Positions 1-42,180 of a stretch of DNA of 42,180 nucleotides are shown piece after piece. Position numbers and translations under genes: made by a program. The DNA comes from Acidimicrobiales bacterium (GTDB lineage: Bacteria; Actinomycetota; Acidimicrobiia; Acidimicrobiales; SHLQ01): contig JAHDCX010000023.1 of NCBI GenBank assembly GCA_020629635.1, forward strand, positions 1 to 42,180, given 5' to 3'. How positions within the stretch are numbered: the stretch's first letter is position 1; each line of letters starts with the position of its first letter. The notes under the pieces are model-generated. The model was not told where the DNA came from. It did not search any database and saw only the letters and a list, made by a program, of their open reading frames with translations.

Positions 1-281
1 GCGTCGAGCCGGGTGATCTCCTGTCGGACTTCGGATCGAAGCTCGGCCATGTCGTTCTTGAGTTCGGCTCGGAGCTCGGCCATTTCGCTCTTCAGCTCCA
101 CCCGGAGCTCAGCCATCTCGCCGCGGAGTTCGGTGCCGAAGGCGTGCATGTCGCTTCGGGTGACGAGTTCGTGGGTGGGTTGGCGGGGGAGGAGTTCCAT
201 GGCGGTGGTGGCGTTGTCGGTGCCGATGTGGGCTTCCCACGCGACGAACAGGTCGCGTCGGGCTTTGTCGGTGGTGCTCAT
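1..281 (-). CDS. Coiled-coil protein, copy A (partial, C-terminus off window)
   Basis: The minus-strand frame opens at an ATG (279-281) with MSTTDKARRDLFVAWEAH and runs without a stop off the left edge, so about 93 residues are visible. After a short conserved head, including MELLPRQP and the LVTRSDMHA segment, the chain becomes repeats of the type GEMAELR / SEMAELR / NDMAELR, a long amphipathic coiled coil. The last visible residues, EITRLDA, match the beginning of the remnant at 2794-2901, whose end is a hydrophobic segment, so the full protein probably ends in a membrane anchor. A second, damaged copy lies at 14826-15188 and shares about 76 bp of upstream DNA with this one. Molecular function is unknown. 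The gene call is well supported by the paralogues; the role is not. Confidence 0.8.
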   Translation of the reverse strand, partial: MSTTDKARRDLFVAWEAHIGTDNATTAMELLPRQPTHELVTRSDMHAFGTELRGEMAELRVELKSEMAELRAELKNDMAELRSEVRQEITRLD

Positions 282-359
282 GTCAGTGTCTCAGTTCTTC
301 GGGTGCCCGTACAGAGGGCTGGATCTGCGGAGGAACTGAGCGGGCCGTTCCACGAGGCC
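282..359 (-). repeat. Conserved upstream region of coiled-coil copy A (pairs with 15189-15264)
   Basis: The DNA just upstream of the start codon is nearly the same as that upstream of copy B. Shared blocks are GTGTCTCAGTTC, CGGGTGCCCGTACAG, TGCGGAGGAAC and GGCCGTTCCACGAGGCC (plus-strand sense), in the same order and almost the same spacing. Conservation outside the coding part suggests the promoter and 5' leader were copied with the gene. Inside lies the near-palindrome CGGGTGCCCG, which could be an operator or a leader hairpin. Confidence 0.7.
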
Positions 360-424
360 GTGGCGCCGAGCGTAGGTGGGTGGTCTGACGGCGCGTGTCC
401 CCTTGCGAGCGGACCCTCTTCCCA

Positions 425-453
425 GTCACATTGGGGTCAGACACCAACGTGAC
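425..453 (-). terminator. Hairpin after the 738-aa gene, candidate terminator
   Basis: GTCAC-A-TTGG, a 9-nt loop, then CCAA-C-GTGAC gives a 10-bp stem with one mismatch. It lies about 44 nt past the stop codon of the minus-strand gene at 497-2713. There is no T-tract on the minus-strand side, so intrinsic termination is only a suggestion. Confidence 0.4.
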
Positions 454-496
454 CTGCCACGTCCGTGTCGTCCGGCCTCGAGCCCTTTCGCCCTGG

Positions 497-2713
497 TCAT
501 TCGCGGCCCTCGGCGGGGGGCGGGAGAAGCGCAGTCCAACCGTGGTTGAGAAGGTGCTGGTTGTGGGTGACGTCGTCGTGAGCGATCGTGGATGAACGGA
601 TCATTCGGCGACGGGTTCGTTTCACCGAGAGTCGCACGAGCTGAAGCCAAAGCGCATAGTTGATGACCAGAGGGTTGCCGCTAGTGGCGAGTAGCGCGGC
701 GAGGTCGCCGGTAGCGGCGACGAGGTGGGCGACGTAGCGCACGCCTTCTCGACGGTCCGGGTGAAAGTCGGTGTCGCTTCGCAGAGCGAAGTAGACGGAC
801 GTCGCTCCATGGATCGCAGCCACGGGCAGGGTCATCGGTGCGAGGTGCCAGGTGTCGTAGCCCTGTCGATACATCTCGACCGCCCGTGCAGCGGTGGCCT
901 CATGCAAGGTGAGTGCTGCCCAGCCTGGGAGTGGGAGCCCAGCGGGTGTGGCGACGTCGGACAGAAGATGCGCGAGTTGGGTGGCAGCGGCGGTTGTCAG
1001 GCTCTGGTCGATCGAGCCGAGCCGGTCGACGAACTGGACGCAGCCGTCGATGTCGCTGCGAGTCATCGTGGAGGCGAGTATGTCGCGCGTGCCGAAGACG
1101 AATCCGAGGAGCGGGTCGTGTCCAGGTGTGAGGGCGCGATGGTTCATCGGCGTGAATCCTTCGCCCATGGATTGGTCGAAGGGCACCTTTGCGACGTTTG
1201 CGAGCCAGTTGTTGTTGCGAGTCGAGGCTTCCGCACGGAGTCTCGCAGTCAACGGGTTGGAGGGGGAGTCGAGGAGGCAGGCGTCGAGTACCGCTGCCGT
1301 GATGCCGATCGCAACTGCGGTGGTGACGTCCCACTGGTCGAGCTCAGTTCGCAATCGGAAGCGGCATCGTATGCGATCCTCGATCCGGTCTCGTTCGACG
1401 CCCGCCATCTCGGCGAATCGTGCGTGTAGTTCGGGGCGCTGAGCGGTCGTTCGCGAGCCGAGACGGTCGAGGCGGAGGTTGACGGCGTCGAGTCGAACAC
1501 TGACGGAACCGTCGTCTTCGATCTCTGCCAGTTTGTTCATCCAGCTATCCGCTGCTCGTGCTGCATCAAGTGAGGCCTCGAGTTCTGTGACTCGCGGTGA
1601 GTCGGGGTCGCTGATGCTTCGTTCTTCGTCGAGGAGCGACTCGAGCTGCGCGATGCGGTCCTCCATGTGTTGAAGCACGTCGATGACCGCGGCTTCGTTG
1701 CGCTGTTGGTCGAGGAGGATGAGCTTGTATGTGGTTTGGAGTTTGATCAGTTCGGCTTGTGTGCGAGCGGCGCCGAGTTCGAACAGGAGGGTTCCGCCTG
1801 CACCGGCGACGAGGCCAGCCATCGCGCTTGCCTGGGCTACGAGCCACATGCCGCCCGTGACGAGACTTCCGGGGGCGCTGGCGCCAGCCATCGTGCCGAG
1901 TAGACCGAGGCCGTGGGCGGTGGCCGCTGCTCCACTCAATCCGGCAGCACCGCCGAGTGCCGTTCCGATCGCAGGGGCGGCCACCAATCCGCCGACCCCT
2001 GCAGCCGCGGCGATGCCGATACCCATGGCTCCGACGCGTGTTGCGGAGATGGCCGTGTGTGCCCGAGATGCTTCGGCGAAGGTGTCGGTCACTCGTTCTG
2101 CGTCGTCAGCAAACAGTCCGACGAGCTCGGCGACATACGTGAGACCCGAGAGTCGCCAATCATTCTCGAGAGCGATGTCAAAGGGTTCGAATGGGTTGGA
2201 TGCGGCCAGCTCGATCAGCAGAAGAGTTCTTTGCGCGACGGACCAGTCGCTCGTGAGTGCGGTGAGGACGGTCGAGGCGCTGAATCGAGCCTCGTGTGGT
2301 CGCGGGAGATCGAGAAGATCGTGAATTGTCTGGATGCGCCAGTGGAGGTAGTTCTCCATCCGCTGAACCAGATCCGGGTCCCGGCTGAACTCGAGGTTTG
2401 AGGCCAGTCCATGGAGGTGTCCAGCGACAAGGAGCCGGCCGATCTCAACGGCGTCAGCATCAATCCCCAGGCCGTCGATGGTCATCGGCTCGATTGCTTC
2501 AGCGAGATGATCATGCTGTCGAAGCAACGCGACGACTTCGAGGTCCAGGTCACCAGCGGCCGGAAATACGCGCTCGTCCAAAGCGGCTTGTGGCAGTGGC
2601 GGTGACGTTCGACGGGCCTCGTAGACATCCCGCGCTGAAGCGGCGACCCTCCGACCCGTGTCGAGTGCGTTCCGGGGGTTCAGGCGAGAGGCGCTGTCAT
2701 CGCCGGCGTCCAT
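497..2713 (-). CDS. 738-aa protein with Gly/Ala-rich hydrophobic core, function unknown
   Basis: I do not recognise the family. Residues 1-220 are mainly charged and look helical. Residues 226-310 are a long Gly/Ala-rich hydrophobic stretch (GIGIAAAAGVGGLVAAPA and onward) of the glycine-zipper type, able to make two or more membrane-inserting hairpins. Residues 315-415 look coiled-coil. The C-terminal half carries a striking segment, NHRALTPGHDPLLGFVFG (524-541), which looks like a conserved family motif. No signal peptide. The ATG at 2713 fits a leaderless transcript: TATTCT at 2720-2725 ends 6 nt before it, and a small palindrome CGGGT-TTG-ACCCG (2733-2745) lies just upstream. A pore-forming or membrane-remodelling protein is possible, but that is inference only. 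Confidence 0.75.
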   Translation of the reverse strand: MDAGDDSASRLNPRNALDTGRRVAASARDVYEARRTSPPLPQAALDERVFPAAGDLDLEVVALLRQHDHLAEAIEPMTIDGLGIDADAVEIGRLLVAGHLHGLASNLEFSRDPDLVQRMENYLHWRIQTIHDLLDLPRPHEARFSASTVLTALTSDWSVAQRTLLLIELAASNPFEPFDIALENDWRLSGLTYVAELVGLFADDAERVTDTFAEASRAHTAISATRVGAMGIGIAAAAGVGGLVAAPAIGTALGGAAGLSGAAATAHGLGLLGTMAGASAPGSLVTGGMWLVAQASAMAGLVAGAGGTLLFELGAARTQAELIKLQTTYKLILLDQQRNEAAVIDVLQHMEDRIAQLESLLDEERSISDPDSPRVTELEASLDAARAADSWMNKLAEIEDDGSVSVRLDAVNLRLDRLGSRTTAQRPELHARFAEMAGVERDRIEDRIRCRFRLRTELDQWDVTTAVAIGITAAVLDACLLDSPSNPLTARLRAEASTRNNNWLANVAKVPFDQSMGEGFTPMNHRALTPGHDPLLGFVFGTRDILASTMTRSDIDGCVQFVDRLGSIDQSLTTAAATQLAHLLSDVATPAGLPLPGWAALTLHEATAARAVEMYRQGYDTWHLAPMTLPVAAIHGATSVYFALRSDTDFHPDRREGVRYVAHLVAATGDLAALLATSGNPLVINYALWLQLVRLSVKRTRRRMIRSSTIAHDDVTHNQHLLNHGWTALLPPPAEGRE

Positions 2714-2793
2714 CGACCGAGAATAAGGCCAGCGGGTTTGACCCGTCTACGGGGTTCTGGTCGTAAGACCGGCGCCGGCCTTGACGAACCGGG

Positions 2794-2901
2794 TCAGGCG
2801 AGCCCGGCTGCGGCGATGACGTTTGCGACAACTCCGCCGAGGATCACGCGGTCGGTGTGTCTTCGAATGTCGGTGATCGATGCGTCGAGCCGGGTGATCA
2901 A
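2794..2901 (-). pseudogene. C-terminal remnant of the coiled-coil family
   Basis: A 35-codon piece reads LITRLDASITD, then a hydrophobic end GGVVANVIAAAGLA, then TGA. The first 18 bases, GCGTCGAGCCGGGTGATC (2882-2899), are identical to window positions 1-18, where copy A reads EITRLDA. The hydrophobic tail resembles the shifted-frame tail of copy B (AGMIANAVAVVTALIA). No start codon or N-terminal part is present; the piece begins just after the stop of the preceding membrane-protein gene at 2912. It is most likely a leftover of a former paralogue or of a recombination between copies. Confidence 0.6.
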
Positions 2902-2911
2902 GCGGCAATCG

Positions 2912-4240
2912 CTACAGCACCAGACGTGAGAGCACAGACGCGAGCACGTAGCCGGTGATGAGGGGCACGAGGCCGGCGGCTGCATAGACGGGCCCGACCC
3001 CCCAGAAGAAGAGTCGTTCGACGGACTCGAAGAGCGTCGACGTGGTCCGCAGCGGCCACATCAGCCGAGCGAGCCAGGGTCTGTTGCCGACGCCGTGACG
3101 GAGGTGCACCCAAGAGAGGTCGGCTTCTCTCGCGGTGGGCACGGAGAGAAAAAGGAGCCCGAGCATCGCGAGGAAGAACGATCCGCCGAGCAGGCCGTAC
3201 GTGCGCTGTGATTCGATGACGAGCAAGAACGGGCCTTCGGGAAAGCCGTTGATCTCGCGTGAGAGCAGCTCGGGTCGGCTGATGATGTGGGGGGCAGGGC
3301 GGCGGCCGGTCGCGACCCCGGCGTAGGCGAACGGGACGAGCCCGGCCACGCCGACCATGAAGTTGAGGGCTCGGGGCAACAGCACGGCGGACGTGACTCG
3401 GCTTGCTCGTGCCGGTGCGGTCACTTCGACGCTTCCGCCCAGCCGAAGGAGCGGGTTGAGCGTTCGGATGCGGGTCCTCGTCGCGGTGGCGACGCCTTGG
3501 CGAATGACGAGTGCGAACGGGAGCGAGCACAGCAGAATCCCGGCGGCGGCCAACCAGCCGGCCGCGCCAAGCACAAGCCGGATGATCAGCCAAAACACCG
3601 CGATGGTGCTCCAGAGGAGGCGACCGACGACGACGCCGACGGACCACCGACGCTTTCGCCATAGTGCGCTTGCGCCGCGACGGATGAGTCGTGCGGGCAT
3701 GTCGAGACCGAGCACGATGCGGTCGGCGATGCGGAGCCGCCCGGCCGTGGATCGGGCGATGGCGGCGAGGAGGCGCCGGTCGGTGCCGACGTACCAGCGA
3801 TGGGTGCCCGGACCGACGCTCAACGCTTCGAGGAGATCTTCCGGCCGTACGTCGCCGTGGCGCAGCTCGGTGGCAAGCTCCCACACGGCGTTCGCTTCGG
3901 CGGTGAAGTCTTCGCGTTCCGAGCTCGCCGCTGCCCGCCGCCGTTGACCGATCCAGGAGCGAATGGTTTTGCCGAGGAATCCGTGGAGGAGTCGCATGGC
4001 GAATCGACCGAGGTTGTGTGCCGGCGCCTCGTGTTCTCGCTGAGGGAAGCGGGCTTCCCGACGTGGCGGATACTCCGGTACCCAGGTGCGGAGTTGGGAG
4101 TAGCCGCCGAAGCCGGCGGCGTGTAGCTGTTCGTCGAGCGTGCTGTGGTGGGCGAGGCACGCGCCGAGCAGATCGAGCGTGTCGACGTGGTCGACGCCGC
4201 GATGACGAGCAAGGGTGCGTGCGGTTGCATCGAGCGTCAT
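2912..4240 (-). CDS. Multi-pass membrane protein with Clp-N-like N-terminal part
   Basis: 442 residues from an ATG at 4240 that overlaps the stop of the upstream gene (ATGA), so translation is coupled. An open frame extends further upstream but would run through the upstream gene, hence this start. Residues 1-45 (TARTLARHRGVDHVDTLDLL) and 112-165 (EANAVWELATELRHGDVRPE) look like two divergent Clp-N repeats, the helical substrate/adaptor-binding fold of Clp ATPases; this is a weak visual match. Hydrophobic segments lie at about 200-247 (two spans), 291-310, 347-367 and 415-437. No catalytic motif is visible. It probably works with the 4237-5190 product at the membrane. Confidence 0.75.
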   Translation of the reverse strand: MTLDATARTLARHRGVDHVDTLDLLGACLAHHSTLDEQLHAAGFGGYSQLRTWVPEYPPRREARFPQREHEAPAHNLGRFAMRLLHGFLGKTIRSWIGQRRRAAASSEREDFTAEANAVWELATELRHGDVRPEDLLEALSVGPGTHRWYVGTDRRLLAAIARSTAGRLRIADRIVLGLDMPARLIRRGASALWRKRRWSVGVVVGRLLWSTIAVFWLIIRLVLGAAGWLAAAGILLCSLPFALVIRQGVATATRTRIRTLNPLLRLGGSVEVTAPARASRVTSAVLLPRALNFMVGVAGLVPFAYAGVATGRRPAPHIISRPELLSREINGFPEGPFLLVIESQRTYGLLGGSFFLAMLGLLFLSVPTAREADLSWVHLRHGVGNRPWLARLMWPLRTTSTLFESVERLFFWGVGPVYAAAGLVPLITGYVLASVLSRLVL

Positions 4241-5190
4241 TCGTTCTCGAATCCCGTCTCGCCGATACGTTCTCGATTCGTTTCGCCGGCGAACTCGCGG
4301 GTGATGAAGCAGCCGGTGTCGTCGCAGTCGATCAGGCCGTCGCCGCACTGAGCGTGGACGGTTCGAGGGATCTCTTCGTCGAGGAAGCCGAGCTCGGCGT
4401 CGAGCTGAATCCATCGATAGGCGACGTAGTCGTACCCAAGGTCGATGGCGTCGCAGGCGATCGTGACGACGGGTTGTTGTGGAACGTCGGGGAGTGGGCC
4501 AGACCCGTAGACGAGGAACTCGCTCATGTCTCCAAGTTGCGCGTACGCCTCCCGGCTGACCGCGGTGTTGGGAATGACCGCGCTCGAGACTCTGCCGACC
4601 GGCACGACGATGCCGGGCGCGCTCGATTCGTCGAAGCAGGCGAAGGTGTTTTCGCTTGCGCCAGCGTCGACGGCCATCGACATCGCTGCAGCAGCGTCGT
4701 CGAGCCGTTGTTGTTCGACGCGTGCGCAGTAGGCGGCGATGAGGGCGTTCACGTCTCGGGTGTCTTCGAGCACGCTTTCTCTGACAAGCTCGTCGACGCG
4801 GTCGTAGTCACTGCGGTTGTAGGCGGCGATGGCGTTGCGGTTGCGCTCGACCTGTTCGCGAGACGGGACGATGTCTGACCAGCTGGTCGCGAACCCGAAG
4901 ACCATCAGCGCAACGAAGGGCAGGGCCACCAGCGCCTGTGCTCCGCTCGGGAAGGCGGTCCGCCAGGTGGTCCCAAAGCGGGGGTCACCTTTGGCGTCCG
5001 GGGTGATCGTCTCGAGCAGCTCGGCTGCTGCGGTCGACGCAACTCGCTGGGGCATGGCCGGCCACGCAGGCGGCGGGGGCGGCGACGACGGCCCAGAGGC
5101 CGGTGGCGGTGGGGGTACTGGCGGAGGAGAAGGAATGGGCGGCGGCGTCAGCTCGCTCGGCTCATGGTTCCCGCCATCGCTCATGGTCAT
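4237..5190 (-). CDS. Single-pass membrane protein with Pro-rich N-terminus
   Basis: 317 residues. Residues 10-45 are a proline-rich cytoplasmic tail (PPPIPSPPPVPPPPP type), followed by one membrane segment at about 84-103 (LVALPFVALMVFGF) and an outside part with helical stretches at about 112-180 rich in Asp, Arg and Ala that could be TPR-like. The distal region has several cysteines (for example IACDAIDLGYDY, CGDGLIDCDDTGCF) that may form disulphides outside the cell. A start at the third codon (MSDGG) is also possible; neither has a clear ribosome binding site. Its stop overlaps the start of the membrane protein at 2912-4240. No known family recognised. Confidence 0.75.
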   Translation of the reverse strand: MTMSDGGNHEPSELTPPPIPSPPPVPPPPPASGPSSPPPPPAWPAMPQRVASTAAAELLETITPDAKGDPRFGTTWRTAFPSGAQALVALPFVALMVFGFATSWSDIVPSREQVERNRNAIAAYNRSDYDRVDELVRESVLEDTRDVNALIAAYCARVEQQRLDDAAAAMSMAVDAGASENTFACFDESSAPGIVVPVGRVSSAVIPNTAVSREAYAQLGDMSEFLVYGSGPLPDVPQQPVVTIACDAIDLGYDYVAYRWIQLDAELGFLDEEIPRTVHAQCGDGLIDCDDTGCFITREFAGETNRERIGETGFENE

Positions 5191-5329
5191 TGGTGTAGCG
5201 GCTGCTCAAGGCCGGTTCGTGGATCCGGAGTCTGAGTGTGTGATGCGTAGCGCTTGTCCCCCCGTGCTGGGTCGTCGGGCGTGTGACCGGTGAGTGTGCG
5301 TGCACTCATCGATCAGAAAGAGAACGACC

Positions 5330-7765
5330 GTGAGAAACGTGAGACGCCTGACAGCGCCGATGGTGCTGTGCCTTCTGGCTGGCGTGCTGGCCTTCGCCAG
5401 CGCGAGTCCGGCTGGGGCGCAGACCAGTCAATGCACAACGAATACGTACGGCGATGCGCCGACAGCCAAGCAGAACTATGCCTCCGATTGTGGGCGGCCA
5501 TTCGAGGAGACGTGGGAGTTTCGCTGCGACTGGGTGCCGGGGGGCTGGCAGTGCTCCGGCCCCGGTTCTCGCACCGATGCTCCAGTGAGCGCGCCCACGC
5601 CGACGACCCCACCAACGACGGCCGCGCCCGCTCCGGCTGCGCCGTCGGCGGTGACGGCAGACTCCGGCACGTGTGCTGATGGTGTGGGTGGCGTCTACGG
5701 CGATGCGCCGACCGCGAAGCGCAACTATGCGTCCGATTGTGGGCGGCCGTTTGAGGAGACGTGGGAGTTTCGCTGCGATTGGGTGCCGGGGGGCTGGCAG
5801 TGCTCCGGCCCGGTCGAGGCGAGCAACCCGACCGTCGCCTCGCATTCGCCAACCACTGTGCCGACGACCGCTGCACCGACACCCCCAACGCCCGTGAGCA
5901 CGCCCGACCCGGCACCCGCGCCAGCGGCGAGCCTCGACGCGCCCCGGAACCTTCGCTACCAGAGCCGACTCATGGTCGGGCTCTTGGGCTTCGTCGAGTG
6001 GGACGCAGTCGACGGTGCGGCGAAGTACAACGTGTACGTCGACGGCGACTACAGCTCAACGGTCTCCGGCACGTCGATCCAGGTGGCGCCCCTCGCGCGT
6101 CGTACCTACGAGATCGTGTCGGTGAACGCCGATGCGTCGGTCTTCTCGCCAAAGTCGCAGCCGCTCGTGACCGATGGTTCCTTCTTCCAGGGCGACCTCG
6201 AGGACCTTGCGGCGCCGGCGCACCTGTGGGCGACGACGACGCCGACGTCGGTGCAGCTGCGGTGGGATGGAGTTCCGTTTGCCGAGGGGTACGACGTGTA
6301 CCGCAACGGCACCTACGTCCGGTCGGTGACGTCGACGACCACGTCGTTCACCACCACGACCCTGGCCACCTACGAGGTGGCTGCGTGGATCAAGCTCAGC
6401 AACGGTGAGCAGACGCATTCGCCGAAAGGTGCCGCCGTATCGGCAGCCGGCGGCAAGAACGCGAGCGTGTTCGGCCACAGCCGGTCGGGCAAGGACGTCG
6501 CACCCGAGATCGTGATGGCGGCGTTCACCGAGGACAACGATGTGCTCATCGCATGGGAACAGGTCGACTCTCCCGAAGCTGATCGCTACCGCGTGTTCCG
6601 AGATGGCGAGCTGATCGCGACGACGACCCGCGGGTACGTCGTCGACAGGAACTGGTCGGCGAACTCGCGGTATCACGTGGCCGGCGCCGATGGTGTCGAC
6701 CTCGACGTGTCTGCGGGAGTGACGCCGCCCGCGCAAGCGAACACGCCGAACGTGGTCGCGGCACCGGTCGATCGAGACACGCAGTACGCGATCACGCATG
6801 AGTACCAGGACGTCCTGGCCGAGATCAGCCAGTTCAATGACGGTGCGGCGATCTGGAATGCGTACTCGATGCTCACCGACATCCCCGGAACGATCGGCGG
6901 ATGGATCGCCGGAAGTGGCGGGCCGGGCGATTTGCCGGGAGCGCTGCCGGAGTTCCGTGGCGAGCGGGGCCCCAACTTCTATACGGCCCAAGCCATGGAG
7001 CTCAACTACGTGATGGCGAGCTTGGGGTCGCCGCTGCTGGTGGGTTCGTACGAGTTGCCCGAGGACCGCGGGCTCGGTGTGGATCTTGATCTGTACGAGC
7101 AGCTCGACATGCAGGCCGACCTGGTGCGTAACGCAGCAAGCGCCGTGGCCGATGCGCGGAGTGCAGCGGGTGGACCCTTGAACCCGACGGTGCTTCGTGA
7201 GGTCCTCGAGCAGGAGATTCGTCAAGCGGCGTACAACGGGATCGAGCTCGACGACGCCCGCCAAGAAGACGGCTGCAGCAGCTTCAGTTGTGAGACGCCG
7301 GTGTATTCGTTCAACCCGGAGGACAATTCTGGCGGGTCCCAGATGTCGCTCGTGCCCCATCCGGAGACGGGCGAGCTCGTGCCGGAGTTGGCCAATCAGA
7401 ACGACACTGACGGCGACGGCACGCCGGATGTATTGGACGACGATCTGGACGGCGACGGTACGCCGAACGTGCTCGACGAGGCTCCACTCGACGACAGCAA
7501 GAGCGGCGTGGACATCACCGACACCGACGGCGACGGCATCCGTGATGTGGTCGACCTCGACGACGACAACGACGGCACCGGAGACGCAGTCGACATCGAT
7601 CCGCTCGACCCGGACCGCGACGAGATCGACGGCGACGGCAACGGCATCCCCGACGATCAGGAAGACGACGACGAAGACGACGATCCGTTCGACTTCCTCG
7701 ACCCGGACTGGACTCCGGACCCAGATTGTGACGGCGGCCTCGACGAAGCCGAGAGCTGCGACTAG
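5330..7765 (+). CDS. Secreted protein with duplicated Cys module, FN3-like domains and Ca-binding repeats
   Basis: 811 residues from GTG at 5330, chosen because AAAGAG lies just upstream and a clean signal peptide follows (APMVLCLLAGVLAFASA, cut near ASPAGAQ); an in-frame GTG at 5294 would add 12 polar residues. Two near-identical 39-residue modules (YGDAPTAKQNYASDCGRPF and its twin, each with two Cys and a WVPGGWQCSGP end) are separated by a Pro/Thr linker. Three fibronectin type III-like domains follow at roughly residues 205-285, 295-375 and 385-465, then a unique region, then an Asp-rich tail of thrombospondin type 3-like repeats (DTDGDGTPDVLDDDLDGDG) that should bind calcium. It looks like an extracellular adhesin or matrix protein; no enzyme motif seen. 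Confidence 0.85.
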   Translation: MRNVRRLTAPMVLCLLAGVLAFASASPAGAQTSQCTTNTYGDAPTAKQNYASDCGRPFEETWEFRCDWVPGGWQCSGPGSRTDAPVSAPTPTTPPTTAAPAPAAPSAVTADSGTCADGVGGVYGDAPTAKRNYASDCGRPFEETWEFRCDWVPGGWQCSGPVEASNPTVASHSPTTVPTTAAPTPPTPVSTPDPAPAPAASLDAPRNLRYQSRLMVGLLGFVEWDAVDGAAKYNVYVDGDYSSTVSGTSIQVAPLARRTYEIVSVNADASVFSPKSQPLVTDGSFFQGDLEDLAAPAHLWATTTPTSVQLRWDGVPFAEGYDVYRNGTYVRSVTSTTTSFTTTTLATYEVAAWIKLSNGEQTHSPKGAAVSAAGGKNASVFGHSRSGKDVAPEIVMAAFTEDNDVLIAWEQVDSPEADRYRVFRDGELIATTTRGYVVDRNWSANSRYHVAGADGVDLDVSAGVTPPAQANTPNVVAAPVDRDTQYAITHEYQDVLAEISQFNDGAAIWNAYSMLTDIPGTIGGWIAGSGGPGDLPGALPEFRGERGPNFYTAQAMELNYVMASLGSPLLVGSYELPEDRGLGVDLDLYEQLDMQADLVRNAASAVADARSAAGGPLNPTVLREVLEQEIRQAAYNGIELDDARQEDGCSSFSCETPVYSFNPEDNSGGSQMSLVPHPETGELVPELANQNDTDGDGTPDVLDDDLDGDGTPNVLDEAPLDDSKSGVDITDTDGDGIRDVVDLDDDNDGTGDAVDIDPLDPDRDEIDGDGNGIPDDQEDDDEDDDPFDFLDPDWTPDPDCDGGLDEAESCD
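5447..5563 (+). repeat. Intragenic repeat, unit 1 (pairs with 5696-5812)
   Basis: A 117-bp unit starting TACGGCGATGCGCCGAC recurs 249 bp downstream with only scattered, mostly silent, differences. It encodes the first Cys-containing module of the secreted protein. The length is a multiple of three and both copies are in frame. Confidence 0.9.
5696..5812 (+). repeat. Intragenic repeat, unit 2 (pairs with 5447-5563)
   Basis: The second copy of the 117-bp unit. Differences from unit 1 are mainly at third codon positions (for example GACTGG versus GATTGG), and at the protein level only one Gln-to-Arg change is evident, suggesting a recent duplication or gene conversion kept under selection. Confidence 0.9.
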
Positions 7766-7785
7766 TCCGAAGCGCTAACCACGTG

Positions 7786-7820
7786 GGCCGTCGCCTCTGC
7801 TGCGAGTGGAGGCGGCGGCC
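7786..7820 (+). terminator. Strong hairpin after the secreted protein gene
   Basis: GGCCGTCGCCTC, an 11-nt loop, then GAGGCGGCGGCC gives a 12-bp stem with one G-U pair, 20 nt past the stop codon. No U-tract follows, as is common in GC-rich actinobacteria. Confidence 0.6.
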
Positions 7821-7921
7821 AAGTGGTCTGATCTTGTCGTTTGAGGGTTGCGATGCGACAAAACGAGCCGACCGGGCTTGGTTGCAGCGGGTTCGCCGGG
7901 CGCAATCGCTAGTACGGGAGT

Positions 7922-8626
7922 ATGCGGTTGCACCTCACACGCCTCGTCGTCCTCTTGCTGTTGGTCGTCGCCTGCACGAGCGAGATGGCCACAGAACCGA
8001 CGAGTCAGAGCAGCAGCCCCGAGGATGGCGAGCCAGTGGCGACCACCTCGACTGCCGAGCGACCAGCGGCATCAGAGGCTCCGGCTGACGATTCCTCGGC
8101 CTCGACGCCGACGTCCACCACATCAGCGGCCGACGAGCCCGCCGAACTGGCGGCCGCGTTGCCCGTTCGGGAGGGCCCTCGCCGCGAGACCAGTGGAAGC
8201 GTTCCCCATGTGCAGCGAGACGCCGTACCGGTTCCGGGAGTCGACGACGAGCTGCGCCGCCGGGCCTTTCTCTTTCCCGGCGTGGAGGAGCGGGATTCTT
8301 CGGTCTCCACTGGGGCACGCGGCCTGGTGGTCACCGATGGTGGTTCGATCGTCCGGCGGGAGATTCTGCTTGGCCCTGGCGAGTTTGCCCACATCCATCC
8401 CGACGGAAGTCTTCATGTGTGGTTGCCGGTGGAGCGGGCGATCGAGGTCGACGAGACGGCGTGGGGTGAGCTGCATCCTTGGGTGGACCGCGACGGGTTC
8501 TGGGACGGTGTGACGATGATCTTCACGCCGGAGAACCCCGAGGAGCTGGAGGTGACCATGCAGTTGTTGGTCGACTCGTACAACTTCGTGATGGGAGCGG
8601 AGCTGACCGTGGCCGACGTGACCTGA
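7922..8626 (+). CDS. Lipoprotein with DUF5519 (luciferase-domain)-like C-terminus
   Basis: 234 residues. Lipoprotein signal peptide RLVVLLLLVVACTS, with the lipidated Cys at residue 19, then a Ser/Thr/Ala-rich linker to about residue 85. The folded part (90-230) carries the pattern known from the small domain called 'luciferase' or DUF5519: GEFAHIHPDGSLHVWLP, then AWGELHPW, then a TPENPEELEV ending. That domain has no proven role in light emission in such proteins; here it would sit on the outside of the membrane. TAGTAC at 7910-7915 ends 6 nt before the ATG, suggesting a leaderless mRNA; GGGAG just before the ATG is too close to act as a normal ribosome site. Confidence 0.75.
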   Translation: MRLHLTRLVVLLLLVVACTSEMATEPTSQSSSPEDGEPVATTSTAERPAASEAPADDSSASTPTSTTSAADEPAELAAALPVREGPRRETSGSVPHVQRDAVPVPGVDDELRRRAFLFPGVEERDSSVSTGARGLVVTDGGSIVRREILLGPGEFAHIHPDGSLHVWLPVERAIEVDETAWGELHPWVDRDGFWDGVTMIFTPENPEELEVTMQLLVDSYNFVMGAELTVADVT

Positions 8627-8641
8627 CGATTCGAGTGCTGG

Positions 8642-9298
8642 CTATTCGGTGTCGTCGGGTGGTGGGAGGTCGAGTGGCGGCCGGTCTTCCATGTCGCAGA
8701 AGAGGAGGTACGGGGTGAGTTCGCAGGCTCCGGCAATGCGGTCGAGGTCTCGGGTGGCGGCCTGTTCGAGCCGTCGACACGCTTCGCCATCCCCGTCGTC
8801 GCACAGGGTGTTCAGCAGATCCGAGGCACGCGCATCGCATTCGAAGAAGAGGTGGAAGCCAGTATCTGGGACCATTTCGAATATGCGCTCGAAGCCAACG
8901 ATTTCGTTGACCAAGAGCGTGTATCGCAGGAACTCGCGAATGCCGGTTGTGCGTACGAACTGGTCGACGGTTGTGTCACCCGGGGTGAAGGCTCCGACCG
9001 AGTGGACTGGGGTGTGCGTGAATCCGTTGATTCGGGTTTCTTCTTCAAGCGCGCGCAACATGATCTCTTGGTCTCGAGTGAGAGCGCCGACTCCTTCGTT
9101 TCGAACGGTGTCTTGGAGCTCGTCGAACAACTCGGCGACAGCTGCTACCGAGTCGTGCCCGCCTGCGTGGAGCTCGCATTCGGAGAGCGTTTCTCGGATC
9201 TGAATGAGCCTCTCGAGCTCCTGTGCTTCGGGGTCGGGCTCAGATCCGCAACTCGAGAGGATGATTGCGCTGATTGCGAAAAGAACTGAGAACCTCAC
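8642..9298 (-). CDS. Lipoprotein, function unknown, overlapping the ESX-like gene
   Basis: 218 residues from a GTG at 9298 that overlaps the TGA of the upstream gene (GTGA), so it is translationally coupled to it. Signal peptide RFSVLFAISAIILSSCGS with lipobox LSSC. The mature part is helical and acidic, with several cysteines in the second half (FFECDARA, TLCDDGDGEACRRL, AGACEL, LLFCDMED) that may pair. No domain recognised. Tight coupling to the 705-aa gene suggests a shared job, for example an anchor or a protective partner. Confidence 0.75.
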   Translation of the reverse strand: MRFSVLFAISAIILSSCGSEPDPEAQELERLIQIRETLSECELHAGGHDSVAAVAELFDELQDTVRNEGVGALTRDQEIMLRALEEETRINGFTHTPVHSVGAFTPGDTTVDQFVRTTGIREFLRYTLLVNEIVGFERIFEMVPDTGFHLFFECDARASDLLNTLCDDGDGEACRRLEQAATRDLDRIAGACELTPYLLFCDMEDRPPLDLPPPDDTE

Positions 9299-11412
9299 CG
9301 TTGGAGAGCCTCGAGGACGCCACCTTTTGCTGCCCTCAGGTGGTTGGAGAAGCCCGGGATGTTGTCCAGGTTCTCGGCGATGCTGGCGAGGCGGTGTTGG
9401 TGGGTGGGGTTGAGGGAGAGGTCGGTGTAGTTGGTTTGGCCTGGGGTGAAATCGGGGCCGAAGGCGCGTTCCATCTCGTCGAGGATAGTGATGCTGGTCT
9501 GGGGGAGGTCGTCGACGGGGGTGCCGTTGGCGAGGAGTGTTTGGGTGCGGTCGAGTTCGGCGGCGAGGATGGTTTGGTTGGCGTTGCGGAAGGCGCTGTC
9601 GAGGTTGAGTTGGGCTTCGACTCGGGCCTGTTCGGGCGAGGGAAGCGGTGTGTCGATGCCGCTCGACTCGAAGGCGGCGTCGATGACCTCTTGTTGGAGG
9701 TCGATGCCGACGACATCGAGGTAGCTGGTCGCTTCGCGCACGACCCGAACGACGGGCTTGCCGAAGGGGATTTCGTCGGCGACGAATTCAAAGGTGTCCC
9801 AGATTTGGTCGGCGGTGGAGTTGAAGTTGTCGATGGCGGCTTGCTGGGCGTCGGCGGCGCTGATGTTGGCGTTGTTGAGGGCGAAGACGAGCACGCCGTT
9901 CATCTCGCCGACGGCTTGGTGGTCGCCCTGGTCGGGGTTGAGAAGGAGTTGGCGCATGGCGATGTTGGCTTCGGCGCCGATGTGGTTGCGCATGGGTTCG
10001 TTGCGGAAGAGTGCGCCCAACGCGTAGCCGAGATTGTCGGCTTCGACTTCGATGCCTGATGAGGCAGACGGGATCGGCTGGCCTTCGGTGTAGATGGCGG
10101 TGTCGAGGCCGGTGTCGCCGACGCTCATGAAGTGGGGAAGGGCCGCCACGATGATCTCGCCGAAGGCGAGGGTGCGAGCGCCTTCGTAGGGTTGGCGATC
10201 GGGGTTGTGCGCTTGTTCGTGGCCGATGGCTTCGATCACTGCGCCGGTGGCGCGCATCGCTTCTTCGGCAAGAGCGGGGTCGGTGGCGGTGCCGTTGGTG
10301 ATGCTGGCGTTCATCGCGCCGGTGGTGCCGGCGAGGGTGAGGTTGGCGAGCGCGGTGCCGGTGGTGTCGTGGGTGCGGGCGGCGACGATTTGGGCGCCGG
10401 TTCGTCCGTTGCTGGTGGGGTCGACGAGGACGGTCGCGGCGATGTGGGGGTCGTGTTGGGCGGGGTCGAACAGGATCTGGAGGAGCTCGCCCTCTCGTGG
10501 AGAGGGCGTGTCGAGGACCCAGAGCCCGGTGTGCGGGTCTTTGCGTTCGATGTATGCGAGCTCGAGTTGGTGTTGTCCGTCGGCGATCTCGAGTCCGGTG
10601 GTGGCGAGGGCGGTGGTCCATTCGGTGCGGATTCGGTTGTCGGTGTCGAAGAGGTGGACCCAGTCGGCGGCGACTTCGCCGTGGTAGGTGGTGCCAGCGT
10701 CGCGGAGTTCGTCGAACCAGTCGTCGCCGAGCAGGAGGGGCCGGGTCGATGCGCGGCTGGTCGGGTGGCCTCGGTGGGGGTCGGTGACGTGTGATGCGGT
10801 GGCGAGGGAGTCGGCGAGGGTGTGGCGGAACGCCGAAGGATCGAACGTGGATGGTTCGGTCTGGTGGAGCGATTCGTTGGTGATCTGTTCGCGCATCAGC
10901 ACGCTGACCATCGCCGAGAGTTGGTAGGTGGCGTCTGGGCCGAGGTCGCGGAAAAAGCGGCCGAGCCATGCGGGGTCGTGTTGGACGCTGGTCAGGAGCG
11001 TGCGGATGTCTTCGAGGTCGTCGACGGTGGCGGGCTGGCCGTCGGCGCCTGTCCACGTGCCGACGAGGGTGGCTACCCGTTCGGCGGCGGCCGGAGCGTT
11101 CGTTGGCGGGGAGGTGTCGGCCGTGGTTGGGAGAAAGTCGAAGCGGCGTCCGTTCGTGTCGATCGGCCCGTCGATGGATTGGAGGTACGTGGCTCGCCAG
11201 CGCAGATCGTCGCGGTCGCGTTGAAGGTCGCCGGCAACGTGGTGGAGGGTGTCCACGATGTCGTTGCTGACGCAGTGATCGAGGAGTTGGTTGGCTTCGG
11301 CGATCAGTGCCCCGATGTCGTCGGCGACGTCGCCGATGATGCGACTGGCGTGGAGGTAGGCGTCGCTGAGGTCATCGGCGGCGTCGATGTCGATGGAGAC
11401 CTTCTCGGACAT
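9295..11412 (-). CDS. Large ESX/WXG-like protein, possibly type VII-related
   Basis: 705 residues. The ATG at 11412 has GAAAGG a few bases upstream. No signal peptide or membrane segment. The first ~85 residues (MSEKVSIDIDAADDLSDAY ... IDGP) look like the helical hairpin found at the N-terminus of WXG100/LXG and DUF6571-type proteins, without a strict WXG. The middle has RFFRDLGPDATYQLSAM and a segment ADWVHLFDTDN; the rest is helical with an acidic bias. I see no toxin active site. The pattern resembles actinobacterial proteins tied to type VII secretion, but no secretion genes lie in this window. The overlapping lipoprotein gene may encode a partner. Confidence 0.7.
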   Translation of the reverse strand: MSEKVSIDIDAADDLSDAYLHASRIIGDVADDIGALIAEANQLLDHCVSNDIVDTLHHVAGDLQRDRDDLRWRATYLQSIDGPIDTNGRRFDFLPTTADTSPPTNAPAAAERVATLVGTWTGADGQPATVDDLEDIRTLLTSVQHDPAWLGRFFRDLGPDATYQLSAMVSVLMREQITNESLHQTEPSTFDPSAFRHTLADSLATASHVTDPHRGHPTSRASTRPLLLGDDWFDELRDAGTTYHGEVAADWVHLFDTDNRIRTEWTTALATTGLEIADGQHQLELAYIERKDPHTGLWVLDTPSPREGELLQILFDPAQHDPHIAATVLVDPTSNGRTGAQIVAARTHDTTGTALANLTLAGTTGAMNASITNGTATDPALAEEAMRATGAVIEAIGHEQAHNPDRQPYEGARTLAFGEIIVAALPHFMSVGDTGLDTAIYTEGQPIPSASSGIEVEADNLGYALGALFRNEPMRNHIGAEANIAMRQLLLNPDQGDHQAVGEMNGVLVFALNNANISAADAQQAAIDNFNSTADQIWDTFEFVADEIPFGKPVVRVVREATSYLDVVGIDLQQEVIDAAFESSGIDTPLPSPEQARVEAQLNLDSAFRNANQTILAAELDRTQTLLANGTPVDDLPQTSITILDEMERAFGPDFTPGQTNYTDLSLNPTHQHRLASIAENLDNIPGFSNHLRAAKGGVLEALQR

Positions 11413-11493
11413 TCGAAGCCTTTCGTGCAGTTTCGATATTCGTGAGTGTCTCAGGTGTTCCGGTCGGGCGCAACTTGTTTGGGCCGGATGTGG

Positions 11494-11889
11494 TCAGGGG
11501 TGAACGAATGTGCAGGTCGTTCCGGAGGCGTTGACCATCTTCAGGTCGAGCGTGAGGAGCGGCGCATCGAGCGCTTCGGCTGCAGCGACGTAGGCGGCGT
11601 CGGACGCGGTGAGGGTGGAGCGCAGCGACCAGATGCGTTCGGCGAGCGGATCGAATGCGATGGTGCGCACGGGTAGTCGGCGGAGGTCGGCGAACGCCAT
11701 CGAGGCGGTGCTCGGGTCGAGTTGTCCGGCGAGTTGAGCTCGGCGAAGGACGTTGGCCGCTTCGACGTGAAGGTGTTCGGGGGCAACGAGGCGTCCGTGC
11801 GAGGTCAGCTGCTGTTCTGCCCAGGCTCCGATCGGGTCGTTCGTGATGAGCGCAGCGAGCACGACCGACGCGTCGACGACGGCGGTCAT
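11494..11889 (-). CDS. vapC: PIN-domain ribonuclease toxin VapC (module 1)
   Basis: 131 residues, the usual VapC size. The PIN-domain acidic residues are all visible: D6 in AVVDASVV, E43 in HLHVEAANV, D97 in TASDAAYVAAAE and D115 in LLTLDLKM. VapC toxins cut RNA, often tRNA, with Mg2+ and are held inactive by a partner antitoxin. The ATG overlaps the stop of the upstream antitoxin by 4 bp (ATGA), ensuring coupled synthesis. Intact by eye. Confidence 0.9.
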   Translation of the reverse strand: MTAVVDASVVLAALITNDPIGAWAEQQLTSHGRLVAPEHLHVEAANVLRRAQLAGQLDPSTASMAFADLRRLPVRTIAFDPLAERIWSLRSTLTASDAAYVAAAEALDAPLLTLDLKMVNASGTTCTFVHP

Positions 11890-12119
11890 GTTCGGTCGGC
11901 GGCGAGGTGCCCGAGGATGTCGTCGGGGCTGAGGTTGGTGCCGGTCGCCGTCTTTCGGAGGCGGGCGTTGGCGACGAGTTCGTCAATGTCGGCTTCTGCG
12001 GCCAGCCCGATGAGCGTGCTTCGCAGATACTCCTGCAGTGACTGTCCGTTGCGCGCGGCTCTCGACGCGAGGATGTCTCGGGTGTCGTCGGGGACGTCGC
12101 GAATCGTGACTGCGGGCAT
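11886..12119 (-). CDS. FitA/ribbon-helix-helix antitoxin (module 1)
   Basis: 77 residues. The start MPAVTIRDVPDDTRDILASR is typical of FitA-type antitoxins, whose N-terminal ribbon-helix-helix binds DNA. The C-terminal part would wrap the toxin. TATATT (12126-12131, minus sense) ends 6 nt before the ATG, so the mRNA is probably leaderless; an ATG 4 nt upstream is in another frame. An inverted repeat covers the -10 and start codon (12116-12145), the expected autoregulatory site. The stop overlaps the vapC start. Confidence 0.85.
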   Translation of the reverse strand: MPAVTIRDVPDDTRDILASRAARNGQSLQEYLRSTLIGLAAEADIDELVANARLRKTATGTNLSPDDILGHLAADRT

Positions 12120-12145
12120 GCATGCAATATAGCTGCACTGCATGC
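12116..12145 (-). promoter_or_regulatory. Promoter and operator of toxin-antitoxin module 1
   Basis: GCATGCA (12116-12122, repeated in overlap at 12120-12126) faces TGCATGC at 12139-12145. The -10 TATATT lies between the arms and the antitoxin ATG lies in one arm. Binding of the ribbon-helix-helix antitoxin here would block both polymerase and the start site. Confidence 0.6.
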
Positions 12146-12306
12146 GAAATGAAGCTTCGGTCACGTGGCGGGTCGAGCGCCAGGTCAGGCCCGCGTCCAC
12201 CGGGCCGAGCGAAGGATTTGGTCGAACAGCGCTCGGCTCTGCGGCATCGAGTGCCACGGCGACGTCGTATCTGCGCTGTCGTCCGCAGGGTGCGACGCCA
12301 GCCGTC

Positions 12307-12759
12307 TCATACGGCTTGTGAGTACAGCTCGACCTGGGTGAGGAGGACGTTCGGCGGGGCTCCTGCGAGCTTGGCATCCAAGGTGGCGACCACGACGTCT
12401 GGCCTCGACGTCTCGCTCTGGAGAGCTTCGGCGAGGGCGAGGTAGGCAGCGTCGTAGGCGGAGAAGTTGTTGCGCAACTCGAGGATGCGGCGCGCCATCG
12501 GTAGTGAGATGGTTCGCCGCTGGCTGGGAAGCTGTTGGAACAGGCGGATTGCGCGATCCGCCGCATCGGGTTCGAGGTGCTGAGCCCGCACCTGTCGGCT
12601 TATCGCGCTCACGACCTCGAGTTGCGTGAAGTTGGCAATCGTGAAGACTTCGGGGTCGTCGCCGGCCAGTTGTTGCAGCCACTCGGTGACGGCGCGTCCG
12701 GAGTCGGTGAAGTCGGTCAGCATCGTCACGAGTACCGAAGCGTCGGCAACGACGATCAT
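12307..12759 (-). CDS. vapC: PIN-domain toxin VapC (module 2)
   Basis: 150 residues. PIN motif residues: D6 in MIVVADASVL, E48 in TQLEVVSA, D103 in SAYDAAYLALAEAL and D128 in VVATLDAKL. Slightly longer than average for VapC but complete. It follows a 53-aa small gene (12772-12933) by 12 nt. About 190 bases without a recognisable gene separate it from module 1. Confidence 0.88.
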   Translation of the reverse strand: MIVVADASVLVTMLTDFTDSGRAVTEWLQQLAGDDPEVFTIANFTQLEVVSAISRQVRAQHLEPDAADRAIRLFQQLPSQRRTISLPMARRILELRNNFSAYDAAYLALAEALQSETSRPDVVVATLDAKLAGAPPNVLLTQVELYSQAV

Positions 12760-12771
12760 CGCGTGGGCTCG

Positions 12772-12933
12772 CTAGTCCTTCGCGGCGTCTCGATCTTCTC
12801 TGATGCCAGCGACGGTCTGTTCGATGGTCGATGTTGTTGACTGCGGGGGGTCTTCGTACAGAAGGCGCGTGAACTCTGCGAGCGAGGTGGGCTTGTTGGG
12901 ATTCGTTGCCGCAACGTCGGTGGGAGAGTCCAT
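12772..12933 (-). CDS. Small antitoxin candidate, 53 aa (module 2)
   Basis: ATG at 12933, stop TAG at 12772-12774, 12 nt before the vapC start. It begins MDSPTDVAATNPNKPTSLAE and ends IREDRDAAKD. The acidic and amphipathic C-terminal half fits a toxin-wrapping tail, but there is no room for a normal DNA-binding domain. TAGCGT at 12941-12946 (minus sense) lies 7 nt before the ATG, in line with leaderless starts elsewhere in the window. A longer frame at 12756-12998 overlaps it but has shadow-like composition. The call rests on position, size and promoter. Confidence 0.65.
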   Translation of the reverse strand: MDSPTDVAATNPNKPTSLAEFTRLLYEDPPQSTTSTIEQTVAGIREDRDAAKD

Positions 12934-13087
12934 GGGGACGACGCTACCTGTTCCATGGCTGTGGTGAATGGAGTTTGGTCATTCGCTGAGACTTGCATGT
13001 CGGTACGACAGCGACGTCCGTGTTCCTGGCAGAGCTACGAACGATACGTCGAGCGCAAACGAGGCTCAGCGCCCGCGGGCCGAGGAC

Positions 13088-13444
13088 TCAGAGTGAGACG
13101 TGTGGGGCGTGGAGCGCGGCCATGTCGTCGGGGTCGGTGGTGAGGATTGTCTCGTCGAGCACAGTGGCCCAGACGGCCAGGCTCGCGTCGACGACGTCGC
13201 TCGTGCCTGCTTCGGCGCAACGAACGCCGACCGCTCGTGCGTCGCCGAACGGGAGGAGGTTCATCGCCTTGACGAGCCGGGTCATGGCTACCTGGCGAGC
13301 GGGGTCGCGCCATGCTTGGGCGAGCACGGTCTCGGTGGTGTGAAGGGTTGCCCGCCGGTCATGGAGGCGTTGGATGAGCGCCACGATGACGTCGCGTTGG
13401 GCGGGGTTGTCGAGTCCGATGAAGACCCCGGCGTCGACGATCAT
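13088..13444 (-). CDS. vapC: PIN-domain toxin VapC (module 3)
   Basis: 118 residues from the ATG at 13444, which overlaps the upstream antitoxin stop (ATGA). PIN residues: D4 in MIVDAGVFIG, E38 in TTETVLAQAW, D86 in SDVVDASLAVWA and D104 or D106 in LTTDPDDM. An in-frame upstream extension would be antisense-like within the antitoxin gene and is rejected. Confidence 0.88.
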   Translation of the reverse strand: MIVDAGVFIGLDNPAQRDVIVALIQRLHDRRATLHTTETVLAQAWRDPARQVAMTRLVKAMNLLPFGDARAVGVRCAEAGTSDVVDASLAVWATVLDETILTTDPDDMAALHAPHVSL

Positions 13445-13698
13445 GTGTCTCCGAGGATCGCGGCGGCCCGGGCGTGGGCTTGGGTCGAGGGTTCGCCCCA
13501 TTCGGCCTTCGCCCAATCGACGAAGTCGGCCATGGCGTCGAGCTGCGCGTCTCGTGCGGCGAGCAGCGCGAGCGCTTCTTCCATCGCTTGACGTTCGGTT
13601 CGTCGACGGGCGGAGGTGGCGGCCAGGTCCTCGAGTGCTTGCGGTCCGAGGAACATCGCCTTTCGCTTCGGCTTCTGCGGCTCTACATCGTAAGGCAT
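13441..13698 (-). CDS. Antitoxin of VapC module 3
   Basis: 85 residues starting MPYDVEPQKPKRKAMFLGPQ. The basic N-terminal stretch is suited to DNA contact; the C-terminal part (DAQLDAMADFVDWAKAEWGE) would cover the toxin. It starts 6 nt after a -10 hexamer TATGCT with TCGACA 17 nt further up, so the mRNA is probably leaderless. An inverted repeat covers the start region. Its stop overlaps the vapC start by 4 bp. Confidence 0.85.
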   Translation of the reverse strand: MPYDVEPQKPKRKAMFLGPQALEDLAATSARRRTERQAMEEALALLAARDAQLDAMADFVDWAKAEWGEPSTQAHARAAAILGDT

Positions 13699-13733
13699 AC
13701 GTTGAGCATACGTGTATGCCTGATGTATGTCGA
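13693..13733 (-). promoter_or_regulatory. Promoter and operator of toxin-antitoxin module 3
   Basis: Minus-sense -35 TCGACA (13728-13733), 17-nt spacer, -10 TATGCT (13705-13710), ATG at 13698. AGGCATAC (13693-13700) faces GTATGCCT (13714-13721), and a tighter palindrome GCATAC-GT-GTATGC sits at 13706-13719 over the -10. Arrangement fits autorepression. Confidence 0.65.
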
Positions 13734-13754
13734 GAGAGTCGTGAGCAGGCGGGT

Positions 13755-14246
13755 TCACGAGTCGGCCCAGCCCGGCGGGTTCTGATCGACCCGGGAGCTC
13801 GGATCGGACAGATCGGTCGAGCTCGCCCGAATGCACGCCGCGCAGTGTTCGAGCGTGGACGGAAACAGCTGGATCACGCGGCCCGCCGCCGGCCAGCGCT
13901 CGTAGTGGTTGAAGTACTGGTTGAACAGGTCGGTCGACAGGTGCCGGTCGTGCACCGGGGCCCAGTCGACGTCGTCGGCCGCGAGATCGGCGAGCGTGCC
14001 GCTGTCGCGGAGCGTTTCGACCGCCCAGTTGAGGACGTGGTGGGCTTCGGTCACTGGCCGGTCGGTGATGATGAGCTCGGGCACGCCGAAGCTCTCGGTG
14101 GCGCCCACCGTGTAGAGCCAACTGCCCGTGGGGTCGGCCGGGTCGTCCGGTTCGACGCCGAGCACCGCCCATCCGTGGGTGACGATGGTGAGCTCGAGCC
14201 AGCGGGCGGCTTCTTCGTGGGTTCGTCCTTCGCAGATCATGCACAT
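13755..14246 (-). CDS. DUF4262-like protein
   Basis: 163 residues from the first ATG of MCMICEGRTHEEAARWLELT; a start two codons on is equally possible. After a short Cys-containing head, the segment HGWAVLGVEPD followed by GSWLYTVGATESFGVPELII is the typical DUF4262 pattern (a Y-T-x-G-x-x-x-x-x-G-x-P-E-L core). DUF4262 proteins are widespread in actinobacteria with no assigned reaction. Later parts (WAPVHDRHLS, NHYERWPAAGRVIQLF) fit the same family. A long in-frame extension upstream is left out because it lacks a start signal. Confidence 0.8.
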   Translation of the reverse strand: MCMICEGRTHEEAARWLELTIVTHGWAVLGVEPDDPADPTGSWLYTVGATESFGVPELIITDRPVTEAHHVLNWAVETLRDSGTLADLAADDVDWAPVHDRHLSTDLFNQYFNHYERWPAAGRVIQLFPSTLEHCAACIRASSTDLSDPSSRVDQNPPGWADS

Positions 14247-14413
14247 GCCCCGAGCGTCGCGCGGCGGTGTGACAGTCAGTTGAAGATGAGCGCAGCCGCG
14301 AGGGCGAGGAGGATTCGAATCGTCACCATTCGCCGCACCCATCCATAGTCGGTGCCGATTGGCGCTCACTCAAGGCGGACTCAACTATTCGGCAAGACGG
14401 TCGAATTGAAAAC

Positions 14414-14755
14414 ATGGATGAAGTGTCGCGAGATCTGCCTCCGCCGCCAACCGCGAACGCCTTTCCGCCGCCACCAGCTCCGGCGGCAGCGAAGGTCGAT
14501 CCACAGGATCAAGATCTCCGGGGTCTCAACATCGTGGCGACGATCGCCGCGGTAGCTCTGATGCTTCAGGGGTTTCTCTTGGGGCTCCTGAGCGGCTCGG
14601 GAGCGTTCGCCATCGGCTCGGCGGTCGGCTCATTGTTCATTCCGGTGATCGTTGGAGCGATTGTCGGGTGGGGCAACGATCGCCGGGCACGGATCACCTT
14701 CGTCTGCGTTGCGGCCGTGTTCTTCTTGCTCCGGCTCGGACAGTTGGCCGCGTGA
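14414..14755 (+). CDS. Small three-span membrane protein
   Basis: 113 residues. Pro-rich cytoplasmic head (LPPPPTANAFPPPPAPA), then hydrophobic spans at about 40-60, 62-85 and 93-111. The layout (Pro-rich start then membrane part) echoes other proteins in this window. No family recognised. The ATG at 14414 follows an AT-richer patch with no clear ribosome site. Confidence 0.65.
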   Translation: MDEVSRDLPPPPTANAFPPPPAPAAAKVDPQDQDLRGLNIVATIAAVALMLQGFLLGLLSGSGAFAIGSAVGSLFIPVIVGAIVGWGNDRRARITFVCVAAVFFLLRLGQLAA

Positions 14756-14825
14756 ACGGCTGAAGCCCGAGGCGCTACACGCTGGCGAGTACCTCGCCGC
14801 CACAGGAACCGAACGGGTGCAGTGG

Positions 14826-15188
14826 TCAGGCGATGAGCGCAGTGACCACGGCAACGGCGTTGGCGATCATGCCAGCGACGATCAGCCGTTGGGTCTCGAC
14901 CTTGGCGAGGGCGATCGTTCGATCATCTCGGCGCGGAGCTCGGCCAGCTCGCTGCGGAGCTCGCTTCGCAGTTCGGCCATCTCGCCGCGTAGTTCCGTCA
15001 TCTCACCGCGCAGTTCTGCCATTTCGCCGCAGAGTTCGGTGCTCGATGCGTGCATGTCGGCACGGGTCACGAGCTGTGCAGCGGGTTGGTTGGGGAGCAG
15101 TTCCATGAGTTTGTTGGCCGGTTTGGCGCCGATGGCTTCTTCGAGGTCCGTTGAAGAGGTCTCGGCGGTCTTGTTCGGTGATGGCCAT
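14826..15188 (-). pseudogene. Coiled-coil protein, copy B, broken by two frameshifts
   Basis: The ATG at 15188 opens MAITEQDRRDLF, matching copy A's MSTTDKARRDLF. Homology then continues in another frame: TDLEEAIGAKPANKLMELLP, VTRADMHAS, and the GEMAELR repeats. Near the end a second shift is needed to read the family tail KVETQRLIVAGMIAN ... TALIA, which ends at TGA 14826-14828. In the unshifted frame the coil ends early in a charged, unrelated tail. The first shift lies just after the RRDLF codons (about 15150), the second after AEMIE (about 14915). Sequencing error could explain one shift; two argue for decay. Confidence 0.75.
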
Positions 15189-15264
15189 GTTCAGTGTCTC
15201 AGTTCCTCGGGTGCCCGTACAGGGGTGGGGTGTGCGGAGGAACGTGCGGCCGTTCCACGAGGCC
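15189..15264 (-). repeat. Conserved upstream region of coiled-coil copy B (pairs with 282-359)
   Basis: Same blocks, order and spacing as upstream of copy A: GTGTCTCAGTTC, CGGGTGCCCGTACAG, TGCGGAGGAAC, GGCCGTTCCACGAGGCC. Beyond about 76 bp the two regions diverge. Confidence 0.7.
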
Positions 15265-15316
15265 TCCGATGAGCCTCGCGCGAACGTGTGACAACGGGTC
15301 GAAGGGGAGTGTGCGT

Positions 15317-16672
15317 TTAATAGCTCTCGCAGCCGATGCCGTCATTGTCGCCGTCGAGGCGGTAAGGGTCGATGTTGGGGTTGAGCACGGTCACACGGAC
15401 GCGGATGTCGCCGCAGTTGAGGGCGTCGCCGGGTCTGTTGGGGATGCACGGCGAGTACGCGGCATGGCACGACGCGTCGGCGATGGTGGTCGTGGTCGTG
15501 GTCGTGGGGGCGTTGGTCGTGGTCGGTGCAGCCGTTGTTGTCGTCGTGGTGGTGGTGGTGGTGCTTGTTGTCGTGGATGGTCGAGTCGTGGTTGTTGATT
15601 CTTGTGTTGTTGACGGGCTCGGCGGTTCCCGGTCTTGGACGATCGGGGCCGATTCGTCGACGACGGGTTCGTCGGCTTGCGAGTCGGCAGTCTGCGCAGG
15701 GGCAGTGGTGGTGGGTGTGGTCGCCTCCGCTGGTGCGTCACGACGGGCGAGCATGGGCTCGAAGGTGCCGGTGTCGTCGATGGTGCAGGTGTCGAGCATC
15801 TCGACGAGGGCCGCTTTCTCGGCGGCGGTGTAGGCGAGGCCCCATCGGGTCTTGACCGAGATCCAGTCGATCGCGTAGTGGCACCAGGCGGTCTCGAGTG
15901 ATGGTCGCCAGGTGTCGGGGCCGTGGTTGGCTTTGGCTTGGTTGGCGTCGGGCCCGACGACGGCGTGGGAGGGGTCGAAGCCGATGTCGACGGCGAAGGC
16001 CTGCTTCTCGGCGTTTGTCCAGGCCCACGCTCCTGCCTGGTGTGCGGCGGAGAGGGGAACGAAGTGGTCGATGGTGACGTCGTCGGCGCTGGTGTATTCG
16101 TCTCCGGTGTACGGGTCGATCCAGCGGCCGGTCTCGACTCTGCAACCGCCGTCTTCGAGCGTGATTTCGACGAGCGACTCCGCAATGAGAATCTCGTGGC
16201 GGTCGGATTGGCAGTCGCCGTCGGAGTCGGGCCATCCGCCACCGGTGTAGTCGTCGCGGACGTACGGGCTTTCGGGAGCGAATGCGTCAACCTCGGTGCC
16301 CGCGTTCAACGCGGTGACGACCTCGGCGTGGGCGGCGGGGGCGATGGCGAAGGACGACGATCGGCTCGATGGCTCAGCGGTTGAGGTGGACGTAGTTGGT
16401 ACCAGGGTGGTGGAGGGCGAGGACGCTGCTCCGGTGGAAGTGGTTGCGATGAGGCCCGCGACCTCGACGGTCTCCTCACCCGGTTGCTGCTCCGGCTCGA
16501 CCGTGGAGCTGATGGCGACGACGCTGGCGAAGAAGCCAGCGGGAATGAGAAACCGTCTTTTTCGCCAGAACCGTCGAGGTGCGTGGTTCGCTGGCCCGCC
16601 TGTGGAAGGCGGTGGAGGCGGCGGCGTGAGCGGCGTTGGCGGTGGCGGGGAAGAAGGTGGCCGGGGTTGCAT
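15317..16672 (-). CDS. Membrane-anchored HNH endonuclease with excalibur domain
   Basis: 451 residues from the ATG at 16672; the open frame runs much further upstream but there it is antisense to the 16913-17725 gene. Residues 1-30 are Pro-rich, 41-56 a membrane segment (FLIPAGFFASVVAIS), 75-115 a Ser/Thr linker. The HNH nuclease part (about 140-295) shows DHFVPLSAAHQAGAWAW (DH at 202-203), Asn244, Lys247, Asn249 and a later ISVKTRWGLAY, as in the DUF1524/GmrSD-type HNH group. A Thr-rich linker follows, then a C-terminal excalibur domain (415-451) with its Ca-binding ending DGDNDGIGCESY. The nuclease would sit outside the membrane, possibly degrading extracellular DNA for nutrition or defence. 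Confidence 0.87.
   Translation of the reverse strand: MQPRPPSSPPPPTPLTPPPPPPSTGGPANHAPRRFWRKRRFLIPAGFFASVVAISSTVEPEQQPGEETVEVAGLIATTSTGAASSPSTTLVPTTSTSTAEPSSRSSSFAIAPAAHAEVVTALNAGTEVDAFAPESPYVRDDYTGGGWPDSDGDCQSDRHEILIAESLVEITLEDGGCRVETGRWIDPYTGDEYTSADDVTIDHFVPLSAAHQAGAWAWTNAEKQAFAVDIGFDPSHAVVGPDANQAKANHGPDTWRPSLETAWCHYAIDWISVKTRWGLAYTAAEKAALVEMLDTCTIDDTGTFEPMLARRDAPAEATTPTTTAPAQTADSQADEPVVDESAPIVQDREPPSPSTTQESTTTTRPSTTTSTTTTTTTTTTAAPTTTNAPTTTTTTTIADASCHAAYSPCIPNRPGDALNCGDIRVRVTVLNPNIDPYRLDGDNDGIGCESY
15478..15605 (-). repeat. Low-complexity Thr-codon repeat in the HNH-excalibur gene
   Basis: A run of ACC/ACG/ACA threonine codons, seen on the plus strand as GTGGTCGTGGTGGTGG-type sequence. It encodes the flexible linker between the nuclease and excalibur domains and is prone to length change. 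Confidence 0.8.
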
Positions 16673-16912
16673 TCGAGAAGGCTCTGGATAATGGGTCCAG
16701 ATTGGCCGTGCTGAGCTGGTTGCGCCACGAGCAAGTTCACCTGGTTTCGCCGGTTCGGCGGCGCCGACGACGCCCTCACGTGTTCCTCGGGTGAAATCAC
16801 CCAGCTCGCTCAGCCGGCGTGTTTGCCATTCTGGCGAAGTGGACACCGTGTCTTGATGGAAGGCCAATAGTGACGGGTGAAGTGTTCTCGAGCGTGAGCC
16901 ACATCCAGTCCC

Positions 16913-17725
16913 GTGAGGTTGGTTGAGCAGTTGGCTGGGCAGGGCTGGGACGACACGAACGAAGAGCAAGCGGCAGAACACGTCGCCCAGGTCCTCGAGG
17001 GAACTTGGGAGAAGCACGACGACGGGAGCGAGAATCTCATGTTCGATTTCGTCGTTGAAGCAGCAGGTCGCAGGATTGCGCTCGAGGTAACGCGGCGAGT
17101 CGACTCGAAGCGGATCCAAGTTGCGAAGTCAGTGGCTCCCGTACTTGCGGGCGTGGAGGGATGCTGGGTTGCACGCGTCTCGCCCAGGGTTCGAGTCAAG
17201 CAACTGGATTGGCTTGCGGGCCCGATATCGGAGCTTGAGAGTCTCGGGCGCGGCATCTATCCCTGCCGCGAGGACGACAGCGATTGGCTTGGTATCCGAG
17301 GTCGAGGTGTTCGGGATCTGTACCGGTGCGCCCGAGGTGACCCGGGCCAGTTGATCGTCGGCCCCGAGGATCTTCTCGGGTCAAGTTCGTCGGATGACCT
17401 CAATCGGCTTGTTGAGGAGGAGGTCAAAAAGAACCTTGAGAAGCTGAAACAGGCGCCTCCGGGCATGGAACGGCATCTATTCGTGTGGGGTGCCGTTGAT
17501 TGTCCAGAACTGGTGTTTCCGATGTTGGTGGGTTCTGAGTGTTTGCCAGATGAGGATCCGCAACTTGACGCTGAGATCGCCGCGGTCTGGGTCGTCTCCG
17601 AAGCTGCTGACAGGATCGCTCTTCATTGGCGGCGCGGATTGGGATGGAGTGGGCCCGAATCCAGCCCCACGGCCAATTACGTTGAGGCGAGGCTTGTTGA
17701 ACGAGCGGATACCGAGCAGAGGTAG
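16913..17725 (+). CDS. PD-(D/E)XK-like protein heading the restriction operon, function unknown
   Basis: 270 residues, GTG start at 16913 without a clear ribosome site. The N-terminal part has MFDFVVEAAGRRIALEVTRR (residues 43-62), a beta-hairpin of the PD-(D/E)XK nuclease type with D45 and E58, but Thr60 takes the place of the usual catalytic Lys. The rest (helical, then a strand-rich part with HLFVWGAVDCPE) has no family I recognise. The stop is 3 nt before the hsdM start, so it is almost certainly in the same transcript. Candidate roles are an accessory nuclease, a regulator, or a self/non-self controller of the type I system. Base composition is less extreme than in the genes to its left, fitting acquired DNA. 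Confidence 0.7.
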   Translation: MRLVEQLAGQGWDDTNEEQAAEHVAQVLEGTWEKHDDGSENLMFDFVVEAAGRRIALEVTRRVDSKRIQVAKSVAPVLAGVEGCWVARVSPRVRVKQLDWLAGPISELESLGRGIYPCREDDSDWLGIRGRGVRDLYRCARGDPGQLIVGPEDLLGSSSSDDLNRLVEEEVKKNLEKLKQAPPGMERHLFVWGAVDCPELVFPMLVGSECLPDEDPQLDAEIAAVWVVSEAADRIALHWRRGLGWSGPESSPTANYVEARLVERADTEQR

Positions 17726-17728
17726 CGA

Positions 17729-19291
17729 GTGACGATCACGGGTGAGATCAAGAGCCAGATCGATTCGGTCTGGAACGACTTCTGGTCGGGGGGCATCAGC
17801 AACCCGCTGGAGGTGATCGAGCAGCTCACGTACCTGCTGTTCGTGAAGGGGCTCGACGAGACCCAGACCCGCGAGGAGAACAAGGCCAACCGCACCGGCC
17901 AACCCCTCCCAACGGATGTCCCGTTCCCCGAGGGTGACTTCACTCCGGAGGGCACCGACCGGTCGATCCCGTACGAGCAGATGCGCTGGTCGAACCTGAT
18001 CAATCTGGGTTCAGCTCAGGACCTGTTCAACACGTTCGACAACTTCGTCTTCCCGTTCCTGCGTGAGCGCACTGCCCACACGAGCCATGGCGCCCACATG
18101 GAGGGCGCCCGACTCACGATCCCCACCCCAAACCTGCTCCAGAAGGCGGTCGACGGGATCGACGCCATCCCGATGGAGGATCGCGACACCAAGGGCGATG
18201 TGTATGAGTACATGCTCGCCAAGATCGCGACGGCCGGTCAGAACGGCCAGTTCCGCACTCCCCGTCACATCATCGAGTTCATGGTCGAGCTCATGGCGCC
18301 AACAGCGAAGGACACCATCTGCGACCCGGCATCGGGCACGTGCGGCTTCCTGGTGGCGGCGAGCGAGTACATCCGAGACAACGACCCCGAAGCCCTCACC
18401 GACGAGACCAGTCGCAATCACTTCAACACAGCGATGTTCAACGGCTTCGACTTCGACAACACAATGCTGCGCATCGGGTCGATGAATATGCAGCTCCACG
18501 GCGTCGGCTCACCCAACATCACCTACCGGGACTCGCTGTCCGAAGATGCCCCGAAGGACACCGAGGCCTACAGCCTGATCCTCGCCAACCCGCCCTTCGC
18601 CGGGAGCCTCGACTACGAAGGCACCGCCGAAGACCTGCTTGCCGTCGCCCGCACGAAGAAGACCGAGCTGTTGTTCATCAGCCTCTTCCTCCGTCTGCTC
18701 AAGCCGGGCGGCCGGGCGGCGGTGATCGTGCCCGACGGTGTGCTGTTCGGCTCGACCAAGGCCCACAAGGAACTGCGCCGCATCCTCGTGGAGGATCAGA
18801 AGCTCGACGGCATCGTTTCGCTGCCGTCGGGTGTGTTCAAGCCGTACGCCGGTGTGTCGACGGCGATCCTGCTGTTCACGAAGACCAACTCGGGCGGCAC
18901 CGACCACGTCTGGTTCTACGACCTCCAAGCGGACGGCTTCAGCCTCGACGACAAACGAACCGAACTGCTCGACGCCGACAAGCTCGGCGCCACCGCCACA
19001 CTCGCCGACGACGAACACGACAAGAACAACCTGCCCGACGCCCTCACCCGCTGGAACACCCTCCGCACCGAACCAGCCGCCGAACAGGAGCGTGCCCGCA
19101 CCGAGCAGAGCTTCTGTGTGCCGAAGGACGAGATCGCCGACAACGACCACGACCTCTCCATCAACCGCTACAAGGAAATCGTCTACGAACAGATCGACTA
19201 CCCCGCCCCCGCCGAAATCATCGCCGACCTCGAACAACTCGAAGCCGAAATCACCCAAGGCCTCGCCGACCTCAAGGCGATGCTGGGATGA
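17729..19291 (+). CDS. hsdM: Type I restriction-modification DNA methyltransferase subunit HsdM
   Basis: 520 residues from GTG at 17729. The N-terminal helical domain (1-125) is followed by the N6-adenine methyltransferase fold: DPASGTCGF (199-207) binds S-adenosylmethionine and NPPF (287-290) is the catalytic motif IV. HsdM with HsdS methylates adenines in a bipartite target; with HsdR the complex cuts unmodified DNA. TPRHIIEFMVELM before motif I is typical of HsdM. The last codons overlap the hsdS start (ATGA). Complete and apparently functional. Confidence 0.96.
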   Translation: MTITGEIKSQIDSVWNDFWSGGISNPLEVIEQLTYLLFVKGLDETQTREENKANRTGQPLPTDVPFPEGDFTPEGTDRSIPYEQMRWSNLINLGSAQDLFNTFDNFVFPFLRERTAHTSHGAHMEGARLTIPTPNLLQKAVDGIDAIPMEDRDTKGDVYEYMLAKIATAGQNGQFRTPRHIIEFMVELMAPTAKDTICDPASGTCGFLVAASEYIRDNDPEALTDETSRNHFNTAMFNGFDFDNTMLRIGSMNMQLHGVGSPNITYRDSLSEDAPKDTEAYSLILANPPFAGSLDYEGTAEDLLAVARTKKTELLFISLFLRLLKPGGRAAVIVPDGVLFGSTKAHKELRRILVEDQKLDGIVSLPSGVFKPYAGVSTAILLFTKTNSGGTDHVWFYDLQADGFSLDDKRTELLDADKLGATATLADDEHDKNNLPDALTRWNTLRTEPAAEQERARTEQSFCVPKDEIADNDHDLSINRYKEIVYEQIDYPAPAEIIADLEQLEAEITQGLADLKAMLG

Positions 19292-20424
19292 GGACGGTCC
19301 CCCTCGGCGAGCTGACTGATCTCCTAAGTGGGTTCGCCTTTAAGTCGAAACGGTTCGGTGAGGACGGTGATCTGCCGGTCATACGAATTCGGGATGTGGT
19401 TCGCGGGCGCTCGGAGACCTTCTACAGCGGCGACTACGACGAGAAGTTTCTAGTCAAGGACAGCGAGATCCTGATCGGGATGGATGGCGAGTTCAACTGC
19501 GCACGATGGAACGGAGGTAAGGCACTCCTCAACCAGCGGGTGTGCCGGATCGAGTCGACTAGCGACCACCTGGACGACCAGTACCTCTATCGATTTTTAC
19601 CGGCTGCTCTGAAGGCGATCGAACGCGACACTCCTTTTGTCACGGTCAAGCATCTTTCGGCAAAGACGATCCGAGCGATCGAGATCCCGTTGCCGCCGAT
19701 TGAGGAGCAGCGGCGGATTGCGGCGGTGTTGGATGCGGCCGACGAGCTCCGAACCAAACGCCGCCAAGCCCTCGCCAAGGTCGACACCCTCACCCAAGCC
19801 ATCTTCATCGACATGTTCGGCGACCCTGCCGAGTGGCACATTGAGCATGAGTTGAACGACATTGTTCGGCCGGGCGACAAGATCAACTACGGCGTGGTAC
19901 AGCCCGGGGGCGATTTCCCGAACGGCTGCCCGCTCGTTCGCGTGTCTGATCTGACGGGCGGGGCGATCGACCACGGAAGCATCAAGCTGATTGACCCGGA
20001 TATCGAAGCCAAGTACGGGCGCTCACGGCTACGTGGAGACGAGGTGCTTGTCTCGTGTGTCGGGTCGACAGGTGCAGTTGCCCTCGCATCTGAAGCAGAG
20101 CGTGGCTGGAACATCGCAAGGGCAGTCGCTCGAGTCCCGGCCGACGACAGACTCGTCGAGCGCGCCTACTTGGCGACCTATCTTCGAACTCCGCTCGTCC
20201 AGCGGTACTTCGAGAACGAACTTCGGACGGTCAGCCAACCGACGCTCAACATCAAGCAGATCAAGTCGACGCCGCTTTTGTTGCCATCAACAGTCGAGCA
20301 GACCAGCTTTGTTGAGGCTTCCGCTCAGGTTGTCGATCACATTCATCAACAACGGCTCTCACTTGATCGACTGGATACGTTGTTCGCTTCGTTGCAGCAG
20401 CGGGCGTTTTCGGGGGAGTTGTGA
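19288..20424 (+). CDS. hsdS: Type I restriction-modification specificity subunit HsdS
   Basis: 378 residues from the ATG at 19288 that overlaps the hsdM stop. It has two target-recognition domains (about 1-130 and 185-320), each followed by a conserved helical spacer; the central one reads IPLPPIEEQRRIAAVLDAAD and continues to FIDMFGDP. The two domains set the two halves of the recognition site. Codon use in the recognition domains is less GC-biased than in hsdM and hsdR, as expected for a part exchanged by recombination. The stop TGA shares a base with the hsdR ATG (TGATG). Confidence 0.94.
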   Translation: MRTVPLGELTDLLSGFAFKSKRFGEDGDLPVIRIRDVVRGRSETFYSGDYDEKFLVKDSEILIGMDGEFNCARWNGGKALLNQRVCRIESTSDHLDDQYLYRFLPAALKAIERDTPFVTVKHLSAKTIRAIEIPLPPIEEQRRIAAVLDAADELRTKRRQALAKVDTLTQAIFIDMFGDPAEWHIEHELNDIVRPGDKINYGVVQPGGDFPNGCPLVRVSDLTGGAIDHGSIKLIDPDIEAKYGRSRLRGDEVLVSCVGSTGAVALASEAERGWNIARAVARVPADDRLVERAYLATYLRTPLVQRYFENELRTVSQPTLNIKQIKSTPLLLPSTVEQTSFVEASAQVVDHIHQQRLSLDRLDTLFASLQQRAFSGEL

Positions 20425-23400
20425 TGTCGCAGTTCGGGTTTCTGGAGCCGGAGTTTCGAGAGCAGTTCGAGCTGGCGGAGCGGGCGGAGAAGTATGCGCT
20501 CGATGATCCTGGTGCGTGTGGGCTGTATGCGCGCAAGACGTTGGAGTCGATCGTCATCTGGGTGTTCCGGTACGACCCGTCGTTCCCGATGCCGTACGAG
20601 CAGAAGCTGAACGAGTACCTGCACGTTCCCGAGTTCAAGTCGCTGTATGGCGGGTCGTTGTTCGATCTGGCTCGCAAGATTCAGCGGGTCGGCAACCGGG
20701 CGGCGCACGAGGCGAAGCCGCCGTCGAAGGCCGAAGCGGTCGACGTGATGCAGGCGCTCTACAAGCTCAGCTACTGGCTCGTGCACACCTACGGCCGTGC
20801 CGAGAAGCCCGAGCGGGTTTCGTTCTCGCCGCAGAAGCTGCCCCGCCCGAATGAAGCCGTCCGGCGTTCGTTGAAGGAACGCCAGGAGCTCGAAGAGCAG
20901 ATTCAACGTGAGGTCGAAGAGACGGCGCTCGCGCGTCAGCGTGCGGCTGACCTCGCGCAGACGGTCGAGGAGAAGGACGCGCAGATCGCGGCGTTGATGG
21001 CGCAGATCGCCGAAGCCAAGGCTGCGGCCGTGGCGGTGCCGATGGCCGACGAGGCGCTGGATGAGACCGAGACCCGCGACTACCTCATCGACCTCTACCT
21101 CGAAGAGGCAGGTTGGCCGCTCAATCAGGAACGTGACCGGGAGTATCCGGTCACCATGCCGGAGGGCACGAAGAAGACGAACGGTTTTGTCGACTACGTG
21201 CTGTGGGGCGACGACGGGTTACCGCTCGCTGTCGTCGAGGCGAAGAAGACCACGGCTGATGCTCGGGTCGGCGAGCAGCAGGGTGCGTTGTATGCCGATG
21301 CGTTGGAGGCCGAGTTCGGTCGACGACCGATCGTGTTCTACACCAACGGCTACGAGCATTGGATCTGGGATGACCACGCCCACGGTTACCCGGCGCGCCG
21401 GGTGCAGGGCTTCTACACGGCCGACGAGCTCGAACGGCTCATCGGGCATCGCACGCAACGCAAGGCGCTGTCGACGATCGACGTCAACCGCAACATCGCC
21501 GGGCGTCCGTACCAGAAGCGTGCGATCCGATCGATGACCGAAGCGTTCGAGCACAAGGTCCGCAAAGGGCTGCTCGTGATGGCGACCGGGTCGGGCAAGA
21601 CCCGCACGATCATCGCATTGACCGACGTGCTGCAGCGGGCCAACTGGGTCAAGCGGGTGCTGTTCCTCGCCGACCGCCAAGAGCTCGTCAAACAAGCAGC
21701 CGCAGCGTTCACCGAGCACCTGCCCGACATCGACCCGGTCAACTTGTTGACCGACCCGAACAAGGACGCCCGGGTGTATGTGTCGACGTATCAGACGATG
21801 GTCGGCAAGATCGACGAACGCCTTCCCGACGGCACGCACCGGTTCGGGCCCGGCCACTTTGATCTCGTCATCATCGACGAAGCCCACCGCTCCGTGTACC
21901 GCAAGTACCGGGGCATCTTCGAACACTTCGACTCGCTTCTGGTCGGGCTCACCGCCACGCCCAAAGACGAGATCGACCGCGACACCTACGGCCTGTTCGA
22001 CCTCGAACGCGGCTTCCCGACCGACGCGTACTCACTCGACCAAGCGATCGACGATGGCTACCTCGTGCCGCCCCGGGGCGTGTCCGTGCCGCTCAAGTTC
22101 GTGCGAGAAGGCATCCGCTACGACGACCTCACCGAAGAAGAACAGCTCGAACTCGAAGAGTCCGGCTGGGGTGACGACGATGGAGACGGCCTCATCGACG
22201 ACGGCGGCGACACCCCGCCCGACGTCAGCACTGGCGAGCTCAACAAGTTCCTCTTCAACGAAGACACGGTCGACAAGGTGCTCCAACACCTCATGACCAA
22301 TGGTGTCCGAGTCGCGGGTGGGGATCGCATCGGCAAGACGATCATTTTCGCCAAGAACCAAGACCACGCCCGCTTCATCAAAGAGCGGTTCGACGTCCAC
22401 TACCCGTCGCTCGACGCCGGACGCCACGCCCAAGTCATCACCCACGGCATGTACGACGCAGCCAAGGCGATCGAAGACTTCAAGAAGAAGGACTCGGCGC
22501 CCCACATCGCCATCTCGGTCGACATGCTCGACACCGGCATCGACGTACCCGAATGCGTCAACCTCGTCATCTTCAAGCCGGTGCGGTCCAAGGCCAAGTT
22601 CTGGCAGATGATCGGTCGCGGCACCCGCCTGTGCCCCGACCTGTTCGCCCCAGGTCAAGACAAGACCCACTTCACCGTCTTCGACTACTGCAGCAACCTC
22701 GAATACTTCGGCGAGAACCCCGACGCTGCTGAACCGGGCATGAGTCGCCCCATCGGCGAGCGGCTGTTCGCCGGCCGCGTCGAGATCCTCGACGCCCTCG
22801 CCCAAGACGGCGAAGGCCAAGACCACCGCGAACTCGCCGAACTGCTCCACGAGACCGTGGCGTCGATGAACAAGAACAACTTCCTCGTCCGCCAGCACCT
22901 GCGCCTCGTCGAGAAGTACTCCGAACCCACGGCCTGGGCCGACTCTGCCGCTGTGGAGGTCGACAAGGCTTCGCTCATGCGAGACCTCGCACCGCTGCCC
23001 GATCAGATGCCGCCCGACCCCGAAGACTCCCGCCGATTCGACCTCATGGTCATGAACTGCCAGCTCGGCGCCCTCAACGACGAACCGTTCAAGCTGGCGC
23101 GCGAACGGATCATCGCCATCTGCGGACTGCTGGAGGTGAAAGAGAACATCCCGGCGGTCGCCAAAGAGATCGAACTCATCAACGCCGTCCAGTCCGACGA
23201 ATGGTGGATCGACGTCACCTACCGTGAGCTCGAACTCATGCGTCGCAAACTGCGGGCGCTCGTGCTGTTGGTCGACCGCAAGAACCGCGTCGCGGTCACG
23301 ACGGACATCGAAGACGAGATCGGCGAAGCCGTCGGCGTGGAATTCATGCCCGCCACGCCCTTCGCCGACTTCCGCCGACGCGCCGAAGCTTGGCTCGGCG

Positions 23401-23816
23401 AACACCTGGGCGAAGCCGTGGTGGCCAAGGTCAGATCCGGCGATCCGCTGACCGCGGATGACGAGGCCGATCTCCAGCGACTCTTGGTGGCCGCAGGAGT
23501 AGGCGACGACGCCAGCTTCGACGAAGCCAGCGAACGAGCCGGATCGCTCGCACTGTTCGTGCGCTCGCTCATCGGGCTCGACCGGGCCGCCTGCCAAACC
23601 AAGTTCGCCGAGTTTCTCGACGACAAGCGCTACAGCGCCAAACAGATCCGATTCGTCGAGATGCTCATCGAAGAGCTCACCAACAAAGGCGTCGTCGAAG
23701 CCGGCCGCCTCTACGAACAGCCCTACATGGGCCTCGCCCCCGAAGGCCCCGAAGACCTCTTCACCACCGAAGACACCGACCGCCTCTTCGACACGATCAA
23801 ACAACTGGAGCCGTAG
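20424..23816 (+). CDS. hsdR: Type I restriction endonuclease subunit HsdR with DUF4145 N-terminus
   Basis: 1130 residues from ATG 20424 (a GTG codon just before it is also possible). Order: DUF4145-like helical domain (about 5-125, with YARKTLESIVIWVFR and GNRAAHEAK), coiled coil (145-200), HsdR nuclease domain with D257 (GFVDYVL) and E272-A-K274 (AVVEAKKT) plus a QxxxY-like EQQGALYAD, then an SF2 motor with Walker A ATGSGKT (387-393) and DEAH (485-488), LTATP, the C-terminal helicase lobe (GTGIDVPE-like DTGIDVPE, QMIGRGTRL), and an EcoEI-type C-terminal domain. It translocates and cuts DNA lacking the HsdM mark. Complete; overlaps hsdS by one base. Confidence 0.95.
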   Translation: MSQFGFLEPEFREQFELAERAEKYALDDPGACGLYARKTLESIVIWVFRYDPSFPMPYEQKLNEYLHVPEFKSLYGGSLFDLARKIQRVGNRAAHEAKPPSKAEAVDVMQALYKLSYWLVHTYGRAEKPERVSFSPQKLPRPNEAVRRSLKERQELEEQIQREVEETALARQRAADLAQTVEEKDAQIAALMAQIAEAKAAAVAVPMADEALDETETRDYLIDLYLEEAGWPLNQERDREYPVTMPEGTKKTNGFVDYVLWGDDGLPLAVVEAKKTTADARVGEQQGALYADALEAEFGRRPIVFYTNGYEHWIWDDHAHGYPARRVQGFYTADELERLIGHRTQRKALSTIDVNRNIAGRPYQKRAIRSMTEAFEHKVRKGLLVMATGSGKTRTIIALTDVLQRANWVKRVLFLADRQELVKQAAAAFTEHLPDIDPVNLLTDPNKDARVYVSTYQTMVGKIDERLPDGTHRFGPGHFDLVIIDEAHRSVYRKYRGIFEHFDSLLVGLTATPKDEIDRDTYGLFDLERGFPTDAYSLDQAIDDGYLVPPRGVSVPLKFVREGIRYDDLTEEEQLELEESGWGDDDGDGLIDDGGDTPPDVSTGELNKFLFNEDTVDKVLQHLMTNGVRVAGGDRIGKTIIFAKNQDHARFIKERFDVHYPSLDAGRHAQVITHGMYDAAKAIEDFKKKDSAPHIAISVDMLDTGIDVPECVNLVIFKPVRSKAKFWQMIGRGTRLCPDLFAPGQDKTHFTVFDYCSNLEYFGENPDAAEPGMSRPIGERLFAGRVEILDALAQDGEGQDHRELAELLHETVASMNKNNFLVRQHLRLVEKYSEPTAWADSAAVEVDKASLMRDLAPLPDQMPPDPEDSRRFDLMVMNCQLGALNDEPFKLARERIIAICGLLEVKENIPAVAKEIELINAVQSDEWWIDVTYRELELMRRKLRALVLLVDRKNRVAVTTDIEDEIGEAVGVEFMPATPFADFRRRAEAWLGEHLGEAVVAKVRSGDPLTADDEADLQRLLVAAGVGDDASFDEASERAGSLALFVRSLIGLDRAACQTKFAEFLDDKRYSAKQIRFVEMLIEELTNKGVVEAGRLYEQPYMGLAPEGPEDLFTTEDTDRLFDTIKQLEP

Positions 23817-23825
23817 GAGACAGCG

Positions 23826-24734
23826 ATGCCCCTCTTCGAGATCGGCGACGATCAACTCATTCCCTTCCGCAGAGTGCAGGCGGGCCCAGATCTGTATGAG
23901 CGAGAGATCGAGTCGCTGCTCTGGTCAGATCTCGAGGCCTTTACTGGAGAACCCCTTCTGCCAGTCGCCCGCCAACCGTCTATCGGAGACGGGCTGAGGC
24001 CGGACATCATCGCCCTCGACAGCGACGGCCACGTGGTGGTTATCGAGGTCAAGCGAGACATTGATCGCAAGCAGCTCGCTCAATGCCTCGAGTACGCAGG
24101 TTGGGCGCGAGGCACGAGCCTCGACCAGATCGCGGCCATGTACCACGGCGGCAGCAGCGAGTTCTTCCCTGCCTGGATCGAGTTCACTTCGACCACGACA
24201 CCAACTCTCATCAAGCGGCCACCACGCGTCGTCCTCGTCGCCCGAGACTTCGACGCCCGAACCGACGGAGCACTCAGCTTCCTGACCGACAGCGATCTCC
24301 CGATTACCGTCCTTCGGGTCACGGTGTACGCAGATCAGGAAGAGCGCCGGTTCGTCGACGTCGAGTCTGACCACGAGCCCGAAATGCCCGTCCAAGAAAC
24401 CCTGGCAGCACCTCGAGCAGCGCCAAGGAAGTACACGGTCGATGGTCGACGAATCGAGGTCTCGGACCTAATCGACGGTGGGATCATCTCGGTCGGAGAG
24501 GAGCTCACCTGGGAGCGGCCGAGGCTCGGCGAGGTCTATCGAGCCACAGTCACGGCGACCGGCCAGATTCAGCTCGACGACGGCAGGGTCTTCCCGTCAC
24601 TATCGCGTGCTGCGATGGATGCAGCCGACGTCCCGGCTTACGACGGCTGGCTCGCGTGGCAGGTGGCGAGCGGGAGATCGATGAAGGAGCTGCGCGATCA
24701 CTTCATCTCGATCAGCAGCCCCGCCGAAAGCTAG
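23826..24734 (+). CDS. PD-(D/E)XK nuclease-like protein with C-terminal RAMA domain
   Basis: 302 residues, 9 nt after hsdR with GGAG upstream. The N-terminal half is a PD-(D/E)XK fold of the DUF91/NucS-like kind: RPDIIALDSDGHVVVIEVKR, with D60 and E74-V-K76 intact. The C-terminal part (about 205-285) reads VSDLIDGGIISVGEELTWER, then DDGRVFPSLSRAAMDAA, then YDGWLAWQV, the pattern of the RAMA domain, which is found fused to restriction enzymes and adenine methylases and is thought to sense modified DNA or bind near it. The fusion suggests a nuclease that reads methylation state, downstream of the type I system. Active-site residues are present; the target is unknown. Confidence 0.82.
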   Translation: MPLFEIGDDQLIPFRRVQAGPDLYEREIESLLWSDLEAFTGEPLLPVARQPSIGDGLRPDIIALDSDGHVVVIEVKRDIDRKQLAQCLEYAGWARGTSLDQIAAMYHGGSSEFFPAWIEFTSTTTPTLIKRPPRVVLVARDFDARTDGALSFLTDSDLPITVLRVTVYADQEERRFVDVESDHEPEMPVQETLAAPRAAPRKYTVDGRRIEVSDLIDGGIISVGEELTWERPRLGEVYRATVTATGQIQLDDGRVFPSLSRAAMDAADVPAYDGWLAWQVASGRSMKELRDHFISISSPAES

Positions 24735-24773
24735 GTCGAAGCCTGACGGCACGACTCCTGGAGGTCGCCAAGC

Positions 24774-25727
24774 ATGACACTCGACAGCCACAACCTCGCT
24801 CGGGTCTCCACGATTCGGGCTTCGGACGCGATCGGTGGGGAAGCGACGGGGTTTACCCCGTGGCTTGCCGAACACATCGACGAGCTCGGCGGCGCGATCG
24901 GGATCGATCTCACGCTCGGCGACACCAATACCGAACTCGCTGCGCTTCTCCGAGAACATACGGAGGTGCCCGTCGGGCAGTACTTCCTCGACATTCGGGC
25001 TCACACCGACGACGGTCGGGTCGCTGCCATCGAGAACCAGTACGGCACCAGCGACCACAAGCACCTTGGCCAAGTGCTCACCTACTCGGCTGGGGTCGGC
25101 GCCGACGTTGTCGTCTGGATCGCCGAAGACTTCACCGACCCACACGTCGAGACGCTCCGGTGGCTCAACAAACGAACTGACTCCGCCTTTGGCGTCTACG
25201 CCGTACGGATCCGCTTCCTTCGGATCGGTGACTCCGCACCGGCACCACAGTTTGAAGTTGTCGTCGCCCCGTCCGAGATCGCCCGCGCCGAACGCAAGGC
25301 CAACGCATCCACTGAAGATTGGACCCGGGACAGCTTCCTCGATGCCATCTCCGACGACACCGAACGAAACGCGGTCGAAGCCATCTTCGGCGCAGTCGAA
25401 GCGACGGGCGGGGGCAAGCTGTGGTTCGGGCGCAAACCTGGCGGGCAGGTCAACCTCCACCCCCATGAACTCCACGAGGGCCCGAGTTCACTCGCGATCA
25501 AAGACGGCGAGGTAATCGTGCGAGGACACTGGACGTTCTGGAGCACCACCTACCGCAACGACGCGTTTGCTCCGCTTGCCGACCTCCTCGGACAGAGCAT
25601 CGAGGGCCCGGCCAGATGGGTGCCACTGCGCACCATCGACCCTGGCCAGTTCCTCCAAGTCAGTCTTGACGTTGCCAATGCGCTCCGTTCCTCACACGAC
25701 CCACAAGATCACGTTGGGACCGCATGA
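24774..25727 (+). CDS. DUF4268-like protein with PD-(D/E)XK-type core
   Basis: 317 residues, good ribosome site GGAGG before the ATG. The segment FLDIRAHTDDGRVAAIENQY (71-90) followed by TSDHKHLGQVLTYSAG and VVVWIAEDF is the well-known pattern of nuclease-fold proteins found in defence and mobile regions; D73 and E87 are in place but Gln89 stands where Lys is common. The C-terminal half (150-317) is the DUF4268-like part with GGGKLWFGRKPGG and a strand-rich end. Biochemical role unproven. Position between two candidate modification-sensing nucleases suggests DNA recognition or cleavage within the same island. Confidence 0.75.
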   Translation: MTLDSHNLARVSTIRASDAIGGEATGFTPWLAEHIDELGGAIGIDLTLGDTNTELAALLREHTEVPVGQYFLDIRAHTDDGRVAAIENQYGTSDHKHLGQVLTYSAGVGADVVVWIAEDFTDPHVETLRWLNKRTDSAFGVYAVRIRFLRIGDSAPAPQFEVVVAPSEIARAERKANASTEDWTRDSFLDAISDDTERNAVEAIFGAVEATGGGKLWFGRKPGGQVNLHPHELHEGPSSLAIKDGEVIVRGHWTFWSTTYRNDAFAPLADLLGQSIEGPARWVPLRTIDPGQFLQVSLDVANALRSSHDPQDHVGTA

Positions 25728-25923
25728 CTGAGACCGTGCCGGGGCGACCGGCTTTCACTTCAGACACACAAGCTGGGGTGAAGGCGAGAACGTGCGCTGC
25801 CTCATCTGCGACTGGACGTTAGAGCTCGACGCCGAAACCGCAGCCCTTGCGCAATCGAGCACGGTGCCCATCAGCCACAACTTGACTGACCGGCGCCACC
25901 CACGGCCGGCTACCGTCCGTCAC

Positions 25924-27090
25924 GTGACCACGTTCGCATTCGACGAGCTGGAGACCAGCGACCTGATCGTGGGCGCCGAGTACTCGGGCGGGTCGAAAGG
26001 CAACACGTCCGATGACCCGATCTCCCGGCTCCTGCCGGTCGGCAACCAAGGCGGGTTCCGGTTCGGTGGCACGCTCAACCCGTTCGAGGTCAAAGCCGTC
26101 GTCCTCTACACGAGCGGCCACGACCCCGACTGGCCCGATCTGCTCGATCCCCACACCGGCCGGTTCGTCTACTTCGGCGACAACAAGAAACCCGGGCAGC
26201 GGTTGCACGCCACGCGAGGCAACCAACTCCTTCGTGAGTGTTTCGGCCGGCTGCACGACGCCAACCCTGATGTGCCGCCCTTCTTCGTGTTCGAAAAGAC
26301 CGGGCGAGGGCGATCCGTTCGCTTCCTCGGACTCGCTGTACCCGGCGCCCCCGACATCGGACCTGATGATGACCTCGTCGCAATCTGGCGCACCACCGAA
26401 GGCGAACGCTTCCAGAACTACCGGGCCGTGTTCACCATCCTCGACGTCGCCGAAGTCTCCCGAAAGTGGATCGACGACCTCGAGCGAGGCGAACGCATCA
26501 CCCGCAACGCACCACACGCCTGGGGCGAATGGGCCGCAACCGGCGGCTACCGGCCGCTGCATGCACCCAAGACGGTCGAACACCGAAGCGTCGCCCAACA
26601 AACACCCACCAGCGCCGAAGGCGTCCGCATCCTCGAAGCCATCCACGGCTACTTCGCCGCACAACCCACCGCCTTCGAAGCGTGCGCCGCACGCCTCTGG
26701 CAGATCATCGAGCCCGCAGCCGAAGAAATCACCATCACCCAAGCAAGCGTCGACGGCGGCCGTGACGCCATCGGCCGCCACTCGCTCGGCCCCATGGGCG
26801 ACCGCGTCAGCTTCGACTTCGCCCTCGAAGCCAAGTGCTACGCACCCGGCAACACCGTTGGCGTGCGGGAGATGAGTCGTCTCATCTCCCGACTACGGCA
26901 CCGGCAGTACGGGGTGATGGTCACGACATCGGTCGTCGCCAAGCAGGCATACAAAGAGGTGCGAGAAGACGGGCATCCGGTGGCGATCGTTTCGGGCGCC
27001 GACATCGTCGAAGCCCTCGCCTCGATCGGCCTGACCACGGTCGACGCCGTCCACGCCTGGCTCATCGCCAACTTCAAACTGGCGGGCTGA
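25924..27090 (+). CDS. AspBHI/Mrr-like modification-dependent restriction endonuclease
   Basis: 388 residues from GTG 25924, chosen because the family usually begins about here (FAFDELETSDLIVGAEYSGG); an in-frame GTG at 25792 with GAAGG upstream would add 44 residues. The N-terminal domain shows DDPISRLLPVGNQGGFRF, then DPDWPDLLDPHTGRFVYFGD and NKKPGQRLHATRGNQLL, matching the AspBHI-type recognition domain (an SRA-like fold that flips 5-methylcytosine). The C-terminal domain is Mrr-like: VDGGRDAIGR (D277, D281) and FALEAKCYAPGN (E302-A-K304), with a VMVTTSVVAKQAY helix. Such enzymes cut DNA carrying modified cytosine. All key residues are present. Confidence 0.85.
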   Translation: MTTFAFDELETSDLIVGAEYSGGSKGNTSDDPISRLLPVGNQGGFRFGGTLNPFEVKAVVLYTSGHDPDWPDLLDPHTGRFVYFGDNKKPGQRLHATRGNQLLRECFGRLHDANPDVPPFFVFEKTGRGRSVRFLGLAVPGAPDIGPDDDLVAIWRTTEGERFQNYRAVFTILDVAEVSRKWIDDLERGERITRNAPHAWGEWAATGGYRPLHAPKTVEHRSVAQQTPTSAEGVRILEAIHGYFAAQPTAFEACAARLWQIIEPAAEEITITQASVDGGRDAIGRHSLGPMGDRVSFDFALEAKCYAPGNTVGVREMSRLISRLRHRQYGVMVTTSVVAKQAYKEVREDGHPVAIVSGADIVEALASIGLTTVDAVHAWLIANFKLAG

Positions 27091-27147
27091 TCTGAGGATG
27101 GACCGCCCACGCGCCCGATCTACCGGACATTGAGGTGCGCGGCATCG

Positions 27148-27909
27148 TCAACGCGGTTCGAACCGGGCCTTGATTGTCTGAAGTTCTTCGAGGTCGGCTC
27201 GTGCTCGTTCGATATCGGCTTCCGTGTACAGCGAGACCTCCTCGATGCGGCCCCGCCACTCGATCTCGAAGGTTCTCGTGACCTCTGCGAGACGGGCCTC
27301 CGCTTTTGCGATCTCGGCGTCGATTCGGAGCACATACCCGGGCAACGATGGATCGGCCGATCCCGCCTCACCGGGGGATTCCTCGATCACCACGAGCGAC
27401 CACCGCCAGGCTTCCTCGTAGTCGAAGAACTCGTTCTCGCCTGCCGGGGCGTCACCGCGATCGCGCGCACGGTAGTTCTGCAGTTCGTTCCACCCAATGG
27501 CAAGCACCTCCTCGGGCGAGAAGACGCCTCCGGCTTGGGTCTCGTCGGCTTCCCACCAGCCGAGGTCGATCAAGTAGCTCAGCTGCGGACTGTCGAAATA
27601 GACCGGCTTCTCGCTGCGAATCAGGTCGAGCGACGACACCAAGCGTTCTTCCGACACGTACAAGGTGTGGTCGCCGCCCGGCCGACGGACGAACGACGCG
27701 TTCCTCCAGCGGTTCTCGGTCCGCATCTCCACCACGAACATGTCCGACTCGCGGGCGACGCCGCCCGGACGTACGCAATGGAGCCAGAGGATTTGCTCGT
27801 CGTTGCCGTAAGCCTCGTTCCGCGTGTCGACGAACTCGTACGAGTCGATCTCGCAAAGGGAGCCGTTCGTGACTCCGGTCAGATGAATGATCGCTTGGCT
27901 GCGGGGCAT
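27148..27909 (-). CDS. Hypothetical protein with C-terminal coiled coil
   Basis: 253 residues from ATG 27909, supported by GAAGGAG 7-8 nt upstream; the frame is open further up but antisense to the next gene. No signal peptide or membrane span. The N-terminal 170 residues look globular (EQILWLHCVRPGG, GWWEADETQAGG, FSPEEVLAIGW); the last 70 form a charged coiled coil (AEARLAEVTRTFEIEWRGRI). Convergent with the endonuclease gene at its 3' side. Family not recognised; a defence-island passenger is possible. Confidence 0.75.
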   Translation of the reverse strand: MPRSQAIIHLTGVTNGSLCEIDSYEFVDTRNEAYGNDEQILWLHCVRPGGVARESDMFVVEMRTENRWRNASFVRRPGGDHTLYVSEERLVSSLDLIRSEKPVYFDSPQLSYLIDLGWWEADETQAGGVFSPEEVLAIGWNELQNYRARDRGDAPAGENEFFDYEEAWRWSLVVIEESPGEAGSADPSLPGYVLRIDAEIAKAEARLAEVTRTFEIEWRGRIEEVSLYTEADIERARADLEELQTIKARFEPR

Positions 27910-28060
27910 TGCATGGCTCCTTCGTTGCTTTGCCCTTTCATCGCCAGCCGCTGCCGCTTTCCGTCGCGGTGAAACTCGTTGTGCGGTCCGCACCAACCAA
28001 CGCCGGCGTACGTTCCGCGGGTCGCTCACCGATCGGCCTCGGTGACCCGATAGAGGAACC

Positions 28061-28849
28061 ATGGACATCGAGTCCGACGTCGAGATCGAAGCGCCTGTCG
28101 AGGGATCTCCCGGCGCCGCGGGTTGGATCTTGCGGGGACTCGGGGTCGCAGTCGTCTCAGTTCTCGCCGTTGGGCTGCTTCTGGGCGCCGTCATCTTGAT
28201 GTGGGCATTCGACTCGCCACCGTCGAACGACGACGCGATCAACATGGTGGGCGCCGTGGTGGTGCTGCCCGTGGTGGGGCTGTTCGTTTGGCAGCTGGGG
28301 CGCGCTCGCCAAGTGCAGCGCACGACCGACACCCCTGCCGTCGTGTCGTTCATCATTGGTTCGATCGTCGTGCCCGCGCTCCTCACGATGCCGGTGTGGT
28401 CTTCGATGATCCAAGACGAGTTCGCCGATCGTCAGCGGGCGTCCCTACGGGACCGGGCCTGCACCGAGAACATGTCATTGCTCGAGCAAGCTGGGATCGA
28501 CTTCGACCAGAGTGACCCGTATTCGTCGGAGCTCCGCGAGCACTGTGAAGACGCGATGGTCGGCACGTTCACCGAGCGGCAATGGATCGACCGTCCCTCC
28601 TGGGTGCGTGGCCATGCCGAGAGCGTTCGGGCCACGATCGAGACGGGGGACTGGTCGCTGCGCAGCGGACAAGGAGAGGTCGGGTGGTCGGATCGGGAAA
28701 TGCTCGTGGCCACCAAGGACGACGTCATGATCACGGTGCTGTTCATCTCCGGAGCAGAGAACCTGATCAACTTCGAAACGCTCGTCGGACCGTGCGTCGA
28801 GGACCGCTCCGCAACGCTCACCACCGAAGCGATCGCGCTCGCAGGCTGA
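28061..28849 (+). CDS. Membrane protein, function unknown
   Basis: 262 residues with AGAGGA before the ATG. Hydrophobic spans at about 22-48, 62-80 and 92-112, then an outside part of 150 residues with three cysteines (RACTENMSL, EHCEDAMV, GPCVEDRS). No family recognised. Divergent from the preceding gene, sharing a 151-bp intergenic region. Confidence 0.75.
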   Translation: MDIESDVEIEAPVEGSPGAAGWILRGLGVAVVSVLAVGLLLGAVILMWAFDSPPSNDDAINMVGAVVVLPVVGLFVWQLGRARQVQRTTDTPAVVSFIIGSIVVPALLTMPVWSSMIQDEFADRQRASLRDRACTENMSLLEQAGIDFDQSDPYSSELREHCEDAMVGTFTERQWIDRPSWVRGHAESVRATIETGDWSLRSGQGEVGWSDREMLVATKDDVMITVLFISGAENLINFETLVGPCVEDRSATLTTEAIALAG

Positions 28850-28964
28850 ACAGCGCCGCCGTGGATCTGCACGATCCGATCGATGGTGTCACACCGGCGA
28901 CGTAGCTTCAGGGTTTCTCGAAGGGTCGCTCCTTCCTCCAATCGATGATGAAGGAAGAGGTCTG

Positions 28965-29420
28965 ATGGCCCTCACGAACGACGACTTTGATCGGCTGCGG
29001 CAGCAGCTCGAGATGAAGATCAACAGTGTTAGCGTTGATCACGTGAACATGGCGCAGGCGATCGGCTCGTACGGAGAGCGGTTCTCCGGGGTCGATGCCC
29101 GGATCGACGCTGTCGACGCACGCCTGAACGGTGTCGAGTCTCGACTCGACGGAGTCGACTCTCGGCTCAACAGCATGGACCGACGCTTGGATTCGATCGA
29201 CCTTCGCCTCGATGCGTTGTCGTCCGACATGGACCGACGCTTCACCGAGATGAACCATCGCTTCGGACTGGTCCAGGGCGACATCGCCCGGCTCGATCGG
29301 CGCATCGACCTGCTCGACGCCAAGCTCGACTCCCGCTTCAACCTGCAGACCTACCTGATGGCCGCACTCGGCGCGCTCGTGCTCTTCGCCGACCCACTCC
29401 GGACGCTGCTCGGCTTCTGA
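28965..29420 (+). CDS. Coiled-coil protein with C-terminal membrane anchor
   Basis: 151 residues, strong ribosome site (GGAAGAGG). Residues 30-120 are heptad repeats of the form xxRLDxVDxRL (VDARIDAVDARLNGVESRL and so on), encoded by partly repeated DNA at 29088-29215. The end (QTYLMAALGALVLFADP) is a hydrophobic anchor. The general plan matches copies A and B at 1-281 and 14826-15188, but the sequence is a different lineage and its upstream DNA is not shared. Possible scaffold; function unknown. Confidence 0.78.
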   Translation: MALTNDDFDRLRQQLEMKINSVSVDHVNMAQAIGSYGERFSGVDARIDAVDARLNGVESRLDGVDSRLNSMDRRLDSIDLRLDALSSDMDRRFTEMNHRFGLVQGDIARLDRRIDLLDAKLDSRFNLQTYLMAALGALVLFADPLRTLLGF

Positions 29421-29662
29421 CGTCAGCCCGTCGGTGAGGCGGTACCGCCGGTGTTGCCAGCGCAGACTCCGAACTCGGCCTTCGCCTTGCGGGCTGAGGT
29501 CGCCACCGATCTCTACCGCCAAGCCTGCGAGTGCTGCCAACTGTCCGCTTGCTCGACGAGCTGGGTGAGGAGCTTGAGTGCCGGCGACCAGTGCTCTTTG
29601 CGTGACAGTCGCAGCGTCGATGTCAGACGCCTCAACTAACTTGGGGAAAGGAGGTGTTCGAC

Positions 29663-30202
29663 GTGGTTCCCGAATACGACGAAGCGAAGTTTCGGCAGGC
29701 ACTTCACCTCGCCGCGTCCCGCATCGCCGATCACCCAAGCGCAGGCGCAACCAAGCTGAACAAGGTTCTGTACTTCTCCGAGTTCTGGCACTACCGCGAC
29801 ACCGGTACAGCGATCTCTGGTGCCGAGTTCGTGCACCGTCGGATGGGGCCCACGCCGTACCGGCTGCTCCCCGTCCGCGCAGCGATGATCGCTGACGGGC
29901 TACTCGAGATGGATGTCCGACAGGTCGGTCCCGGGATCGAAGAACACCGACTCGTTCCCGGCAGCACGATGGAGTACGACCTCCTCTCCGACGAAGAGAT
30001 CGCCCGGATCTCGTCCGTTGCTGATGAGCTCCGCGAGCTGAACGCATCGCAGGTCAGCGACCGATCACATCGCGACGCCGGCTGGCGCACAACCCAAGAA
30101 GGGGAGACCATCCCCTACGACGCGGTGTTCATGGACGCGGCCCAAGCGATCACACCAACCGCCCGTGAGCGCATGATCGCAGCCGAAGCGCAATACCTCT
30201 AG
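29663..30202 (+). CDS. Panacea-domain (DUF4065) protein, candidate antitoxin
   Basis: 179 residues from GTG 29663: AGGAGG at 29649-29654 is 8 nt before it, whereas a GTG at 29654 would overlap the ribosome site. The Panacea core is clear: TKLNKVLYFSEFWHYRD (residues 30-46), then ISGAEFVHRRMGPTPYRL, then MIADGLLEM. Panacea domains (SocA-like) act as antitoxins in PanAT systems paired with many unrelated toxins, and in other cases link to proteolysis. The next gene starts 6 nt downstream, the classic two-gene layout. Intact by eye. Confidence 0.82.
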   Translation: MVPEYDEAKFRQALHLAASRIADHPSAGATKLNKVLYFSEFWHYRDTGTAISGAEFVHRRMGPTPYRLLPVRAAMIADGLLEMDVRQVGPGIEEHRLVPGSTMEYDLLSDEEIARISSVADELRELNASQVSDRSHRDAGWRTTQEGETIPYDAVFMDAAQAITPTARERMIAAEAQYL

Positions 30203-30208
30203 CTCCAC

Positions 30209-30535
30209 ATGCCGCGTCGAGCAGTCGTCGTGTCTGCGGCGCTCGCGGACCAGATATCGGTTGCTCATCCGTTGGAGCGAACCGCAGGCGGCAAACCTTC
30301 GGAGTTCGACTTCTGGCAGGGTCCGATCGCCCGCGCAACCGAGAAGTTCGGTCGAGACTTCGATTCGCTGCTGTTCGTGAATGACCCGCGGGTCCGCGTC
30401 TTCACCTATCCAGACCCGGTCTTCGGCGCCATCTCCATCCTCGGTGTCCACAACATCGAGACCAACGAGATCGAGCTCGTCGACTACTGGAGCGACCCCG
30501 GCTACCGGGCCGCGATCGCCAGCGACCCATCGTGA
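30209..30535 (+). CDS. Small protein paired with Panacea gene, candidate toxin
   Basis: 108 residues, starting MPRRAVVVSAALADQIS only 6 nt after the Panacea stop. Possibly a folded alpha/beta domain: PSEFDFWQGPIARATEKFG, SLLFVNDPRVRVFTYPDP, VFGAISILGVHNIETNEIE, VDYWSDPGY. No membrane segment and no toxin motif that I know. By analogy with PanAT pairs it would be the toxin neutralised by the upstream protein. Could instead be a neutral partner protein; the assignment rests on the arrangement. Confidence 0.7.
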   Translation: MPRRAVVVSAALADQISVAHPLERTAGGKPSEFDFWQGPIARATEKFGRDFDSLLFVNDPRVRVFTYPDPVFGAISILGVHNIETNEIELVDYWSDPGYRAAIASDPS

Positions 30536-30677
30536 TCAGCGACTGCATCAAGCCACTGCTCTTGCTCGAACTTGACGGTGGCCGGTACCCGATCGAGAGG
30601 TTGAGACGAACGCGTCCTCAGTTTTGCGAGCTCATTGATCCGCCTGGGAGAGATCCGGCGGGGCGAATCGCAGTCGC

Positions 30678-30706
30678 TTGTGATATACCGAAGCTCGGTA
30701 TATAGT
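30678..30706 (+). promoter_or_regulatory. padR promoter with overlapping perfect palindrome
   Basis: -35 TTGTGA (30678-30683), 17-nt spacer, -10 TATAGT (30701-30706), then the padR ATG 6 nt later (leaderless). ATATACCGA-AGC-TCGGTATAT (30683-30703) has perfect 9-bp arms and fills the space between the two hexamers. PadR regulators bind ATAT...ATAT palindromes, so this is the expected autorepression site. Confidence 0.8.
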
Positions 30707-30711
30707 GGCGC

Positions 30712-31035
30712 ATGCGTCTCAACGAGCTTCGTCTCCTGATCCTGGCGGCGATCGCTGAGGAGCCGCTGCACGGCTACGCCGTCGCCGAAGAGATCAAGGT
30801 GCTCTCCAACGGCCACTACACCCCTCGGCCCGGAGCGCTCTACCACGCCGTCGACAAGCTGGTCGATGCTCGCCTCGTCGAACTCGACCGGGAAGAAGCG
30901 GTCGACGGTCGGGTCCGCCGCTACTACCGACTGACGAGGGCGGGTCGCGAGACGCTGACAGCAGAAGCCGAGCGCCGCGCCGCAACCGCCGCCGCGGCTC
31001 TCGGCCGAATCGGCCACATCAACCCGGCGACGTAG
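30712..31035 (+). CDS. PadR-family transcriptional repressor
   Basis: 107 residues. Winged-helix N-terminus with the family hallmarks: RLLILAAIAEEPLHGYAVAE, PRPGALYHAVDKLV, REEAVDGRVRRYYRLTRAG. The short C-terminal helix (ETLTAEAERRAATAAAA) should make the dimer. Starts at ATG 30712 on a leaderless transcript; its operator is directly upstream. The next gene begins 13 nt downstream and encodes a membrane protein, the common PadR pairing. Ligand unknown. Confidence 0.92.
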   Translation: MRLNELRLLILAAIAEEPLHGYAVAEEIKVLSNGHYTPRPGALYHAVDKLVDARLVELDREEAVDGRVRRYYRLTRAGRETLTAEAERRAATAAAALGRIGHINPAT

Positions 31036-31048
31036 AAGGACGAACACG

Positions 31049-31918
31049 ATGAACCGACTGGCAGCCGCACTCGCCCGCAGAATCGTCGAACGAAGCGGCA
31101 CCGATTCGCGCGTCGAAGAACTCCGCGCCCACCTCGATCAGCGAGAAGCGGACGGCCACCCGCTTTCTCTGCTCGACGTCGGGTCACTGGCGCTCCTCGC
31201 CATTCGCTCACCGCGATACCGAGACGCCGCTCGCTCGTTCTTGGCCTCCTACGGCGTCATGATGCTCGCCGCAATCAGCGGTTGGTGGGTCGCATCATGG
31301 TCTGGACTGATCGGGTCGACCGAAGCCTTCGTGGCGGAAGTCTTCGCGCTCGAAGAGTTCCGGTTTGCCGGAATCGCCATCCTCGGCCTCTTCGCTGTCG
31401 TCGCAGCCCTTGTCGCCACATTCCTTGTCTTTGCAACCCGAACGACGGTGCCTCGGGCATACGGCATGACCGTGCTCTTTGGCCTCGCCCTCGGCGTGTG
31501 GGCGGTCGCAAGCGGGGCGATCGCACAAACCGAAGCGGTCATCAGCGACGTGTTCGCGATCGAGGCAGAGATCGATCCGCTGATCGTTGCGCTCTGGTAC
31601 TCGGCCCTCTCACTGCCGATCATCGGGGGAATCGTGGTCCTTGCGCGCCAATCCTTCGTGAGGGCGTACTCCATGGTCCTGCTCTTCGGAGCCGCGATTG
31701 CACTCGCAGTCACCGCGAGTCGAAGCGTCGGCGGCATTGAAGCCGTCATTGGAGAGCTCGCTGGCGTTAAAGATCTTCAGATCAACGTGGTCCGTGCGCT
31801 CGCGGCCTATGCGGCCGTCATGTTGCCGGTCACCGCCGCGTTCACAACGCTGACGAAGCTCGCCGGGCGACCGCTGCGCTCAACCACCCGAGCGGTGGAC
31901 GAAACACCCTCGGCCTGA
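31049..31918 (+). CDS. PadR-linked multi-pass membrane protein
   Basis: 289 residues, AGAAGGACG before the ATG. Soluble head of about 60 residues (RRIVERSGTDSRVEELRAHL) like the N-terminus of DUF1700/HAAS-type PadR partners, followed by about six hydrophobic spans in pairs (for example SYGVMMLAAISGWWVASW, FAGIAILGLFAVVAALVA, YGMTVLFGLALGVWAVASG). Repeated EAxIxxxFAxE and EAVIxExAGV bits between spans suggest an internal repeat. No transport or enzyme motif identified. Probably under control of the upstream repressor. Confidence 0.8.
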   Translation: MNRLAAALARRIVERSGTDSRVEELRAHLDQREADGHPLSLLDVGSLALLAIRSPRYRDAARSFLASYGVMMLAAISGWWVASWSGLIGSTEAFVAEVFALEEFRFAGIAILGLFAVVAALVATFLVFATRTTVPRAYGMTVLFGLALGVWAVASGAIAQTEAVISDVFAIEAEIDPLIVALWYSALSLPIIGGIVVLARQSFVRAYSMVLLFGAAIALAVTASRSVGGIEAVIGELAGVKDLQINVVRALAAYAAVMLPVTAAFTTLTKLAGRPLRSTTRAVDETPSA

Positions 31919-31948
31919 CGAACGTCCTTCGGCCTGCGAGCGGCCTGG

Positions 31949-31980
31949 CACACGCCGCCCGAGGCACACGCCGCCCGAGG
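31949..31980. repeat. Two perfect 16-bp tandem repeats between convergent genes
   Basis: CACACGCCGCCCGAGG occurs twice back to back. The pair sits inside a larger inverted repeat, GCCTGCG upstream and CGCAGGC just after, so the RNA from either side could fold into a hairpin between the two converging genes. Confidence 0.6.
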
Positions 31981-32026
31981 CGCAGGCGCCCGATATTGGC
32001 TGAACCTCGCCGAGACAGCCAACCGC

Positions 32027-32716
32027 CTAATCGCTCGGCGCGATCTGGTAACCGACGCTGCGGACGTTTCGGATTGTGACCGTCATCCCCGGCACCGAGC
32101 GGAGCTTCTGTCGGATGCGGTAGACCACGCTCTTCACGATCGGGTCGTGTGCCCCGAGGTCGCTCACTTCCCAGACCTCCTCGACCAGCTCCGTGGTGGG
32201 GATGATCCGATCAGCGTTCAACGCCAAGTACTTGACGAACCGGAACTCGAGCGGTGTGAAGTCGATCCGAATGTCGTTGGCGAATGCGCTGTGGCTCTCG
32301 AGGACCAACCGGAGGTCGCCGACCTGGAGCTCTCGTTCTGCGGTGTGGGTGCGACGCAGGATGGCGCTCACCCTCAGGAGGAGCTCCTGCACGCTGAACG
32401 GCTTCGCCAGGTAGTCGTCTCCGCCCGCTTGGAGCCCGGCGATCACGTCTTCCTGGTCAGAACGAACCGTGAGGAACAGCACCGGTGCCTCGCTGCGGCG
32501 CCGAATTCGGCGACACAGGTCGAAACCGTTGGCGTCGGGCAGAAGGACATCGAGGACGACGAGGTCGACCGGATACTCGTCGAACGCCGCCATCGCCTCG
32601 GCACCAGTCTGTGCCTCGACGACCTCCATCCCCGCGGTGCGCAGCGCATACGAGGTCAACGCGAGCAACTGCTGCTCGTCGTCGACGACGAGCACGATCG
32701 GCGAAGACCCCGTCAC
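32027..32716 (-). CDS. OmpR-type response regulator
   Basis: 229 residues. Receiver domain with acidic pair D12-D13, phospho-acceptor D56 in LVVLDVLLP and Lys105 in DDYLAKPF; C-terminal winged helix (IDFTPLEFRFVKYLALN, VVYRIRQKL, VRSVGYQI). The GTG start overlaps the kinase stop by 4 bp (GTGA). It is last in a run of five same-strand genes starting at the substrate-binding protein, so it probably adjusts transport or a linked response. Confidence 0.93.
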   Translation of the reverse strand: MTGSSPIVLVVDDEQQLLALTSYALRTAGMEVVEAQTGAEAMAAFDEYPVDLVVLDVLLPDANGFDLCRRIRRRSEAPVLFLTVRSDQEDVIAGLQAGGDDYLAKPFSVQELLLRVSAILRRTHTAERELQVGDLRLVLESHSAFANDIRIDFTPLEFRFVKYLALNADRIIPTTELVEEVWEVSDLGAHDPIVKSVVYRIRQKLRSVPGMTVTIRNVRSVGYQIAPSD

Positions 32717-33516
32717 ACCATCTCCCGGGGGAGTTTGAGAAGGAACGCCGCACCCTTTCCGAGGGACGTGTCGACGGCCACGGTGCCACCATGAAGCGAC
32801 GCAATCGTCTCGACGATCGTCAACCCAAGACCCGTGCCGCCGGAATGCGATACGAACTGGCGAAACGAACGCTTGCGTTCTTCAGGGCTCATTCCCGCGC
32901 CATCATCCCAAACCGAGATCACGATCTCGCGTTCGTTCTGGAATGTCCGCAACGTGACGGTGCCACCGACGGAGGTATGCCGAATCGCGTTCTGCACCAG
33001 GTTCGTGATCGCTTGGCGCAGCAGCGCCTCGTCGACCATCGCCAGCGACAGCACCCGCGGGTAGTCGAGCGCGAGTTGTTGGTCTCGGAGTTCGGCGAGG
33101 CGACGCATCGACCGCCAGACCTCCTGAACAACGTCGCGGACGTCGGTCGGCGCAAGATGGATCGAGAAGACGCCGGCTTGCAGCCGGGTCTCCGTCAAGA
33201 TGTTGTCGGCCAAGAGAAGCATTCGGGCGGTCGACTGGTCGATCTCGCCCAAGAACGCACGCTGATCACCAGACAATGGGCCCGGCACCTCCGAGAGCAT
33301 CATCTCCGTCGTTGCGGTGATGAGCGCCAACGGGGTTTTGATCTCATGAGCCAGAACGGAGTACTGCTCGCTTCTTGTCGCGAGGCGGGTCCGAGCCGAG
33401 CTCAGCTCGCGACGCGTTCGATACAGGGCCAGCGCCACGAGGGTGAGCGCAACTCCCAGGGCAATGGCGAGTGCGGTGATCGGAGGCTCCTTTGCCAGCT
33501 TCGCTGATCCTGCCAC
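32713..33516 (-). CDS. Histidine kinase with a single N-terminal membrane segment
   Basis: 267 residues, GTG start. One hydrophobic span (13-32), then the dimerisation domain with H57 in SVLAHEIKTPLALI, then the ATPase domain: N176 in NLVQNAIRHTS, DDGAGMS, and GGTGLGLTIVE. There is no periplasmic loop, PAS, GAF or HAMP domain, so it cannot sense outside signals alone. Being 27 nt from the transporter ATPase gene, it may read the transporter's state. The start could be a few codons later; the span is kept in either case. Confidence 0.9.
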   Translation of the reverse strand: MAGSAKLAKEPPITALAIALGVALTLVALALYRTRRELSSARTRLATRSEQYSVLAHEIKTPLALITATTEMMLSEVPGPLSGDQRAFLGEIDQSTARMLLLADNILTETRLQAGVFSIHLAPTDVRDVVQEVWRSMRRLAELRDQQLALDYPRVLSLAMVDEALLRQAITNLVQNAIRHTSVGGTVTLRTFQNEREIVISVWDDGAGMSPEERKRSFRQFVSHSGGTGLGLTIVETIASLHGGTVAVDTSLGKGAAFLLKLPREMV

Positions 33517-33543
33517 ACGGCTCGAGGGCGATGCCCCCTCGCG

Positions 33544-34707
33544 TCATGGTCGGGGCTTCACCGCGAGAAGCGCATCGGCATGCACCATTGCGAGCACACC
33601 GTCACCCTCGCCTGGCAGATCACCAACGCTGTCCCGCGCCAACGAGTGGCTGCGCATCGCCTCCAGCAACGTGCCGTCGTTCAGCTCGACCGTGAACTGT
33701 GTTGCGGCGCCGAGGTACTCGATGCGGCGAACCCAACCCGGCGCCTGGATGTGGCGATCCTTCGCAGTGATGTTGCGGTCGTTGGGCGAGTCGAGAGGAG
33801 TCAGCGTCACGTCTTCGGGCCGAAGCACGAGGACAAAGTCTTCGTCCAAGCCGCCCGGATCGTGGAGCTGCAGGTGGGTGCCGAGGACCGAGACCGACAG
33901 GCCTTCCGAGGATCGCTTGAGTGCACTCGCCCGCAACACATTCGCCTTGCCGATGAAGTCGGCGACGAACAGCGTCGCCGGTCGGCGATAGATCTCGTGA
34001 GGCGCACCGACTTGTTCGATCCGGCCCTCGCTCATCACGACGATCCGATCAGACATCGCCATCGCTTCTGTCTGGTCGTGCGTCACGTACACACTCGTGA
34101 TGCCCAACTGCTGCTGGATGCGCCGCAGTTCCGAGCGCATCTGTTCGCGAAGGCGAGCGTCCAGATTGGAGAGCGGCTCGTCGAAGAGCAGGACCCGCGG
34201 ACGGATCACGACCGACCGTGCGAGTGCGACCCGCTGCTGCTGGCCACCGGACAATTGCGTCGGGAGCCGCTGCTCGAGTCCAGCGAGATCCATGATCGAC
34301 ATGACCACGCCGACTCGTTCTTCGATCTCGTCCCGTGGGGTCTTCGCAATCCGAAGTCCGTAGGCGATGTTCTCGAACACCGTGAGGTGCGGAAAGAGGG
34401 CGTAGCTCTGGAACACCATCGCCATCGGACGCTTGTTCGCGGGCACGTCGTTGATCGGCTCGCCATCGAGCGCCACGACACCGGCCGTGGGCTGTTCGAA
34501 ACCGGCCAGTATCCGCAACAGGGTGGTCTTTCCGCATCCCGACGGCCCGAGGATCGTCAAGAACTCACCGTCATGGATCTGGAGGTCGATCGACTTCAAC
34601 GCCTCGTGCCGACCGCGCTTGGTATCGAAGACCTTTTGGACCCCGGACACTTCGACGACGCTCGACTCGACGCTCGTTCGGATCGGAACGCTCGGTGCAG
34701 CGGTCAT
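33544..34707 (-). CDS. ABC transporter ATPase, FbpC/PotA type
   Basis: 387 residues from ATG 34707 with AAGGAG 7 nt upstream; it overlaps the permease stop (ATGA). Walker A GPSGCGKTT, Q-loop MVFQSYALFP, signature LSGGQQQRVALARS, Walker B VLLFDEPLSNLD and switch VYVTHDQTEAM are all present, plus a C-terminal TOBE region (FVLVLRPEDVTL). It powers import by the two-domain permease at 34704-36410. The family includes Fe3+, polyamine and phosphonate importers; substrate not fixed by this subunit. Confidence 0.95.
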   Translation of the reverse strand: MTAAPSVPIRTSVESSVVEVSGVQKVFDTKRGRHEALKSIDLQIHDGEFLTILGPSGCGKTTLLRILAGFEQPTAGVVALDGEPINDVPANKRPMAMVFQSYALFPHLTVFENIAYGLRIAKTPRDEIEERVGVVMSIMDLAGLEQRLPTQLSGGQQQRVALARSVVIRPRVLLFDEPLSNLDARLREQMRSELRRIQQQLGITSVYVTHDQTEAMAMSDRIVVMSEGRIEQVGAPHEIYRRPATLFVADFIGKANVLRASALKRSSEGLSVSVLGTHLQLHDPGGLDEDFVLVLRPEDVTLTPLDSPNDRNITAKDRHIQAPGWVRRIEYLGAATQFTVELNDGTLLEAMRSHSLARDSVGDLPGEGDGVLAMVHADALLAVKPRP

Positions 34708-36410
34708 GATGAGCTCCTTTTTGCAAGCGCGTTCGCGTCGGACCGGAACCCGGTCGTCGCCGCAAGCACGCCGATGGCGAACAGAACAACGGTGACGAGG
34801 ACCACGCTGTAGGCAGCGGCGTTGCCGAAGCGCCCCTGGTCTGCCTCGTTGAGAATCTGCGCAGTCATAATTCGCCATTGCGGCGTGACGAGGAAGATGA
34901 TCGGCGACAACGACGTCATCGATCGGGCAAAGCTCCAGACGAGACCGGAGAACATCGCCGGCCGGATCAGCGGGAGGATGATCTTGCGAAAGGTCTGGGC
35001 TTGAGTCGCACCCAAGCTGATCGACGCCTCCTCGAGCGTGCCCGACAGCTGATTCAGTGCGCCCACGGCCACGCGCACCACGCCGGGCAGGCTGCGGATC
35101 GTGAAGGCGAGGACGAGGATGGCTGCGGTGCCCGTCAGTTCCGGGATGAGACCCCCGAGGAGCGGCTCGTTGTACGCCAACAGCAGGCCAATGCCGATGA
35201 TCGTGCCCGGCACGGCCACACCAAGCACCGAGGCGAAGTCCAACAGGGAACGACCGCGAAAGTCCCGCTGCGTGATCACGAACGCAATGATCAGACCAGC
35301 GATCGCCGAGATGGGCGTGGCAATGAGCGCGAGTCGGATCGTGTCAAAGAGTGCTTCACGACCGGCACCTCGGAGCACCAGCAAGATGTTGTCGAACGTC
35401 GGGGAGAAGTTGATGTTCCAGACCTTTGTGAACGCCCCGACCACGATGTAGCCGTAGATCAAGACGATCGAGGCAGCGATCACCGTCGCCGACCCGACCA
35501 GCGGGAGACGAACGCTTTGCTGCTCGATCGGCTTCGGTTCGCCGACAGGCTTTCCGGTCACCGTGATGTATTCGCGCTTGCGTAGCCAGAAGTACTGGGT
35601 GCCAAAGACGAGCAGCGACGGAACCAACAGCATCACGGAGAACACGGCAGCCTTGTCGAGGTTGAATTCGCCAATGATCGCCAAGTAGATCCGGCTTGCG
35701 AGCACGTCGTAGCCGCCACCGAGCAGCACCGCGTTGCCGAGGTCGGCGATCGCCGAAACGAACAACAACAGAAACGAGTTGGCGATACCTGGCGCGAGCA
35801 GCGGGAGGATCACCGTCCGGAACCGGTAGGTCAGCGTGCCGCCGAGGTCGGTGGCGGCTTCTTCGAGCGCACTGTCGAATGCCTGCAACATCCCGACGAA
35901 GTTCAGATACGCGACAGGCATGAACGAGATACTCAAGGCGATCAGCAACCCGTCCAACCCGGTGATGTCATAGCGAAGGCCAAACAGCTCCTTGGAGATC
36001 AATCCGCTGCGTCCGAAGAGCGTGAGTACCGACATTGCGACGGCAAACGGCGGAGAGATCACGGGTATCAGCGTGATCAGGTGCAGGGTGCGCTTGAAGC
36101 GCACATCGGTCCTGACCTGGACGAGGGCCATGACCAACCCGGCGATCGTCCCGATCACGCCGACCAATGCACCGAGGATCATCGTGTTCCGGATGGTCGA
36201 GACGGTCTTGTTCGCCCCGGCAAGGCGGTCCCACTCCGTCTGCCCATCTGCCCCGAGCGAACGGCCGATGATCTCGGCAGTCGGGTAGACGACGAACCCG
36301 ACGATGATCATGACGGACACGAACGCGGCCAAGCCAAACGCACCTTGGGCTCGTATCCGGCGGATCAACGGGGCGACCGGCGTACGTCGTGGTCGCTGGA
36401 GTGTGGTCAC
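34704..36410 (-). CDS. ABC transporter permease, two fused domains (FbpB type)
   Basis: 568 residues from GTG 36410 with AAAGG upstream; the frame stays open above it but crosses into the substrate-binding gene region. About 12 spans in two halves. Each half carries the EAA loop that docks on the ATPase: EEAATDLGGTLTYRFRTVIL and EEASISLGATQAQTFRKIIL. The fused arrangement is characteristic of Fe3+-type importers (FbpB, SfuB). Overlaps the ATPase gene by 4 bp and follows the binding-protein gene after an 88-nt gap holding a hairpin. Confidence 0.94.
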   Translation of the reverse strand: MTTLQRPRRTPVAPLIRRIRAQGAFGLAAFVSVMIIVGFVVYPTAEIIGRSLGADGQTEWDRLAGANKTVSTIRNTMILGALVGVIGTIAGLVMALVQVRTDVRFKRTLHLITLIPVISPPFAVAMSVLTLFGRSGLISKELFGLRYDITGLDGLLIALSISFMPVAYLNFVGMLQAFDSALEEAATDLGGTLTYRFRTVILPLLAPGIANSFLLLFVSAIADLGNAVLLGGGYDVLASRIYLAIIGEFNLDKAAVFSVMLLVPSLLVFGTQYFWLRKREYITVTGKPVGEPKPIEQQSVRLPLVGSATVIAASIVLIYGYIVVGAFTKVWNINFSPTFDNILLVLRGAGREALFDTIRLALIATPISAIAGLIIAFVITQRDFRGRSLLDFASVLGVAVPGTIIGIGLLLAYNEPLLGGLIPELTGTAAILVLAFTIRSLPGVVRVAVGALNQLSGTLEEASISLGATQAQTFRKIILPLIRPAMFSGLVWSFARSMTSLSPIIFLVTPQWRIMTAQILNEADQGRFGNAAAYSVVLVTVVLFAIGVLAATTGFRSDANALAKRSSS

Positions 36411-36463
36411 AGGTTGCCTTTCATCGAGACGGAGGAGCGAGCGAGAGGGACAGCGCTTCGGAG

Positions 36464-36480
36464 GGGGACAGCGCTGCCCC
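36464..36480 (-). other. Near-palindromic hairpin between binding protein and permease genes
   Basis: GGGGACAGCGCTGCCCC can fold on itself and is preceded by a second AGCGCT copy at 36451-36456 inside the direct repeat GGGACAGCGCT. In many importer operons such hairpins protect the 5' part of the mRNA or partly stop transcription so that binding protein exceeds permease. Confidence 0.45.
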
Positions 36481-36498
36481 TTTGTTCGCGCGGTGCGT

Positions 36499-37674
36499 CT
36501 ATTCGGGGGCGTCAGCCCCGCCGCGGACCTCGTTGGCGAACCGCTCCGGGAAGTCGCCAGCTCGAAGATCTTCGGCCAGCTGTGCCGAGTAACCATCGGC
36601 CAGCGGAACGTCGCTCAACGCAATCGCTTGTTCTGGGACGGCAGCGTCTGGGTGGGACGGAATCTGGAATGAGTTCACCGTGGCCGCAATCTCTTGTGCC
36701 TGTGGAGTCAACGCCCAGTCGACGAAGGCCTTGGCCGCCTCGGGGTGGGCGGCATTCGCGATGATCGAGACCTGGCCGACCTCAAAGCCCGTGCCTTCAG
36801 CCGGGAAGGACACGTCGAGGTCGACGCCCGTCTCGAGCTCGAACTTCACGCAGTCGTGGGCAAAGATCACCGACGCCCCAACCTCGCCCTGAGCCGCCAT
36901 ACGGCCGGGGGCCGAACCGCTGCGGGTGTACTGGAAGATGCTGCTGTCGAGTTGCTTCAGGTATTCGAGCGCCGAGTCTTCGCTGCCTCGAAGCGCCACG
37001 AGGTTGGCCGCAGCCGTGGCTGCAGTGCCCGACGTCCGTTGGTCGGCCATGGCGATGTTGTCTTCGAACGCCGGATCGAGCAGGTCGTCGTAGGACTGCG
37101 GTGCGCTGATGCCGGCGTCTGCGAGGAATTCGGCGTTCGAGCAGAAACCCAACGCACCAACGTAGATGCCGGTCCAGGTTCCGTCGCCCGACTGGAGCTC
37201 TGGCGGAATGTCGGCCGCGTTTGGCGAGACGTACGGCTCGATGAAACCGTTCTGCGCTGCCGTCGCCGGACCGAGGCTCGGCCCGCCGAACCACACGTCG
37301 AACGACGGGTCATCACCCTCCGCTTCCAAGCGGGCGATCGCTTCCCCGGTGGACAGGCGCACGTACTCGGCGTTCACGCCCGTGGTCTCGGAGAACGCCT
37401 CGGTCGCGGCCTCGCACCACTCCTCTTGCGGCGTGCACAAGATGATGAGGTCGTCCTCGAGCACTGGTGCGTCGGACGCAGCGTCGGATGTTGGCTCTTC
37501 GGCGTCGTCGTCTACCGACGCGGTGTCGGCGGCCGTCGTATCCGGTGATTGTTCGGCTTCTTCGGTTTGCGTCGCCCCTTCGGTTGCGGTCGGGTCGGAC
37601 TCGGCATCCGAGCCGCACGCAACGGCGACGAGTGCCAGTGCCGCAATGAGAGATATTTGTCGAAAGCGTCCCAT
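36499..37674 (-). CDS. ABC transporter substrate-binding lipoprotein, Fe3+/phosphonate class
   Basis: 391 residues, GGGAGGA upstream of the ATG. Lipobox LVAVACGS (Cys20), an acidic linker to about residue 70, then a periplasmic-binding fold: DLIILCTPQEEWCEAA, VNAEYVRLSTGEAIARLEAE, VWFGGPSLG, WTGIYVGALGFCSN. This matches the class-1 iron/AfuA-like binding proteins. Fe3+ coordinating tyrosines cannot be assigned by eye, so phosphonate, sugar phosphate or polyamine remain possible. First gene of the five-gene operon. Confidence 0.88.
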   Translation of the reverse strand: MGRFRQISLIAALALVAVACGSDAESDPTATEGATQTEEAEQSPDTTAADTASVDDDAEEPTSDAASDAPVLEDDLIILCTPQEEWCEAATEAFSETTGVNAEYVRLSTGEAIARLEAEGDDPSFDVWFGGPSLGPATAAQNGFIEPYVSPNAADIPPELQSGDGTWTGIYVGALGFCSNAEFLADAGISAPQSYDDLLDPAFEDNIAMADQRTSGTAATAAANLVALRGSEDSALEYLKQLDSSIFQYTRSGSAPGRMAAQGEVGASVIFAHDCVKFELETGVDLDVSFPAEGTGFEVGQVSIIANAAHPEAAKAFVDWALTPQAQEIAATVNSFQIPSHPDAAVPEQAIALSDVPLADGYSAQLAEDLRAGDFPERFANEVRGGADAPE

Positions 37675-37887
37675 GGGACGTCCTCCCCCTGAGTCGGGAT
37701 GGGTCGGCGGAACCCGCCCATCGGTTCACGGCTCACGTTCCTCGACAACGCCGACAACATCCATGGCTACCAGGTCGCAGGTGGGTCGCAGGAAAGTCGC
37801 GAGACCCCGACGTATGACCACGAATGCGGCGAGTCAGAGGACGTCGCCAGATTCGACATGCGACGTTCGCCGAAGAAGGGTATTCAG

Positions 37888-38467
37888 ATGAGGTCGACCC
37901 ATGTACTGGTGGTCGAACGCTGTTGGCGGGCACGACCGTGGCTGGCCGTAACGATCGCCGTGTTCAGCGGACTCGCGTTCGTCATATTGATGGTGGCGGC
38001 CTGGACGGCGTCAGGAGGAGAGCGGGTGGCCTCTGCCGTGCTCGCCACGGTTGTCGGCCTCGTACTCCCCGCCGCAGTTCTCGCGCTCGCATGTCGCGTC
38101 GAGATCGCTGGTGATGAGCTTCGAGCGGGCGTCTGGCCGGTCGCGTCGGTCGCCGTTCCTGTCGCGGCGATCGTCTCGGTACAGGTCATCCGGCGGTCCT
38201 CCCCGACGGTGAAGGACTTTGGCGGATACGGAGTGAAGCGACGCGGTGAGGACGTGCTGCTCGGATTCTCGAGCGACCCTGAGTACCCCGAAGTGCGCTA
38301 CACCACTCCAAACACCGGTCCATCGTGTGCTCATACTGGCCGTCGGACCAAAGGAAGCGATCCTTCGGGCAATCGAGGCATGCGGGCGGTGCCCTCACTC
38401 AAGAACGACAGCCCACGCCATGATCTCCAGCTCGGGCAGGTCCTCTCGCCCCAACTCGTTGAGGTAG
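37888..38467 (+). pseudogene. Membrane protein with PH-like C-terminus, frameshifted near the end
   Basis: ATG 37888 with GAAGAAGGG upstream. Two membrane spans (about 20-45 and 52-72: LAVTIAVFSGLAFVILMVAAW) precede a small strand-rich domain (CRVEIAGDELRAGVWPV, VKDFGGYGVKRRGEDVLLGF), as in DUF3093-like proteins. Around 38325 the expected ending continues one frame over: HRVLILAVGPKEAILRAIEA, stopping at 38467. In the original frame the chain runs on for about 260 more codons that are merely antisense to the genes on the other strand. A one-base loss near GGTCCATCG explains it; a sequencing error cannot be ruled out. Confidence 0.6.
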
Positions 38468-38733
38468 CCCCACTCCTGGCCGATCATGCACAACCGCTCG
38501 CTGGGCAGCTGGGGCAACATCGCGTCGACATGGGCCCGCCGGCCGCGATCGCCTTTGACGGAGCGCAATTCCTTCAGCTCGTCCTTCGTCAACAACGCGA
38601 ACATGCCCGACGTCCCGCCGACCGAATCGTTGGGCAACAGACGCTTCTCGAGAAGCAGCCGAGACGCGCTGGCCATCGACTGCGGAGCAGAAACATCTCC
38701 GTCTTCGAGCAGGGCAGACCCCGTTTGGATGTC
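38395..38733 (-). pseudogene. Second part of the TAA-split gene, or a separate small gene
   Basis: Continues in frame from the TAA: DIQTGSALLEDGDVSAPQSM, then LLLEKRLLPNDSVGGTSGMF, ALLTKDELKELRSVKGDRGR, ending in EIMAWAVVLE at TGA 38395. The first ATG is at 38676 and another at 38604 (MFALLTKDELKELR), which resembles the start of DUF1877-like proteins, so a separately translated gene is also possible. No ribosome site is obvious at either ATG. Overlaps convergently the end of the frameshifted gene at 37888-38467. Confidence 0.5.
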
Positions 38734-39072
38734 TTAGGCGACGAGATCCGCACACGACTCCACTGCGCGGGCGATCTCGGTGAGCGCAGAAACCGTCTCC
38801 TTGATCGGACCCGAAGACAAGCTCACCGTCATCGTGATCTGACCGGGATACCCAACCAGCTCGACATGAGACGTCGGATGCGAAAGCCGGCGATCGGTCA
38901 CTTCGATCGACGGCACGGCAGCCCGGGCTGCCCGAACGATGGACTTCCACTCGGCGTCCAGGTCGTCGGTCCACTCGGCCGTGCCGGCCACCGTCTCCGC
39001 CTCGATGCGCTGCATCGCCTCGTCCCAACGCCCACGCATCGACTCGGCCACGAAATACACGTCATGGGACAT
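38734..39072 (-). pseudogene. Hypothetical protein, first part of a gene split by an in-frame TAA
   Basis: 112 codons from ATG 39072, with AGAAGAGG upstream. It begins MSHDVYFVAESMRGRWDEAM and contains LSHPTSHVELVGYPGQITMT. It ends ...ESCADLVA then TAA (38734-38736), directly followed in the same frame by DIQTGSALLEDGD. Related proteins that I recall have a YDPQ-like motif here, so TAA probably replaced a Tyr codon (TAC/TAT). The product may still fold if the lost tail is dispensable. Family name not assigned. Confidence 0.6.
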
Positions 39073-39176
39073 GGCCCTCTTCTAGCCCAGATAGCCCAAC
39101 TCGACGCGCCCCGGACCTGACCGCGGGCACTCTCACGATGGCGACGACGACGAAACTGGCGGACTAGCTTTTCGTC

Positions 39177-39713
39177 ATGGGCGGAGTTCAGTGGGTTGTT
39201 GATGCAGCCTGGTGTGGATCGGTCGAAGCGAGCCTGCGGGCGGCTCATGATGAATTGATGGACCCGATGCGGTTGGCCGAGCTGCTCGGCCCGCCCGGCG
39301 ATCTCGAACTTCGTTGCATGTCCTTGCTTGAGATGTTCGAGTTCCTTCCGCCGGAATTTGCATCCGACGAACTCCGGGCGCTGCTCGAAACGGCGCAAGA
39401 AGACATTCAATCGAAAGGCGTTCCCACCACCCGCGATGCGGTGATGGCCGTCATGGCGGAGGACTTCGGTACTGGGTCCGTGCTGGACGTCGATCCCAGC
39501 TTGGCCGACGATTCGGCGGCCACTGTTCAAGCTGTCGAGCTTGACGCCAACGTGACGGAAGCGCTCTACGGCACCACGACACCTGCGCTTAGCGACGTCC
39601 TCGAGAACTCGTCTTGGCATCCAGAAGAGCGCAACACGTGTCGCTACGTGATCGCCCACGACCGGGGCGTGCCGACCGCTGTCGTATTCGCAGGGCTCAC
39701 GAGCGATCGCTGA
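39177..39713 (+). CDS. Hypothetical soluble protein
   Basis: 178 residues, no signal or membrane segment. TAGCTT (39165-39170) ends 6 nt before the ATG, fitting a leaderless mRNA. Helical N-terminal half (SLRAAHDELMDPMRLAELL, SLLEMFEFLPPEFASDELRA), then an acidic part (SLADDSAATVQAVELDANV) and a compact ending (ERNTCRYVIAHDRGVPTAVV). Family not recognised. Divergent from the TAA-split gene. Confidence 0.7.
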   Translation: MGGVQWVVDAAWCGSVEASLRAAHDELMDPMRLAELLGPPGDLELRCMSLLEMFEFLPPEFASDELRALLETAQEDIQSKGVPTTRDAVMAVMAEDFGTGSVLDVDPSLADDSAATVQAVELDANVTEALYGTTTPALSDVLENSSWHPEERNTCRYVIAHDRGVPTAVVFAGLTSDR

Positions 39714-39752
39714 TAGGTCGGGAGAGACACGTGGCGACATCGCCCGCCCTGC

Positions 39753-40025
39753 TCAGACGATCCGGAAGCTGGCCAAACCTTCGGCGGGGGCGTCGGTCAC
39801 GTCGACACTGCTCACCTTCGCCCACGTCGGGCCGCGGCGACACCAGGTGATCAGTTCGTCGATGACGTCGGGCGGACCTTCGGCGACCACCTCGACCGAC
39901 CCGTCGGGAAGGTTGCGGACGGTGCCCGCAACCCCGATCGACTCGGCGAAGCGGGCACAGTTGGCGCGGTAGCCGACTCCTTGGACCCGACCCCGCACGA
40001 TCATTCGCACGCGCCTCACCGTCAC
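39753..40025 (-). CDS. acyP: Acylphosphatase
   Basis: 90 residues, the normal size. GTG start at 40025 overlaps the stop of the VOC gene upstream (GTGA). The family signature GRVQGVGYR holds the catalytic Arg20, and Asn38 in TVRNLPDGSVEVVAEG is the second catalytic residue. Hydrolyses acyl phosphates such as acetyl or carbamoyl phosphate. Complete. Confidence 0.93.
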   Translation of the reverse strand: MTVRRVRMIVRGRVQGVGYRANCARFAESIGVAGTVRNLPDGSVEVVAEGPPDVIDELITWCRRGPTWAKVSSVDVTDAPAEGLASFRIV

Positions 40026-40375
40026 CCCAACCGCCGAGCGAACGAGATCTCGTTGGCGTCCGGGTCGGTCACGTGAAAGTACCGTTCGCCCCACGGCGCG
40101 TCGGCCGGCTCGGCGTGCGGTGTGTAGCCGGCATCGATCAGCGCCGCATGTACGTCGTCCGGGCTGGCGACATGGATGATGATCCGCCCCCACCCCGACG
40201 TCGGCGTGTACTCGTTAACCGTTTGCAGGTTCACGAAGGTGCCCCCGCCTGCCTTGAGGGACGTGAAGGCCGCGTCGGGCCCGCCGTAGGCATACGCCAA
40301 ACCGGCGGCTTCCCAGAAGGCACAGGCGCGGGCCATGTCGGCGGTGTGGAATGTGATCGCATTCAGCCCCGACAT
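40022..40375 (-). CDS. VOC (glyoxalase-like) protein
   Basis: 117 residues from ATG 40375. Single beta-alpha-beta-beta-beta repeat pattern: LNAITFHTADMARACAFWEA, FTSLKAGGGTFVNLQ, GWGRIIIHVASPDDVHAAL, YFHVTDPDANEISFAR. The His in TFH, the later His and the Glu in NEISF are at metal-binding positions. Substrate unknown; relatives include bleomycin-type resistance proteins and dioxygenases. Coupled to acyP. Confidence 0.85.
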   Translation of the reverse strand: MSGLNAITFHTADMARACAFWEAAGLAYAYGGPDAAFTSLKAGGGTFVNLQTVNEYTPTSGWGRIIIHVASPDDVHAALIDAGYTPHAEPADAPWGERYFHVTDPDANEISFARRLG

Positions 40376-40436
40376 GGCGGCTAACCGTAGTGCCGCCATC
40401 GGTCCGAACGCGTGGGCCCTGCCTAGGCTTGCGCCG

Positions 40437-40769
40437 ATGTCCGCCGTCGCCGAGTGCCCGATCTGCACCATGCCCGAGCCGCTGCTGGCTGTCGACGGAT
40501 TCGAATGCGCGACGTGCGGCCACGAGTGGATGACCGACCCCGACCCGGCCGATGCCGCAGGCGAGGTCCGAGACGTCAACGGCAACCTGCTCGCCGACGG
40601 CGACGACGTGGTCATCATCAAAGACCTCAAACTCGACGGCAAGGCCGGGGGCATCAAGGTCGGCACCAAGGTGAAGTCGATCCGGCTCATCCCCGGCGAC
40701 CATCCCATCGACGGCAAAGTCAACGGCCGGGGTGTGCTCATCATGGCCGACAAGGTGAAGAAGGCCTGA
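40437..40769 (+). CDS. PhnA/YjdM-family zinc-ribbon protein
   Basis: 110 residues from ATG 40437; TAGGCT ends 7 nt upstream (leaderless type). N-terminal zinc ribbon CPICTMPE ... FECATCGHEW, then the PhnA domain VRDVNGNLLADGDDVVIIKD and LDGKAGGIKVGTKVKSIRL with GKVNGRGVLIMADKVKK at the end. Despite its old name this family is not a proven phosphonoacetate hydrolase. Complete. Confidence 0.92.
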   Translation: MSAVAECPICTMPEPLLAVDGFECATCGHEWMTDPDPADAAGEVRDVNGNLLADGDDVVIIKDLKLDGKAGGIKVGTKVKSIRLIPGDHPIDGKVNGRGVLIMADKVKKA

Positions 40770-40782
40770 GGGCGCGCGTTCT

Positions 40783-41157
40783 ATGGCACTTGGTCGTCTC
40801 GCGCTCGTCACCCTCGATTGTCCCGATCCTGTGGCGCTTGCGCGCTTCTATCAGTCGCTGATCGGCGGCGAGATCGACGACAGGGGAGCGGTCGAACACG
40901 GGTGGGTGCAGCTCAACACCGGTTCGGGCACCAACGTCGGGTTCCAACGCAATGACACCTTCGTGCCGCCCGACTGGCCCGACGGCGCCCAGCAAGGGCA
41001 AGCGCACCTCGACATCGCACCGGACGACTACGACGCGGCGGTCGCGACCGTCGAGGCGCTCGGCGCCCGACGAGCTACGGTCCAACCCAGCCCGGAGCAC
41101 TGGATCGTCTACTTCGACCCGGCCGGCCACCCCTTCTGCCTCGTCAAGTACCCCTGA
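40783..41157 (+). CDS. VOC (glyoxalase-like) protein
   Basis: 124 residues, 13 nt after the PhnA-like gene. Pattern: LALVTLDCPDPVALARFYQS, WVQLNTGSGTNVGFQR, AHLDIAPDDYDAAVATVEAL, WIVYFDPAGHPFCLVKYP. The FDPAGHPFCLV ending is typical of actinobacterial VOC proteins. The metal-site His at the N-terminus is not obvious (TLD), so activity is uncertain. Confidence 0.87.
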   Translation: MALGRLALVTLDCPDPVALARFYQSLIGGEIDDRGAVEHGWVQLNTGSGTNVGFQRNDTFVPPDWPDGAQQGQAHLDIAPDDYDAAVATVEALGARRATVQPSPEHWIVYFDPAGHPFCLVKYP

Positions 41158-41192
41158 GCCTTAGCTCCTGAGCACGTCCCGGCGATGGCCCA

Positions 41193-42050
41193 CTAGTTGG
41201 TCTTCGTAACGGCCACGCCCGACACGGTCAGGGTTCCGTCTTCGTTGATCGACGCCAGCGGCCATTCCTCCCCAGTGTCACGGATGGCGACGATCTGGCC
41301 ATCCGCACAGAACCACTCGCCGACGGGCTCAGTGGTGCCCTCGACGGTCAGCGACGATCCACCGTCGGCGAGCGTGAGCGAAACTTCGGCCTCGGCGCTG
41401 CTGTCCGTCTCGACTGACTGCCACGTCCCGTAGAAGTCCGTTTCGAGACATGGCGCGGCCGCAATGACGGGTGCATCGGCCACGACCCCCTCGGGGATCA
41501 CCTCGATCCGGATTCCCACGCCGTCGTCGCATGGTCCCAACGTGTCGTAGTAGCCGGGCGCCCCGAGCTCAGGGTCGAAGTCGGCGGTGAAGTGGCTTCC
41601 GCAGTCATCGGGGTCCGGGACCGGCCACTCGCCGGATTCGAACCGGACCAACAGCTCCTCGACCTCGTCGAACGCCTCCTCGACCGAACGCGGAACGGAC
41701 GCCCAACCTTCGGGGTCGGCCTCACCAAACACGACGGTCTCGGCCGCGGCGACGCCGTCGGCGTCGAACACGATCTCGATCATGTTGATCGACTCCACCC
41801 CGGCCCGGAACACGAAGCCGGGTGGCTTGCGCTCTTCCCACGCGGCCTTCGCTGCGTCGAAGTTTGCTCGAGCCTGGTCGAGGTCCTGCTCGCTGATTTG
41901 GGCGATCACGCCAGTCGAGGCCGAGCTTGTTTCGCTCGACCCTCCGCTGTCGTCGCCCGCCACCAACTCATTGGTCGATCCGCACGCGGTCGTCAGAAGT
42001 AGGAGGAGAGCGCCAAGCGCCAATCCGAGGGTCGTTCGATGGTGACTCAT
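41193..42050 (-). CDS. DUF6174-like lipoprotein
   Basis: 285 residues from ATG 42050; an upstream in-frame GTG lies in the divergent promoter region and is rejected. Lipobox LLTTACGS (Cys24), a Ser/Thr linker, then DLDQARANFDAAKAAWEERK, FDADGVAAAETVVFGEADPE and SVEEAFDEVEELLVRFESGE, the layout of DUF6174 proteins. The remaining part is strand-rich with three or four cysteines. Role unknown; on the outer face of the membrane. Divergent from the SOS-box gene. Confidence 0.75.
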   Translation of the reverse strand: MSHHRTTLGLALGALLLLLTTACGSTNELVAGDDSGGSSETSSASTGVIAQISEQDLDQARANFDAAKAAWEERKPPGFVFRAGVESINMIEIVFDADGVAAAETVVFGEADPEGWASVPRSVEEAFDEVEELLVRFESGEWPVPDPDDCGSHFTADFDPELGAPGYYDTLGPCDDGVGIRIEVIPEGVVADAPVIAAAPCLETDFYGTWQSVETDSSAEAEVSLTLADGGSSLTVEGTTEPVGEWFCADGQIVAIRDTGEEWPLASINEDGTLTVSGVAVTKTN

Positions 42051-42119
42051 GCTTCTTTGACGTTCGCACTCGCTCGGTGGTTCCCCATGGATTCGCCTCA
42101 ACTTTCTCGCTGTTCCGTG

Positions 42120-42163
42120 TTGTGGAATCAACCCCCAACAACTACAATCGAACACATGTTCGA
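42120..42163 (+). promoter_or_regulatory. Leaderless promoter with perfect LexA (SOS) box over the start codon
   Basis: -35 TTGTGG (42120-42125), 17-nt spacer, -10 TACAAT (42143-42148), ATG at 42156. TCGAAC-ACAT-GTTCGA (42148-42163) is an exact match to the actinobacterial SOS box (TCGAAC-N4-GTTCGA). It spans the last base of the -10, the transcription start and the ATG, so bound LexA would block transcription. Confidence 0.85.
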
Positions 42164-42180
42164 GGCCGGGAACAGTGCGA
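42156..42180 (+). CDS. LexA-controlled gene, first 8 codons (partial at window end)
   Basis: ATG at 42156 reads MFEAGNSA before the window ends. No ribosome site; the -10 is 7 nt upstream, so the mRNA should be leaderless. In mycobacteria, genes of the 13E12/DUF222 HNH-endonuclease repeat family carry this kind of SOS box, and their starts are similar, so that is my leading guess. Eight residues are too few to confirm. Confidence 0.5.

Follow-up and report, generated by a model that had tools for sequence, protein, structure and literature searches.

The last bases of a 42,180-nucleotide stretch of DNA from an Acidimicrobiales bacterium (the window, which is contig C17 in its entirety) pose a question of gene control: does an exact palindrome lying across the start codon of a gene that is cut after 25 nt act as an operator for LexA? 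The initial annotation had proposed tight LexA control of a leaderless gene, likely to encode a 13E12/DUF222 HNH protein. Passages of one paper give the SOS box bound by Mycobacterium tuberculosis LexA as TCGAAC(N)4GTTCGA (PMC4181829), and passages of later papers, as distinct from the primary reports, place M. tuberculosis 13E12 genes in the LexA regulon (PMC4181829, PMC5005354); LexA control of 13E12 genes is thus already known in that organism. The 13E12 sequences are described in part of the same literature as having the characteristics of mobile elements (PMC5005354), and sections of a preprint state that REP13E12 paralogs in M. tuberculosis swap sequence by gene conversion, of which they are hotspots, and that 13E12/DUF222 HNH genes, those of M. 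tuberculosis included, are without a defined function (PMC13061034, preprint).

An exact LexA-type palindrome over a start codon

The palindrome TCGAACACATGTTCGA (TCGAAC-ACAT-GTTCGA) occupies positions 42148-42163 of the plus strand with no mismatch to the SOS box, and is a predicted LexA operator. Eleven sites in the window match TCGAACN4GTTCGA with two or fewer mismatches, and this is the only exact one; between 0.0015 (base composition) and 0.011 (first-order Markov) exact sites are expected by chance. Its first base is the last base of a -10 element, TACAAT (42143-42148, plus strand), and it covers the ATG at 42156-42158 (plus strand), which was assigned as the start codon by comparison with full copies of the gene and is the predicted start of a leaderless transcript. 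The palindrome therefore overlaps the predicted promoter, as the initial annotation had said, sharing one base with TACAAT and covering the start codon. A predicted -35 element, TTGTGG (42120-42125, plus strand), lies 17 bp from the -10 element; it is weak, matching TTGACA at three of six positions, and a stricter sigma-70 scan of 41900-42180 called no promoter. Of the window's 954 ATGs, counted on both strands, this one alone is preceded by TTGN3-N17-TAN3T-N7. The 25 nt of the gene that remain (42156-42180, plus strand) encode MFEAGNSA before the contig ends. On the other side, a divergent gene for a lipoprotein-like protein of 285 amino acids (41193-42050, minus strand), which had no Pfam match, begins 98 bp away from the palindrome. 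An Rfam scan of 30000-42180 found nothing that reached the gathering score.

The predicted operator is copied together with the gene

The gene is a repeat at which the assembly was broken, which is why the window stops at its 25th nucleotide. Two complete copies, each encoding 410 amino acids, were found on contig C33 (C33:51825-53054, hereafter C33a, and C33:229298-230527, C33b), together with four 5' ends (C17, C4, C29, and C2) and four 3' ends (C13, C33, C2, and C12) cut at contig ends; the genome therefore holds about six copies, four of them broken by assembly. The gene is thus present as a dispersed multi-copy repeat, as is characteristic of DUF222/13E12 HNH proteins. The part of the repeat within the window (42092-42180, plus strand) is 96% identical to C33a and includes ∼65 bp of 5' flank; the divergent lipoprotein-like gene lies outside it. 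Among the copies and fragments compared, identity is 89 to 98%. The six copies, together with several members of the wider family described below, are close relatives and not independent.

All six 5' ends carry the exact box over the ATG, with the spacer ATAT in the C4 copy and ACAT elsewhere, and all six carry TTGN3-N17-TAN3T-N7-ATG, with the -10 element seven bases before the ATG. The left flanks fall by eye into three classes (C17 and C33a; C29, C33b, and C2; C4 alone), and by the same inspection the likeness within a class extends no further than ∼60 to 75 bp. In the C4 and C2 copies, the similarity starts near the palindrome itself. On the right side, the copies agree up to the stop codon (TGA; TAA in C2), past which C33b has 18 bp in common with C12 and ∼30 bp in common with C13. 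The right half-site belongs to the coding sequence (ATG TTC GA, Met-Phe-Glu/Asp), so that the predicted operator makes up one unit with the start codon and the reading frame, and the three are copied together. We infer that these units have moved and do not represent old duplicates whose flanks decayed.

Two further indications of movement were considered and rejected. A copy in genome G006 that is 94% identical suggested horizontal transfer between species; it adjoins the same neighbor DNA as the copy at the end of C33, the flanks of these two loci being 84.5 to 84.7% identical, with 87 to 88% identity of the gene to the window genome's own copies C33a, C33b, and C13. Because both copies stand beside the same neighbor DNA, they look like one inherited locus, and no transfer is claimed. 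Genomes G006 and G008 also contain homologues of the genes flanking C33a, which we take to be a gamma-glutamyltransferase and a metallopeptidase-like gene, without the HNH gene; another gene, threonine-dehydratase-like by eye, lies between them, however, and the site is not a clean empty one. A syntenic site for the window's own locus was sought in related genomes and none was resolved.

The gene product is assigned to the DUF222/13E12-type HNH proteins through its relatives

In Pfam searches, the two full copies scored 11.9 and 13.9 bits against HNH, for which the cut-off is 21.4, and neither matched DUF222 (PF02720) at E values up to 1; the protein differs from the M. tuberculosis 13E12 proteins in falling below the PF02720 cut-off. 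In an alignment of 27 family sequences, 7 match PF02720 and 11 match HNH at E values up to 0.001, Asp377-His378 is invariant, and Asn401 is present in at least 90% of sequences; the window's subfamily matches an HNH endonuclease in PHROG (E value of 0.00026). Matches of the family alignment to PADLOC, NCBIfam, and PDB were weak, with best E values of 6.4e-5, 1.2e-4, and 3.9e-5, and carried mostly nuclease names. The proposed identity of the product as a 13E12/DUF222 HNH protein, now backed by the near-identical 410-residue copies in the same genome, is accordingly supported by way of relatives, with the subfamily itself below the Pfam cut-offs and without a direct Pfam hit. The protein P0001 gave no plasmid match and no IMG/VR relative. 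For the protein of genome G060, discussed below, the matches were to 14 phage records and 1 plasmid record, each at less than 60% identity and none with 80% coverage.

The genome has one LexA and similar sites at other genes

A profile search of the window's genome found a single match to LexA_DNA_bind. By eye, three GAAC-N4-GTTC-like sites lie 5' of this lexA; the core is exact in one of them and has a single mismatch in each of the others. Exact TCGAACN4GTTCGA occurs 10 times in the genome (0.16 to 1.2 expected); six of these boxes belong to the HNH unit, and one, at C14:116218, heads imuA', the product of which scores above the NCBIfam cut-off for ImuA'. The remaining three are at L014, near a gene end, and at L015 and L016, inside long open frames. 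Taken with the match to the mycobacterial SOS box, the genome's own LexA and the sites at lexA and imuA' favor reading the palindrome as a LexA site. None of the six loci of this genome with a Pfam DUF222 match (L006-L011) has a box with one or no mismatch in the regions inspected, so not every DUF222 gene here possesses one. As a separate observation, the exact palindrome at L014:1501-1516 (C26:61242-61257) is near the end of a gene that is parB-like by eye, and apparently lies between two convergent genes and not in a promoter.

Box position across the family

The family survey took in 52 places, spread over the window's genome and 13 other genomes. Places without a locus were left out, as were L024 and L031-L035 (partial copies, and L033); 34 loci were considered, from which L043 (without a 5' end) and L045 (the same gene as L058) were dropped before counting. 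The resulting 32 members include two near contig ends (L048 and L049) and two with broken frames (L053 and L056). The 32 members tested come from 14 genomes, and 24 of them have a box with at most one mismatch between -150 and +100 relative to the predicted start; of 405 control windows, each of 250 bp and drawn from these loci, 3 contain such a box. Allowing two mismatches, TAN3T directly precedes or follows the box in 27 of 32.

When the geometry was classified, again with up to two mismatches and with the start chosen anew, the box lay over the ATG in 3 members, directly before the -10 element of a leaderless gene in 12, and before a -10 element with a longer leader in 12; 2 members had another arrangement, and 3 had none, one of which, L053, has an exact box under another choice of start. 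In the commonest layout, the box occupies the spacer between the -35 and -10 elements, where a TTG is visible; a box before the -10 element, as in 24 of 32 members, is outside the coding region. The same 16-mer covers the ATG of a distant member from another genus (L047 in G013; PF02720, 71.7 bits).

A box with an ATG in its spacer is common in the class: a scan for TCGAACNNATGTTCGA found a match in 224 of 395 genomes. At 30 such loci from other genomes, a family gene adjoins the box once, and the ATG in that box is not its start; the geometry is therefore not diagnostic of the gene. At one site, L113 (G046:C61:28073-28088), a uvrD-like helicase gene has its ATG within the box; an operator over a start codon is therefore not peculiar to HNH genes. 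These class repair genes, imuA', lexA, and the uvrD-like helicase, have the same type of palindrome as the HNH unit; they differ in being non-repeated, and the lexA sites are 5' of the gene.

Thirty paralogs of one genome begin in the same box

Genome G060, from another genus of the class, has 31 TCGAACNNATGTTCGA sites on a single contig of 2.5 Mb; its relatives G225 and G243 have 14 and 18, and in G198, the fourth genome from this genus, there is only one. A protein search of G060, which made no use of the box, recovered 30 family members (L156-L185), and all 30 begin in the exact TCGAACATATGTTCGA. One of them, L185, is a remnant, and in another, L172, the frame ends at codon 100; the stop reported for L163 and L181 is their end as read. 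The full copies are 64 to 87% identical to the query. The copies resemble one another from a point 29 nt before the ATG through the stop codon; positions -29 to -26 are conserved in 30 of 30, and conservation falls off upstream to weak preferences, such as T at -33 in 26 of 30. No sequence common to the 30 units was seen 3' of the stop codon. The second codon, Phe, is TTC in all 30 genes, whereas the remaining Phe codons of these genes are TTC 122 times and TTT 44 times; this speaks for selection at the DNA level. Directly after the box, the sequence is variable (GAT in 18 genes, GAC in 12). With 30 paralogs on one 2.5-Mb chromosome all starting within the same LexA box, control by DNA damage seems to be a property of the repeat unit itself.

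A probable LexA operator and its alternatives

We conclude that the palindrome is very probably a LexA operator, extending from the last base of the -10 element to the eighth coding base of a leaderless gene for a DUF222/13E12-type HNH nuclease. The box, the promoter geometry, the gene family, the copy number, the co-duplication, and LexA with its other LexA-type sites can all be seen in the sequence; LexA binding, repression, induction, leaderless translation, and nuclease activity are what we infer from them. LexA bound at 42148-42163 would cover the -10 element, the transcription start, and the start codon, and so would keep RNA polymerase off; upon DNA damage, RecA-stimulated cleavage of LexA would free the promoter, and a leaderless mRNA beginning at the ATG would be translated into an HNH protein that presumably acts on DNA. 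With operator and start codon one and the same, the locus would offer a simple example of how LexA can block a gene without a leader. The leaderless layout that the initial annotation had proposed remains a prediction, favored by the conserved promoter arrangement of the six copies; that annotation was right in its observation and, for the most part, in its interpretation.

The same 16 bases might instead have been kept as code for the N terminus (Met-Phe-Glu/Asp), or be a chance feature of recent duplicates, with no operator involved. Conservation of the box among copies and fragments that are 89 to 98% identical proves little by itself, and to that extent speaks for such an explanation. The left half-site, TCGAAC, is noncoding, however, and yet equally invariant; the diverged G060 paralogs keep all 16 bases in 30 of 30, with TTC and not TTT, while the very next base is free to vary; and the position before the -10 element, in 24 of 32 members, removes the box from the coding region altogether. 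We therefore consider this account highly improbable. A palindrome may also form a hairpin, either a terminator for the minus strand or the recombination end of the repeat, in which case the match to LexA would be incidental. A terminator-like minus-strand stem of six pairs, three of them GC, is indeed predicted, and the start of repeat similarity near the palindrome in the C4 and C2 copies would suit a recombination end. Within the window, however, no minus-strand gene reads into the palindrome, the divergent gene being 98 bp off and pointing outward; the box precedes a promoter -10 element in those same 24 members, and lexA and imuA' have sites of the same type. A hairpin as the main role is thus very unlikely.

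LexA could also bind here mainly for another purpose, such as control of the divergent lipoprotein-like gene, the start of which is 98 bp away, with weak control of the HNH gene. The box, however, accompanies the HNH unit, and not the lipoprotein-like gene, in six different neighborhoods, and it lies on the predicted HNH promoter; this arrangement, too, strikes us as most improbable. A LexA operator on the HNH gene is the reading that we adopt in what follows. Like the REP13E12 genes of M. tuberculosis, the genes described here are multi-copy 13E12/HNH genes with a TCGAACN4GTTCGA box, LexA control being a prediction in the present case; they appear to differ in that the predicted operator contains the ATG of a leaderless gene and forms part of what is repeated. 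A literature search by title, with the primary M. tuberculosis LexA-regulon reports outside its reach, recognized no SOS box over a 13E12 start codon; within that coverage, the operator-over-start-codon geometry and its spread within an amplified unit are apparently new.

Shared positions and possible exchange of cassettes

The G060 unit has clean boundaries, suited to testing both movement of the unit and nuclease-driven exchange. Pairwise comparison of the flanks of the G060 units gave no match at E values up to 1e-5, so that their surroundings are unrelated, and no target-site duplication longer than 4 nt was found for the 30 copies within the range scanned. The units of G225 and G243 (L141-L155) were compared with those of G060 by position. 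At all 10 loci compared, the flanks match those of some G060 unit; most positions are therefore shared, and the units do not move rapidly. L145 and L149 with L178, and L146 with L182, align in both flanks and are the same locus, yet the genes of L145, L149, and L146 are closer to a paralog elsewhere (83.1 to 85.9%) than to their positional partner (74.5 to 78.6%). For L148, L155, and L152, the best match is the positional partner (88.7 to 90.7%; L152 by the right flank only). In the other four loci compared, either the gene is broken or cut (L142 and L151) or the flanks are repetitive or discordant (L143 and L154); L154 is 90.0% identical to L169 and 82.6% to L176. The pattern in the G060 group fits an exchange of cassettes by gene conversion; the comparison does not show transposition.

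A PafBC-like element in the G060 units and at some DUF222 genes

All 30 G060 units carry TGTC (at -29) together with TANNNT (at -13), and in 23 of them the TGTC is part of TGTC(A/C)CACCCC. Part of one paper gives a RecA-independent damage promoter as tTGTCRgtg, 8 nt, and TannnT (PMC5656591), and a passage of another attributes it to PafBC (PMC8223512). By eye, TGTCACACCCC is followed, at a distance of five bases, by a TANNNT-like hexamer at L007, L008, L009, L010, and L025 in the window's genome and at L049 in G001, the hexamer being AAGAAT in L007 and L008. At these DUF222 genes of the window's genome, TGTC(A/C)CACCCC is found at L007:1376-1386, L008:2482-2492, L009:2527-2537, L010:1332-1342, and L025:2794-2804; L006 and L011 were inspected and have no TGTCACACCCC. 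The likeness to the PafBC promoter lies in the TGTC and the spacing, in the G060 family and in some of the window genome's DUF222 genes. The differences are that the "gtg" end of the first motif is unmatched and that the 11-mer, sought in the window, is absent from it.

In a more speculative extension, the DUF222/13E12 HNH genes of the class would be selfish, damage-induced cassettes, reaching from operator to stop codon, that spread to many sites and overwrite paralogs at fixed loci through SOS-triggered, nuclease-driven gene conversion, with the PafBC-like element of G060 and the LexA operator acting as a double lock. We regard this scenario as possible but rather unlikely.

TGTCACACCCC was also seen in L063, beside a gene that adjoins lexA. 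Finally, a second DUF222 family is duplicated in the window's genome: L007 (on C4) and L008 (on C15) are 95% identical from 8 bp before TGTCACACCCC, and their left flanks are unrelated.
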